Of a stretch of DNA of 64,000 bases, positions 1-64,000 are shown in pieces. The translations under genes and the position numbers were made by a program. Under the pieces are notes generated by a model. The model did not search any database and was not told where the DNA came from. It saw nothing but the letters and a program-made list of their open reading frames with translations. The stretch is taken from NCBI RefSeq assembly GCF_030704535.1, contig NC_081819.1, positions 16,149,501 through 16,213,500 of the forward strand, read 5' to 3'. The first letter of the stretch is position 1. Each line of letters opens with the position of its first letter. The stretch comes from Vitis vinifera. Lineage: Eukaryota > Streptophyta > Magnoliopsida > Vitales > Vitaceae.

Positions 1-1584
1 AGCGTCAGGAACCAATTAAGCTTAATCGATCAAGGGACATTTGTATCTTCTGTCTCTTCCAGTAGATATGGTATAACTAGTTGAGGCAGAGTTGCAAAAA
101 GTTGAACCAATTGCTTAATCGATTGAGGGTATGAGCCTTAACAATCACATGTCAATACATAAAAATACACAACACCTAGTGAACTGGTCAAATCAATTAC
201 TCGATCGATCAAGACCTATCTTTGGTTGTTAGGGTTCCTGAGCTAGTACACTATATATTGAAGAGTTCTAAAGCATTTATGAGTATGAGAATGATTGCAT
301 TCAATTGATAAAACTCTATTCTTCTCCATCAAAGCTATTTTACAAGTGCATTGATTCTTAACTCATAAATCTTTCCATGCATTTTCAAATTCATCATAAC
401 CTTTTCTTATATTAAGAGCAAAACTTGCCACTGGGTTTGAAATTCTTAAATTTCCTTTTACCAACTCTTTATAAGAAAAATTATTCAAGTTAGTTGAATG
501 CTTGAAAAAACTATGAAGGTCCAACTTTAAAATCCAATTATAAAGAATTTGAAAACTTTGACTATTAAAGCTTTTAAGATAGTGAAATTCCCACTTGGTT
601 AATAACTTAAAGATAGTGAACGTCAGACTTACAGAATCATTATAAAAGAGTTTGTAATTATCTTCTCTCAACTTTTTTATATTTCTCTTATTTTATTTAT
701 TATTTTTCTCATATTTTTTATATACTTTATTGTTTTAGAGTTTTAACACCTGGTTCACCACCCTCATCGGTGATTATCTTAATTTAATTAGCCATTTTTT
801 AAAGCTTCAATATTAGATTTAAAAATTCTTGAAGAATAAAATAAAGGAATAAAGGGAATAATAATTTAACATTGCTCCATAATATGCTTATTATATATAT
901 CGTACCATGAAAGTTGGAACTTCACCTCACGACTTTGTCTTTATTTATTTATTTTTAACTTTATTATTATATATATTTCAACTTATATCTTTTATTTAGT
1001 AATATTAAATTAAATAGTAATTTTACATGAAATAAAATAATTTTAATGTATCTTATTAATTATATTTTTTATTTATATAATTTTAATACAATATTAAAAA
1101 TAATTTAAATTTAAAATATTTAAGTTAAATATAAAACAAAATCCATAATATGTTTGTCCATTCCTATTTTATGTAAAAGGCACGATACATAATAAGACCA
1201 AGGGTTCTTCCGGAGTGAACACTCTAATCAAATTCTTCAGCTTTCCTTCTCGTTTACCCATCGACCTAGAATCAAATGAATTCCTTTGCTTTCAAGCAGG
1301 GTCAATGATTACTCCTTCGTATGATTTAGCTCCAATGTTCCAATCTTTTCTCCTCTTTCCTACTGTCCATTTTTATAGATTCTCAATTCAAGTATTAATA
1401 TATGTTTTCATCAGTTATTTGGGTGAAGAAACTAGGGAGCATGGGTATTCTCATTTCTATTGAAGTGGAAAAAAAATTATCTATAATTTTTTATCTCCTT
1501 CAAAAAAGTTTTTGTTCGATCTTTTTTTTTAATATCATCATCCTTATTAATCTAACCACACATACGAGTAAAAAATAAAAAAAG
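1..1584. other. AT-rich intergenic DNA, no gene seen
   Basis: No supportable gene. The first 250 bases carry three loose copies of a motif like AATCGATYGAGG (about 23, 117 and 200), a style common in plant LTR elements, so this may be an LTR remnant. A 102-codon open frame on the minus strand at 363-671 has no recognisable domain, and its AT-rich composition matches chance. The rest is homopolymer-rich AT DNA. Confidence 0.5.
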
Positions 1585-1955
1585 TAAAAAATTAAACAAA
1601 TTTTTTAACGTGATTCGATGATCAATGTGATCCCTATGTCCATATAATGCACCAATACTCTAACAATCCACTAATCAAAATGAATGTAAGGAGTTATAAT
1701 GGTGAAGCTCTCGAAAAAAAACTGTCAATTGCAGTCGCTCTCTCTCAAAAAATAAAGTCCTAAACATAAAAGAGTTAAATAATTAATAAAAGGAAACTTG
1801 TCAATCATTAGATAAAAAATATATATATATTTCTGAAAGAGGGTTGCCCCTTCAACCCCACGAGTTGATCGAGCAATTTGATCTCCGACATCCCAAGCAA
1901 AACGCAATAATACTGATTCAATTTTCACAATCCAATAGTTTCTCCTCGTTAGATT
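1585..1955 (-). repeat. LTR-like dispersed repeat, copy A
   Basis: About 360 bases match 7965-8325 along their whole length. Shared blocks include GATTCGATGATCAATG versus GGTTCGATCATCAATG, CACTAATCAAAATGAAT, GAGTTATAATGGTGAA, CCTAAACATAAAAG and AATCCAATAG. The block lies on the 3' side (minus-strand reading) of a copia reverse-transcriptase relic at 2160-2427, which is where a 3' LTR would sit. Assignment to a copia LTR is inference; the similarity to the second copy is visible. Confidence 0.7.
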
Positions 1956-2159
1956 ATTATTTTTGTGGGTTATTATTGATTTACGCACGATGTTAATTAA
2001 TTATTACCCATAACCCATAAACTCCGCACACCACAAACACACTTCAAGATAACCAAAACATACATATTAAACTATTGATCATTGAGAAAAGATTTATAAT
2101 AATAATAACAATGATATCATCAACAAATATCGAAAATACTCCTTTTGAACCCATTATTC

Positions 2160-2427
2160 ATAAGAACGATGTTTAGTTTTGCCTACAAAACTCAAGGAAA
2201 TATTCAAAACAATACATGTCTTAACGAAAGACTCGTCTTATTTTTTTAATTTTTTCCATTTCTTTGTATAGAAATGCATTATTAACATCCATCTAAAAAT
2301 GGAACAAATACACGAATAATAGTATTCAACTTAGCAATAGCTGTAAGTCTCTCTGTGTGATCAACTCCACCAGCTTAGTTTTCCGTCACATATTGGTAAT
2401 CATCATGATGGTACTTAATGTTATGCA
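2160..2427 (-). pseudogene. Decayed Ty1/copia reverse transcriptase fragment
   Basis: The reverse complement gives, with stops and frame breaks, GVDHTERLTAIAKLNTI followed by MDVNNAFLYK. These correspond to the copia reverse-transcriptase blocks usually written GVDYxETFAPVAKLNTxR and LDVxNAFLxG. An upstream stretch, GCK-VHNIKYHHD, fits the preceding GCRWVFxVKYxxDG block. The segment between the two main blocks is shortened. The fragment is not functional. The family is recognisable; element boundaries are not. Confidence 0.75.
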
Positions 2428-2429
2428 CT

Positions 2430-3544
2430 TATTTACATCCCACTTTTTTTTTCCCCCTCTAGTAACTTGACAAAGGTCCATTCGTAGGTCTTCGAATGCC
2501 TAAGTCATCTTGCATGGCTTTTTCTCCAAATTGGATAGGCATCATCATGAGATATGGAACTTAGGAAATCCAAAGTAGGATGGAGACATGTTGACATAGG
2601 TTGAGTTGATTTTCCATGAAAAATGTAGTGGCATGGTAGGTGTTAATTGGTCTAGTTGCACAATGTATCGAGTCAAAGCGTAGGATATAATAGAGATATC
2701 TAAGTCAATTTATTAATTATTATTAAAAGCAATTTGTTGTTTTTAGAAAAAAGAAATAACAATATTTTTTTTAGTTATTTTTATTTATTTTTTGATAATT
2801 GTTTTAGAAAATAATTGGACAAGTATGAAAAATAATTAAAAATAAAATATTACATGTAAAATTTATTTTTTAAAAACATTTGAAAAAATAAAAGCAAATT
2901 GAAAACATCTAAAGTTCTCAAAAAAATCTTTTATTCTACAAAACATCGTAAAACTTTATTTTCAAAAATTGTTTTCGAAAATCTCCATCAACAAGATAAA
3001 AAACTTCTAGTAGAACATGAAATCTCATCAATGAGTGACAATAAAGACATATGTTGATCAAACCATAAACTAACAACAAACAGAAGGATCGTTTTAAAAA
3101 GACATTTAATTGAAAATTAGAAACATGGATAAATAGGGAGGAAAAATGACGTACTCTTAATAAAATGGATGAGTTCACGTATTTTAAAACCAATCACTTA
3201 TACCATTTCTTAGAAGTAGAGTAACCAAAACACATAATAAATGACACCTAAGAGATGAAACCATCCAACGTTTTTGGAATCAACTAACTTAAGAAGGTTC
3301 TCTTCACCATTTATGTGTTCTAATTTTGATTTTCTTCTAAAAAAAAAACAAAACACTCTTAACCATATGACATAATCGAGCCTACCGAAAGTCGACTAAA
3401 ACAATTTTCAAATTTAATGTAGTAATATTTATGATTTTAGTATTGCTTAGGTTATGTTGACTAAAAAAAATCGAATTTCTTCCTAATGATGTTTTTAATA
3501 TTTAAGCTTTTTGAAATCAAAATTAAATATAAACAATTTTGATT
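2430..3544. other. AT-rich intergenic DNA
   Basis: No gene seen. Around 2700-2950 the sequence is made of A/T runs resembling the low-complexity interiors of plant MITEs, but I could not find paired termini. Confidence 0.45.
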
Positions 3545-3632
3545 TGAAAATGACTAAAGTAAATCTGAAAATGACTAAAGTAAATCCTAGAACAACTAAA
3601 GTAAATCCTAGAACGACTAAAGTAAATCTAAG
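3545..3632 (+). repeat. Short tandem repeat, ~20-bp unit, about 4 copies
   Basis: Four adjacent copies of a unit close to GACTAAAGTAAATCYxRAAA. They differ by a few bases each, so the array is not recent. Confidence 0.85.
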
Positions 3633-3696
3633 TTCACTAACTTCAAATCAATTTCCAAGTCATATTTGCAAGTTGTGTTGAAAATTCTCACATATA

Positions 3697-3806
3697 ATGA
3701 GTACACAACATATCTTAATATTATGAGGCATCTCATTGTAGAATTGAAAGTATGAGTACACAACATATCCTAATATTATAAGGCATCTCATTGTAGAATT
3801 GAAAGT
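3697..3806 (+). repeat. 55-bp direct tandem duplication
   Basis: Two adjacent copies of 55 bases, each starting ATGAGTACACAACATATC and ending GAATTGAAAGT, start at 3697 and 3752. They differ at only about two positions, so this is a fairly recent duplication. Confidence 0.9.
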
Positions 3807-4565
3807 TGAGAAAATGGGAGGCATATAATATGTCCTATCAATCAAATTACCATCAAAAAGTAAAAATAAAATAAAATAAAATAAAAGAATAGAGAGTCAC
3901 TAGCAAGTGTAAGACAAAAGGGAAACACATTTGACATTGTGAATTGCTACTCAAATTTAAAATGGTCGACTTAGAGTTGAGTGCTTGGAATCTCAATACA
4001 TTGATTCATAGTTTGATATTTCATATTTGGTCTTGATCAAAATAGTTCCATTTTTGGGGAGCCATGGAAGAGGCAATTGATGGGACCAATCATTCCCACT
4101 CAAGGTTCATATTTCTCTCCTTTAAGTCTTTTAAGCCCACCCTCTTTCCCTCTCCACTCCAAGGGTGCTCTCTTGGTTGCTTGGCAACTTGGCATGTACT
4201 CTTCCACATCTTTCTAGATTCTATGCTACAAATTTTTCTTGTTAATCAAGGATTAAAATTTAGAGACTTCTATTTGTAGTGGTATGTGATATTTGTAGGG
4301 GACTCCTATTATTTGATATTTATTTTTTAAAACAATTTTTTATTATTTAAAAAAATTATTTTTAAAATTTAGAAAACACATTTAATGGATTTTTTTTATA
4401 GAAGACATTTTTTTTTGAGAATTTGTTTTAAAAATAGGTTGCTTTCTAAAATAAATTTTAGATGTTTTCAGTTACAAAGCATTTTTAAGAATGATTAAAA
4501 ATATAGATAAGATTTAAAAAAAAATTGTATTGGATTTAAGTGTGTATTATCTTTGTGATGAATAA
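3807..4565. other. Intergenic DNA, no gene seen
   Basis: A plus-strand open frame at 4064-4279 has no recognisable domain and no splice context. The sequence from about 4310 on is low-complexity AT DNA. Confidence 0.4.
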
Positions 4566-5094
4566 GAGGTTATTTGATAAAATTTAATATTTATTACTTA
4601 ATAATATTAATTGACTTAAATTAAATTATTTTTAAGTTGTTCACTTAAAACTTATTACTTAAATTTATTTTAATTATTAAGGTTATTTGATAAAGTTAAC
4701 TTAAAATTTATTTTACATCATCAAATTTACATATTTACCCTCATTAATTTTATTTAATATTCATTTTTATAAGTTTAATACAATAAATTTATTTGTTAAA
4801 CATCCATGTTTAAAATATTGTATATACAGAAGATAACTACAAAATATTTACAATAAAAACGAGTCATGAATATGAAATTATAATTGTAAAATATATTCTC
4901 ACTAGCATAGGCAAATATAGTAAAAAAGATTTGAGATTAAAAAAAAGTTAACTATTTTAATTTAATACTTAAAAGTTATTTTTAACTTTAAGTTATGATA
5001 TTAAATTATTTTCTTAAATATGTTTAATTTATTTAATAATTTAAATTAAGTTATTAAGTTATATTAAATCATTAAATTGATTTATCAAACATCC
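4566..5094. mobile_element. MITE-like element, ~530 bp
   Basis: The left end, GAGGTTATTTGATAAAATTT, is mirrored at the right end by AAATTGATTTATCAAACATCC in inverted orientation, with GATAAA/TTTATC cores. The interior is dominated by CTTAA/TTAAG motifs in both orientations. This pattern is typical of short non-autonomous DNA transposons in plants. A related partial copy lies near 43150-43290. Exact termini and target duplication are not certain. Confidence 0.55.
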
Positions 5095-5864
5095 TTGAAC
5101 AAACTTTTTTTTATATTTGAGTTATCAAATAAAATTTTATTTTTAAAAAACAATTAAGAACTGTATTTAAGAACTATTCGAAAAAACTAGGTCATATTTT
5201 CTAAACCTTATTTTTAAAATCTTTCTTTAAGTTAAATAACAAAAAAATATTTTTCTAGTATTTTTTAGAAAGTAAGGGTACTTGATAAGTTGTTTTCACA
5301 AATAGTTTTTAAAAATAAAAATAAAAAACTTGTTTGAATAAGTTGTTTTTAATTTTTTTTTAATTTTGTAAAAACATTTTAAATCCAATTTATATAATAT
5401 AAATTAAATATAATTCAAGTATTGTTAAAAATGAAAATAGTTTTTTAATTACAAATAAATTAAAAATAAATAGTTTTTAGTAAACATGAATAATAACATT
5501 ATTATAATAAAATCATAAATTATATTTTTTCTATAAAAATATATAGAAACACAAGGATATTAACATGGTCTTTTTTTTTTTGTTAAAAATGAATAATAAT
5601 GATTTAAAATATTTATTTTTAACAACATTTTATTTAAAATGAATAATAAATAAAGTTTAATTTTTTTTTGTACTGAATTATGAACATAATATTCTCAAAT
5701 ATTTTGATTTAATTTAAAATTAATTAAATCAAATTTTTAATTCAAAATTATTCTTAAAAATTAAAAATTAAAATCATTAAAGAATTTAAATTATTAATTA
5801 TGTCTTACTTAATTTATAATTTATTTATCTAAATTCAAAAAATATAGTTGTATGTATAAGAGAA
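5095..5864. other. AT-rich low-complexity DNA
   Basis: Long A and T runs without an open frame or recognisable element. It is probably old MITE or LTR interior. Confidence 0.4.
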
Positions 5865-6620
5865 ATAGTAAAGTCATGACTCATAATATATCAGTTTTGA
5901 CCTTTTTTTTTTTTTTTTATGATTAGATTTATCTTTTGAGTTTCAAATTATTTTTAAAAACTGTTAAACCTATTATAAATTCAATGCAAAGTGTCATTTG
6001 ATTTTAAATTCATTTGTATTGTGAGAAGATTTATAAAAATATAATTATGTGCAAAAAAAATAATAGAGTTATTATGAACGAATTTTTATTCTTAAATTTC
6101 TTGTATTAATGAGTTCATTATTTGAGTTTTGAATTATTTTTAAAAATTATTAAACTCCTTGATAAATTTAACAAATTAAATCTTATTTAATTTGGAGCTT
6201 ATTTGTTTAGTGATTTTTTTTTAAACAATGATTTTATATAAAAGAGAAACAATAGAGTCCTTTTAGATCAATTTTTGCCCATAAATGTGATGTATTGATT
6301 AAATCATTATTTAAAATTTAAATTATTTTTAAAAATTATTTGACTAATGAATGAATCCAATACATTAACTCTTGTTTAATTTGGAATCTATTTACCTGAT
6401 GAAAAAAAAAACAGAAAATAATAATCCTATGTCAAAAAAAAAAAAAAGTAAAGTCATTATAAACCAATTTATCCATAAATTTATAGTATTAATTAGTTCA
6501 TTATTTGAGTTCTAAATAAATTTTGGTCTATAATTTTTTAATATTATTGAGTTTTATGACATTTTAGTATTAATTGAATCAATTTTTAAGTTTCAAACTA
6601 TTTTTAAAAATTAATAAATT
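5865..6620 (+). repeat. Tandem array, ~190-bp unit, about 4 copies
   Basis: A composite motif recurs near 5867, 6060, 6249 and 6447. It runs AATAGAGTCATTATRAAC, then AATTTTTATCCATAAAT, then GTATTAATTAGTTCATTA, then AATTATTTTTAAAAATTATT. Spacing is about 190 bases. Copies have drifted considerably. An extra half copy ends near 6620. Confidence 0.6.
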
Positions 6621-7964
6621 TGATATACCAAATGAAAACGTTTAGAGAAGTTAGAAAAAGATATCATGTTAAATTTAATTTTTTTTTTCATGGTTTTTTG
6701 AAAATTTTCAATGTATTGCTTTTGTTTTTAATAACTAGTGAAAACAATTTCATACTTATCCTCTAAAAAGTATTCTTTATTTCATTTTATGTTTAAAAAA
6801 TTGTTTTTAGAAAACACAATCTTTTAAAAACAATATTCTATTTTTAAAAACAAAAAACTATTGAGCCCTAAGCCTAAATTCTTCATAAAAATATCCACAA
6901 ACCATCATGGGAAACTATAGTTAAACACTGCATCAAATGCTTAATGGCTTCAAATCCAAATGATTAAACTTGTATCCAAATGGGAAACTAAACAAAGTGA
7001 TGTCATGGGTGTGGGTTGACCTTACGATGACCACCAAAATTGGATGGTGTTTGATTCAACCCAATTTTAAATTGAATTTGCTTTGGGTATTAGAAAATGG
7101 GTGGAGTGATGATGATCAATGACATCACTAGATTCCACACTACACGGCAGATGTAGAGGATTGGGCCCCCCATTTTTGTCGTTTTTCCTTCAAGTATCCC
7201 ACCCAAATTCCCCTTTGGCATCAAACTTTTCATCATTATTTTATTAGTGCCCTTATTCTTTTATTTTTGTTCTTCCCCTCCCACATATTTGCCTTTAGAA
7301 TGCCCTTTAATCACCAAACTACCACCCCCCATCCTTTATTTTCTTTTAAATATTTCATGATTTATTTTATAAATTATTAATGCAAAATATTATCTCAATA
7401 AAATATAATGGGTATTGTTGATTTTAATTTTAAAAAATTAAAAATATTCTTTTTACACATTTGGTAATATTTTTTAATTTGATTTTATTTATTAATGATA
7501 ATTATTGGGTCATGGGTTTTCAAATAATTTGAGAATTTTGGGCATGAAAATATTTTTATAATATATACTAATTTTGAGCATCCATTACCTTATGAATGTA
7601 TTAGTCAAAGATACATTACAACCATTGAATTAAATATTATTTATTTCACTACTAATGAGACTTTGAATTTACTTTTTGAAGTTGAGAAGAAGTGGATGGA
7701 CGTAGTATGTTTTTTTAATTCAATGGTGCCAAGGCACTTTGTAAAATAATTTAGAGTAAATCACAAATAAAATAATATCAAGCTTAAATTATGCTTTCAA
7801 ATAATTAATTCTACTAAGGTATTTGGTTAAAATTTGAAGTACAAAATTTATGACAAGTACATCAATTAATTAGATATATTTTTTTTTGAAAAATATTAAT
7901 GAAAAAAATCTATTTAATATTTAAATATAATTTAAGGTTGATATTATTAACCAAATCATGCACA
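6621..7964. other. Intergenic DNA with a less AT-rich patch
   Basis: No gene seen. About 6900-7330 is clearly less AT-rich than its surroundings and is not obviously repetitive. The rest is A/T-run DNA. Confidence 0.4.
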
Positions 7965-8325
7965 CAAGCAGAAAATAAAGAAAAAGACAATTTTTAATGT
8001 GGTTCGATCATCAATGTAATCCTTATGTCAATGGAGTATATCAACACTCAATAATCTACTAATCAAAATGAATTTAAAGAGTTATAATGGTGAAACTCTA
8101 AAAAAACTCTCTCAATTGTTGTCACACTCTCTAAAAAAATAAAACCCTAAACATAAAAGGGTTAAATATATAATAAGGACAAACACGTCAATTATCGTAT
8201 AAAAATCTCGTAGGGTGCTACCCTCTTTAACCTCGCGAGCTAACTAGGTAATTCGACCCTTAACATTCTGAGTGAAACACAACAAAATTGATTTAGACTT
8301 AATAATCCAATAGATATTATTTTAA
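7965..8325 (-). repeat. LTR-like dispersed repeat, copy B
   Basis: Full-length match to 1585-1955 (copy A), in the same orientation. It includes the conserved GTGGTTCGAT block, the AACCCTTTTATG/CATAAAAGGGTT block and the terminal AATCCAATAG. No primer-binding site could be read beside it. Confidence 0.7.
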
Positions 8326-9315
8326 AAAAAAAATAATATTTGAAGTAGGATTTGGTACTTTAATTTTTTAATCAATTTTCAAAAACACTTTTTTTTTTTT
8401 AATGTAAGCTTTTAGGAATTTTAATATTTTATATAAAGTATTTTGTTTTTATTTGAATCCAAATAAGGTCTTTATTTTTATTTTAGTGGAAATAGTTTAA
8501 ATAAGCAAAAGTTTTGAATCATTATTCGAATATTTTGTCAATTCTTGGTTTATAAAAATAATTTAAAATTTATATTACAAGATTATTCAAATTTAGTTAT
8601 TGGGTTTTTTCTAGCCTATTTAATAATAACAATATAAATAAAAAATATTGAAGTAATGTCTAGTAATTCTTGTTCTCTTACATTTCCATGATTATTCAAT
8701 AAACACTTCCATCTCTAAGCAAACCCTTGTTGTTTTCATTTTAATATTGCACTAATTCATCATTTCAAAATATAATGTCATTTTATTTGCTTGAATAAAA
8801 ATAATTTAAAATTTTAAAAATTATCCAAATTCAATTATTAAGTTTTTCCTATCGAATTTAATAATAATACATTTGAAAATAAAAAAGATTGTCGGAAATC
8901 CCTAAGAAGAGAAATGCATGAATAAATAAAAACATTGAAGTAATGTGTGGCAATTCTTGTTGTCTTCCACCTCTCCGATTGACATGTAAACATATAGATC
9001 TCTAAATAAATTCACGTCATTCTCGTTTAAATATTTTATTGGCGTATCATTTCAAAAAAATTTATAATATTAGCTTATTTGCTTGAATTCACTAAATTAT
9101 TATTAAAATATAAAAATAATTTAAAAATTATATTACAAAAATTTATCCTAATTCAAATATTGAATTTTTTTATAGCCAATTTAATAACACAACATATTTG
9201 AGAAAAAAAAAAAAACGATTGTTGGAGAACCCATGGAAGAAAAATAAATGAATAAATGAAAACATTGAAGTAATGAGTAGCAATTGTTATTGTCTTCCAC
9301 ATCCATGATTGACAT

Positions 9316-9412
9316 GCAAACACTTAAGATTTCTAAATAAAGTCACATCATTTTCGTCTAGATACGCAAACATTTAAGATTTCTAAATAAAGTCACATCA
9401 TTCTTGTCTAGA
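9316..9412 (+). repeat. 49-bp tandem duplication inside one array unit
   Basis: GCAAACACTTAAGATTTC through TCGTCTAGATA is followed directly by a near-identical copy starting at about 9365. It shows that the array is still rearranging on a finer scale. Confidence 0.85.
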
Positions 9413-11204
9413 TGTCTCACTAGTGTATCATTTCAAACTTTTATATAATTTTAGTTCATTTGCTTGAATTCACTAAATTATTATCAAAATATAAAAATAA
9501 TTTAAAAATTATAGCACACAAAATCATCCTAATATGATTATTGAATTTTTCATAACCAATTTAATAACACAACATATTTGAAAATAAAAACGATAGTCAG
9601 AAAACCCTAAAAAGAGAAATAAAGGAATAAATAAAAACATTAAAGCAACGAGTAGTAATTATTATTGTCTTCCACATCCATGGTTGACATACCAACACTT
9701 AGATCTTTAAATAAAGTCCCGTCATTCTCACTTAAATATTCCATTTACCATTTCAAAATTTTTAATAATGTTAGTTTATTTGCTTGAATTCACTAAATTA
9801 TTATTCAATTTTAAAAATAATTTAAAAAATTATAATACACAAAATCATCCTAATACAATTAGTGAATTTTTCATAGCATATTTGAAAAAACAACAGTCAA
9901 AAAACCTCAAAAAAGAGAAGTAAATGAATAAATGAAAACATTGAAATAATGAGTAGCAATTATTATTGTCTTCCACATCCATGGTTGACATGCAAACACT
10001 TAAGATCTCTAAATAAAGTCAAATCACTCTTGTATAAATATTTCACTAATTTACCATTTTAATTTTTTTTAAATGTTAGTTTGTAAAATTATATTACACG
10101 GAATCATCCAATTTAATAACACAACATATTAAAAAAAAAAAAATTGTCAAAAACCCCGAGGAGAGAAATAATTGAACAAATAAAATAATGATTAGCAATT
10201 ATTATTGTCTTCGACATCCATGATTGATATGCAAACACTTAAATCTCTAAGTAAATTCATGTCATTTTTCACTTAAATATTTCAATCACCCATTTTTAAA
10301 ATTTTTTTATAATGCTATTTTATTTTCTCAAATCCACTAAGTTATCATTAAAATGTAAAAGTAATTTAAAAATTAATTATATTATAGAACTATCCAAATT
10401 CAATTATTGAATTGTTCCTAGTTAATTTAATAAAAAAGAAAAAATGATTATAAAAAATCCAAAGAAGATAAATAAAAACATTGAAGTAATCTATAACAAT
10501 TCCTATTGTTTTCCACGTACATCCATAATTGACATCTAAATACTTAGATCTCTAACTAAATTCATGCCATTTTGGCTTAAATATTTCACTAGCTAGTCCA
10601 TCATTTCAAACTTTTTATAATATAAATTTAATTACTCGAATCCATTAAATTATTATTAAAATATAAAAAATATTTAGAAATTATATTACAAAATTATTGA
10701 AATTCAATTATAAAATGTTCTTTTAGATACATTTTTTATTTTTATTTTTAAAAATAAAAATAATAGTAACTTTTATATAAAATATAATAACCCTTGTAAG
10801 AAAAAACATCAATCAACTTATCATAGATTCTTAAAAATTACTTTTAAATATTTCATTTACCATTTCAAATTTTTTAAAAATGTTAGTTTATTTGCTTGAA
10901 TTCACTAAATTATTATTAAAATTTCAAATTATAGTACACAAAATCATCCTAATACAATTATTGAATTTTTCCTACCTAATTTAATAACACAAAATATTTG
11001 AAAAAACAATTGTTCGAAAAACCCCAAAAAGAGAAATAAATAAATAAATGAAAACATTGAAATAATGAGTAGCAATTATTATCGTCTTCCACAAATACCT
11101 CAATTTTTCTAAATGGTTTTTAAAAATCAATATTGTTTTAAGTTAAATTCCTAGAAAGCCCTTATATTGTTTTTAAAATTTTTTGCTTTTTTTGTTTTTG
11201 AAGA

Positions 11205-11212
11205 GTATATAC
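11205..11212. promoter_or_regulatory. P1BS-like site upstream of CCD7
   Basis: GTATATAC fits GNATATNC, the site bound by PHR1-type phosphate-starvation factors, and is palindromic. It lies about 440 bases upstream of the CCD7 start codon. Strigolactone genes are known to rise under phosphate shortage. A match of this length is expected by chance in AT-rich DNA, so function is inference. Confidence 0.35.
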
Positions 11213-11563
11213 AAAAGACACCAAAGTGCTTTTTCTATCCAATGTAATAACAAGATGGTTAAAAAGAAAAGGGAAAAATAAAGGAAAAGGAGGATTGTGA
11301 AGAAGAGAAAAAAATCAGAACATTGAGGCCATGTGTCTGCCATGAATGGGCAATTTTTGCTGTCTTCCATATCCATGATTGAACTGCAAACCAGTGGTGC
11401 ATCCATCACTTTCTTTCATGCTTCTCCATACTCCAACATTGACCCCACCATTCACTCCCATATTCTCAAACCAATTTCCCATGCAACCTTTATAATTCGA
11501 TGGCAAATCTGTAATTCAACCTAATTCTAATGCCAATTTACTTCCCATAAACCACTCCTTGTC

Positions 11564-11572
11564 TATATAAAT
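11564..11572 (+). promoter_or_regulatory. TATA box of CCD7
   Basis: TATATAAAT lies 73 bases before the CCD7 start codon, which would place transcription start near 11595-11605 and give a 5' leader of about 40-50 bases. No better TATA match is closer. Confidence 0.6.
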
Positions 11573-11644
11573 ATATAATACTAGCCTCTTGCCACCTTCA
11601 CACTAATCCTTACTCACTTCCAAAGTATACTCCAAGGTCCAACT

Positions 11645-13257
11645 ATGCAGGCCAAACCTTTCCATGCTGTCCCGGTCAAATTCCCTTCTCCAACAAAGCT
11701 CCCTCTTCTCCAGAAACCTCCGGCCATGCCGGAGAAAGTACTGTCAAGAGCTATTTCCATTTCCACACCTGATACTAGGGTTTCAGATGTCTCGACCCCG
11801 AATTTGGATGACTCCATGGCTGCATTTTGGGATTATCAGTTTCTCTTTATGTCGCAACGCTCTGAAACAGATGGGTCTATTGCTTTACGCGTGGTTGATG
11901 GTGCAATTCCCGTTGATTTTCCTTCGGGTACGTATTTTCTAGCTGGGCCGGGTCTTTTTAGCGATGATCATGGGTCGACGGTCCATCCTTTGGATGGGCA
12001 TGGGTATTTGAGGGCTTTTGCCATTAATGGACCGGGTAAAGAGGTCAAGTTCTCGGCTAGGTATGTGAAAACGGAGGCCCAGTTGGAGGAGCACGACCCG
12101 ATGACCCGTGGGTGGCGATTCACGTACCGCGGCCCGTTTTCGGTATTGAAAGGAGGGAAGAAGGTGGGGAACAGGAAGGTGATGAAAAATGTGGCGAACA
12201 CCAGCGTGTTGAAGTGGGGTGGACGGTTGATGTGCTTGTGGGAGGGTGGAGACCCCTATGAGATTGAATCTGGGACGCTGGATACGATCGGAAGGCTCGA
12301 TATGATGGAGGGCTGTGATTCATTGCATGAAGGTGGCAGCCCCGGCAGTGATGCTTGGGATTTGGCTGCGGCGGCGTTGAAGCCAATTCTACATGGTACG
12401 TACACAAAAACATTGCATTATTTTCCGACTGAGGCTAGGGTGACGGGTTGCATTTGTTGCTTAGATGACAGCCAAGTTACAGCCGTTCACCTCCCCATCA
12501 CGGTGTTGAACCAGAGAGACGCATGAGGTGTCCTCACAGTTCCGTGACGCTAGAGTAGCCCCAAAACCCCCCTCCCACGAATCCCCGATTTCAAAAAATT
12601 CCCATCACTGACTATACATTATATTTTTATATCATAAGATTTCAATGGACGGTCAGAATTATTATTATTATTTAATTAAAATATCATATCTTTGCCTCGT
12701 AATGCCAACAAGAAGTTCCATGTATATATTAGCTGAATTAAAAATTAATGATAATATTTTATTATAAAAATGCAGGAGTGTTCAAGATGCCGGAGAAGCG
12801 GCCACTGTCGCATTATAAAATTGATGCTAAAAGAAATAGGCTTCTGATGATGTGGTGTAACGCAGAAGACATGTTGCTGCCTCGGAGCAATTTTACAATC
12901 TATGGTAAATTAATATTATATTTAATTAAAGCAATGTATGGTATGGTTAGGAGTTTGGAGTTTGGACCGACATGATTTAATTTAATTAAATAAGTACATT
13001 ATGATGCAGAATTTGATTCGAAAATGAAGGTGGTACAAAGGAAAGAGTTCAAGATTCCGGATCATTTGATGATCCATGATTGGGCTTTCACCGATTCTCA
13101 TTATGTCTTGTTCTCCAATCGAATCAAGCTTGATATTCTAGGTAATGTGCCATCCACCATTCCTCTACCTTACCCAAATTTTTTTATTTGTATATTTTCA
13201 AAATTTTTATTTTTTGTATAAAAAAAGAATTACTTATCAATTTTTATTTTTTTAGAA

Positions 13258-13337
<80 letters not shown>

Positions 13338-15825
13338 AATTATTAAATTTAAATATATTTTTTAAGTTTTTTTTTTTTGAGAACTCAAATATAGAAAAAA
13401 AAAAAGTTTTCTAGATCATCTTCTATGAAGGTACCATATGGTCATAAACAATATAAAATTTTCTAACTATTCTTTATCTTTTCAGTTACTCCAAATAGTC
13501 TAAAAAAAATAACTAAGAACATCTTAAATTCATTCTAAAAAACCATTTTTAAAATAAGTTTTGAAAAAAAAAATTATATTCTATTGAAAGTTTATCAAAC
13601 ATATTTTCTAACTTAGAAAAATATTTTCTATTTTAAGAAATAAAATATTATGTTTACAATTACCAAATATAGCATTCATTTTATTATTATTAATATATAT
13701 TTTTTTACTTTTTATTTGTCTCTACTTTAAGTTAAAATTTCACAATTAAGAGTGTGTTTGATAGTGATTCTAAGAAGTATTTTTACCATTTTTAATACTT
13801 GAAATTTTTTATATTTTGAGTATTAGAAAAACTAAATGTGTTTCTTAAAAGTACTATCAAACATACTCTGAAAATGCGTTTGATAGTATTTTTATTTCAA
13901 GTGTTTTTAGTGAAAATGTTTCTTTAAGAGAATCACTTATTAAGTATTTCTTCATAAAATGTTACAAGTGATTTTTCAAAATTTAAAAGTGTTTCCTAAA
14001 TTTTTTCAAATATTTAAAGTGCATTTGAGAGTGATTCTAGAAAGCGTATATAACATTTTTAATAATGATAAAAAATTTTAAGTATTAAAAATGTTAAAAA
14101 CGTTTTCTAAAATCACTCTCAAATGCATTATTAATTTTCTTTCAAAAATGCTTTCAATATTAAAAACATTTCTTAAAATCATTATCAATTGAGTCTAAAA
14201 CTAATAAGAAAAAGTAAATATATAAGTTCCCACAATCGAATTTAAAAAAAAAAAAACTTATTATTTCAAAATAATTTTGTAGGATCAATGGGGGCCTTAA
14301 GTGGACTATCACCAATGATATCAGCATTATCGGCAAACCCTAGTAAACCAACCTCTCCAATCTATCTCCTTCCTCGATTCTCTGACGACGTCACTGGAAA
14401 TCGAGATTGGAGAGTTCCAATTGAAGTTCCTTCACAGTTATGGCTGATACATGTTGGCAATGCCTATGAGGAGAGGGACGAGAGAGGAAACTTCAACATT
14501 CAAATACATGCCAGTGCTTGCTCTTATCAATGGTTCAATTTCCACAAAATGTTTGGTAATATTTACTTTTCATTAATTTTATTTTTATTTCCTAAAATAA
14601 ACCATATTTATTTATTTACTTTTTTTTTCTTTGTACAGGATATGATTGGCAAAGTAGGAAATTAGACCCTTGTGTTATGAATGTTCAACAAGGCCAAGAA
14701 GAATCACTTCCACACCTCATTCAAGTCTCCATCAACTTGGATGCCAATGGTACATCCAAGAATTGTAGTGTCGAACCTTTGAATCAATGGAACAAACCCT
14801 CCGACTTCCCCTCCATCAATCCATCTTCCTCCGGCATAAAAAACACATACATGTATGCGGCGGCCGCATCTGGTTCCCGCTCAACCTTGCCACATTTTCC
14901 TTTTGACACCATCGTTAAAGTAAATGTCCCTAACAAGTCGACTCATAGGTGGTCTACCGGTACTAGGAGGTTCATAGGTGAGCCCATCTTTGTTCCCAAG
15001 GGTATTGAAGAAGACGACGGTTACCTTCTGGTAGTCGAGGTAAGTATTAAATTATTATACCATTTTACAATGTTAGAAGCAATTCAAAATCTCTTGTTTG
15101 ATTTATCATAGAAAATATAATGAAAAATCAAGTAGAATTAAACTTATTTCAAGACTTACATGTTTTCAAACCATTTACTCTTTACATAAAAGAAAAAAGA
15201 TGATAAATAAATTTGAAAAAGTATGTAAATTTTTTTATTTTGAGAAAAGTGTCTTTTTATACACTTATATGACAAAAAAAAAAAACCATAAAATAGGAAT
15301 CTAAATTTATAAAATATAAATTTCAAGCACCTATCGAAAAATAACTAGCATTTCCAACACTTTTTGGTAGAAAGTACTACATTTGACCATTTAGGTACTA
15401 TATTTTAATTATATAAGTACTATATTGATCATTTTAAGTACTACCTTTGATCGATAAGCGCATGAAACTTGAATTATTGTTAAATAATTCATATTTTATA
15501 ATTATTTTTACATGAGTACGTGGAAACATATGTTTTTTTATATTATTTTTCACTATTTTCTTTTATTATACTTTTTGTAAACTTTTCAAGATCCAAATAG
15601 ATTCAAATATTTTCGTTCTTTTTCTTTTTAAACTAACATTTTAAGGTTCTGAAAATTGTTGTTTATATTGTTTTACAGTATGCAGTGTCAATACAAAGGT
15701 GTTACCTTGTCATATTGGATGCTAAGAGAATAGGAGAGATTGATGCACTTGTAGCAAGGCTTGAAGTCCCAAAACATTTGACTTTTCCCATTGGATTTCA
15801 TGGCTTTTGGGCCCCCAAAGAGTAG
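11645..15825 (+). CDS. CCD7: Carotenoid cleavage dioxygenase 7 (plastid, strigolactone pathway)
   Basis: In strigolactone biosynthesis CCD7 cleaves 9-cis-beta-carotene at the 9',10' bond in plastids; CCD8 then makes carlactone. Six exons join in frame: 11645-12395, 12776-12904, 13010-13141, 14283-14555, 14639-15039 and 15679-15825. All introns are GT-AG and give 610 residues, the usual family length. The four iron-binding histidines of the dioxygenase family are present at 250 (ILHG), 316 (MIHDWAF), 394 (LIHVGNAYEE) and 603 (FHGFW). Family-typical blocks include FWDYQFLF, DDHGSTVHPLDGHGYLRAF and LMCLWEGGDPYEIE. The N-terminus is basic and rich in Pro and Ser, as in a plastid transit peptide. 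Assignment to CCD7 rather than CCD8 or NCED rests on these blocks, recognised without a search. The gene looks intact. Intron 3 is enlarged by a TA tract and MITEs. Confidence 0.93.
13261..13334. repeat. (TA)37 microsatellite in CCD7 intron 3
   Basis: An uninterrupted TA dinucleotide run of 74 bases lies 119 bases after the exon 3 donor. It is likely to vary in length between individuals. Confidence 0.97.
13750..14195. mobile_element. Cluster of nested MITEs in CCD7 intron 3
   Basis: There are three foldback units. Unit 1 (about 13752-13873) opens GTGTGTTTGATAGTGATTCT and closes with inverted AGTACTATCAAACATACTC. An outer unit begins near 13877 with GCGTTTGATAGTATT and closes near 14195 with AAAATCATTATCAATTGAG. 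An inner unit (about 14021-14128) opens GCATTTGAGAGTGATTCTAG and closes AAAATCACTCTCAAATGC, a near-perfect inverted pair. The ends resemble hAT-type MITEs. No coding capacity. Confidence 0.7.
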
Positions 15826-16540
15826 GTTAATTTGTACATATTTTTAATGTAGAATTAAATAGAAATCCATGTTACATGATTTGTATTTAATTCAATTTTA
15901 TTGCTTAGTGACTAATGTGATAATTGGTTTAGATTTGCAAAAGTAAGTCTCCCTTAATATTTTCTTGAAGTTCATTCTCAGTAGTAATGAAATTGATACA
16001 TGGGAACAAGTGCATCGGCCTAGTTTGGGAGTGACTATTATAGAAGTAGCTAGAGTTATTTTTACGAGAAAAAAAAAGAGGGTATTTTTGCCAAAATACG
16101 ACCAAAAAAGGATGAAGGGTTAGATACCTAAAATTGTGTTTTCAATAACCCTTTTTATCAAATAACCCTTGAAAGTACTTTTGATAATGGGCTACATAAC
16201 AAAAACATAATTTTTAGAAGAGACATCTATCTACCATGCAAGTCCACAAATCACTTGGAAGTGATTTTTTATATTTTTAATAGTGACCTTCTGCATAAAT
16301 TTTTGTAAGTGTTTCCAACCTTTCAAGAATTACTACCAATTTTAGTAGTTGCTTGAGGGGTTTTTAGTGCATTCATTAATACAAAGGAAAAATAAATAAA
16401 TAAATATAAAGTTAAAAGTTTCCATTATGGTTTATGAATTTAGTTTCATTATGTGAAGTTAATCTAATTAGCAAATATAAGTAATCACTCGAGAGAGGGG
16501 AGGTGAATTGATTGATGATCATTATTTGAAAATTTTGTTA
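15826..16540. other. CCD7 3' flank with a MITE-like stretch
   Basis: The CCD7 3' untranslated region lies here; AT-rich motifs follow the stop codon, but no single polyadenylation signal stands out. About 16020-16390 contains GTGACTATTATAGAAG and GAAAGTACTTTTGATAATGG, reminiscent of MITE interiors, without clear paired ends. No gene. Confidence 0.4.
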
Positions 16541-16955
16541 AATTGCAAATATTATAAACAATAAAAAATATAAAGCAAGACTAGTTTGTAATAAAATAAA
16601 GAAATATGAAAGAGAGTGCAAGTAACAATTTTAACATGGTTTTACACGACCTCACCTATGTTCATTACCTTAAGCTTTAATCCAAGCCTTGAGGTACTCC
16701 ACTATACCAAAGATCCTTCAATCTAAGGAATATTTCAATATACACTTGGTTTCTATGTATCAATGGATTTCTACAACTCCATAAGAACAATTTTTTCTAT
16801 ACTTAAAACAACTCTTTGATAAAACATTATGAGGAAAGATTTTTCAAGTTGTTAGTATTTAAGCTTTGGTGGATTATCCACAAACATGGAGAGTGGTACT
16901 AATGCAATACTCACAAATCTTGATGGATTAACTACTTATTTCTCATTTAAGATTA
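16541..16955 (-). repeat. LTR-like fragment, left part of an interrupted copy
   Basis: It contains GCAAGTAACAATTTTAACATGG and a following CACCTATGTTCA block, similar in layout to the ACGTGGTTC and GCGTCCATGG blocks of the copia LTR at 21706-22153. The sequence appears to resume at 19552 after the hAT-like insertion, and fades out near 19760. Orientation and family are inference. Confidence 0.4.
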
Positions 16956-16963
16956 CTTTCAAG

Positions 16964-19543
16964 CAATGTTTTTATAATTGGACCGGTCATTGAATCGAAA
17001 AAATCATCGGTTCAAGGTTCACTAATTGGACCGTGATCGAATCGTGGTCAAATAAGTGACATCATTAATATATAATTTATATAATATTATTAAAAATAAA
17101 AATATTTTTAAGAAATTATATATATAGATATAAAATAATTTTTTTAAATAATTTTTCAATTTTATATTTGATATATCAAATATAAAAATAATAAATATAA
17201 AATTGATTGGAGCCAAAATATGTGCTCTAATGGCACATATTCTATATGATTTGTGCACCAAAGGACATTTAAATCGCCCAACTTGACCTAAATCAATGCT
17301 AAGGCCCTAGCCATGAGTTTAATTTGTACTTTAGAGACTTATCTTAGGTTCAAGGGAAGAAAATGGTGCAAGTTGAATCATTTTAGATTTTGAAAGATCA
17401 AAAAAGGGCTAAATGAGGAAATAAGTGAGTCAAGACTCATGGACCGTAAGAAAAGGCAAGATGAGGATAATCATGAGTTTGAAAGATGATAAATGACCAT
17501 TATGGAGTAAGAAATAAGGAAAGAAAACATAGGAAATGAGGCATGAAGCAAGATTCAGCTGCATGAAAATTTAGAACTAAAAAATATGATGGCATTATAT
17601 ACTCTGACTTTGAGTACTAATTTAGAGTACTTCTTGGAGTCCATTGTATACATACTATATATCATTTTGAAGCTTGGGAAGTCAAGAGTCCAACGCTTTA
17701 AACAGTGTGCAAATTAGAGCTGAAATGAAGAAGTTATGACCATTTGAAGACAACTGCACCAAGTTGGAGGGTCATTTCGAAATGATTTCGAAATTCAACT
17801 TATGATTTCAAAATTCAACTTATGAATTCGAAATCCACTTTGAAATAACACCAATTTCGAATTCACCCACTGCCACTCTGATGTTTCACCTCCTCTACCT
17901 TGGGAATTGCATCTAGGGCACTCCATCCTCCCTAAGTGGACCCCACATGACTAGAAATCACCATTTTATTATTTTTTTAATCATTTTTAGGAAATTATTT
18001 TGTAATAAGTGGACAATGAGAGTGTGCCACATGTTAGGTAATTCATGGTATTATATAAACTCTCTCAATTCTAGGTTTGAGGGATCTTGAATTTTTTTTC
18101 CGGAGAGTTTGACATTGAAGGTGGAAGAAAACGAGAACTTTGATTTGTTTTCTTTTTCTTCTTTATTAAATATATTATTTTTAGTTTCTTTTGATTCAAA
18201 TTATGGATTTTTACCCTATTATGAATTGTGAATGTGACATCACTTCCATGAGAGGCTAAGAGTCAACTTAGGGCTTGAAGCATGAAAACCTAAAGGTTAG
18301 AAAACCTATAGGGATAATGGGTAAATTATTATAACAATGAGATTAATTATTGGTTGGGTGACAATTTATCAATTTTTTTTATTCTATCCTTGTGAGTTAG
18401 TTTAGGGAATGATACGATAGGTTATTACCCAATACTAATGATTCTTGGTAATTCTTGATCATTGGTTATCCTCGTCTTCTCTATTGTTATTTGCCCCAAA
18501 ACAAAGCTATAAGGAGTAGGAAAGGTTAAAAAGGAAAATCTTAAACTAGTAATCAATCTCATTCATCTGATGGTTTTATGAATCTATTTTAAAAAGGAAA
18601 AATTAGGTTTCAGATGCAATTTTGAGTTATAGAACTCAACTTGATCGCGAGCGACTAAGGATCCCAAAACCCTAAGATCATATTACTTAAAAGACCCTTG
18701 TTTTCTCTCATTTTTATACCCTAGGTTGGATTGTGGAAAACTCCAAACTTGAATCAATTGAATTTAAAATCAATATTCATTTTTTTTATTAATTTAATTT
18801 CTTTTACTTAGTTTCACATTATTCACATATTGTTTTTCACTTTAGGATTTAAACAAAAGCAATTCATTTATTCTAATATTGACAATTTCCATAAGTTAGT
18901 CCTTCAAAACGATACCCGAAATACTACAAAACTCGCAATGACTCTTTCTCTAGTTTTTCTTGACCAGAGTTGCTACATAAAAAAGCTAAGTATTTTGGTA
19001 CAATAGAGAAGTTCGGTCAAAAATATAAATGAATTTTTAGATAACACAATTTTATACCCATTTTTAGAGAACCTATCTTGACCTTTCATTTTCAATTAAT
19101 CTCCACCATCCATTCAAAAGCAAACCCTAAAACCCATTTCTTCCCCCCATAACCGCACTTTCCTATTTTTTTTCCTCTTTCTCTTCTTCTTCTCTCATTT
19201 TTTTTTTAAAAAAATTTTCTTCCATTTTTTTTCTTTCTTTCCTTCTTTCTCTCGTTGTATAGGCTCCTACCCTTACCACCAGCAACCTTGTTGTCAGCAA
19301 TAGCTCCAATGACGATAGTTTGCCAACCAACAACCGTTTTATTCCTACCATCCCACGATCTCTCGATTCACTATAAATTGACCGATTCACTCGGTTTACC
19401 GGTTCTATTATCAATTATGACAATTTGAGGTCATCAACTTAAAAGGGTGGACCAGATAGGAAAGATCACCGATCGACGGTTGGACCGATCAAACCGATTG
19501 GACCAATCAAACCGGTTGGTCTGATCCGATTTTTAAAACATTG
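16964..19543. mobile_element. hAT-like DNA transposon, non-autonomous, 2.58 kb
   Basis: The left end reads CAATGTTTTTATAATTGGAC; the right end, reverse complemented, reads CAATGTTTTAAAAATCGGAT. Both run on into GGACCGGTC/CCGGTT-rich subterminal repeats. The element is flanked by the same 8 bases, CTTTCAAG, at 16956-16963 and 19544-19551. An 8-bp target duplication fits the hAT superfamily. No transposase can be read. The interior (about 17216-18990) looks like captured or nested DNA of LTR style, with CTTGACCAGAG and CCAAAACCCTAAGATC motifs. A small inverted repeat, AATATGTGC/GCACATATT, lies at about 17216-17240. Confidence 0.75.
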
Positions 19544-19551
19544 CTTTCAAG

Positions 19552-20514
19552 CATTCTAACAATGACACTAAGTTTGAAAGTTTGATAATTTCTTTGCTCA
19601 TTGCCTCAGTGCTTTGTTCCTATGTATACATAGTGACTCTCGTTTAGCTCTTAAGCAAGCAATAGTGAAGTTTATTGTAAAATAAACATCATTGATGCTA
19701 TATCAAGCCATAGATTAGAAGCTCTTATAATGTTTAGAATTCATACACATGAAAATATTTATTAATATGGATATTACCAGTTTCTATGATCAATTAATTG
19801 TCATGTTGATTCCTTACCTACTTTTACCTCTAAGGCTATAATGGGAGATGATAAGTTCAATATACAAGGGTTATAATGTCAACTTCCATAAACTACCAAT
19901 GACTTAGCTCTAGATTGGTGTAAGACTATATTAACATGGTTAAAGGCTTATGCAAATTTGACAAATATAAAAGACCTTTATCATTTTACCTTTTTGAATG
20001 GAAAACTGTATTTCACTAGACCAAAAGCTATGTTGACTTGGTGCATTAATAGCATTGAGGTAAATCTTTGCCTACATCATGTTCATCACAAACACTTACG
20101 GTAATGCATTTGCAAGTCTTTATCATTGTCTTCAATGTCAAATGTGTTATTTGCCTATTATATCTATTGATAATGCAAAGTTTCAACAAAAATACATAAG
20201 TATCAAGAACTTATTGATCACATAAAGTGTCTAGTCACATAGACTTCCAAATTTCAAGGCAACCTTATAAATGTTAACTACCTTATTTGTTGTTCTCTCT
20301 TTACTAATTGCAAAAGCTATTATTATTAGAAGAAAGGTTGCTCCATTTTTATTTTTGTTTTTTTGCAAAAGAATCAATTTTTTCATTAAGGGTTAGCGAC
20401 ACCACCTTAGGTGTCTCACGAGTGCAAAGATTTGTAAAGTGTTGGTAGAGGTTCACCAAGGACAATTTGGTGAATATTAAGGTGATTAAGAGTTGCTTAG
20501 CTAACTACTCTATT
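19552..20514. other. Degenerate transposon DNA
   Basis: No intact gene. To about 19760 it continues the LTR-like fragment interrupted by the hAT-like element. Beyond that the plus strand has short peptide-like stretches broken by stops that probably belong to the same Ty3/gypsy polyprotein as the integrase relic that follows, but I cannot assign domains. Confidence 0.4.
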
Positions 20515-20845
20515 TAGGTTATTATTCACCCAATATGGAGGCTAACATTATTCACCATGCTCATTGTTCTCTTTCTTACCAAGTCTATGGTAATGGTATT
20601 CATGCTTCATTAGTTGAACTCCATAGTCTCTCTACTCATTAGCCTTTTCATATTTGCAACATGGATTTTGTTGACCCTGTACCTCAACATATAAGGGGCA
20701 TATATGAATCTTAACCACTAGTAATTGCTACACTAAATATGTAAAGGTTGTTGCATTGAAAAGGCTCCAAGATCTATAGTAGCTAATTTCATTCTTGAAC
20801 AATCATATGGCGTTTTGATACATACCTTTGTTAAGTATGTGGAAG
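20515..20845 (+). pseudogene. Ty3/gypsy integrase relic
   Basis: Plus-strand reading with frame breaks gives YYSPNMEANIIHHAHCS, then QVYGNGIHASLVELHSL, then PFHICNMDFVDPVPQHIRG, then NYCTKYVKVVALKRLQD. These match the order and spacing in gypsy integrases of a YYWPxMxxD block with a zinc-finger Cys, HxxPxELH, PFxxWGxDxxGP and YFTKWVEAxxLxxxT. Several key residues are lost (the Trp before the first catalytic Asp, for example), so the relic is dead. Confidence 0.7.
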
Positions 20846-20867
20846 CTTTGATACTATTGGGATTTAG

Positions 20868-21475
20868 CCCTAGAAAGTATGAAATGATGTAACAGATAAA
20901 GATTTATTTATAAATTTATTTATTTATGTTTCTTGGTTTCCCTTTATTTATTTATTTATTTTTTGTATTAATTAGATATTTGAGTATACACACCTCACAT
21001 CACTTGCATTGTACATGAATTTGGTGCATTACAAGTTGCATTGATGATTCAAGTCATGAGTTCCTTATAGAGTGACGAGTTGTCTATAATTAGTTTATGG
21101 ATTTAGACAATCCATTTGAGATTGGACTGCATTACCTTCTAATTGAAGAGATGACTTGTTCTAGTGATCAAGATGGTTTTCCCATAGTGAGTGCAATTAT
21201 ATATGTGACACACACTAGAGTATAGGACCTACGATGAATCATGACATAAGGCTATCAATTGTCATAATTCACCAAGCCACTATACCGTGTAGACTTTCAA
21301 CCTTGACTTATGGGTTAAACCTTAAGTTAATCATATATTCTTATGAATTGGGTCATTGTTGATGAGGGTTGGTGGAAACAGGTATTCTCAATAGAAGTAT
21401 CGTGATATCTCATATGATTGAAACAATGTGTACTCTTGAGTGATCCAAATGACATATCATCTAAAGGACTATGAC
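20868..21475 (+). repeat. Copia-type LTR remnant, copy 1
   Basis: It begins ATTGGGATTTAGCCCTAGAA, a start style seen in plant copia LTRs that follow a GGGAGATTG polypurine tract. The first ~270 bases match 58353-58680: TTTATGTTTCTTGGTTTCC, ATTAGATATTTGAGTATA, GATTCAAGTCATGAGTTC and AATCCATTTGAGATT. The rest is unmatched in the window. No downstream internal domain is attached. Confidence 0.6.
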
Positions 21476-21479
21476 CATA

Positions 21480-21660
21480 GCTCTTACTTCTAATTCTTCC
21501 AATTCTTCATTTGTCATCCTCTTTGGTTTTTTTGTTTTGTAATACTCTAAGAAGTTCTTGTTGCACTAAAACATCTTTAATAGTACTCTATTAGATACTA
21601 AAATTATTTTTCATACCAAAATTCCCAATATTATATTTTATCTCTAACGTTAACTTCAAA
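21480..21660 (-). pseudogene. Copia gag start, decayed
   Basis: Reverse-complement reading gives SNRVLLKMF-CNKNFLEYY, then KKPKRMTNEELEELEV. This resembles the copia gag opening (WKxRMxDVLVQQxLxxxL...KPxxMTDEEWEELD). It contains stops. It lies directly inside the primer-binding site and LTR at 21690-22153, in the expected order. Confidence 0.6.
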
Positions 21661-21689
21661 GTAATTTTCTCATGATCTTCATACCACAA

Positions 21690-21700
21690 CTCTGATACCA
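21690..21700 (-). other. Primer-binding site (initiator tRNA-Met type)
   Basis: The minus strand reads TGGTATCAGAG, the standard copia primer-binding site complementary to the 3' end of initiator tRNA-Met. It sits five bases inside the LTR 3' end (ACTCA), as expected. Confidence 0.8.
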
Positions 21701-21705
21701 TTTAT

Positions 21706-22153
21706 TGAGTATGCAAAAACTTTGATATCACTGATTAAGAAAAATCACAACACTCAAATGCAACAAGGAAAAATAAAGTAAAATAGAGAAGACAAACTAT
21801 TTACGTGGTTCAGTGTAATTATTTGCGTCCATGGGAAAGGAAGATCAAATTTATTATAACCTTTAAGACGATATACTTCAAACTCTCTCAACCTTTTTCT
21901 ACCCAAAATCCAATACATCATTTACCTATCTTTCTTCGCCCTTTTCTCACCTTTTTTTTATAAATAATTCTCTTTCTTTCAATCTAATATAAAACCACAT
22001 AGTTATATAGTCATATGTGTTAACCCTAAAACAATAATTTTCTAACCGTAGTCAAACTTAAAAAGATAATTTATAGAAACACAAACTCTATAAATAATTA
22101 AATATTGATTTTCCTAAAAATAAAAAATAAATCATTTGATTCAAATCCTAACA
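21706..22153 (-). mobile_element. Copia 5' LTR, 448 bp
   Basis: On the minus strand it starts TGTTAGGATTTGAATC and ends ACTCA, next to the primer-binding site. A TATA-like CTATATAACTATG lies in the middle and a CCACGTAAATAG block in the 3' third. Together with the primer-binding site and gag start this is the 5' end of a truncated copia element; no 3' LTR copy is visible in the window. Confidence 0.75.
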
Positions 22154-23775
22154 ACCTCACCATATGCTTTTTGAAAATGGTCTCATTCTCCACCAACATG
22201 CATAAACATGGATCAATGCATGTTTATGTAAAGGTATCTTGTGACTAAATGATTCTTAAACCCTTCTAAAGGTTTCGCTCTTGATCTAATGCTTTGACGC
22301 TAATATATTGCCTAATTACGAAGCTACGGTGATTCCAAAATGGACTTGACATTCTTAAATCATCAAGTACTTCTGTGGGAAAAACCTCTTATTCTATGTC
22401 TTTTCAAAATAAATCAAAAGCTAAAAAATGTAGTCATGGATTGTGGTTCTAATGAAGGAGAAAAATGTAATTATTTTAATTTAGAATATTAGATTATTAA
22501 AATTTAAAATAACCAAAAAAAAAAAAAAGGGAAAAGAAAGAGCAAATGGGAGTTATGTTTATTGGAGATATTAATTGAACTTAGAAGAATAAAATCGAAA
22601 CGTTATTTTAATTTTAAAAGACAAAATATGTGGAGATAATTGGGGAAGTTAATGAAAAATTTTATTTTATTTTAGGAAGCTGTTAAATTTTTTTGTAATG
22701 TTGCTTGTTTGACCAAAAATAACCCATTTAAAAAAAATATTTACAAATTAAACTTGATTGCATCCACGCTGTATCTATAATGGATGACTACAATTTTGAC
22801 CACTTAAAAAAAATTTAAAATCATAATCACTAATTACGATTTTAAATTTGAATTTAATTTTAAAGTTGTAATCATCAAATACGGTTTTGATTTAAAATTT
22901 ATATAAATATATAACCATGTTGTTTTCCTTGAAATATTTAACTTTATTTCAAAATAAATAAATTGATTTTGAGTTAAAACTTTTTTTTTATATATAAAAT
23001 TAGTAGTTAACTTTATTTTAAAAATAAATAAATTTATCATATTATTTTTATTTTATATTGGTTAATAAACTTATGTGATTATTTAAAAATAATAATATAT
23101 GAAATAAAATAAAATAAAATATCAATAATTTATTTTATATTGATATTTTTAATTTGATATAAAAATATTTTTTTATTTTATTAAAATAATTGATATTATT
23201 TTAAATATAAATTATAATTAGTTAATTATATTTAAATATAATAAATTATATTTATTTAAAACAAATAAACTATGAAATTATATTTGAAGAAAACAAATAA
23301 AACAAATTATTATATTTATTAATTATTATATATAATATCATATGTATACAAGTTCAATTTAAAATTAAAATTTATCATATTTTATTTTAATATATAATAA
23401 TTTGTTTATAATAAAAAAATAAACAATGTATTACAAACAAACAATTAAAAAAAATATTTTGGTAATTACGATTTTAAATTTATTTTAAAATACTCATCAA
23501 CTATGGTTTTTTTTACATGGATGCCTATGTGATCGGAATGCACTAAATTGAGCATTATTTTAAAATTAAGTTTCTGATTTTTTTTTAAAATATGTTATTT
23601 TGGTAAAAAAAAACTCAATAAATTATACAAATGTCATCAGATTTATTATTTCTTTTATACTTAAAAAAAATAAAAATAAAAATAATATAAGAAAGGGAAA
23701 GAAACAAATGGGGTAAACCCCCCAAAAACCCTCATTTCAAACGCCAGGCTCGCAGAGGGAGAGGAGCGAGCGACA
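22154..23775. other. AT-rich intergenic DNA and NUP62 5' flank
   Basis: Very AT-rich, with a repeated TAATTACGATTTTAAATTT block at about 22831 and 23464 that may mark the ends of one inserted element. NUP62 leader sequence begins somewhere near 23690, where base composition becomes GC-richer. No TATA box is obvious. Confidence 0.45.
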
Positions 23776-26700
23776 ATGTCAGGCTTCAACCTCCCCACTA
23801 GCTCTGCCCCTCCTTCTTCTTCATCATCATCATCAACCTCTTTGTTTCCTTCATTTCCTTCTGCTTCAGCTTCTTCATCGCCTCTCTTCTCTGGAATTTC
23901 TTCCTCTTCTTCTTCCTCAATTTTCCCCTTCTCAAACCCTTCTTCTTCGTCTTCTCCATCTCCATTCTCTTTCGGATCAACCCCTTCTGCTGCGTCCTCT
24001 CTGTTCCCTTCTGTGTCACCATCCACTGAATTCTCACTGAGTTCTTCCCCATTTCAATCTTCTTCCACTTCTTCAAACCCTAGCTCCTCCTCTTCTTCAT
24101 TTTCTTCCCAATTCTCCGCCTTTGGTTCATCTTCGTCCTCCTCTTCCCCTTTCGGTGGGGTAGGATCATTCGCTTCTTCCGCCCAAGGTACGTTCGGCTT
24201 CGGGTTCGGATCCGCTCCAGCGGCATCATTGGCACCGAGTTCTGGGTCGACCCTGTTTGGGGCGTCTTCGATCTCATCCACTGGTTCGTCACTTTTTGGG
24301 GCGGCTTCGCTCTCATCCACCGGTTCGACATTGTTCGGGGCGCCTTCGGTCTCATCGAGTCCTTCCCCTGCATTTTCTACTTCAGCCCCTTTTGGGTCTT
24401 CTTCCTCTTCTTCGGCTGTGATTTCTTCTACTACAACTCCTTCCACTGCTAACACCTTGTTTGGGGCATCTTCGGCTTCGGCTTCTACCGCTAGTGCCTT
24501 GTTTGGGGCTTCTTCAGCTTTGGTGTCTACTGCTACTGCTAATCCATTGTTTGGGGCTTCTTCAGCTTCGGTTTCTACTGCTACTGCTAGTCCATTGTTT
24601 GGGGCTTCTTCGGCTTCGGTTTCTGCTGCTACCCCTGCCTTTTCGTCTCCGTTGTTTGGGGCTTCTTCTCCTGCACCTCCCTTTGGACCTTCTTCTTCGT
24701 CTTCTACTTCGGCTTCAACTGCTCCTTCTGTCCCCAATTTTTTTTCTTCCAGTTCAGCTTCCAATTCGAGCTCTCCAGCACCTGCATTTTCGTTTTTGAA
24801 GGGGACTACGAGTTCTACGACTACTTCTGTATCATCCGCATCCTCTTTGACATCCTCTACCACAAGTTCTGCGGGTTTCTCATTTGGAACACCATCCTCT
24901 TCGGATTTTCAGGCCTCTTTTAGTCTCGGAAATGCAGCTTCTACCACCACTAGTGCCGCCCCAGCATCCTCGGCTTCTGCTGCAACACCGGCGAAGCCTG
25001 CTCCTTTTGGGTTTGGAATGTCATCACCTTCATTATTTTCGACAGTGACTACTACTACTAGTTCTTCGACTCCGGCCGCCGCCACAACCCCAGCTGCTTC
25101 TGCAGCTTCCACCTCGGCGTTTTCTGTCTTTGGGGTGAGTTCTTCAGCTTCAACTGTTGCTTCACCTGCTTTTGGTGTGAGTTCTTCATCATCAACTCAG
25201 GCAACAACTCCAGCATTGCCTGCTTTTGGGGTGGGTTCTTCATCTTCAGCTATTCCTTCAACCATAGCAGCAGCAAGCACAACTAGTTCCTCGACAGCGG
25301 CAGGTTCTTTTCCTGGTTTTGGTGTTACAAGCGCAGGTGCTTCCTCGGGGACTACTAGTTCTTTTCCGAGTTTTTCGTTGCCGACTAAATCATCAGCCCC
25401 TGCTTCATCTTCACAAGCACAAACCACAACTGCTTCTCCACTTTTTGGTGAGTTTGCTTGTCTTCTGTGTTTTTAATATATTCATAATCAACTGCAGCTG
25501 AAGTATTAAATATAATTGTGGGTATCTCTGAAAGGGCTTGTTCATGGCTTGATAGCTATTAGCTAAATTGGTTTTATATTGGATAGCAAGAATTTGTAAT
25601 TTATTTGTGGGTTTGGAGGAAAGTTTAAGTTTAGAGTGTTCGGATTTGCAGAATACTTGTTCTTAATCATTACATTGAAACATGTGGCAAATGAAACGAA
25701 CGTGCTTATTGCCTGCCAAGGAAAATTAGTACTTTGGCTTCATCACTGACAGAAATTGTGGAAAAGAAAGAAAAAAAAATCACCAAATTTCGCAGCAAAT
25801 TTGTTGTGTTTCTCTAGGTTTCTTTAGGCAAAAAAGACGAAGTGAGGTTGAACAGGATATATATATATTATAAGTAAAATGGAATGCAAGAGATGGAATT
25901 TTGTTCTCTGCATTTAATTCCTGAAATGCTAATGTGCCCAGATAAAGTAGCAGCTGTTTGTGTGATCATGTAAATCCTTTTGTAGGTGTTCCTCCTTCCA
26001 CTGCTGTAGCTGTAACAAGTTCCAGTACTACTGCTGTTCAGACATCATCATCCCTGGTTGTAGCTTCTAGTAGTGGGTCAGTACCCTCTTTCTTGGTGGC
26101 TTGGCTTTCTTCTGGTATTTGAGCAATTTTTTATTTTTTATTTTTTAGAAAAGTTATAAAATTTTGTTGCTGACTCTGCTGATACTTTTAGCAAAATTAA
26201 TTCTAATGTGTTTTTGTCAGTAACACTCATCAACTAATTCAAACATTTTTTTCCTCAACATTTTTATGGGAATATCTTGTTATATCCTTTATGTTAGGTT
26301 TTACTAGATTTTTTGTTTCTGAAAAATCATTGATTAGAAATGATATTGAAATATTGTAATACTTTACTGCTGTTTATTTTCTCAAAGGTTGCCTAGTGTA
26401 TCGATTATATAAACTGCAAGTTAATATTTAAATTTGGTAACTTATCAAAAAATATATCATTTATTCCATGTCAAAAACTTTCAGTAACATACTATGGATC
26501 TGAGTCATCCTCTCTTTTTCTCGCTGTCTCTCTCTGTTTTCCCCTTATTTGTCTGTAGGACAAACTCAACTGTCACAACAGCTGTAGCACCTGCTCCGAA
26601 AATGCCATCCGAGATCACTGGGAAAACTGTTGAAGAGGTACCTCACAATATGGATTTTCTTCTATAAAGTAGTGCTTATTTTTATTCTTTATATATGCAA

Positions 26701-29700
26701 ACAAATGAAATCCCAGAGCAGAAATTGTGCCCTTAGAGAAAGAAAATGAGTCTGGGCATAATATGTGCTTTAAATATGACATACTGCATATTTATCCAAA
26801 TCTTTGAGCATTTCTTTCAGGTTTCACTGGTTTACCTTGTTGTATTTGGACACACGACTATATTACAAAATCACTTTTCAGTTTATTTTTATTGTTTTTT
26901 CCCTTGATTGTTGGTTTCTCTTTGTTGTTACTTTCTTTTAATTTTATTCTTTAATGCCTTTCCTCCAGTTTCTCTCCTATTCTTTTTGAGCTCTTATGTT
27001 TGTTCTATTTTATTGAAAGATCATCAAGGAGTGGAACACTGAGCTACAGGAACGCACTGGAAAATTTAGAAAACAGGCTACTGCAATAGCTGAGTGGGAC
27101 AAGAAGATTTTGCAGAATCGTGATGTTCTTCTGAGACTTGAGGTGATTATTTTAGATGTAATTAACATTTCTTATGAGAAGTCAATTTATTCTCATGAAA
27201 AGGACAGAGGGGAATAGGAGATGCAGCACTGTTCATAGGAATGTAAAATGAATGAAGAAGATAAAAAATAGGATGTAGAAAGATAATGTGATTCCATTCT
27301 ATATATTTATTTGGCCTTCTTATGGATTTTGGTATGTTGAATTTATTTTCACTCATGGAATCGACATTTTAAACAAAATGATACTATCTCATACTGCATA
27401 ATAGTATTACACACCTTAATAATATCAAAGCATGATTTAAGTCTTAGATTGATATCTTTTCATGTCCTTGTTTTTCTGGATTTGCTAATACGATCAGATC
27501 AACCATGTAGTAATGTTTTTGACTTATTTGTATGGTGTAGTTTATGACTATTGCCACTTGCATTCTTTGGTCATTGCACTAAATTTTGAATTTGTAAATT
27601 GCATAACAGATTGAAGTGGCGAAAGTGGTTGAGACCCAAGCTCAATTGGAGAGACAACTTGAGTTAATTGAGACCCATCAGCAAGAGGTATTCAAGTAAA
27701 GAGTCTTGAGTCTGTTTTCTAATGGTGAAATTATTGTAAGAAAAAGAAATAAATGATAGGATGTTTAATCTCATGGATATTTGTATTGCTTATTATCATG
27801 TATTGTATTTGTTGGAAGAATCATCATCTACAAGAGAAAGTGTCTTTTCTACTACACCTGAAGCTCTTTTTCTAGACTATACTAAGCATGTAATTTTCTG
27901 CCTTATCTCCCCTTTTATAGTTGTTGCACAAAACCATTTCAACTGTTGGAGCTACTTGTAGGTTTTTTCCATGCAGGCATTCTAAATCTTATTTATGCAG
28001 GTACCTTGATTCATCCTAACATTTCATGTAGCTGTTTATAATCTGTGGATGTGTTGTTGCTCCTTGATTGATTGCCATTTGTTGTCAAAACTCAAAAGGC
28101 ATTGTCTTCTTGTTCGGTTGAATATTTAGTCCATTTTTAAACACGGAACTTTTTATTTCCCAACTTCAAAAAGATTGCTAAATTATACTAATGGATTATG
28201 GTTAATCAATGAGTGTGACTTAAAGAATTTTAGCAGGCCTTAATTTTATCCTTGAACATTTGAACTGTTCAAGTAAATTTAATGAATTTTATAAGTTTAG
28301 AAGATTTTCAGTTGAGCTCTTAAAACACAGAATTTTTTTATAGGAATCTCTAGTGTTGTGAACACTGGAGTGTTTTAATTTTTCTGGATGGAAAGTGTAA
28401 ACATGATGGTCCTTTTTGATGAGAAGTCTCCATCCATGTTGATGGAGAAAAAGCAGCTGATGTTTGAGTTTGTGACTTGAAATGAAGACATGTTTTACAG
28501 TGGTTGCTGTTGTAATATAGATTTTAAAAATTAGAGGTCTCCTTTGGTATTAAAGGACATGTTACTTGTGGGTCATGCTTGTTGTGAAGTTAAGTTTATG
28601 GAGTATAGCAGCTGTGACAAGAGGAACAAAAAATGTGATGTTGTGTTGCAGGCTTCTATCAGGAAGGTAAATGATCCTCGATTCTATGGATATACTGTGT
28701 TTGTTAGGAGCATTAGGAGGGGCAGTTTTGTTTAAGAATTTCAACGTTAGCTCTTTGTAAGCTCTGTTCATTATTTATCCATATTCCTAGACTGATGATC
28801 CCATCACTAGGAAGGCGGCATTCAGATTATAGACTTGGTTGTATTGCATCACAATCAAAGTTCTTGAAGGGGATATTTCAACCTGGAATGACTAGATGTG
28901 GGAGAGGCCAGACATTAGGAAATTTGGGTCTATGGTAGTAGACAACCGTGTTAAAAGAGCTTGGGGACTTTACTTGAAGAAGAAAGGACAAATTGATTGT
29001 TTCTGATAATTATATATATGTATATATATGTATGTATGCATGTATACTAGGGTCGGGGTTGGGATTGATATATGGAGAGAAAACCAAAGGTGGAGATGCT
29101 GGTGAAATTTCTCCAATGATTTTATTCCTATTATCTGCTTGGTTTAAAGTGAAACTTGAGGGATCCTAGAAATATAGACATAGCACTAAAATAATATTTG
29201 ATTGTAACTTTGAATTTTATTTGATTATCCTACAGTATTTGTGATTAAACTAAAAAAAATTTTATAATAAAATGAAACTTACAACTTTTTAAATAAATTG
29301 AAATCTTAAAATTTTTATGCAAATCCTGCATTTTAGAGAGTTCTGTCCAAAATCCTGTGACCCCTTGAGAAAGCATACTCAATTAGCTGTAGAGGTTCAT
29401 CGAACAAATGGTTATTGGCTATCACTAATTAATATTTTGTTTGTGTGTGTGTGCATGACTTACTATTTATAAATATCAGGATCAGGATGATGAAATTCCT
29501 TTTTCTTGTTCCTTGTTCTGACCATTAGGTTGATAAGGCTTTGCTAAGTATAGAAGAAGAAGCTGAGCGTATTTACAAGGATGAGCGTGGATTGCTCCTT
29601 GATGATGAGGCTGCATCCACAAGAGATGCAATGTGAGTACTCATTGTACTAGTTGCATTTTACTTTGTCAGATGGAATCATGTGGTTCATCCTTTGTTCC

Positions 29701-32700
29701 TTTCGTTCTCCTATTGCATATGTTCTTGTTTTCTTATTACTTTGCTGTCATGTAACATGGTATGCCCCATGCTTGGGTTATATGTGCATTAAATATTTCA
29801 AAATCTATCACAGTCTTACTGATTGTTGTTGATATTTGGGGTTTGGGCAGAAGTTTGTGCATAAAAATTGTTGAACATGTGTGTAGCAGTGGAGATTCCT
29901 TGGGATATAAGTGATTGATAACAAATGGTTCAGATTATTTGCCTATCAAAAAAAAGGTTCAGATTATGAAAATGTTGAGCTTCTGATTGTGCAGAGACTC
30001 ATATGAAATAAATCCTTGAAAATGTTTGCTTTCATTTGTTTAATTTGTTATTCAGTATTTAACATTTAAAGATAATAGTGTCATAAATAACTAAATATTT
30101 CTTAAGTAGGTTTTGGAATTGGAAGCTGACTGGGAAGTCCATGGTTCTTTGGAGTACAGGACCACATGTTCTTAAGCTTTGTGAATACACCCATGGAATG
30201 GGAGCTTCCTTCTATATACTTTGTGTTGGAAAAGTTTATATTTGTTGACTATTCGATGAGGCAACCTGCTTTTGAAGGTAGTGCATAATTCCCCTGATAA
30301 GATTATGGAGTACCTTAAGTGTAAATACATCAAATCATGACCATAGTATTTCATTAAAGTCTTAAAGCTTAGGCTTGTGAGAGCTTTAACCCAAGTTAGT
30401 TCGAAATCCATTATTGGTCTATTACAAAAAACTTAACTTTTGAGGTCAAGTGGTAGCTTGCCTTGTTTCTAGGTCATAAGTTCAGTCTCACTGGTTCCCC
30501 TCTTATTAAGCCCACTTGCAAGCCCAAAGGAGGTTGCTTGTCAAGTGGGGCGTTAGGACTTAATTCAGTTTGAAATACATTGTTGGTCCATTACCTAATA
30601 ATTTAAGCATTTAGGGTATTGGGTGGGAGGCAGGGTAGGGATCTTTATTTGATTCTATGTTGGGTTCATTGATTTGTCCAAAATTGTCTGTAATATTCAT
30701 TTCTCATGGAGATATGGATTGATCTAATCTATACTATTTTATTCTTTCAATTTTGTTTATGGTGGGCAGCCTCATCACTTTCTATTGTGGTGCACCTCTT
30801 GGCTTCCAAGGAAACTCCATCATTAGTCATCCCCATCCCTAATGTAGTTACCATTTCCTCCCCTATGGACTAGAGGATTTGCATCAAACAATCAGATCTA
30901 CCATCTTCAGTTTCCTGGCTTACATCATATGGACCTGTCATCAGTAACCAATCCAAAGCCTTGCCTTTTCCTTTCTTAGCTAACTGGAAACTAATTATTT
31001 CAGTCACTGCTGTTACACCCTTCACACGACCACCACCAGATTGAACTCAACTCAACTCACCAACATTACCACCCAAAATCATGGTAAAAGGAAGCTTTCA
31101 TCAGAGTTTGTTGATGTTATATCCTTTTGTGGAAAGCTATACCCATTGAAGCCAGATAGGAGTCTTCAAGACCAGTCTAGTATAGAAGCTCAAAATGATT
31201 GTTTTTTGTTTTTTAAAGGTTTAGTTAATCTTGAAGTGGGAGGCTTTAGGTGTGGGATTCAATAATTTCTTTTAAGGTAACTTTTTGTATTAGTTCAATG
31301 GTGAGGAACAAATCTTTGATGGCTAACTACTTGACCAATAGGAACTGGATGTTCCCACGTAGGTGTGGAAAGCAGCAGTAGAGCTCATCAACCACTTCTT
31401 TCTACATTTTAGAGTAGATTCAGTGCTTTTGAATTTGTTCTCTTTTTTGGAGTTTGGTGGTTATGCCTCATACATCTCATGATTTGGTGGCAAGGTGGCA
31501 TATTAAGTCTGGGCAGGGAGTATGAGAGCTCAGAAGGTGGTGCAGCCTACAATGTTTTGGACTCGATGGCGGTTATAAAATTTTTGAAGATTTGAAAGTC
31601 CACTTCAAAGTTGAAGCATTTTGCACTTAAAACAAAAATTCTCTTTGGAGTGGGATGGATTTGTAATAGTGTAGTTCATTTTTTATGCTTTTGCTTTGTC
31701 TATTAGATCTTGATTTTTTTTTCTCTCTTCATGTACAGTGTGTGTGCATAGACTCTTGTGCTTTTTCTTATGTAAGAAAATTTTGCATGAAACAGGATAT
31801 CATATTTTGCCATATCATTTTTTTTCTATGTTTATGCATCTATTAGAATGTTTTTCTTTCCTTGGATGTCATTCCAGGTATGAGCAGGCTGAATTTATAG
31901 AGAGGGAAATGGAACAAATGACGGAACAGATAAAATCAATTATTCAAACACTAAATACCAATCAGGTAAGGATCTTTAGTTCAATGATCCACTTCTTTCC
32001 AGAAGCTTCTTTCACGGACAATACTTTTGACTGTTTTTCTTTTTCATATAGGGTGGAGAACTTGATGTGATGGATGGGATGACTCCATTAGATGTCATTG
32101 TACGAATTTTAAACAATCAACTAAGCTCTCTAATGTGGATTGATGAAAAGGTAAGTATCATTTACGAGTTCCATCATCAATGTTTCACTTAGAAGGACTA
32201 TGTGCTATATAGTTTCATTAGTGTACAACAAAAGTAAAAGAAAAATAATTGTAGGCTTTCAGTTTTAAGTAATTTTCGTGGTTATACAACACTACCTTTT
32301 TGGTGCCATATGTAACATCTAAAACATGTTCTAAATTGCTGCTGTGGTATTTAGATTACAAAATAATAGAATATGTTTTGGGTCTCATTTCCTAGTTTGC
32401 ACATTTTATTATGGTGAAAATTTTCGTAGTTTTTCTGAGAATTTCCTTAGCATATACGGTGTTCTTAAAAGTTATATGATTGCAAATTTATTCTATCAAT
32501 GAAAAAAAAATGTAAATTTACTGTACATAAACATGCACAAATCTGCTTTGAAATGTTATTGACATTTGTGTTCTCAAAATTTAAGCCAGCAAAGGCTTCC
32601 AGAACCACCCATGTTTCACTTGTGTCTATCCTGAAAAAGAGACAAATTGTATTTCCTCCCCCAAGGGTTGATGGCAATTAAAGAGAATTTCCCGGGGTTT

Positions 32701-33258
32701 CTAATACTACATAAACCGCTGATGTACTGTCTTTATCAATGCATTCCCTTAAGTTTCCTGCAAATCTGGCCAAGTAAAATGTTGATACAAGTCTTGTTTA
32801 TTTATTACCTCATTCAACTTGTCAAATTGGGAAGAAGCGTTAAAATCCAGGATTCCTCAACTTCATGGTCAACCAATGAAGGGCAGAAGAAGTATTGGTT
32901 AACTTTAGGATTGGGGAGTGTAATTTCAAAAAACTCATGGGAACTATATGTTTTGCCGTAACGTTTGGGAAGTAGGTTTAAACTTTTTTATAGGAGGGAT
33001 AAGTGTAATTTTCCCCAAGAAAGTCAAAATGCTTCTGCAGATCTAAACATTTTCTATGGGGGATTTAATAATTGTAAGTTCCATAAATGTTCCTATAGAA
33101 GGAAAGGTTTTTTTTTACACTACTTCCATTTCCATTGCTAGATCACTAACATTAATTCTTGTCAGGCTCAAGAATTTAACTCGCGCATTCAGAAGCTTGC
33201 CAGTCAAGGTTCTACTTCAGAGCATGGATCAATGGGTCCAAAATTCTGGATGAGTTAA
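23776..33258 (+). CDS. NUP62: Nuclear pore complex protein NUP62
   Basis: Central-channel nucleoporin: FG repeats form the permeability barrier, and the C-terminal coiled coil binds the NUP54/NUP58 partners. Nine exons join in frame: 23776-25447, 25986-26076, 26559-26637, 27020-27142, 27610-27687, 29529-29632, 31878-31965, 32052-32150 and 33166-33258, giving 808 residues. Exon 1 (residues 1-557) is Ser/Ala/Thr-rich with many LFGASS, FGFG and PAFGV repeats. From about 600 the Nsp1-like domain begins (MPSEITGKTVEEIIKEWN), followed by heptad-rich helices, and ends GSMGPKFWMS. All introns are GT-AG. Introns 5 (1.8 kb) and 6 (2.2 kb) are large; intron 6 contains repeat insertions. The protein is somewhat longer than I recall for Arabidopsis, because of the FG region. 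Exon 1 encodes unusual Ser-codon simple repeats that could change length. Confidence 0.95.
27688..29528. other. NUP62 intron 5, no gene
   Basis: No second gene can be supported. A stretch at 28600-29080 has less AT-rich sequence with short open frames, and a TATATATG repeat near 29010-29045, but nothing I recognise. Confidence 0.4.
30399..30622 (+). mobile_element. SINE-like unit in NUP62 intron 6
   Basis: GAGGTCAAGTGGTAGCTTGCC (30440-30460) resembles a tRNA-type A box (TGGTAGC). About 25 bases on, TCATAAGTTCAGTCTCACTG resembles a worn B box (GGTTCRANTCC). Two related flanks, TTCGAAATCCATTATTGGTC near 30400 and TTTGAAATACATTGTTGGTC near 30570, give the unit a repeated edge. This could also be a TRIM element. 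Confidence 0.4.
30640..31860. other. Rest of NUP62 intron 6, probable transposon debris
   Basis: About 1.2 kb of moderately GC-rich DNA with short open frames on the plus strand (one at 31041-31265), broken by stops. It looks like decayed coding DNA of a mobile element rather than a host gene, but I cannot name a domain. Confidence 0.35.
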
Positions 33259-34232
33259 TCTTTCTTAAAGTTGGTTTCTACCAAGTAGAGTTAACAAGTG
33301 CAAAGAAGAAGGGCTCATTTCACATGGTTGTTTCTTTTAAAATTTTGGCTAGAGATTCATCTTGGATGCACAGCAATGCTTCTTGTTTCTTTGGTGAGAA
33401 TGGAGTTCCTTTTTCCAGCAACTTTTTTGGAAGTTCTGAATGAGGATGATGTAGTTCTGGACCTCTGGTGATTTAGCCATCTGTGAACAAAAGCTTCCCA
33501 GGATTCAGAGGCGAAGGAGTTGAATTCGAATAATTTTCCATGTTATTAGGCAACAGAGTGTTATTGGACACAGTCGTAACTTGTAACTCTTAACAAATCT
33601 TTTGCAGCTCTTGCATAGTTCTCGCTTTATTTTCTTAAAACCCTTTACAGAGTAATGGAACATTCTGAAAATTGAAGTTGTTAAGTTTGTTGAAAGTGGG
33701 AAAGGTTTCCTTGCATTGAAATGAAAGGAAGGAATGCAGTTAACCAATCATCCCAGTCCCATACGATTTCTTGTCTAATTCTCATGTTGATATCATGTGT
33801 ATGTTTCTTGAATAAGATTTTGGTAATTGGGAATTCATACAGTTTCAAACAATCCCGGAAAATTTCTAGAATCCCTAATGGAGAACAGGTTCTTACCGTG
33901 TTTGGCAAGAGCCATTTAGCAGTAGTTCAGAATATATGAGAAACATAGCTTCCAGGAAATAAACCTGGACGCACCAACTTCATTTGGCTCTTGGCATGCA
34001 AATCCTTCAATAGGTTCAATCCACATGGTGTTAAAAAGAAAAACTTATACAGACAAAGGAATCCTATAATAACTACCAGTGGCCTTCAAATTGTTCAAGT
34101 ATTCATAAAAGAAAGCTATTTATACAGGCTTTGCGTCAAAGCCAAATCAAGCTCGAAAGTGATCAGCACCAACTTGTGGTAGATTTCCATATCCCAAACA
34201 GACGGGCTTTCCATCCTAGTGCTCAATAAGAA
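33259..34232. other. NUP62 3' flank and convergent intergenic region
   Basis: NUP62 (plus) and the next gene (minus) converge here with 974 bases between stop codons. Both 3' untranslated regions must lie in it; no independent gene is seen. ATAAAC/AATAAG motifs on either strand could serve polyadenylation, but none is decisive. Confidence 0.45.
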
Positions 34233-36155
34233 TCAGGCGCTTTGGGCACGAGCTACGACCACGATCAAGAGGATTACTATGGCAAGGAAAGTGGATGACA
34301 TGATTTTTTCATCCAACTGATCAGTGGTTTCTGTGGTGGATCCTTCCCTCTCAGAAGACCGAAGCACCTCATTCACAAGTGACTGAAATTTCTCTACCAG
34401 TTCCATGATTTTTGCCTTGGTGATCTCCAAAATCCACCTCAAGATGTATGTGGCCAAGTCCGGTTCCTCACTGGAGCTCTGTGAACTTTCCTCTTCAGCT
34501 GCATGGATCAAATCAATAATAGTTATATGAAACAAGTAGTAGAAATGAATAGAAGGTAAAGTAATACTCTGCTTTTCTGTCTAGTTTCTTCTCCAAAACC
34601 GATAGTAGTATGCAGAATGAAGAATGAGAAACACTACTGCTAAAAATTCTTTTACCAAAATCACTCCCAAACAGACGTTAAACTACTTAATGACACCATT
34701 CCCATGTTCTCCTGTTTCTCATCACCCCCAACACCCTGTTCTGTGCACTCTATCTTCTCTCCATGATTGAAGTGTATGGGCAAAAATACTTAGCAACAAA
34801 GTACACACAATCGGTTTTGTTTTGGAAGGCTTGAATCTAATGCAAATCAAATGTGAGCATAAACAATGAAAGAAAGATCCATTTGGCTCAATCCAAACCT
34901 GTACAGAGTGGCTCCTGGAGCTTCCTCACCATCTTGTTGTTCAATATAGCATCCCAAACAGCTTTATCCGATGACAGAGACATCACCATTCTCTACATGC
35001 AAAGTAGTTTCCATAAGAAACATAAATGCAAAAGGTGCTTTCTTTAGAAGCAAACTTCACAAACACACCTAACCTTAACATTCACAACCTAATTCCCTGT
35101 GTCTGCATATAAGATTTCAAGAGATTTTTAAGAGTGAAAGAAACAGAGCAAACATCATCATTTCCACAAACAAATCCATGCCTGAAAAGAAAAAAAAATT
35201 GGCTATTTTCTGTTTTCAGAACAATGCTTTGTTGAGGAATTCCAGTTCAATAACTTTAGTCAATACCTCATAAACTCGAGCAAATTCTGAGTCATTTTCC
35301 CACACATGTTACTATCATCCAGTTTAAGAAGAAAACCTCAAGCAAATTCAAAGTCAAATACAATCCACCAATAAACCCTTCTAAAGTATTGAAAGGCACC
35401 TGAACAGATGGGTCAGTTTGAAGCAAGCCGAAAGCCTCATAAATTCTGCCATATCTCTGAGTTTCCATTATTCTTTTATCTGACTCTGACCCAGATGAAG
35501 AAATCCCGTGCAAAACACTGGGTAAGATGCAATTTCATCAGATACACTCATCTCTGAAGTATTGGGAAATAAACCATCAACAGAAGGTGAAAGGCCCAAC
35601 AAGTGAAAGCACAAAAATTTATTGGCATGCACAGTTGAATTTGTGAAAGATTCAAGAGCAAGAAAAATTTTCAGTCCAGCAAACCTCAATATGTCAATTG
35701 GGAAGGGAAAAACTAATATTGGTAAGGGAATTAATTCATGGGCGTCATAAATTACTAAAGAAATCTGCAAATGAACAGGCAAAAACAAAAAAAATAAATA
35801 AATAAACAGAAGTGAAGATTTTCATCCACCTCTGAAGCGCAGCAATGGCATTTTCGACTTCAAATCGAGATGGGGTTGGCCCAAAAACACGATTAATGAA
35901 AGACTCATTTGCTCTTTCACCTTGTCTTCCACCTACATACTCACATCTGCATACTCCACCATGGCACAAACGGTTAGCACAGTGTCGCCTGAAGGGCGCA
36001 GTGAAATTACCTGAGGCTAGAAACCTAGAATTGGATGATGATGATGATGGGAGGGTGGGAAGATTGTTGGAGGTGGTGGTGGTGGTGCGTCTGGGGGTGG
36101 AGGGTGCTGCTCCAACAGCAGCTGTAACTGTTCTTATCATGGCTCCTCCACCCAT
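34233..36155 (-). CDS. Unrecognised plant protein with C-terminal membrane anchor
   Basis: Four exons join in frame with GT-AG introns: 36155-35830, 35517-35400, 34992-34899 and 34498-34233, giving 267 residues. I do not recognise the family. The N-terminal ~50 residues are rich in Ser, Thr, Arg and Ala with little acid, as in plastid or mitochondrial presequences. A cysteine cluster follows (CANRLCHGGVCRC). The middle is helical and conserved-looking: FGPTPSRFEVENAIAALQS, YGRIYEAFGLLQTDPSVQ, SLSSDKAVWDAILNNKMV. A Glu/Ser-rich linker precedes an amphipathic stretch (ILRWILEITKAKIMELVEKF). Residues 249-262 (TFLAIVILLIVVVA) are a single hydrophobic segment followed by only five residues, so it may be tail-anchored. 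Targeting is ambiguous, since a transit peptide and a tail anchor rarely coexist. Gene structure is well supported; function is unknown. Confidence 0.8.
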
Positions 36156-36749
36156 TTCTTTTTTCAGGTTTTCTTTTTCCCAATCTACTCAATGATTCTT
36201 TGTTAAATTGCAGTTCTTCTTGTGCATCAAAACTAAGTGATGATTATTTTTTTTTTAATTGAAACTAGAACAAAAGGGGATTTGATGAATAACTGGTTGG
36301 CTATGGCTCCTCTGCCCCTCTCCTCCTCAATCCACTTTCATGAAGGATTCCCTACAGATAAATAGTTAGATTTTTTCCTCTTTCATTTTTTTTATTCTCA
36401 ACATACGCGATTTACTGTTATAGAAGAGTATAGAAGGGACTTTTCTTGCTAAGGATATATTTTCCTTTCATTCCAAAAGTAAATGAAAGCTTTTAGAATT
36501 AATCTAACCCTTATATATTTGAATTTTTATAGAATACTTCCTTTATTTTGAGCGAAAAATAAGATGAGAGAAAATTAGAAATAAGAATGATAGGAGGGTA
36601 TTTGATGAAATTTCAAACCAATTGGGGGTTAAGTATATTTAATCAAAACCTTAGAGAAAGTGAATGAAAAATCCTATAAAGCATTTATAATAATATATTC
36701 ATAAATGATGTTAGTGTATTCTATTATTTGTTTTTACGTCCAAATATTA
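36156..36749. other. 5' flank of the anchored-protein gene
   Basis: Promoter and leader for the minus-strand gene ending at 36155. No TATA box or other gene seen; past 36400 the sequence is AT-rich. Confidence 0.4.
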
Positions 36750-37010
36750 TTCCATTAGATTTTATTAGTGAGGTTTATAATGAAGCAATCCTAACAAATT
36801 AAGAATATTGTATATTTTTTCTTCGCTGGATATTTTCCATAAAGTTTTTTATTAACAAGGTTTTAGTAAGATATATATATATATATATACTAGATTCCAC
36901 TAATAAAGTTTTTAATGAGACAGTTCTAACACACTCACTAGATTTTTCTTAGGATTTTTCATTAGTAAGATTTTAATGAAAGATATATATATATTTTTTA
37001 ATATAGTAGA
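36750..37010. repeat. LTR-like stretch with two internal ~130-bp repeats
   Basis: ATTAGTGAGGTTTATAATGA and CACTAATAAAGTTTTTAATGA head two similar blocks, each ending in an (AT)n run near 36870 and 36985. TTAGTAAG-TTTTAATGA motifs recur. This layout is common in plant copia LTRs. No attached coding domain. Confidence 0.45.
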
Positions 37011-39593
<2,583 letters not shown>

Positions 39594-39860
39594 GTCAGGC
39601 GATTCATAGCCGGCGCGAGACACGAAATTTGAATCCATGAATCCAAAAACCGCCGCCCGTTGAAGCATAAACCCTAAACTACTCTCTACAGTCTACAAAG
39701 CTCTCTCTCATCTTCTTGATTACAATACTTTCCATTCACAAACCCTAACCGCCACTCCCACGCTCCCGCCCTGCCACCGGCCTTCTCAGTGCTGAATCTG
39801 TCGATAACTTCCTCAGGGAAAATCTTCGCCACTCCTCCGGTTTCTTCCTACGAATCAATG
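39594..39860 (+). promoter_or_regulatory. Orphan GC-rich, promoter-like patch with telo-boxes
   Basis: About 270 bases stand out as GC-rich in deep AT-rich surroundings. They contain AAACCCTAAAC near 39670 and AAACCCTAACC near 39740 (telo-box motifs frequent at 5' ends of plant housekeeping genes), CTCTCTCTC tracts, and an open stretch reading GLLSAESVDNFLRENLRH then SSGFFLRIN, ending at a donor-like GTATGA near 39858. There is no start codon in that frame and no downstream exon before the MADS gene. It may be the severed 5' end of a gene or a non-coding transcript start. Confidence 0.4.
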
Positions 39861-40542
39861 TATGATCTTGGAGCTCAAACAATGAAATCCCTTTAAATGC
39901 CTTTAGTTTCTAAATCTTGATGGGTTTAAGAAAGGAATCCGAATTTGACAGACGAATTTTGATCAACTTTAGGAACCATTTGGTTGCTGAGAAAATCCTA
40001 AAAGGGGAAAACGAAAAACGGAAGTCTTTCTTGCAATTAAAGTACCCATGGGTCTGATCAGAATCTATTTCACCTCATATTTTCGTGTTTAGTGAAAGTA
40101 TTACACAACCATGTCTCTAAATTCATAATGCATCTTTTATAATAAACATTTTTCAATTATCTTATATATATGTCATCCATGTTTAGCAAATAAATTTATT
40201 ATTTAAGATTAATCAAAGTAAATATTAATTAAAATTAATAAGGATAAACATGTCATTTTGATGATTTACAATAAATTTTTTAGAATTATTAATTGCATCC
40301 ACCAAATCCCTTATCACATCCACATATTTTTTATTTTTTTATGAAAAAAATAAAATTTATATTAAATATTTTTAAAATACCATTATCCTTGTTGCTACAA
40401 ATCATGACAACCAATAGCATCTTGTGCTATTGCCCATAAACAACGATTAAATCATCAAGTAAGAAATATTGATTCTTATCAAACACAAAAAAAAAACTTG
40501 ATCATATTAAATACATATGAATATTTGAAGAATAAAATATTA
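39861..40542. other. Intergenic DNA, no gene seen
   Basis: AT-rich; includes the 3' flank of the minus-strand MADS gene. I found no exon continuing the patch at 39594-39860. Confidence 0.4.
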
Positions 40543-41442
40543 TTATGCAATAGGTGTATAATCTCTGGCTATTTGAGGAACATTCATCATCATTTGATTC
40601 GGGATGTATGGAAGTATTGGTGGTAGCATGGCAGGCGGGTAGTAGCACGATGATGGTCCAGGATTGCTGGACACTATATTCTCCAAAAGTCCCGATGTGG
40701 GATCATAGTAAAATGGGTGTTGCAATGGCGGAGTATATTGAGTGTTGTTAGTGCCGTTAGATGGGCCACTGAATTGAGAACTATTAGTGTTGTCGCTTGT
40801 CATCATCACCTTAGTCATTCTTGGATTCATCATAGGAGTCATAGGGTTTGGTACTAACGACATTGAGTCAATCATGCCTAGATAGGGAACATGCAAGCTC
40901 TGTGTTGATGGCATTGCATTGTTAGGATAACTAGGGTTTTCCAATGCAGGCCCTTCTAAGAGAGTTTGACTCATCTTCAGTAACTCAACCCTAGACTTGA
41001 TGACTTCAAGCTTAGTGCCCAATGCATTCACGAATTCCCTAAGTTGATCCACTGATAGATCATTCAATCGGTCGTCCCATGTGGAGTATTTAGTCTGGTC
41101 TGCACCTTGGTGACCTAATTTTGAAATATCTTTCTGGATCTTCTTAATCCTTTCCTCGAAAAAGCCTGATAAATCTAGGGTTTTCAACCCTCTTTCCTCC
41201 TTGCTATGTTCTTTGTACCTATTGATAATGGATTTCACCTCCTCAGGATTTGAAGGCCAAAATATTGGCTCCATAGGGCGATCATCTGACGTCCAACTAT
41301 AGATGATTACACATGCATCAACCCCACAAAGAGTTGATATTTCATATGTTTTCTTCTTCAATCCCATCGTTCTCTTTTGGAAGGTAATTTTTCGAGACTT
41401 TTCTTTAGGAATGAGCTCCAATGGCAACCTCGATCGACCCAT
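40543..41442 (-). CDS. Type I MADS-box transcription factor, M-gamma (AGL80-like)
   Basis: DNA-binding regulator of the M-gamma group; characterised relatives act in the female gametophyte and endosperm. A single uninterrupted 299-residue frame, as usual for type I genes. The MADS domain starts at residue 1 (MGRSRLPLELIPKEK, SRKITFQKRTMGLKKK, YEISTLCGVDACVIIYS). An M-gamma-type extension follows (PIFWPSNPEEVKSIINRY), then a coiled coil (WDDRLNDLSVDQLREFVNAL), then a Pro/Asn/Ser/Met-rich tail. The ATG at 41442 is chosen because the MADS domain starts there; an open frame continues upstream without an ATG. A TATA-like box about 510 bases upstream and a donor-like AAG-GTACTT near 41898 suggest an intron in the 5' leader. 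Subfamily is inferred from domain features. Confidence 0.9.
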   Translation of the reverse strand: MGRSRLPLELIPKEKSRKITFQKRTMGLKKKTYEISTLCGVDACVIIYSWTSDDRPMEPIFWPSNPEEVKSIINRYKEHSKEERGLKTLDLSGFFEERIKKIQKDISKLGHQGADQTKYSTWDDRLNDLSVDQLREFVNALGTKLEVIKSRVELLKMSQTLLEGPALENPSYPNNAMPSTQSLHVPYLGMIDSMSLVPNPMTPMMNPRMTKVMMTSDNTNSSQFSGPSNGTNNTQYTPPLQHPFYYDPTSGLLENIVSSNPGPSSCYYPPAMLPPILPYIPNQMMMNVPQIARDYTPIA

Positions 41443-41952
41443 GTTGTGTTCTGCCAAGGAAGAATTCTTCTCAAATTTCCCACCAAAGCTTGTAAACAAA
41501 TATGTTAAAAAAAAAAATAGAATGAAACAATAAAACTAAAGACTCTCATACATGATTTACAAAACATGCTTTTTAAATTTTATCAAACATTTTTTAGACA
41601 AAAAACGTTTTCTAAAATTATTATCAAAATTTTCGAAACCTGTGATTTTTCTCTTCCTTTGAAGAATAAGTATTTAAAACAATTATATTATAAATTCAAT
41701 AAAAGAAAGAATTTTGAAATGGATATATGATTTAACTTTAACAAATGCAGGTAAGAAATTGAGAAGTCGATTGAAGATTATATATATGTAAAAGAATTAT
41801 AAAAGTAAAAAAGAAGTAATACATGTTTGAACATGAAGTAATGCAATAAGGAAAAAGAAGAAGCAAGGAATTTGGGAGAGAGAAAGAGAGAGGAAAGTAC
41901 CTTGGCTGTTAATGGAGAATTTCTTTAATTTGCTTTATGAGAACTCTTTCTT

Positions 41953-41962
41953 CTTTATAGAG
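41953..41962 (-). promoter_or_regulatory. Possible TATA box of the MADS gene
   Basis: The minus strand reads CTCTATAAAG. It would place transcription start near 41925. The long distance to the ATG then requires either a long leader or removal of a leader intron (donor near 41898, acceptor TTTGTTTACAAG near 41490). Confidence 0.35.
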
Positions 41963-43434
41963 GTTAGTGGCTAAAAAGAATTCAGAATATAATTATATGG
42001 AAGGAAAATCAAATACAATATTCACTTTCTATATATTTGACAAATATATTCCTAACCCACCCTTAATTCAGCATTGCTTTCTGTGGCTTACAACTTTCAG
42101 GTTTGACTTTGGGAGGGCCAAGTCATCATATCACAGTCCACTCTCTCATGGATTTTCAAATATTTTTTTCCCTCCATTTTCTCGGGAAAGAAACGGAAGG
42201 TTAATAATTAACAAGGGGTTTGAGCAAGCAAACAGGAGTGGGAAAATTATATTATGGTATTTTATTGAAGGTTGATTAGGATTTTAAAGTGTTTTTGGGC
42301 AATAATAGAAAGGAAATATTTGCCTATATGCTTAAATTTTATTAATTTATTTCAATAATTTTGATTTTTTTTTTTTTTTTTTTTGGTATTGTTGATATTA
42401 AAGTGGGGTGCATCAAATCATAAAAATTAGGTCTAATTGGGCACTAGAAATCCATGTTATTTACAAAAATTTTAGTATTAATTCAAGATTTGAGACATGA
42501 TATTCTGAAATCTTGAAAAACATTTGACCATTTGATCCTATAAAATCTTCAATTTTTATGGGACTTTCTATTCCAAAAAGCTATATTTTGGTGCAAAAAT
42601 ATATATATATTTTGTCTTTAATTTCCTTTTTTGAGAATGCTAGAATAAAGGTTTTATTAGGGGGGAAATTTAGTAATAATTGAAATTGAGTATTAATGAA
42701 AATTATATGTATATATATATATGGCCTAAATTATTTTTATTTGAATATGTGGAAATATTGAATAATAATTAGAAAAGTAATATTTAAGATTATTTTGCAA
42801 TTTCTTTTATGTTGAAAATGTAAGAGGGTTGTTAAATTATATGATTGATTGTAATGGAAAATATTAAGTTTTAAAAAGAAATTTAAAATAATTCTATAAA
42901 ATTAGGATTAGATATATAAATTCTAAAAATAAAATATAATTATGTTGTTATATAGAATATGAATGGACATAAATATCATGAATTTTATTTTATTTTTAAA
43001 TTATTTTTAAATTTTAATATTAAAAATTTATAAATAAAAATAGAATTAATAGAGTATATGAAAATTATTTAATTAAATATTAACAAATCTCCACTGTATA
43101 AATTTTTTTTCATGTATAACTTCATTATTTCTAATTTCTCTCAACCATATTATTATAAAATACTAAAAAATGACTTAATAACTTAATTTAAATCATTAAA
43201 TAAATTAAATATATTTGGTAATATAATTTAATATCATAATTTTAAGTTAAACATAACTTCAAGTATCAAGTTAAAATAGTTTATTTATTCTTAATCTCAA
43301 AATCAGATTCATGCGATCAGATTTTTAAATCTGTCTTTGGGACCCACTGTCAAGGGAATAATGCAACACCTTTTACTCGTGTTTTCAAAGCCTTTGTATT
43401 AATCTGATCATTAAATTTGTGTTCTGTTAATCTG
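41963..43434. other. AT-rich intergenic DNA with a MITE fragment
   Basis: No gene. About 43150-43290 carries TTAATAACTTAATTTAAATC and AAGTATCAAGTTAAAATAG, matching the interior of the MITE at 4566-5094. Direct copies of TAATCTGATCATTAAAT lie near 43400 and 43427. Confidence 0.4.
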
Positions 43435-43610
43435 ATCATTAAATGATATTATTACATACTGCACAATCGTATTTAACACCTTAATTATATCAAAGCATGG
43501 TTTAATCCTTAAATTGATATTTTTTTCATATCCTTATTTGTTTGGATTTACTTATATACGTAATTTTTTTGACTTATTTGTTTGGTTTGTTGTTATAATT
43601 ATTACCACCA
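43435..43610 (+). repeat. Displaced copy of NUP62 intron 4 sequence
   Basis: It aligns over ~175 bases with 27375-27560 in NUP62 intron 4, same orientation: CATACTGCAYAATMGTATT, ACACCTTAATWATATCAAAG, CATGRTTTAA, ATTGATATYTTTTTCAT, TTTTTTGACTTATTTGT. Flanking exon 5 sequence is absent, so this is an intron fragment or a repeat shared by both places. Confidence 0.7.
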
Positions 43611-44390
43611 AGAACCTAACCAACCAAGTGAGTTCTAAAAGCACTTATAAAGTTTTCTTGAGCAATAAAGCTTCCATTATTTAAGAGTCACCTAATATAT
43701 CTTCTAAAGCTTCATGAGCATCTTAACCTACCAAGCTAAGCATTGGGAGTCAGACTAACTTAAAAAAATCAAGTGGCTTGACTTGTCTAAGTATTGCACG
43801 AGGTCAGGAGACATCGAGGACATACCGCCTCAACTAGGTCTATCGAAGCAAGGAAACAATCACCCATTTGGACGCTTGTAGTCATCTTTTTTGCCTCCAA
43901 AAACATTACCTTCCCACTTTTTTTTCTTTTCATTTTATTCATTTCACAATTTCTTTATAATATATTTATCTTTTCAATTAAGATAAATATAGAAGGCCTT
44001 AAATAATAATAATAAACACAAGCAAAAACTCCCAATAATGATGGAAGAATGACATTTTGAGAACCAAAAAAGGGGAATCTGGATTCCATATATGTGGTGT
44101 AAACACCAAGCACCTTAGGACCATGCTTCCCAAATCACATTCGACGACCAAACTCCTCTATGAAATTTTGCCTAATTCCCACAAAATTGAACTACCATAA
44201 TACATTAACCAAACAATAGAAAAATTGGAGAGATTGCTCTTGTTCCCAAACCATATTTTCCATCTCAAACCATGAAAAGGGACCATTGGAGAAAAACAGA
44301 AATGACAAAAAGGCCCTTGTCGTCAATTGTTTCCCCGTAATAATAACAATAATACTGCAATACGTGCAACAACTCCGAGGCTGCTCTCCT
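43611..44390. other. Intergenic DNA and CCT1 3' flank
   Basis: No gene seen. The CCT1 3' untranslated region (minus strand) occupies the upper end. A small open frame near 43794-44006 has no recognisable features. Confidence 0.4.
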
Positions 44391-47300
44391 CTAATCTTCT
44401 TCATTCTGAGTTTCATCTTTGACAAGCTTGATCATGTCGTCAATTCGAAGAATTGTTATGGCTGCTTCTGTTGCAAACTGCACACCAGAAATTTCAGCTG
44501 GACTCTTTTGAAACCAAGTTTTATCATAAATATTAATTGTTTTGCAGCTTTTACCTGTAGGATCTTCACTTTGCTCATTGCAGGCTCAATAACCCCAGCT
44601 TCTAGGTTATTACGGACAGTTCCTTTTAAAAGATCCAGTCCCATGCTGCAAAAATTTTGAAGTCAAAAAAGATTCACATTATAAGCAACTGAAAAATTGC
44701 TCCTAGGGTTTCATAGTGTTTCTTTTGTTTTAAACTAGTTTTTTTTTCTTGGTTGTTTCAGACTAAATATATGTAATAAGAACTGCAAACAGAATACCTT
44801 GAGAGATGCTTCTTATCTGCCTTCGTTTGGGCAGTGTGGTGGTAAGCCCGTAGTTTTGCAACTAATTCAGTCGCGTCTTTTGCAGCATTCACAGCAAGCA
44901 CCTGCAGCAGACACATGCCACTAACTTCAATAAAATTCTCAAAACTGAAGATGATCAGATGAAGAACATGTGTATCATGCACTCAAAGATTAAACAGAAC
45001 CTTCGGTATTATTAGTAAAGATTCAGCAAATTCTGCAATTGCCAACTGCTCTCGGGATCCTAAAGTTGTTGCAAGGTACTCCAAATACACAGATAAAGCA
45101 GCCTCAACAGCACCTCCACCTGCTACCACCTGTATTTCAAATACTGACAAGTTGGTTGACAATCTTAACAATATTTAGCAAACTCTCATATTAATTATTC
45201 CTAATTTCTGACATCTTTCAAAACATAAATTAGACAGGATGGCTCATAATAATAATGTTCGAAAGTGATTTTTATCCTAGGAAATTGCCAAAGTGAATAT
45301 CCATCAAATGCATGCCAGACCCCTGAAGCGTGACATTTCTCATGCTCCAGGCAGCCTTTTAGGAGCCATTCAAGCAGCACATAAAAATGAAGCCTCTCCA
45401 ATTGTCTAAATATCAATAGAAATGAATGTATTTTGATTCACCTGGCAGTAAATGACTCTTGGTTTTTATGACACTGATAATGTAAGATCATTTCACAATT
45501 TTCTAGTATCCGTTCTCACTATCAATAAAATGTGCTCAAGCCTACACGAATATGAAGTCCTGTCAAAGTGTTGTGGTTCAACACAAATGGAAAAGAATCA
45601 ACAAGTTCTTCGTCATCCTTCAAATTTCTATAACTAGTGAAGTCAAATTTTACAAAATAAAATTAGCAAACTCACTTCCATGTCGCATTCAAACGCTACA
45701 ATTTTTTTGATAGGCATTTAGTAATCATAACACTTTTTGTATTGTATGATGTCAATAACCTCTTCATTTTAGTTGGTATATAATAATGTATCAGGGAAAA
45801 AAATACAATGATGCGTCACAGGTGAAATGCCTACACCTTTGCATATAGGCTAAAGAAAAGCAGACCCAACCTTCCAGGTAATTAGATTCCATAAACTCTT
45901 ATGAATAGAACACACAAGTAAATAATTTCCTGGCTGAATGGTACAGCTTATTACACCTTATCAGTCTTTTCAGTGTTCCCCTGTTATATGTCATGCCTCC
46001 TGTCCTTTCAATTATCCTCAAAGCAGTTTCAGTTTTAAGGAAGAATTTGATGGTAATGGCTCTCAACTAAGATGAGTTCTGACAAAATTGGAATTGGTGG
46101 TAAGTACTATCTTGTCCTATTCTTGTCTTCAGTTACCAAGATACAATCAGTATCCATATTTCAGAGGGTAGACAATAAGGGAAGACCAAACTGAGTCCTA
46201 ACTTAAGTCACTAGATATGTCTGAAGAACAAAGGTAACCAAATGAAACAAATATCAAGATCAATGCTTGATAAGCAATCCAAATTTCAAACAGAAAATGC
46301 ACAGAAAGAATCAAATTACTAGTTTATTCCACAATTTTTTACATATGTTAAAAAAAATCAAACTTCCAACAGACGGTTACCAACCATGGAAGAACAAAAA
46401 ACACAATTTTAAGCAAAAGTGGAACTTTAGACTCATAACCATGCATTTCAAAAATAAATTCAACTGCCAAGGTTTACCGTGTTGGATTCAAGGGTCCTCT
46501 TGACAATTGATAGAGCATCATGCAAAGCCCTATCCATCTCATCAAGCATATAGTCATTAGCACCTCTGAGGATTAAGGAAACCTGAACAATAACATGATA
46601 AGAAGAATCAGATTATAAAATGCAAGAACCTCATGCTGTATAACCATTGAACAGCAGATTGTAGAAGGTTAGTGATATAAATTTGAAATTCAATTATCTT
46701 AAACTCTTCAAACATTATTTATGTAACACAAACACAACAATTACTCAGTGCTTGTGTGCATATCTGTCTGTGTTTGTCTGTGTCTGACAGATATTTTTTG
46801 ATAGGAAGCTATCCTTCAAAGAAAGAGAAAAAGTACCTCATGGCAAACATATAAGTTTGATTAATTTATCTAAACTTCTATAATGAAAATTGAATACCAT
46901 TATTGAAGAAACAACAAATATAGCATGTAGTCTTATTATATTTACCACTGATGTATGCATCTTTTGTCATAATGTTTTTAGTTAGAAGTATATTCTCCTA
47001 CATCAAAATGGATAGATATAAATATTAAAAGTTTAATGAGAAAGATGATTAGACTCATACTTATATTTTCTCTGATACATAAGTATTTCAGAGGTATCCA
47101 AAGCATTCATATCCATTACTACATGCTAACATTCAGCATAATAATTAAAATTAATTACATACGCCGCTAGTCGTTTTGGTTCCTTTTATCATAATAACAT
47201 CATCATCTGCAATGCGTTCCTCCACAACTTCATCTGCATATCCAAGAAATGATGAATCAAATGTCTCATCCCCTTCCATGTCAGCAAACGTTGAAACCTG

Positions 47301-50300
47301 CAGAACATCGAAGGGTAACATAACGATAAACAAGATAAGTTGGGTATCTTTGACTATCATAAAAGATAAGCACAAGTAGCATAACATAATATCCATGTCA
47401 ATACATGTCTACAAGGAAAAAATGTTAAAACAAAAGTGTTAGTGTAACATCATTTGAAAACTTAAAAGATTTTGACAACGGTTAATAGGAAAGAAAATTG
47501 ACATGTAAGATCTAATGACAAGATCAAAGATGTAAAATTGAAAGCAAAGATTGTTATTGCTGCAATAACTCAAACAAGATTTGCCAGTATCATGCTAATC
47601 TGCCACAACAACCCAGTAGCTATTCTATAAACAAGATGTCAGTGAGCAGCTCATGGAGTACCAAAGAGGCAATTGAAAGATGCCATGCATAATGACTTGC
47701 ATGAGCACCAAATTTCAGTAGCTCCAATAATTTTGAAGCAGAAGGGGACAGCTACTGCTTTATCTTGAGTCTTTCAAGGAAACTGAGGTCCAATCTGGAC
47801 TGTTGGATTCACAAATTACTGCTCCTTCAAAAGGCTTAGATTGCTCTTTCAGTTTGTTCCTACAGCAGTCAATCAGGCATGAATGGGTTGGCTAGGTAAG
47901 GTGATCCAACACGGGAAGGTTTTTTCCTCCCCTCCTTTTAAACAGAAAAAAATCATTTCTATTAATTAAAAAGATCAAAAAGGCAAGCATCCTTCCACAA
48001 TATGCAAATCTGATCAAAACCAAAGAAATAACTCCTAAAAGAGGTGCAATAAAAGCTGCACAGCTGAGAAAGATAACAAAAATCTAGAAATGGACTAAAA
48101 TAAACACTAATTACAAGTGAAGGCGGCAAAAAATCCCCAATAAAAGACTCCAAATTTTGGGCTCCTTTTTTTATTTGATTCGCTAAACAAGAAACTCCCA
48201 ACAAAAGGGATGCCACAACTCTTAACAATATAAAAAAATTTGGTAGACCCACCTATCAAACCTCAATTCACCAATGCAAAAACAGTGGCATAATCTCCCT
48301 CCACTACAAGATTGGAAAAGCACAAAGATTTGGTCTGCAGAAAGCCCTCCGGAAAAGCTAGAATTTCAGCCTCAATAGTGAACCCCCACATAAGAGGTTT
48401 TTTCAGTAGAAGATTTTTTACCTCCTGAGAAACCTTCTAGGGTCCTCTTAGTTCCCCTTAGCAGACTTTTCAGGATATTTCATCCTTTTTTATTCTGGTT
48501 TGAAGGATAAATATTGTGTCCTATAAAAGTAAAAGGTTTCAAGGCTGTACGATAGACCTGAGAACTCATCAGCTCTTTCTATAGATGGCATTGTAAACCA
48601 TAAGATAGGCCTGAGAACAGACCAGGTCCTCCTATAAGTTAAAAGTATAAATCATACCCCTCAATCTGAGCTCATTGCACTTCAATAAGGCCTCTTGCTA
48701 GCAGGCAGCAGCAAAGAGGGGTTTCAGTGCAACATGATTAAATCCAAAATAAACATAAACTTACCAAGAGAACACAAGTTGCAACCGAAAAGCCTCACTA
48801 CACTGTGATCTGAGTGTTCATATGTGAGGTGTGTCTTGAGCACCATAAAGATATACCATCTGATAGCCTTGTCCTAAATACTACCAGTCAGCAGTCTCAT
48901 GATATGCATGGGACTATGGAACCCCCATTATGGACTTAAAACTTAGTTCATCAAAAATCAACACTAATTACAAGTGCAAAACTCTTGGACCTGTCACCAA
49001 CAACATTGATGATCATCTAAAAATCCGTCTAAAGAGGATACAAGACCCATTAAGCAAACTATTGCCCTCCATGCTTTCCATGAACAAAAACATTAAAGCA
49101 TTCTTATTTGTAAATTCCAAGAGCATATTAAAACAACCTCACCCGGTGATATCAATTGGGAAGCAGAGTTAAGAAACATACCATAGTTGCACCAGTTGCC
49201 TTGGCAACATGGCGCATGTCATCTTTCCGAACACGCCTCACAGCAATTGCCCCAGCCTCCACAAAGTACTGGAATAACATTTAGGTAGCCAAAATAGAAA
49301 AAGGAAATTTGTTATCCACATGAAGGAACAACTTTGCATATGGATATATCAAGGCACGATTACAAAACTTAAACCAGGAAGAAGAAACAGTCACACAAAT
49401 ACAAGAATGTTAACTAAATAATAAGTATAATACACCTACATTACCCAGATACCTAAAAATATCTGGGATACCAATTGGACATAACACTAGGTAGGTATGG
49501 GCATGAAAGGTGTCAGATATGCTTGTTTTTGATCCCACACACAGCATGCACAGCCAACTATGGATTAGAGGAATCCATTCTAGTTTTTCCTAGCTATTTA
49601 GCATTCTTATTTCACATAGATATTTCAAAATATTAATGGCCAAAGTCAAGCATCCTATGATATGATATGCAAACATTTTATTTTACGTAAGCAAATGATG
49701 GGGGAAAGCCTTTTAAAATATATTCAAGAAAGGAAGAGAAAGACATAAATAAACTTTTAAGTAAGATTAATATTAATTGGAGTTAAAGTAGGATTAGTAT
49801 TTAGAGTCAAATTAGGATTAGCTAATTAAGTTATAAGACAATTAGAATTAGAGTCATAATGGGTTGTTAGAATCCCAGTAGACTTCGGATTTCTTAGAAA
49901 ATTCTATAAATAAGGCTAATCAACGTAAATTAAAGTAATTTTTTATTGATGTTAATAATATTACATCTTTTTGCAAGTGTTGCAATTTTCAATGGTGAGA
50001 CTCCATTGATTTTCTTCTAGGTAAGACTCTTAAGGTTTCCATCTCTTCTCTTTTTATCTTCTTTCTATCTATTTTATTTTGTTGCCATGAACTTTATCCC
50101 TTGTCCCTCTCCTTAAATCCTAAAAATGTAAAAGCCTAGCCCACCTACTTGATTGTAGGCAACCACCCTAGGGTTGTCCTACATCAGCAAAGAAAAGGGA
50201 GGAATGGATCATTTCCACATTTTAGGGTTCAGAGTATGTGAAGCTTGTATAAACCCAAAGCATTGAACCAAGGTCATGGAGGATAGCAATAAACCCAGAA

Positions 50301-53300
50301 CCAGACCACCACCAATGTGACCATGAGCAGTCATCCCCATGAAAGGCAAAAATATATAGCCAATGCATGCACCTAGGAGCAAACAATATTATCATGGAAG
50401 CCAATAGCCAATAAATGCGATGGAAACAGCCATGGCATAGCTAGAATGCTGAAAGGGAAAAAAAACACACAGAAACTTGCCTTAAGTGCCATGTCATCAA
50501 TCCCTTTTGTAGTTAGAACAACATTGGCTCCAGCTTTCAGAAGTTTCTCAATTCGCTCTTTAGTCATATCAGCTTCTCTGCAAAGATATAAGTACAGTTA
50601 GTGCTCCATCACAGCAAATCCCCAAAATAATTACAAGAATTAGACAACCATCTTTTGCTGAGAATCATAGAACAATCAGAGAGATCATCTCATAACAAGT
50701 GAAGGCAAAAGCATGAGAATCTGTGAAGGTCTCTATCGTTTGCACAGTTTTAATATCATCGGGATATCATAACCTCAGCAACCTTAGAAATTAAACCCAT
50801 TTAGTTTCATAACTTGATCTACTGTATTGTGAAACAAAGGTAATCAGCCATCAACATATCCAATTTAGAAGATGTTCTCTTGAGCGGCCAGTTTTAGAAG
50901 CATAACACAAAGTCCCAGTACAATAATATCACACATGATACTTTTTAAAAAAAAAACAGATATATCACACATGATAAATTAGAGTTGCTTGAGTACAATG
51001 GGATATAGAGTTTGATTTGATGAGATTGATCAGTGTAAATACTCTTTAATAATATAGGGAAAGGAAAAAGATAAACTCATATGAAGCCCAGAAAATTTTC
51101 AAAATCAAATAAATTAACACCATATTCTTTTTACCAGATATTTTGGGGAAAAAGAAGCAAAAAGTAAAGTCAAATGTATCCTCTAGACAGCACTATAAGT
51201 CAGGACTCCACTCTTGGCAAGATAGCAAGCATTGGGTATTAGCAGAGAAAAAGACCCAAATAAAATTGCATTTGAAAATCTTGAAAATATCAGAATGGGT
51301 ATTCATTGACAAACCGCTGTTACATGGACAGAATTTTTATAAGTCGAGTTTTTTTTCAAAAAAGAAAATAAGATGGGACTATTTCAGGATTCTCAGCAGA
51401 ACACTAAAAGCTTCTTCACCCAAGTTGAAGACATCGATGGACATGCCTTCAATTCAAATCTTGGAAAGGGCTATCCCCTTGGCTTCCTAAGAGCCAAAGG
51501 GACACACATCTTAGCTTCAATCATCTGAGGCAACAACAAAAATCATTACAGTATCTAATAACCCTGAACCTAAATGTTCCCTCAAACTCTAGTCTCACAT
51601 TCAGCCAGCTTACAACAAACCATCAAAGTTCTGTCAAGTCCCTACTGGCAGCTTTAATAAAGAAACAATTTAATTCTGACATAGGACTGAGGATGCTACC
51701 ATCCTATAGTTACCAAGAATAAGAGAAACTAGGATGCCCTAGGACCCATTCCTTCAGATGTTCATGAATCAGATTATCAGTCCTGTACAAGTTTGAATCT
51801 CAGAATTCATTTTGACCCACTGAAAATATATCAAACTTTGTCGATTTTCATCCAAACATATTGGTATCATCAACATCTATAGTAGGAATACCACTTTTTT
51901 ATTTCCTCGGCAAAGCAATTCTCTAACTGTTCACTCAAAATATATACAGACTACTCTGTTTTTCCTTATTAATAAAGTCTTCAATTTTATTTGTCAAAGA
52001 AAACAGTACAAGAGGGTTTTGGACCAGGTTTGAACCTGAACACCCAAAATCTACAAAATAAGCAGATCATTTGTTCATGCTTACATATCAACCATACAAG
52101 GGATATGCAACCTCATTCTAGGATTGTACAATGAAAGCATTACAGCTGACAAACAAAGATGCGTCATGCTTCAATATATGGTTTGACAAGAGACTTTTTT
52201 TTTTTTTTGATTGACAAAGATTTAATATGTTAACAGCACAATAGATAGAGTATATACTATCAACATACAAAAACGATCTCAAGTTAGCTTATCAAAAAAA
52301 AAAAAAAACAAAAACGATCTCAAGTTATGTGCATTCTAATCTCAAGAAATTTTGAAGCTTATTAACTGATCACCTTTGACGAATTTTCTCAAGCTCCCTT
52401 GGATCGGTGACCAATACTTGGACACCCAATTGCATCTTTGTCCTTTGAAGATTAAAGTCGAGGCAGGCAATCCTTGCAGGGGCAACTCTAAGAGGCATTC
52501 CTTGGGCCGCACGGCCAGTATTTAGAGCATAACCATTCAACAGGTAGCTATCTTTTGCACTTTTTCCATGAGCTTTCAAAATATTAATTCCCTGTAATAT
52601 AGCAAAAAACAAGCCAACTCAGATATCTGAAAAACATGCAAGATAACTAACGCCAATTAGTGAGTTAATGAACTGTTATAGTTTAGCATGGGAAAAAGCT
52701 TGTAATAAAGCCTAAATTCACAATTACTCTCCCACAAGCGGGGAAGAGACAAATACCTTTTGGATAAAGCATTGAATCTTATGCAAGTACAAACCTTAAT
52801 TGGGTATTTAACTTCACCCCGTGCATTGGTTGTTTTTACTGCTTGTACTGCATCTACAACCTGGAAAGCCAAATAAAATGCACAATTAATTTATATATGA
52901 ATGAATTTCAGAAGTCATTAACTTTTAGAAAATTGTGGAAACCAAGGCTTCATGGGTTTAGCATCAGAAATTAGTCTGGCAATCTTTATCAGATATGCAA
53001 AAATGCATGCTAAAGATTAACCTATTCAAGATGAGGAATACCAAATGAACACCCAAAAAGCAGATAGGAAATATTGACATATTAAACAGCTCAAATCTTC
53101 CATATAATTTTGGAAATAAGTATAGGGTAGACACACAATTCAAGCAATGGGAATGTCTTGATGACCACTTGAAATAGTTAGAATAATACTTGTAGCAAAC
53201 CATAACAATAGCAACAAAAAAATATATGCTCTGGAGCATGTCTTGTAACCAATCAATAACTATTCTTCTCTCCTTTTGATTATTTTTCTCCAGTATAGCC

Positions 53301-56300
53301 AATAGACAGCAATTTATATGATGTACACCCTTTCTGTGTTCTTAGTCTGCTTTTGCTCTTTTAACTATAAAAAAAAAAAGGTGGAACACATACCAAACTT
53401 GCGAAGAAGTCACTGTCACCAGCTATCAACTTTGAGGACATGCTTGTCTTGGCACAATTTATAAGTGAATCTTTTCCAAGTTTTTCAACCTAGAAACAGC
53501 AAGACAACAGTAAGGTTACAATCACTATACTGAACATATCACGGCTTAACCACGCATTACAGTATGTATACAAACATAAGAGATGGAGGCTTAAAATACC
53601 TTTTTGATTGACTGAAAATTTTATAGTTAAAATTCAAACTCAAACATCATATCAATTATTGACTTATTTCTGCATTCGGCATATTTCCCTAACCATAGAA
53701 GAGACTAAAAGGAACACTAGACACCACAATTGAAGTTGAACAGCTGTTTACTGTGACTTCAAAGGTGGGGCAACAGAAATGTATTCAACCAATTGACAGT
53801 TAAGTTATGAGCTGTCAAACTCAATACTAGTTTTTCATAGGACAGCAATGGTGATGGCATTTTATGAATGCCATGGGTACAAAAATGCCATTTTCAGTGT
53901 AAATCATGGTTAATGAAACCAAAAAATAAAGTTCCCAAATGCATTGCACATTGAACATCAATAACCATCCAGAAAACAGATCCTCTTCTCAACAGCTTTT
54001 CAAGATCCACTTATTGGATGAACCTTACCTTTACGGCCAATTTTTCATCCACATATTTGCATGCTTCCCTCATAGCAAGCTGTCAGAAATGAAAACAATT
54101 GTGTTGCATGTATGAGAAAAATTACAGGACAAAATTCCAAGTTAAAGAAACCATAGGTTATGAAAATACAGACACTTCAAGGACTTTAAAGAACAGACAA
54201 ACGAAAGACAAATCTTAGAACTACTCACCCTGTATCCACTAATTATAGATGTTGGATGAATCTTATTTCTCACCAGATCATTAGCTCTCTGCAGAAATTA
54301 ACGATGAAATCAGAAATTACAAAGTGATCATTCTCCGGTATATCATTTCTGTGAAATCCAAACAGCATTGCAGCAATCAATTTGACAATGCAAATTGGAT
54401 CAAAGCACTAGTTAGGTGTTACCTTAAGCAACTCTGCAGCAACAATAACCACTGAAGTTGTCCCATCCCCAACTTCTCGGTCCTGAAGTTCAGCCAATTC
54501 AACAAGTACCTGTATATGCCACAAAAGAAGGTGGAGCAGGCAAAGATATGAAGCCAAAAAGTCCCTTTTCATAAATAAGCAAATCATTTAAAATGATAGA
54601 ATGGGCATAACCCCACTACACATGAAGTATACAAGCTATACCCAAAAACAAGAGTGTGTCAAAACAATCTTGGCTTTGGATAGCATCATATAAAGCAAGA
54701 GTAAGACTAAAGCAACAAACAGAAATGCTCTTTAATCCTACCTTGGCAGCTGGATGCTCAACTTCCAACATCTTGAGTATTGTAGCACCATCATTAGTAA
54801 TTGTTACATCACCAATATCATCAACCAGCATCTGAAATCATCAATGAACAACATAAGTACAGGGTGTATAAAACACTCTTACAAGCACAGAAGTTAAAAC
54901 CTTGCAACCAATTAAAAATGCACACTGCCAAAGCCCAGATAACTTTCATTTATAAAGTTGATTGATATGACATTTTTGCTATCAAAATCCTCTGTGAGGA
55001 GCAATGATTTAATCCAGATGAAAAATGAAAAATTCCCAGACACTTCTACAATTAACAGTGAATTGGTTTGGAAAAAAATAATTAGCACCAAATTGGCTCA
55101 GTTATAGACTTACAGAAGGACATGTATCTAGCGCCTCAAAAAGCTGAAGGATCAAAATAGAGCCACTACCATCCTATTCAATATTCCAAGTTTTGAACCA
55201 TCTTTTTCAAGTATTTCACTCATCACAATCCACATGGCAAAAATTTCAATATTGAAGTATATGCACCTACTAACTAATAATATAATTAAATTTTATTTCT
55301 GGTCTTTAGGGAATGTGGTTATCACCCATAGAAGAGAAACCAAAGGGACCTAAGCATGCCTCTCCACTGTTAAGCAAGTTGAAATGTTTGAAGAAGTTCA
55401 TTTTTCCACCAACACAATCAACCGCATCTAGGCAACATTGATCATCATCTTGATAATAACAAAATAAATGGCATATTTGATTCAAATTGCCTTCAACTTC
55501 CAAAATAATAACCTCCAAGACTAAAAGGAAAAGAAAAAGAAAATTTTCAAAAATTTATTTTTTCCATTAAGACAAAATTATCTTAGAAAAAGTAATAAGT
55601 TAAAAAATAAATAATTCTTAAAAATAACTTAAGTTTTAAAACAAATTGCTTTAATACTTAAGAAAAATAAAAAAAAACAAACAACTTAGCACTTAATATT
55701 ATTTAGACTTCAGTTAAATTAAAGAATAAAGTCTATTTAGATTTAAAACAAAAAAACAAATGCCACCCAAGTCAGTCATTTTTCTATAAAAAACAATGCC
55801 CTATTTCCCTTGCAAACTCTGAAGATACTTCAAACCTTAGACTCTGCTGTCGCCTCTAGCTGATAAAACCTTAGAAAATTTTAATTATTTCCATATAGGA
55901 AAGGAGGAAGAAAAATGTGAAATGGTGAAAGTTCTTGAAAATATGCATTAAAGCACTAATAACTGATTTGGGAAACCATCAACCTAGGCCAGCGTTCAAC
56001 TAATCAACAAAACATTCAAGGGGGATGGGGGGTCTGTGATTAAAACCTAGAAAGTCGAAGCTCCCCATGAATTTTACGACTGACGATCGCAATGTTATTC
56101 TATGGAAAACTTTCATTGATATGCTCTCTTTTTATGAAATTGAGTTATATAAATACACCCCAAATTCAACTCTTCCCATATTCCTATGTCTTCTATTTAT
56201 GCGATAAGAAACTCATACTGTATAAGGCAAAGTCGACTTCCTGCTCAGAAATACACTTGGGCTATGTTCGGTAACGAATGACGGGATTCGACTGGAGGGC

Positions 56301-56715
56301 TCAGAAAATTTGCAAAAATAAATTAAATCAAATCCACTCTTACTATTTCACAGATACACAATCAAGGTCTCAACTTAAGTTCAATGATTCAAATCCTCGC
56401 ATTCATTCCAGCACCCAAGTTCAAAGTGTGTGCGAGAAAGAGATATGTACCTTGTCCAGTCCAACAGGCCCGAGAGAGGACTTTACAATGTTGGCAACCG
56501 CTTGACACGCCACCACTAAAACCCAAACAAATCCACAAAAGAAAAAGCAAGAAAAATCACACCTTTATTCGAAACCTCCAAAACATCAACAACAAAAAGC
56601 AGAAACTTTGAAGTAAAATGAAGAGTGGAAGAGGGATACTACCGTTTTGAGAACGGACGTCCTGGCCCGACTGACGTTCGCCCATAATATCGGGAGTTTG
56701 TGCTGAGAGAGCCAT
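44391..56715 (-). CDS. CCT1: T-complex protein 1 subunit alpha (CCT1 chaperonin)
   Basis: Subunit of the cytosolic ATP-driven TRiC/CCT ring that folds actin, tubulin and other proteins. Seventeen exons join in frame: 56715-56643, 56515-56451, 54831-54742, 54509-54423, 54288-54229, 54079-54029, 53489-53394, 52860-52795, 52591-52374, 50577-50481, 49268-49182, 47297-47163, 46582-46478, 45129-45001, 44901-44798, 44645-44555 and 44477-44391. They give 546 residues, the usual length. Signatures: [14 protein letters not shown] (about 38-51), TNDGATIL (58-65), GDGTTS (90-95) and VVAGGGAVE (411-419). The start [18 protein letters not shown] is typical of the alpha subunit. Fifteen introns are GT-AG; intron 10 has a GC donor. 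Introns 10 (1.2 kb), 11 (1.9 kb) and 13 (1.3 kb) are long, and 10 and 11 hold transposon pieces. Intact. Confidence 0.96.
48000..48395 (-). pseudogene. LINE-type RNase H-like fragment in CCT1 intron 11
   Basis: Minus-strand reading gives [20 protein letters not shown], then [19 protein letters not shown], a stop, then a tail with [18 protein letters not shown]. This matches the plant RNase H-like (RVT_3) domain at the end of non-LTR element polyproteins: (E)AELLAxxxGLxxAxxL, NLxVExDS, and a final RxANxxADxLAKxGA block. It is truncated and broken. Confidence 0.65.
49735..50190 (+). repeat. LTR-like insertion with own TATA box in CCT1 intron 10
   Basis: The sequence changes character, with repeated TAGGATTAG, TTAGAATTAGAGTCATAA and GGGTTGTTAGAATCC. 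A TTCTATAAATAAGGCTAATC promoter-like block follows at about 49902, then a GT-rich leader. This is the layout of a solo LTR. Ends and family not determined. Confidence 0.45.
50479..50481 (-). other. Non-canonical GC splice donor of CCT1 intron 10
   Basis: Exon 10 ends CTTAAG and the intron begins GCAAGT. Exon 11 begins TAC after a normal AG acceptor. Only this GC donor keeps the conserved DDMALK-YFVEAG reading; the nearest GT (GTTTCT, four bases on) would shift the frame. Confidence 0.85.
55540..55800. mobile_element. Possible MITE in CCT1 intron 2
   Basis: AT-rich stretch with AATAACTTAAGTTTTAAAAC and TTAGCACTTAATATTATTTAG, and long A runs, resembling MITE interiors. No clear paired termini. 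Confidence 0.3.
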
Positions 56716-57299
56716 TTTAAAAGGGAGAGAGAACTGGGTGAAAGGGGGGAAATGGAGGAAACCCTAGATCGGCAGTGTAAGAGAAGAGTGTGTTCTGTAG
56801 CTTAGAGTTTGATGTTCAAAAAGAAGAGGCCGGAAGCGAAACGAAGAATTGTATTTCGCGTACAACGACGTCGTTTTGGTCTGCTTTTAACTAGGGATAG
56901 CAAATTGCAAATGGGTTGGGGAGGTTGGGCTTGGACCCAAAGGGTTATGAAGCCTGTGTCCACCCTGAAATCTAATGTTTTTTTTTTTTTAGTGAAAAAA
57001 AAAATTCATAAAACTGAATCATCTAATTGAATTAATTCAATAAAATGCGTAAAAGTTACTCATCAAATTGTATAGATTTAATAAAATGACAAGGTAAAAA
57101 AAACAAAATAAAATAAAATAAAAATTGATTAGAGTTCATTTGAAAGTACTTTCTACACTTGTAGCATCAAAACCATATTTGGAGAAAAATTAGGTTTTTG
57201 AAAATTTTCAAAAAACATTTTTAAACGTAGATAGTCCATTCTGCACTATATTTAGAAAACACTTTTAACTTAAAAAGCGTTTTAAAAAATGAAAGAAAA
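56716..57299. other. Upstream region of CCT1
   Basis: CCT1 leader and promoter on the minus strand lie next to 56715. CGACGACGTCG near 56864 is a small palindrome with an ACGT core of bZIP type. The rest is AT-rich with a MITE-like part at 57130-57320. Confidence 0.4.
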
Positions 57300-57576
57300 A
57301 CCAAGTATTGAAAATACTTTTTAAAATTTGAAAATTTTCTTGTATTATTTCATTTTGATAATCTAGGAAACCTCGATAAATGTTGTGTGACAATTATAGA
57401 ATTTTATCAATTGAATTCTAATATGAGATTTATGTAATTTGATATAAGCATAAAGGAAAATCTTTAATAAGGTTGTGACCGACTCTAACAAACTTAACTA
57501 ATATAAATTGTACACTTGGCTAAGTTAATTAAAATCAAAACAAAAAACTTTAACCAACTAATCTTTTATCTTAACA
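57300..57576 (-). repeat. Copia 3' LTR start
   Basis: On the minus strand, TGTTAAGATAAAAGATTAG follows directly after a purine-rich GAGGGAGAA tract, the typical junction of polypurine tract and 3' LTR. The far end of the LTR is not defined. Confidence 0.5.
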
Positions 57577-57765
57577 TTCTCCCTCAAACTCAGGGTGGGA
57601 AATTTTTCGACTCTAAGTTTGAATCCCATTGAATTAAACCAAACACTTTGAACCGCCTTAGTGAAAACATCAAGTAATTGATCTATAGAAGGAACACATA
57701 CTTCAATCCCCTTCTTCATTACTCTCTCTAACAAAGTATAAGTCCAACTCTATATGTTTAATGTT
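57577..57765 (-). pseudogene. Copia polyprotein 3' end (RNase H tail)
   Basis: Minus-strand reading gives KHIELDLYFVRERVMKKG, IEVCVPSIDQLLDVFTKAV and F(K)LRVEKFPTLSLREN. This matches the end of copia RNase H (TKHIExDxHFVREKV...Q.ADxFTKxL...LRxKLxV). It runs straight into the polypurine tract and LTR. The rest of the element is missing. Confidence 0.75.
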
Positions 57766-58352
57766 CATATCCCAAATTCTAAAACCATGGTTTAATTATA
57801 ATATCAAATGATTAACACGTAATTCTAAATTTTGAAATATGAATTAAAGGATGAAAAATAAAGTGCTTGTATAGTATGCTAATCACTTATTTTCATATTC
57901 ACAGATTTTAATTTTAATGTACAAGCAATAACCAAAAATTTTAATAAATATATATTTCCAAATAATATAATACGAGATCATAACAATGTATTTTAAAATT
58001 TCCAAATTATAAATTTTACTTATTTTGAAAGTTTAAATAACCTAATCAATGGAATGAAAGTTTTTTATTATGCCATGTATGCTACCTTAATCGTGCAAAA
58101 GTTTTATTAAGTATGAAAAATAGGCAATTTTCAAATGATTCAAAGTTCAAGATAAAAACATGGGTGAATTTTGTTGTTTTCATGTTAGCTATAATTGAAA
58201 TAAAATTTCTAGATTTTTATCTTTGGTAATTTTACCTATGTAAACTTTTTTTCAAATAAATTTAGTAAAAGTTATCAATTTTAACTAAAATTGAAAAATC
58301 ATATTTTAATTTACTTATAATTGGATTATGAAATTGTTTTTATTGGATTCAA
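57766..58352. other. AT-rich intergenic DNA
   Basis: No gene and no recognised element. Confidence 0.4.
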
Positions 58353-58680
58353 AACGAGGTTTCATTAGGATAAAGTCATAGAAAGCATGAGATGATATAA
58401 CAAATGGTTGATTCATTAATAAAATTACGGATTTATGTTTATTGGCTTCCTTTTTTATCTCGTGTGCATTAATCGGGTATTTGAGCATTTATGTCCATAT
58501 AACTTATATTACACATAATTTAAGTACATTAGGAGTTAGAAATATGATACAAGTCATGAGTTCATTACAAGATAATAAATAGTTTATAATCAATTTATTA
58601 ATTTTAGTAATCCAGTAGAGATTAAATAAATCATTTAATTTTTTGAATTCAACAATTAGAAATCATTATTTGACAAAATT
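58353..58680 (+). repeat. Copia-type LTR remnant, copy 2
   Basis: Same family and orientation as the start of 20868-21475: GGATTTATGTTTATTGGC, CGGGTATTTGAGCATTTATG, GATACAAGTCATGAGTTC, AATCCAGTAGAGATTAAAT. More decayed than copy 1. Confidence 0.6.
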
Positions 58681-59422
58681 CATGAGTTAGAAATCATTTA
58701 ATTTTTTGAATTCAATAATTACACAGTTTGTTTAGAAATTAAATAAATTTTATTTCATGTGAAAAAAATGACTTTAAATATCATAACAAAGTTCGAAATC
58801 ATAACAAAAAAAAAAAAAAAAGATCAAATACAAACAAATAAAACTAATGTAAATAAAAAATAAAAATAAAATACAAAACAATAATATCAAATCTGGGTAT
58901 AAAATAACACGACCTAAAGTATATATTTGACATAATTGGATTGATATTTTTTCTTTGGTATTTATGAAAATCAGTATTGTAATGGAATAGTTATATATAT
59001 GATGTTAAGATAACAATAAATGCAATTACCGTATAAAAAAATGGAATTAATGTATAAAATATTGAATTAATGGATTAAAATGGATGAAATGATCTTTAAA
59101 TTTGTGAATTTATTTGACATAAATATCATTTACTATTTCAAGTATTTAAATATAGATTTTTAAAAAGAAGTTTTTTCTTATAATAAAATAATTCAAATAT
59201 TTTTGTTTAATAAGGTAAATAAAAAAAAAAGGGTGGAGGGTTAAATTTCAAAATTTGTAAATTTTGATATAATTGGACACTAAATTATGATATAATTTTA
59301 TCTATAAATTATTTTTTTATGGTAATTTGCACATTTCTTTAATTAGAAAACGCAGCGTTTCGACCCTCCAATCAACTCTCTTGAGCCTAAAGAAAGAGAG
59401 AGAAGGAAAAAGAGCAGAGAAA
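58681..59422. other. Intergenic DNA and 5' flank of the hydrolase gene
   Basis: AT-rich. The purine-rich leader of the next gene (GAAAGAGAGAGAAGG) begins near 59390. No TATA box stands out. Confidence 0.4.
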
Positions 59423-62400
59423 ATGCAGAGCTTGAAAGTTTTGTGGAGAAGACGCAGTGGTATTCGCTCCCCTCCCTTCCCCACTCATCACAGAGCTTTT
59501 TCCTACGTTCCCAACCCTGCTGCTGCCAATGATTTTGACTCTGAAGTGAGCTTCCTCAAGTACCCATCTATTTTTCACATATTTACACTCATCCAGCACT
59601 CACGATTATTTCTCTGGTTGTATACTTGTATCAGGTGCTGGTTGAAGGCGAAGGTTGTTCCAGAACTGCAATTCTCAACAGACCCCATGTTCTCAATGCT
59701 CTCAATACTTCAATGGTGTGCCTTCTCTCCCTTTAAAATTGCTTTCCAGTATTTTATTTTTGTTTCATATGTGTAGTTCTCGTAATTTGGGTATATCTGT
59801 CACGAGGGTTTATTTATTTTGGCCATTCGTTTGGCGCCCAATACAAATATTATTATCTATTTGGCTTCTTTTCAATTTCCTAGTGTCAAATTTATTTATT
59901 TATTTTTTTAAATCATTCAATATTAGAAACACATGATTTGTTTTGGGGCAAATTTTTGTTTGAAGCATCTCTAAAAATAATTTTGAATTTTTATATGGAA
60001 AGAAATGGGTTTTTGAAAATCTATAATATGTTGATTGGAAGAACAATTGGCAAATTGGATGGAATAAAGTTAGACCAAATAATTTAAAACAAAAAGGAAA
60101 ATTTTGGGTTGCACAGAGCTGGCAGACCCCATCAAAGGAAATTTACTAGTTGCGGTTTTTATTTGTGGCCTCCAGGGAGCTAGATTGCAAAACCTGTACA
60201 AGTCTTGGGAAGAAAATCCTGATATTGGTTTTGTGGTAATGAAGGTAACATCTGTTTCATGTTTTCAGCTTTTGGGTTCATTTGTATGTTAACGAATGAC
60301 TTAAGGCATTATCTTGAATTTTTGAAGGGCAGTGGCAGGGCATTTTGTGCAGGTGGAGATATTGTTGGCCTCTATAATTTAATAAATAAAGGTACTAAAT
60401 AGATTTGCTTTGCTGTTTGGGTCACATAGCAAAATGGTATACATTCAATCTATTCTCAAATTCCATGGTTGTATAGATTATTTCATTTTTCTCATGAAAT
60501 TTCGTTTCAAAGAAAGTAGCTTTGTTCTTTAGTGTGGAACTTATTAAGATACATTATAGGGATAGATGGAATGAGGAAATTATTGCAGATGATAAAAAAA
60601 GCTGGAATTCTTGGAGTTGGATTATAATCAATTCCTTACAGCCTAATCTCTATCAAGAAGACAAAAAGGTTCCTCATTGGGTCTGTGGCAATACATGATC
60701 CAGGATTACATTCTTTAGGACCATCATTTTTTTCTGTCTAGTAGAAAATGCCTGACTGTAATAAGGACTGAAAACCTTTTGTCATGGGGGCATTCAAAAG
60801 GTGAATTTTTTCCATTTTTGAAGGAGCTATATGATACTACAGAGAGAAAGCTTCACTATCTGCATATTTTTTTGTTGGTTAGTTTTGTCTTTTTACTGTC
60901 AAATTACCCTCTATGAATGCTTGGGTTATCTAAGCTATAAAATTTCCTAATTAGGTTTATAAATTATTTAAAATTTTGAAATCTCTTCAATTGTTAGTAA
61001 ACCGAGTATCATAGATGTATGAGACACTAATGAATTTGATTTACAATCCATATTTTCTTTAGGATTCTTTACCCATGAGATTCTTCTTTATGTTTATTTT
61101 ATTTTCACATTCTATTTGGGGAGAGACTGAATGTTGATACATAATATTGATTGGATGATCAGGTGTAGGAATGCAACATTTTAGACCATTTAGATGGCAA
61201 TACGGCATAAATGAATCCATGGAACACCCTTAATGGGGAATAAATATTGGTATGTTCCATAGGTTATATAGAAGAAGAGAAATTGGGAAACCAAAGGGTT
61301 TCCACTTTCCAGCTATATGATAGAAACAGAGCTCTAAGGAGGACACAGATTTCTAGAAATCAAATACTAGAAACACGACAAGCTTGGCTAATGAAGAGGG
61401 GGACTTGGATGATTTACTACTAACCATCCCAAGTCCATCCTTGCCCAATAAAGAACTGGACACTGGAGAAGTTGTTCTGCATCTCATCTTCCCTTTTATT
61501 ATTATTTCTTTTTCTGACTTTTTGGATTCTTGCCTCTTAGTTTAAGCTTGATAATGCCTTTGTATACTTGACACATGACAGACTTCAGCCTTTGTCATTC
61601 TTTAACATTTAAAAAAGATTCAATGTACACTCAGATCAATGATTTAACCTCAAATGTGTTATCTTTTGTCACCACCATGGAAGTGCCATTGTTAGTCCAA
61701 GAAACATGCTGTCCAAGCTCTTAGATCTAAGCTTCTTGAAGAATACTAGAGGTTTCTTTTACAAAAAACCTAGAGATTGTATCCACATTCAAAATCAACA
61801 AATTCAATATCTGTTTATTTTTTTCTTTCCTTTTGCTTAGAGCTTTATGTTTGCGTAGACACAGGGATTCTCTTGTTTTAGTCTTTTTTTCGCCATGCAC
61901 CTTTGTCTATGCCCCTGTTATTTTTCTACTTCACAATTCAGTTCCTCAAAGTCATTATATCGTATGCTTTGTGCCCTTGTTACATGGATGATGCGATGTT
62001 TCAGCATCTAATTGATATGCAGGTTGCACTGTGCCCTTTTGTAATGTTTTGGTAATTTTTTATTCAATTTAATTAGTGAAACCGAATTTTGTTTTATAGC
62101 AATTTTGTAACCTTTGGTCCACTCTATGCAGGGAGGATAGAGGACTGTAAGGAATTTTTTGGGACAGTATATAGTTTTATATACCTTGTAGGCACGTATT
62201 TGAAGCCAAATGTGAGTATTCATTATTTTTATAGCATTTGAAAGTTGAAACATATAGCTGGCTCTACTGTTTGGTGTGCTTTGTTTTGCTTTCAATAATT
62301 ATTACTTTGGTATGATCATAGAGGTTTTTTCATGAGATTCATAAAATGTTGGTATCATATGTCAATGAGAGAACTATTTGTTTTTAATCTATACTGTAAT

Positions 62401-62741
62401 TACATGCTGGATTTAATGTTTTGTAAGTAGGACTACCTTTTGGCTGTACTGCTGGGTTGTACTTGTTCAACCCAAGGTGGATGATGACTGTTGAATCATT
62501 GACATTAAAAAAATGCTTTGAAGTCATAAGAACCAAAATCAGTCTTGCTACATTTAGATGGATATAAAATAATTTAGATGGAACTTCTAGTTTATCTATT
62601 TATCTTAGCTACATTAGTCATCATCATTATACTAATGCATTAAGAACCTCCATTTAGGTGGCTATTTTGGATGGCATAACAATGGGCGGCGGAGCGGGGG
62701 TTTCGATTCCTGGGATGTTCCGAGTTGCAACTGATAGAACT
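59423..62741 (+). CDS. 3-hydroxyisobutyryl-CoA hydrolase-like protein, mitochondrial (5' part)
   Basis: Member of the crotonase fold family; hydrolases of this type release 3-hydroxyisobutyrate from its CoA ester in valine breakdown. Six exons join in frame: 59423-59545, 59635-59715, 60176-60244, 60328-60391, 62132-62211 and 62658-62741, covering residues 1-167. The next exon is not in the window, so the gene is cut off by the window end. The N-terminus ([16 protein letters not shown], then HHRAFSYV) is Arg-rich without acid, as in mitochondrial presequences. Family blocks: [32 protein letters not shown] (92-107, first oxyanion-hole loop) and [20 protein letters not shown] (144-163, second loop). 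The catalytic region lies in the missing part, so hydrolase versus hydratase is judged by overall resemblance. All visible introns are GT-AG. Confidence 0.88.
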
Positions 62742-63317
62742 GTATGTAACAGTGATAATGTGACGGATATTCCCTTTTAACCTCGTCATTAATTACTGGT
62801 CCTGATAACTGTAATATACATGTTTGTGTGTGTGTGTCCTTCTACTATTTTGTTTGAGAAATTTGTCAATTACCCTGCAATTCTTAAACAAGCTTGACAT
62901 ATGTAACCAAGTTCTTGAACATGTTTGCGTTGTTTAGACATGTAAGTAAACCCTTTTCCTTTTAACTTTTACATGAAATTGAACCTGGAATGCCGTCACC
63001 TCCACCCCTATTTTTGCCACCTGAGCCAGCCTCAGGGACTTGTAGTTGAGCTTATATATATGATTCATATCATCTGGTATTTTAAGGTGGTTTTCCCATT
63101 TTGTCCTGACATTTAAAGGTGTAAACTGTAAGCATTTCAAGGAAGTAAATAGTTAAAGATGCATAGAAGAATATTATAGAAAATTTTGGGAGATAAGAAA
63201 GACAAATGAAGCCTTGCATTTTATATACTGTTGGCACTAAGCTCCAGATGGTAGAGTCAGAAGTAGGGAAGATGTTTTTGTTTTTTGAAGAAAATATAAA
63301 TGAAATTTTGAATGTCA
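62742..63317. other. Intron 6 of the hydrolase gene, first part
   Basis: Begins with the GTATGT donor at 62742. No exon with the expected continuation of the crotonase domain is found from here to the window end. Confidence 0.55.
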
Positions 63318-63984
63318 TTAAATAAACCAAAAAAGTACAAGACAGGACGGAGATATTTCAAGGAGAAAAGACAAGATAAGCAAGAACAAAATGCAGGGAC
63401 ACAAGTTGATCCAAATTGAACAACCCTCAAGGAAGGGAAGAGACTGAGGGTGGGGTGTTATTACAGTGGTGGTGTTAGGTGTTGTGTGTAGATTAGGGTT
63501 AATAGTTCCCTCTCTTGCCATCAGCTTCTTGTTTAGCTGATTTACGCTTCCAACTAAAGAAAACATATCAAATCCTTTGACCGGTCTAGAATGAATTCGT
63601 CTTGTTTATCTTTCTAAGAGCTAATGTTGGCTGCAGCTGACTTTTGTTCTTCCAATTTTTTGTTTCCTTTGCTTCTGTTTCCTTGTACAACTCCCCATGT
63701 GCTCAGGATGCTTCTCCTTTGGCATCACAAATTAATTTTTTTCTTGTTTACTTAAAATAAAAAAAAAAAGTTTGCAGCCTATTCAGTGATAATACCCTCA
63801 ACACCCATTCCCTTCCTTTGGAGTGCAAGAGATTACCAGCTAAAAAATTTGTTTTTCCTATGAGGTTTCTAGCTCCCAGTTTGGAGGCTTCCAGCAAAGC
63901 TAGCAGTTCTGCTTCGATGGCCATCCCAAAACCCTTCTTCAAAGATTTTTGAGAGTTTTTGGATATACCATAGAGTGATGGCAT
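63318..63984 (-). pseudogene. LINE-type RNase H-like fragment in the hydrolase intron
   Basis: Minus-strand reading at 63748-63984 gives GFGMAIEAELLALLEASKLG then ARNLIGKTNFLAGN. This is the same RNase H-like block as at 48000-48395 (IEAExLAxxExxxLxxKxL, NLxVxGD). Further along the strand, SVNQLNKKLMAREGTINPN resembles the ANxxADxLAKEG tail. It lies antisense to the host gene and is broken. Confidence 0.55.
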
Positions 63985-64000
63985 TATATTTTTTGTTGGC

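Follow-up and report, generated by a model that had tools for sequence, protein, structure and literature searches.

A diverged tandem array upstream of the predicted grapevine CCD7 gene shares sequence with the proximal promoter of that gene

Upstream of the predicted CCD7 gene of grapevine there is an array of direct repeats of about 300 bp, and part of the proximal promoter of the gene is related to half of the repeated unit. To explain how the two came to share sequence, we put together alignments, base composition and a tree of the copies, and the reading to which we give slightly better than even standing is an old local amplification, in which the promoter copy would be the original and would do the regulatory work, and the other copies would be decaying, probably with little or no effect.

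The window is the whole stretch of 64,000 nucleotides that was analysed, C15:16149501-16213500, and the genome searched is its own genome of 495.6 Mb in 21 contigs. The gene starting at 11645 is, by its predicted domains, a carotenoid cleavage dioxygenase. Pfam RPE65 aligns with three exon pieces of this gene, the first at E = 1.2e-31 and the third at E = 2.1e-23, both above the curated cut-off, and the second at E = 1.1e-4, below it. We take the subtype to be CCD7 from general knowledge of the family, in agreement with the earlier note, and from the general meaning of the motif we likewise assume that CTATATAAATA at 11563 is TATA-box-like. Excerpts of PMC9196262 place VvCCD7 on grapevine chromosome 15, and the position of the gene at 11645 on contig C15 agrees with that placement. 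Two long (AT)n runs in the window might serve as length markers, one in an intron of CCD7 at 13260-13333 and a second at 38615-38718. Elsewhere in the window, a long open frame rich in S and F at 23686-25476 on the plus strand weakly matches the Pfam FG nucleoporin repeat (E = 1.2e-4, which does not reach the curated cut-off), and a single long open frame at 40543-41535 on the minus strand contains a MADS-box domain (SRF-TF, 2.8e-15).

Self-BLAST of 8000-11700 finds the direct repeats over 8551-11093, with 67-81% identity in matches of at least 200 bp, and with an offset of about 288-300 bp or multiples of that; examples are 8634-10417 against 8922-10720 at 67% and 8795-9364 against 9491-10040 at 78%. 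We divide the array into nine copies named u1 to u9, using unit boundaries that are our own cuts (Table 1), and all nine still score when left out of their own profile (23-232 bits). The earlier note had described about nine units of about 300 bp running head to tail, and self-BLAST and the unit profile bear this out for the number of copies, but not for the series as a whole, in that u9 lies outside the tandem series and inside a dispersed repeat. Most of the extra length of u3 comes from an internal 50-bp direct duplication at 9316-9413, which is 93% alike by TRF. This duplication and short AT-rich repeats are all that TRF reports in the array; it does not report the 300-bp period, as is expected at such divergence between copies. 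A search with Rfam finds no match at the gathering score within 7500-12000. K80 distances between units range from 0.127 to 0.39 with a median of 0.286, as obtained on the 33 of 36 pairs that have at least 80 shared columns. Taken with plant neutral substitution rates, these distances suggest an age of tens of millions of years, and hence the array should be older than cultivated grape.

Table 1. Features of the array, the promoter and the start of the gene, in window coordinates.
Feature	Position	Strand	Evidence
u1, distal edge copy, diverged, part of the middle missing	8551..8778	+	self-BLAST, profile HMM; leave-one-out 75 bits
u2, TTGACA at 8979	8779..9073	+	self-BLAST; leave-one-out 181 bits
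u3, exact core (18-mer at 9290), TTGACA at 9309	9074..9456	+	self-BLAST; leave-one-out 217 bits
u4, exact core (18-mer at 9665), TTGACA at 9684	9457..9776	+	self-BLAST; leave-one-out 232 bits
u5, exact core (18-mer at 9966), TTGACA at 9985	9777..10079	+	self-BLAST; leave-one-out 193 bits
u6, shortened in its 5' part, core (at 10205) with a single mismatch, without TTGACA	10080..10320	+	self-BLAST; leave-one-out 117 bits
u7, diverged core, TTGACA at 10529	10321..10626	+	self-BLAST; leave-one-out 138 bits
u8, half-unit (X half), cut by the dispersed repeat	10627..10725 (or ..10722)	+	profile alignment; leave-one-out 23 bits
MITE-like repeat, left part (ends approximate)	10726..10848	+	genome matches; six loci compared; alignment
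u9, partial copy enclosed by the MITE-like repeat (left end placed to within about 10 bases)	10849..11093	+	leave-one-out 144 bits
MITE-like repeat, right part (right end approximate)	11094..11213	+	13 other genome places start within one base
Promoter copy (P half, profile 91-242), gene-side edge of the array	11228..11391	+	46.6 bits, E 5.4e-14, 0/2000 shuffles
Conserved core block common to promoter and array	11350..11391	+	36/42 columns equal the unit majority
TATA-box-like CTATATAAATA (motif meaning assumed), outside the repeated unit	11563..11573	+	sequence
First exon of predicted CCD7 (carotenoid cleavage dioxygenase gene)	11645..12394	+	Pfam RPE65 1.2e-31; PDB apocarotenoid oxygenase 3.2e-22

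The gene-side end of the array is, judged from matches elsewhere in the genome, broken by a dispersed MITE-like repeat. The stretch 10735-10850 has at least 47 matches in its own genome, with the query included, from the 40 that were scored of 247 first-look candidates, and the stretch from 11094 is matched at 13 other places of the same genome that begin at that base or one to either side. In 4 of 6 loci that were compared (L031, L033, L035, L036), the left and right parts are adjacent in one element at 17 to 41 bases from each other; L032 has the right part with a short weak match to the left end, and L037 has the left part at both ends. Because the parts are neighbours in other loci, we read the window as holding one MITE-like copy at about 10726-11213 that encloses u9. 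The two parts fit the description of a MITE in being short and dispersed. The left-end sequence recurs inverted at the other end in three of the six loci (L035, L036, L037). In the window copy the right end is weak, and the alignment shows no clear target-site duplication around it. The enclosed region at 10844-11093 is 81% identical to 9732-9977 by self-BLAST. To each of u3, u4, u5 and u6, u9 is the closest copy, with K80 of 0.127-0.151, and u3, u4 and u5 are at 0.177-0.198 from one another.

The promoter copy is recognized by a profile HMM made from the units only. The profile, which included some MITE bases in u8 and u9, scores 46.6 bits against 11228-11391 (E = 5.4e-14), with the next best score in the array-masked 64 kb at 3.1 bits; a profile without the MITE bases gives 48.6 bits to the promoter copy and 1.3 to the next best. 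Dinucleotide shuffles of 11200-11639 reach a maximum of 4.0 bits, none of 2000 equalling the promoter score. These comparisons support the view that the array and the CCD7 proximal promoter share sequence by descent. A chance similarity of AT-rich DNA might be thought of in a region this rich in A+T (array G+C 0.214), but it is refuted by the shuffles and by the scores in the rest of the window, and we give it negligible probability; an alignment no better than shuffled AT-rich DNA, which the earlier note had said would count against its proposal, did not occur. The match spans profile positions 91-242 of 326, about half a unit, and it ends about 170 bp before the TATA-like box and 254 bp before the ATG, so the repeated part carries no core promoter. 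The alignment of the promoter with the unit had previously been drawn at 11238-11450, with quoted letters that are correct and a kinship that is indeed far from chance, but the homology is at 11228-11391 and does not extend to 11450.

It had also been proposed that the last unit of the array is the CCD7 promoter. The half-unit u8 aligns with profile positions 3-98 at 10629-10722, which fits with the promoter copy to make one unit, but the promoter holds just one half of it (P), and the MITE-like repeat is in between. We infer that u8 and the promoter copy are one unit split by the MITE-like repeat. The two halves overlap by 8 profile positions (91-98), as would suit a short target-site duplication, and a half-unit fit this close would arise by chance about 1 time in 20 (17 of 326 phases, by our arithmetic). 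Inside the promoter copy, a 42-bp block at its gene-side end, which was picked from the best BLAST match, has 36 of 42 columns equal to the unit majority, whereas the remainder of the P half has 60 of 104. Column shuffles holding a window as good as this block number 366 of 20000, for a p of about 0.018 with the choice of window allowed for. Within the CCD7 promoter, this block (11350-11391) is the likeliest to be of importance.

The distribution of the unit was followed in the whole genome. DNA searches with u4, u3 and the majority unit return the array, the u3 search also bringing up, on C2 and C11, two short AT-rich matches with unremarkable unit-profile scores. A 19-mer of the core has 40 genome sites in 495.6 Mb when up to 2 mismatches are allowed, of which the 4 with 0-1 mismatch are all in the array. 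The 36 sites with 2 mismatches are outside the array, as compared to 2 for a backwards-pattern control, and the best unit-profile score is 7.7 bits among 39 loci fetched, consisting of these 36 along with L028, L029 and L082. The 23-base core of the promoter, allowed up to 3 mismatches, has 3 sites (the promoter, u3 and one on C19) versus 0 for its control. The search skips common words; with the three unit queries, the first-look candidates that it scored numbered 1, 3 and 1, and the promoter query missed array copies that are about 60% identical to the promoter. Because of this, confinement holds just for copies above roughly 70% identity, a sensitivity limit that is our own estimate. For copies above that limit, the unit is confined to the CCD7 locus in its own genome. 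The earlier note had raised the prospect of hundreds of copies elsewhere, which did not appear in the genome-wide search, although copies below roughly 70% could escape. Hence, the ideas that the unit is a genome-wide satellite or a dispersed transposon were rejected, the unit and core searches both finding the array only, within their sensitivity.

As to the direction in which sequence moved, we lean to growth of the array from the promoter, which fits better than the alternative in which the repeat supplied the promoter. Each of the 8 units in which a P half is present shows 57-62% identity to the promoter copy, and identity among these units is 67-86%. A tree of the eight units and the promoter copy has supports of 43-83 and joins the promoter copy beside u1 with a support of 61. 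Midpoint rooting puts the promoter copy outside the array on a branch of 0.52, which is more than half of the longest path (about 0.80 by our sum). A single outside copy is not placeable by topology; it is branch length and composition, in one species, that point to the promoter coming first. With respect to composition, the array changes relative to the majority base include C to T at 32 of 251 and G to A at 25 of 137, versus A to G at 31 of 953 and T to C at 29 of 755, in an alignment that held a few MITE bases in u8 and u9. Between promoter and units, 50 of 146 columns differ, with G/C in the promoter and A/T in the units in 25, the reverse in 13, and 12 neutral; this 25:13 split carries little weight, and the higher G+C of the promoter confounds it. 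The X half of u8 is an ordinary member of the array, 73-82% identical to the eight other X stretches, even though it is presumed to be the other half of the unit in the promoter, and we count that in favor of the promoter as an outside copy. The outside branch, together with decay toward A+T in the array, fits a kept original in the promoter and decaying copies in the array.

The steps of such an old local amplification can be set out as follows. A stretch of about 300 bp that included one upstream element from the CCD7 promoter would have been amplified locally, head to tail, long ago, and 11228-11391, at the edge nearest the gene, would most likely be the original that survives. The regulatory work would be done by its conserved core of 42 bp, which lies about 170 bp ahead of the TATA-like box. 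The other copies, having no counterpart of the TATA-like box or of the start region, would drift and turn AT-rich, probably with little or no effect of their own today. Later, a MITE-like insertion into the last unit would have separated its upstream half, u8, from the half in the promoter, and another incomplete unit, u9, would have come to sit inside the MITE-like element.

Several observations weigh against parts of this scheme. A promoter copy that evolved faster, at the edge, would look just like a promoter that came first; the support of 61 for its position beside u1 is limited, and the p value of the core is not overwhelming. The split-unit history has to do without a clear target-site duplication and with a half-unit fit that chance could supply. 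Furthermore, u3-u5 keep the core exactly, as a module still at work would too, and the 36 two-mismatch core sites elsewhere far outnumber the 2 of the control. In the opposite scheme, a pre-existing unit by CCD7 would have supplied 11228-11391, and this segment would then have taken on the role of promoter. The promoter copy does sit at the edge of the array in the same orientation and completes the half-unit u8. The most diverged members of a tandem array are usually those at its edges, and u1 at the other edge is diverged as well (67-74%) and is the unit that joins the promoter copy in the tree. However, the promoter copy has about the same distance to every unit, and it is richer in G+C, whereas the changes of the array itself run towards A+T. 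We regard the rebuilding of the promoter from the repeat as rather unlikely.

Whether the copies do anything today is approached through their motifs and their conservation. The earlier note had most units keeping TTGACA beside a conserved sequence; TTGACA is present in 5 of 9 copies (u2, u3, u4, u5, u7), the exact core TGTCTTCCACATCCATG is kept in just 3 of 9 (u3, u4, u5), with one mismatch in u6, and the promoter copy reads TTGAAC at the TTGACA site. The usual W-box is TTGAC[C/T]. We set aside the W-box reading of TTGACA, which is found in 5 of the 9 copies and differs from that consensus. A TTGACC does occur in the promoter at 11439, beyond the stretch that is repeated. Five core stretches gave no match in a text search of published papers. 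Within the array, conservation is 0.785 for the core and 0.776 for the rest, and 65 of 105 windows equal or exceed the core block. Since conservation of the core shows when promoter and array are compared but is nothing special among the array copies, we read this as constraint on the core of the promoter itself, with little or none on the array copies.

That reading bears on two proposals in which the array would be active. One is an additive enhancer series, the core binding an activator or repressor and copy number tuning CCD7, by analogy to the R6 repeat of apple MYB10. It would account for one proximal copy with several upstream copies in the same orientation, for a 17-base core that is exact in three copies, and for a core that is more conserved than its surroundings when the promoter is compared with the array. 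We consider it unlikely, given that the core is not better kept within the array, that u8 and u9 are without all or part of it and u1, u2 and u7 have it altered, and that the promoter copy is without TTGACA at that site. The wider proposal, that copying of the upstream control element of a strigolactone gene produced an array of about eight units specific to this locus, that copy number changes CCD7 output, and that shoot branching is tuned by structural differences in the array from one grapevine to another, seems to us quite improbable. The other proposal makes the array a target of small RNA or methylation that silences CCD7, by analogy to the b1 or FWA repeats, and direct repeats at one locus beside a gene, along with a MITE-like element, do resemble the targeted sequences in the excerpted texts of PMC3798267 and PMC3431836. 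But the CpG observed/expected ratio of the array is 0.69, above 38 of 53 overlapping AT-rich windows of equal size, the P halves are just 67-86% alike, and the CpG scarcity of the promoter is ordinary here, so this proposal is very unlikely in our estimation. Not being depleted of CpG, the array gives no sign of long methylation. The promoter has 1 CpG versus 13.2 expected, a scarcity that was considered as a striking feature and dropped, being ordinary for the window, where 13 of 85 non-overlapping windows of like G+C have no more than 1.

We found no description of the CCD7 upstream array among the matches listed in the literature on grapevine CCD7, on strigolactone-gene promoters and on promoter repeats. 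For breeders and physiologists, the array is a concrete locus to type for copy number. If copy number affects CCD7, at present a possibility, the array would be a natural dosage series of the control element of a hormone gene. For the grapevine strigolactone genes, motifs were counted in the 1500 bp upstream of the ATG, according to excerpts of PMC9196262. A 1500-bp survey of this kind on this assembly would include part of u6, all of u7-u9, the MITE-like repeat and the promoter copy, unaware of the repeats.

Three known systems can be set beside the CCD7 locus, each as it is given in the excerpted text of its source. The Arabidopsis FWA repeats flank the transcription start on either side and fall within a SINE region (PMC3431836). 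The CCD7 locus is like FWA in having a tandem duplication that involves promoter sequence, with a transposable-element component nearby. It is unlike FWA in that about 170 bp separate the end of the repeated part from the TATA-like box downstream, and in that the MITE-like element is an inserted sequence and not the unit; the FWA arrangement of SINE-region repeats to either side of the start was not found here, the homology stopping at 11391 and the searches returning no dispersed copies of the unit. In maize, the b1 hepta-repeat consists of seven units of 853 bp that are specific to the locus; it lies about 100 kb upstream and is the driver of paramutation (PMC3798267). Like b1, the CCD7 locus has a several-fold direct repeat, upstream of a gene, of sequence that is unique to the locus within our sensitivity (roughly >70% identity). 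Unlike b1, the CCD7 array abuts the proximal promoter and shares sequence with it, and it is known from sequence alone. Apple MYB10 R6 has one 23-bp proximal copy, R1, and five further copies, with the short repeat bound by the product of the gene itself and the gain of promoter activity measured (PMC5671642). Like R6, the CCD7 locus has proximal promoter sequence with extra copies in the same promoter region, the one proximal copy being 11228-11391 at 46.6 bits. Unlike the 23 bp of R6, the grapevine unit is about 300 bp, its P halves differ by 14-33% mutually and by 38-43% from the promoter copy, and its description comes entirely from the DNA.
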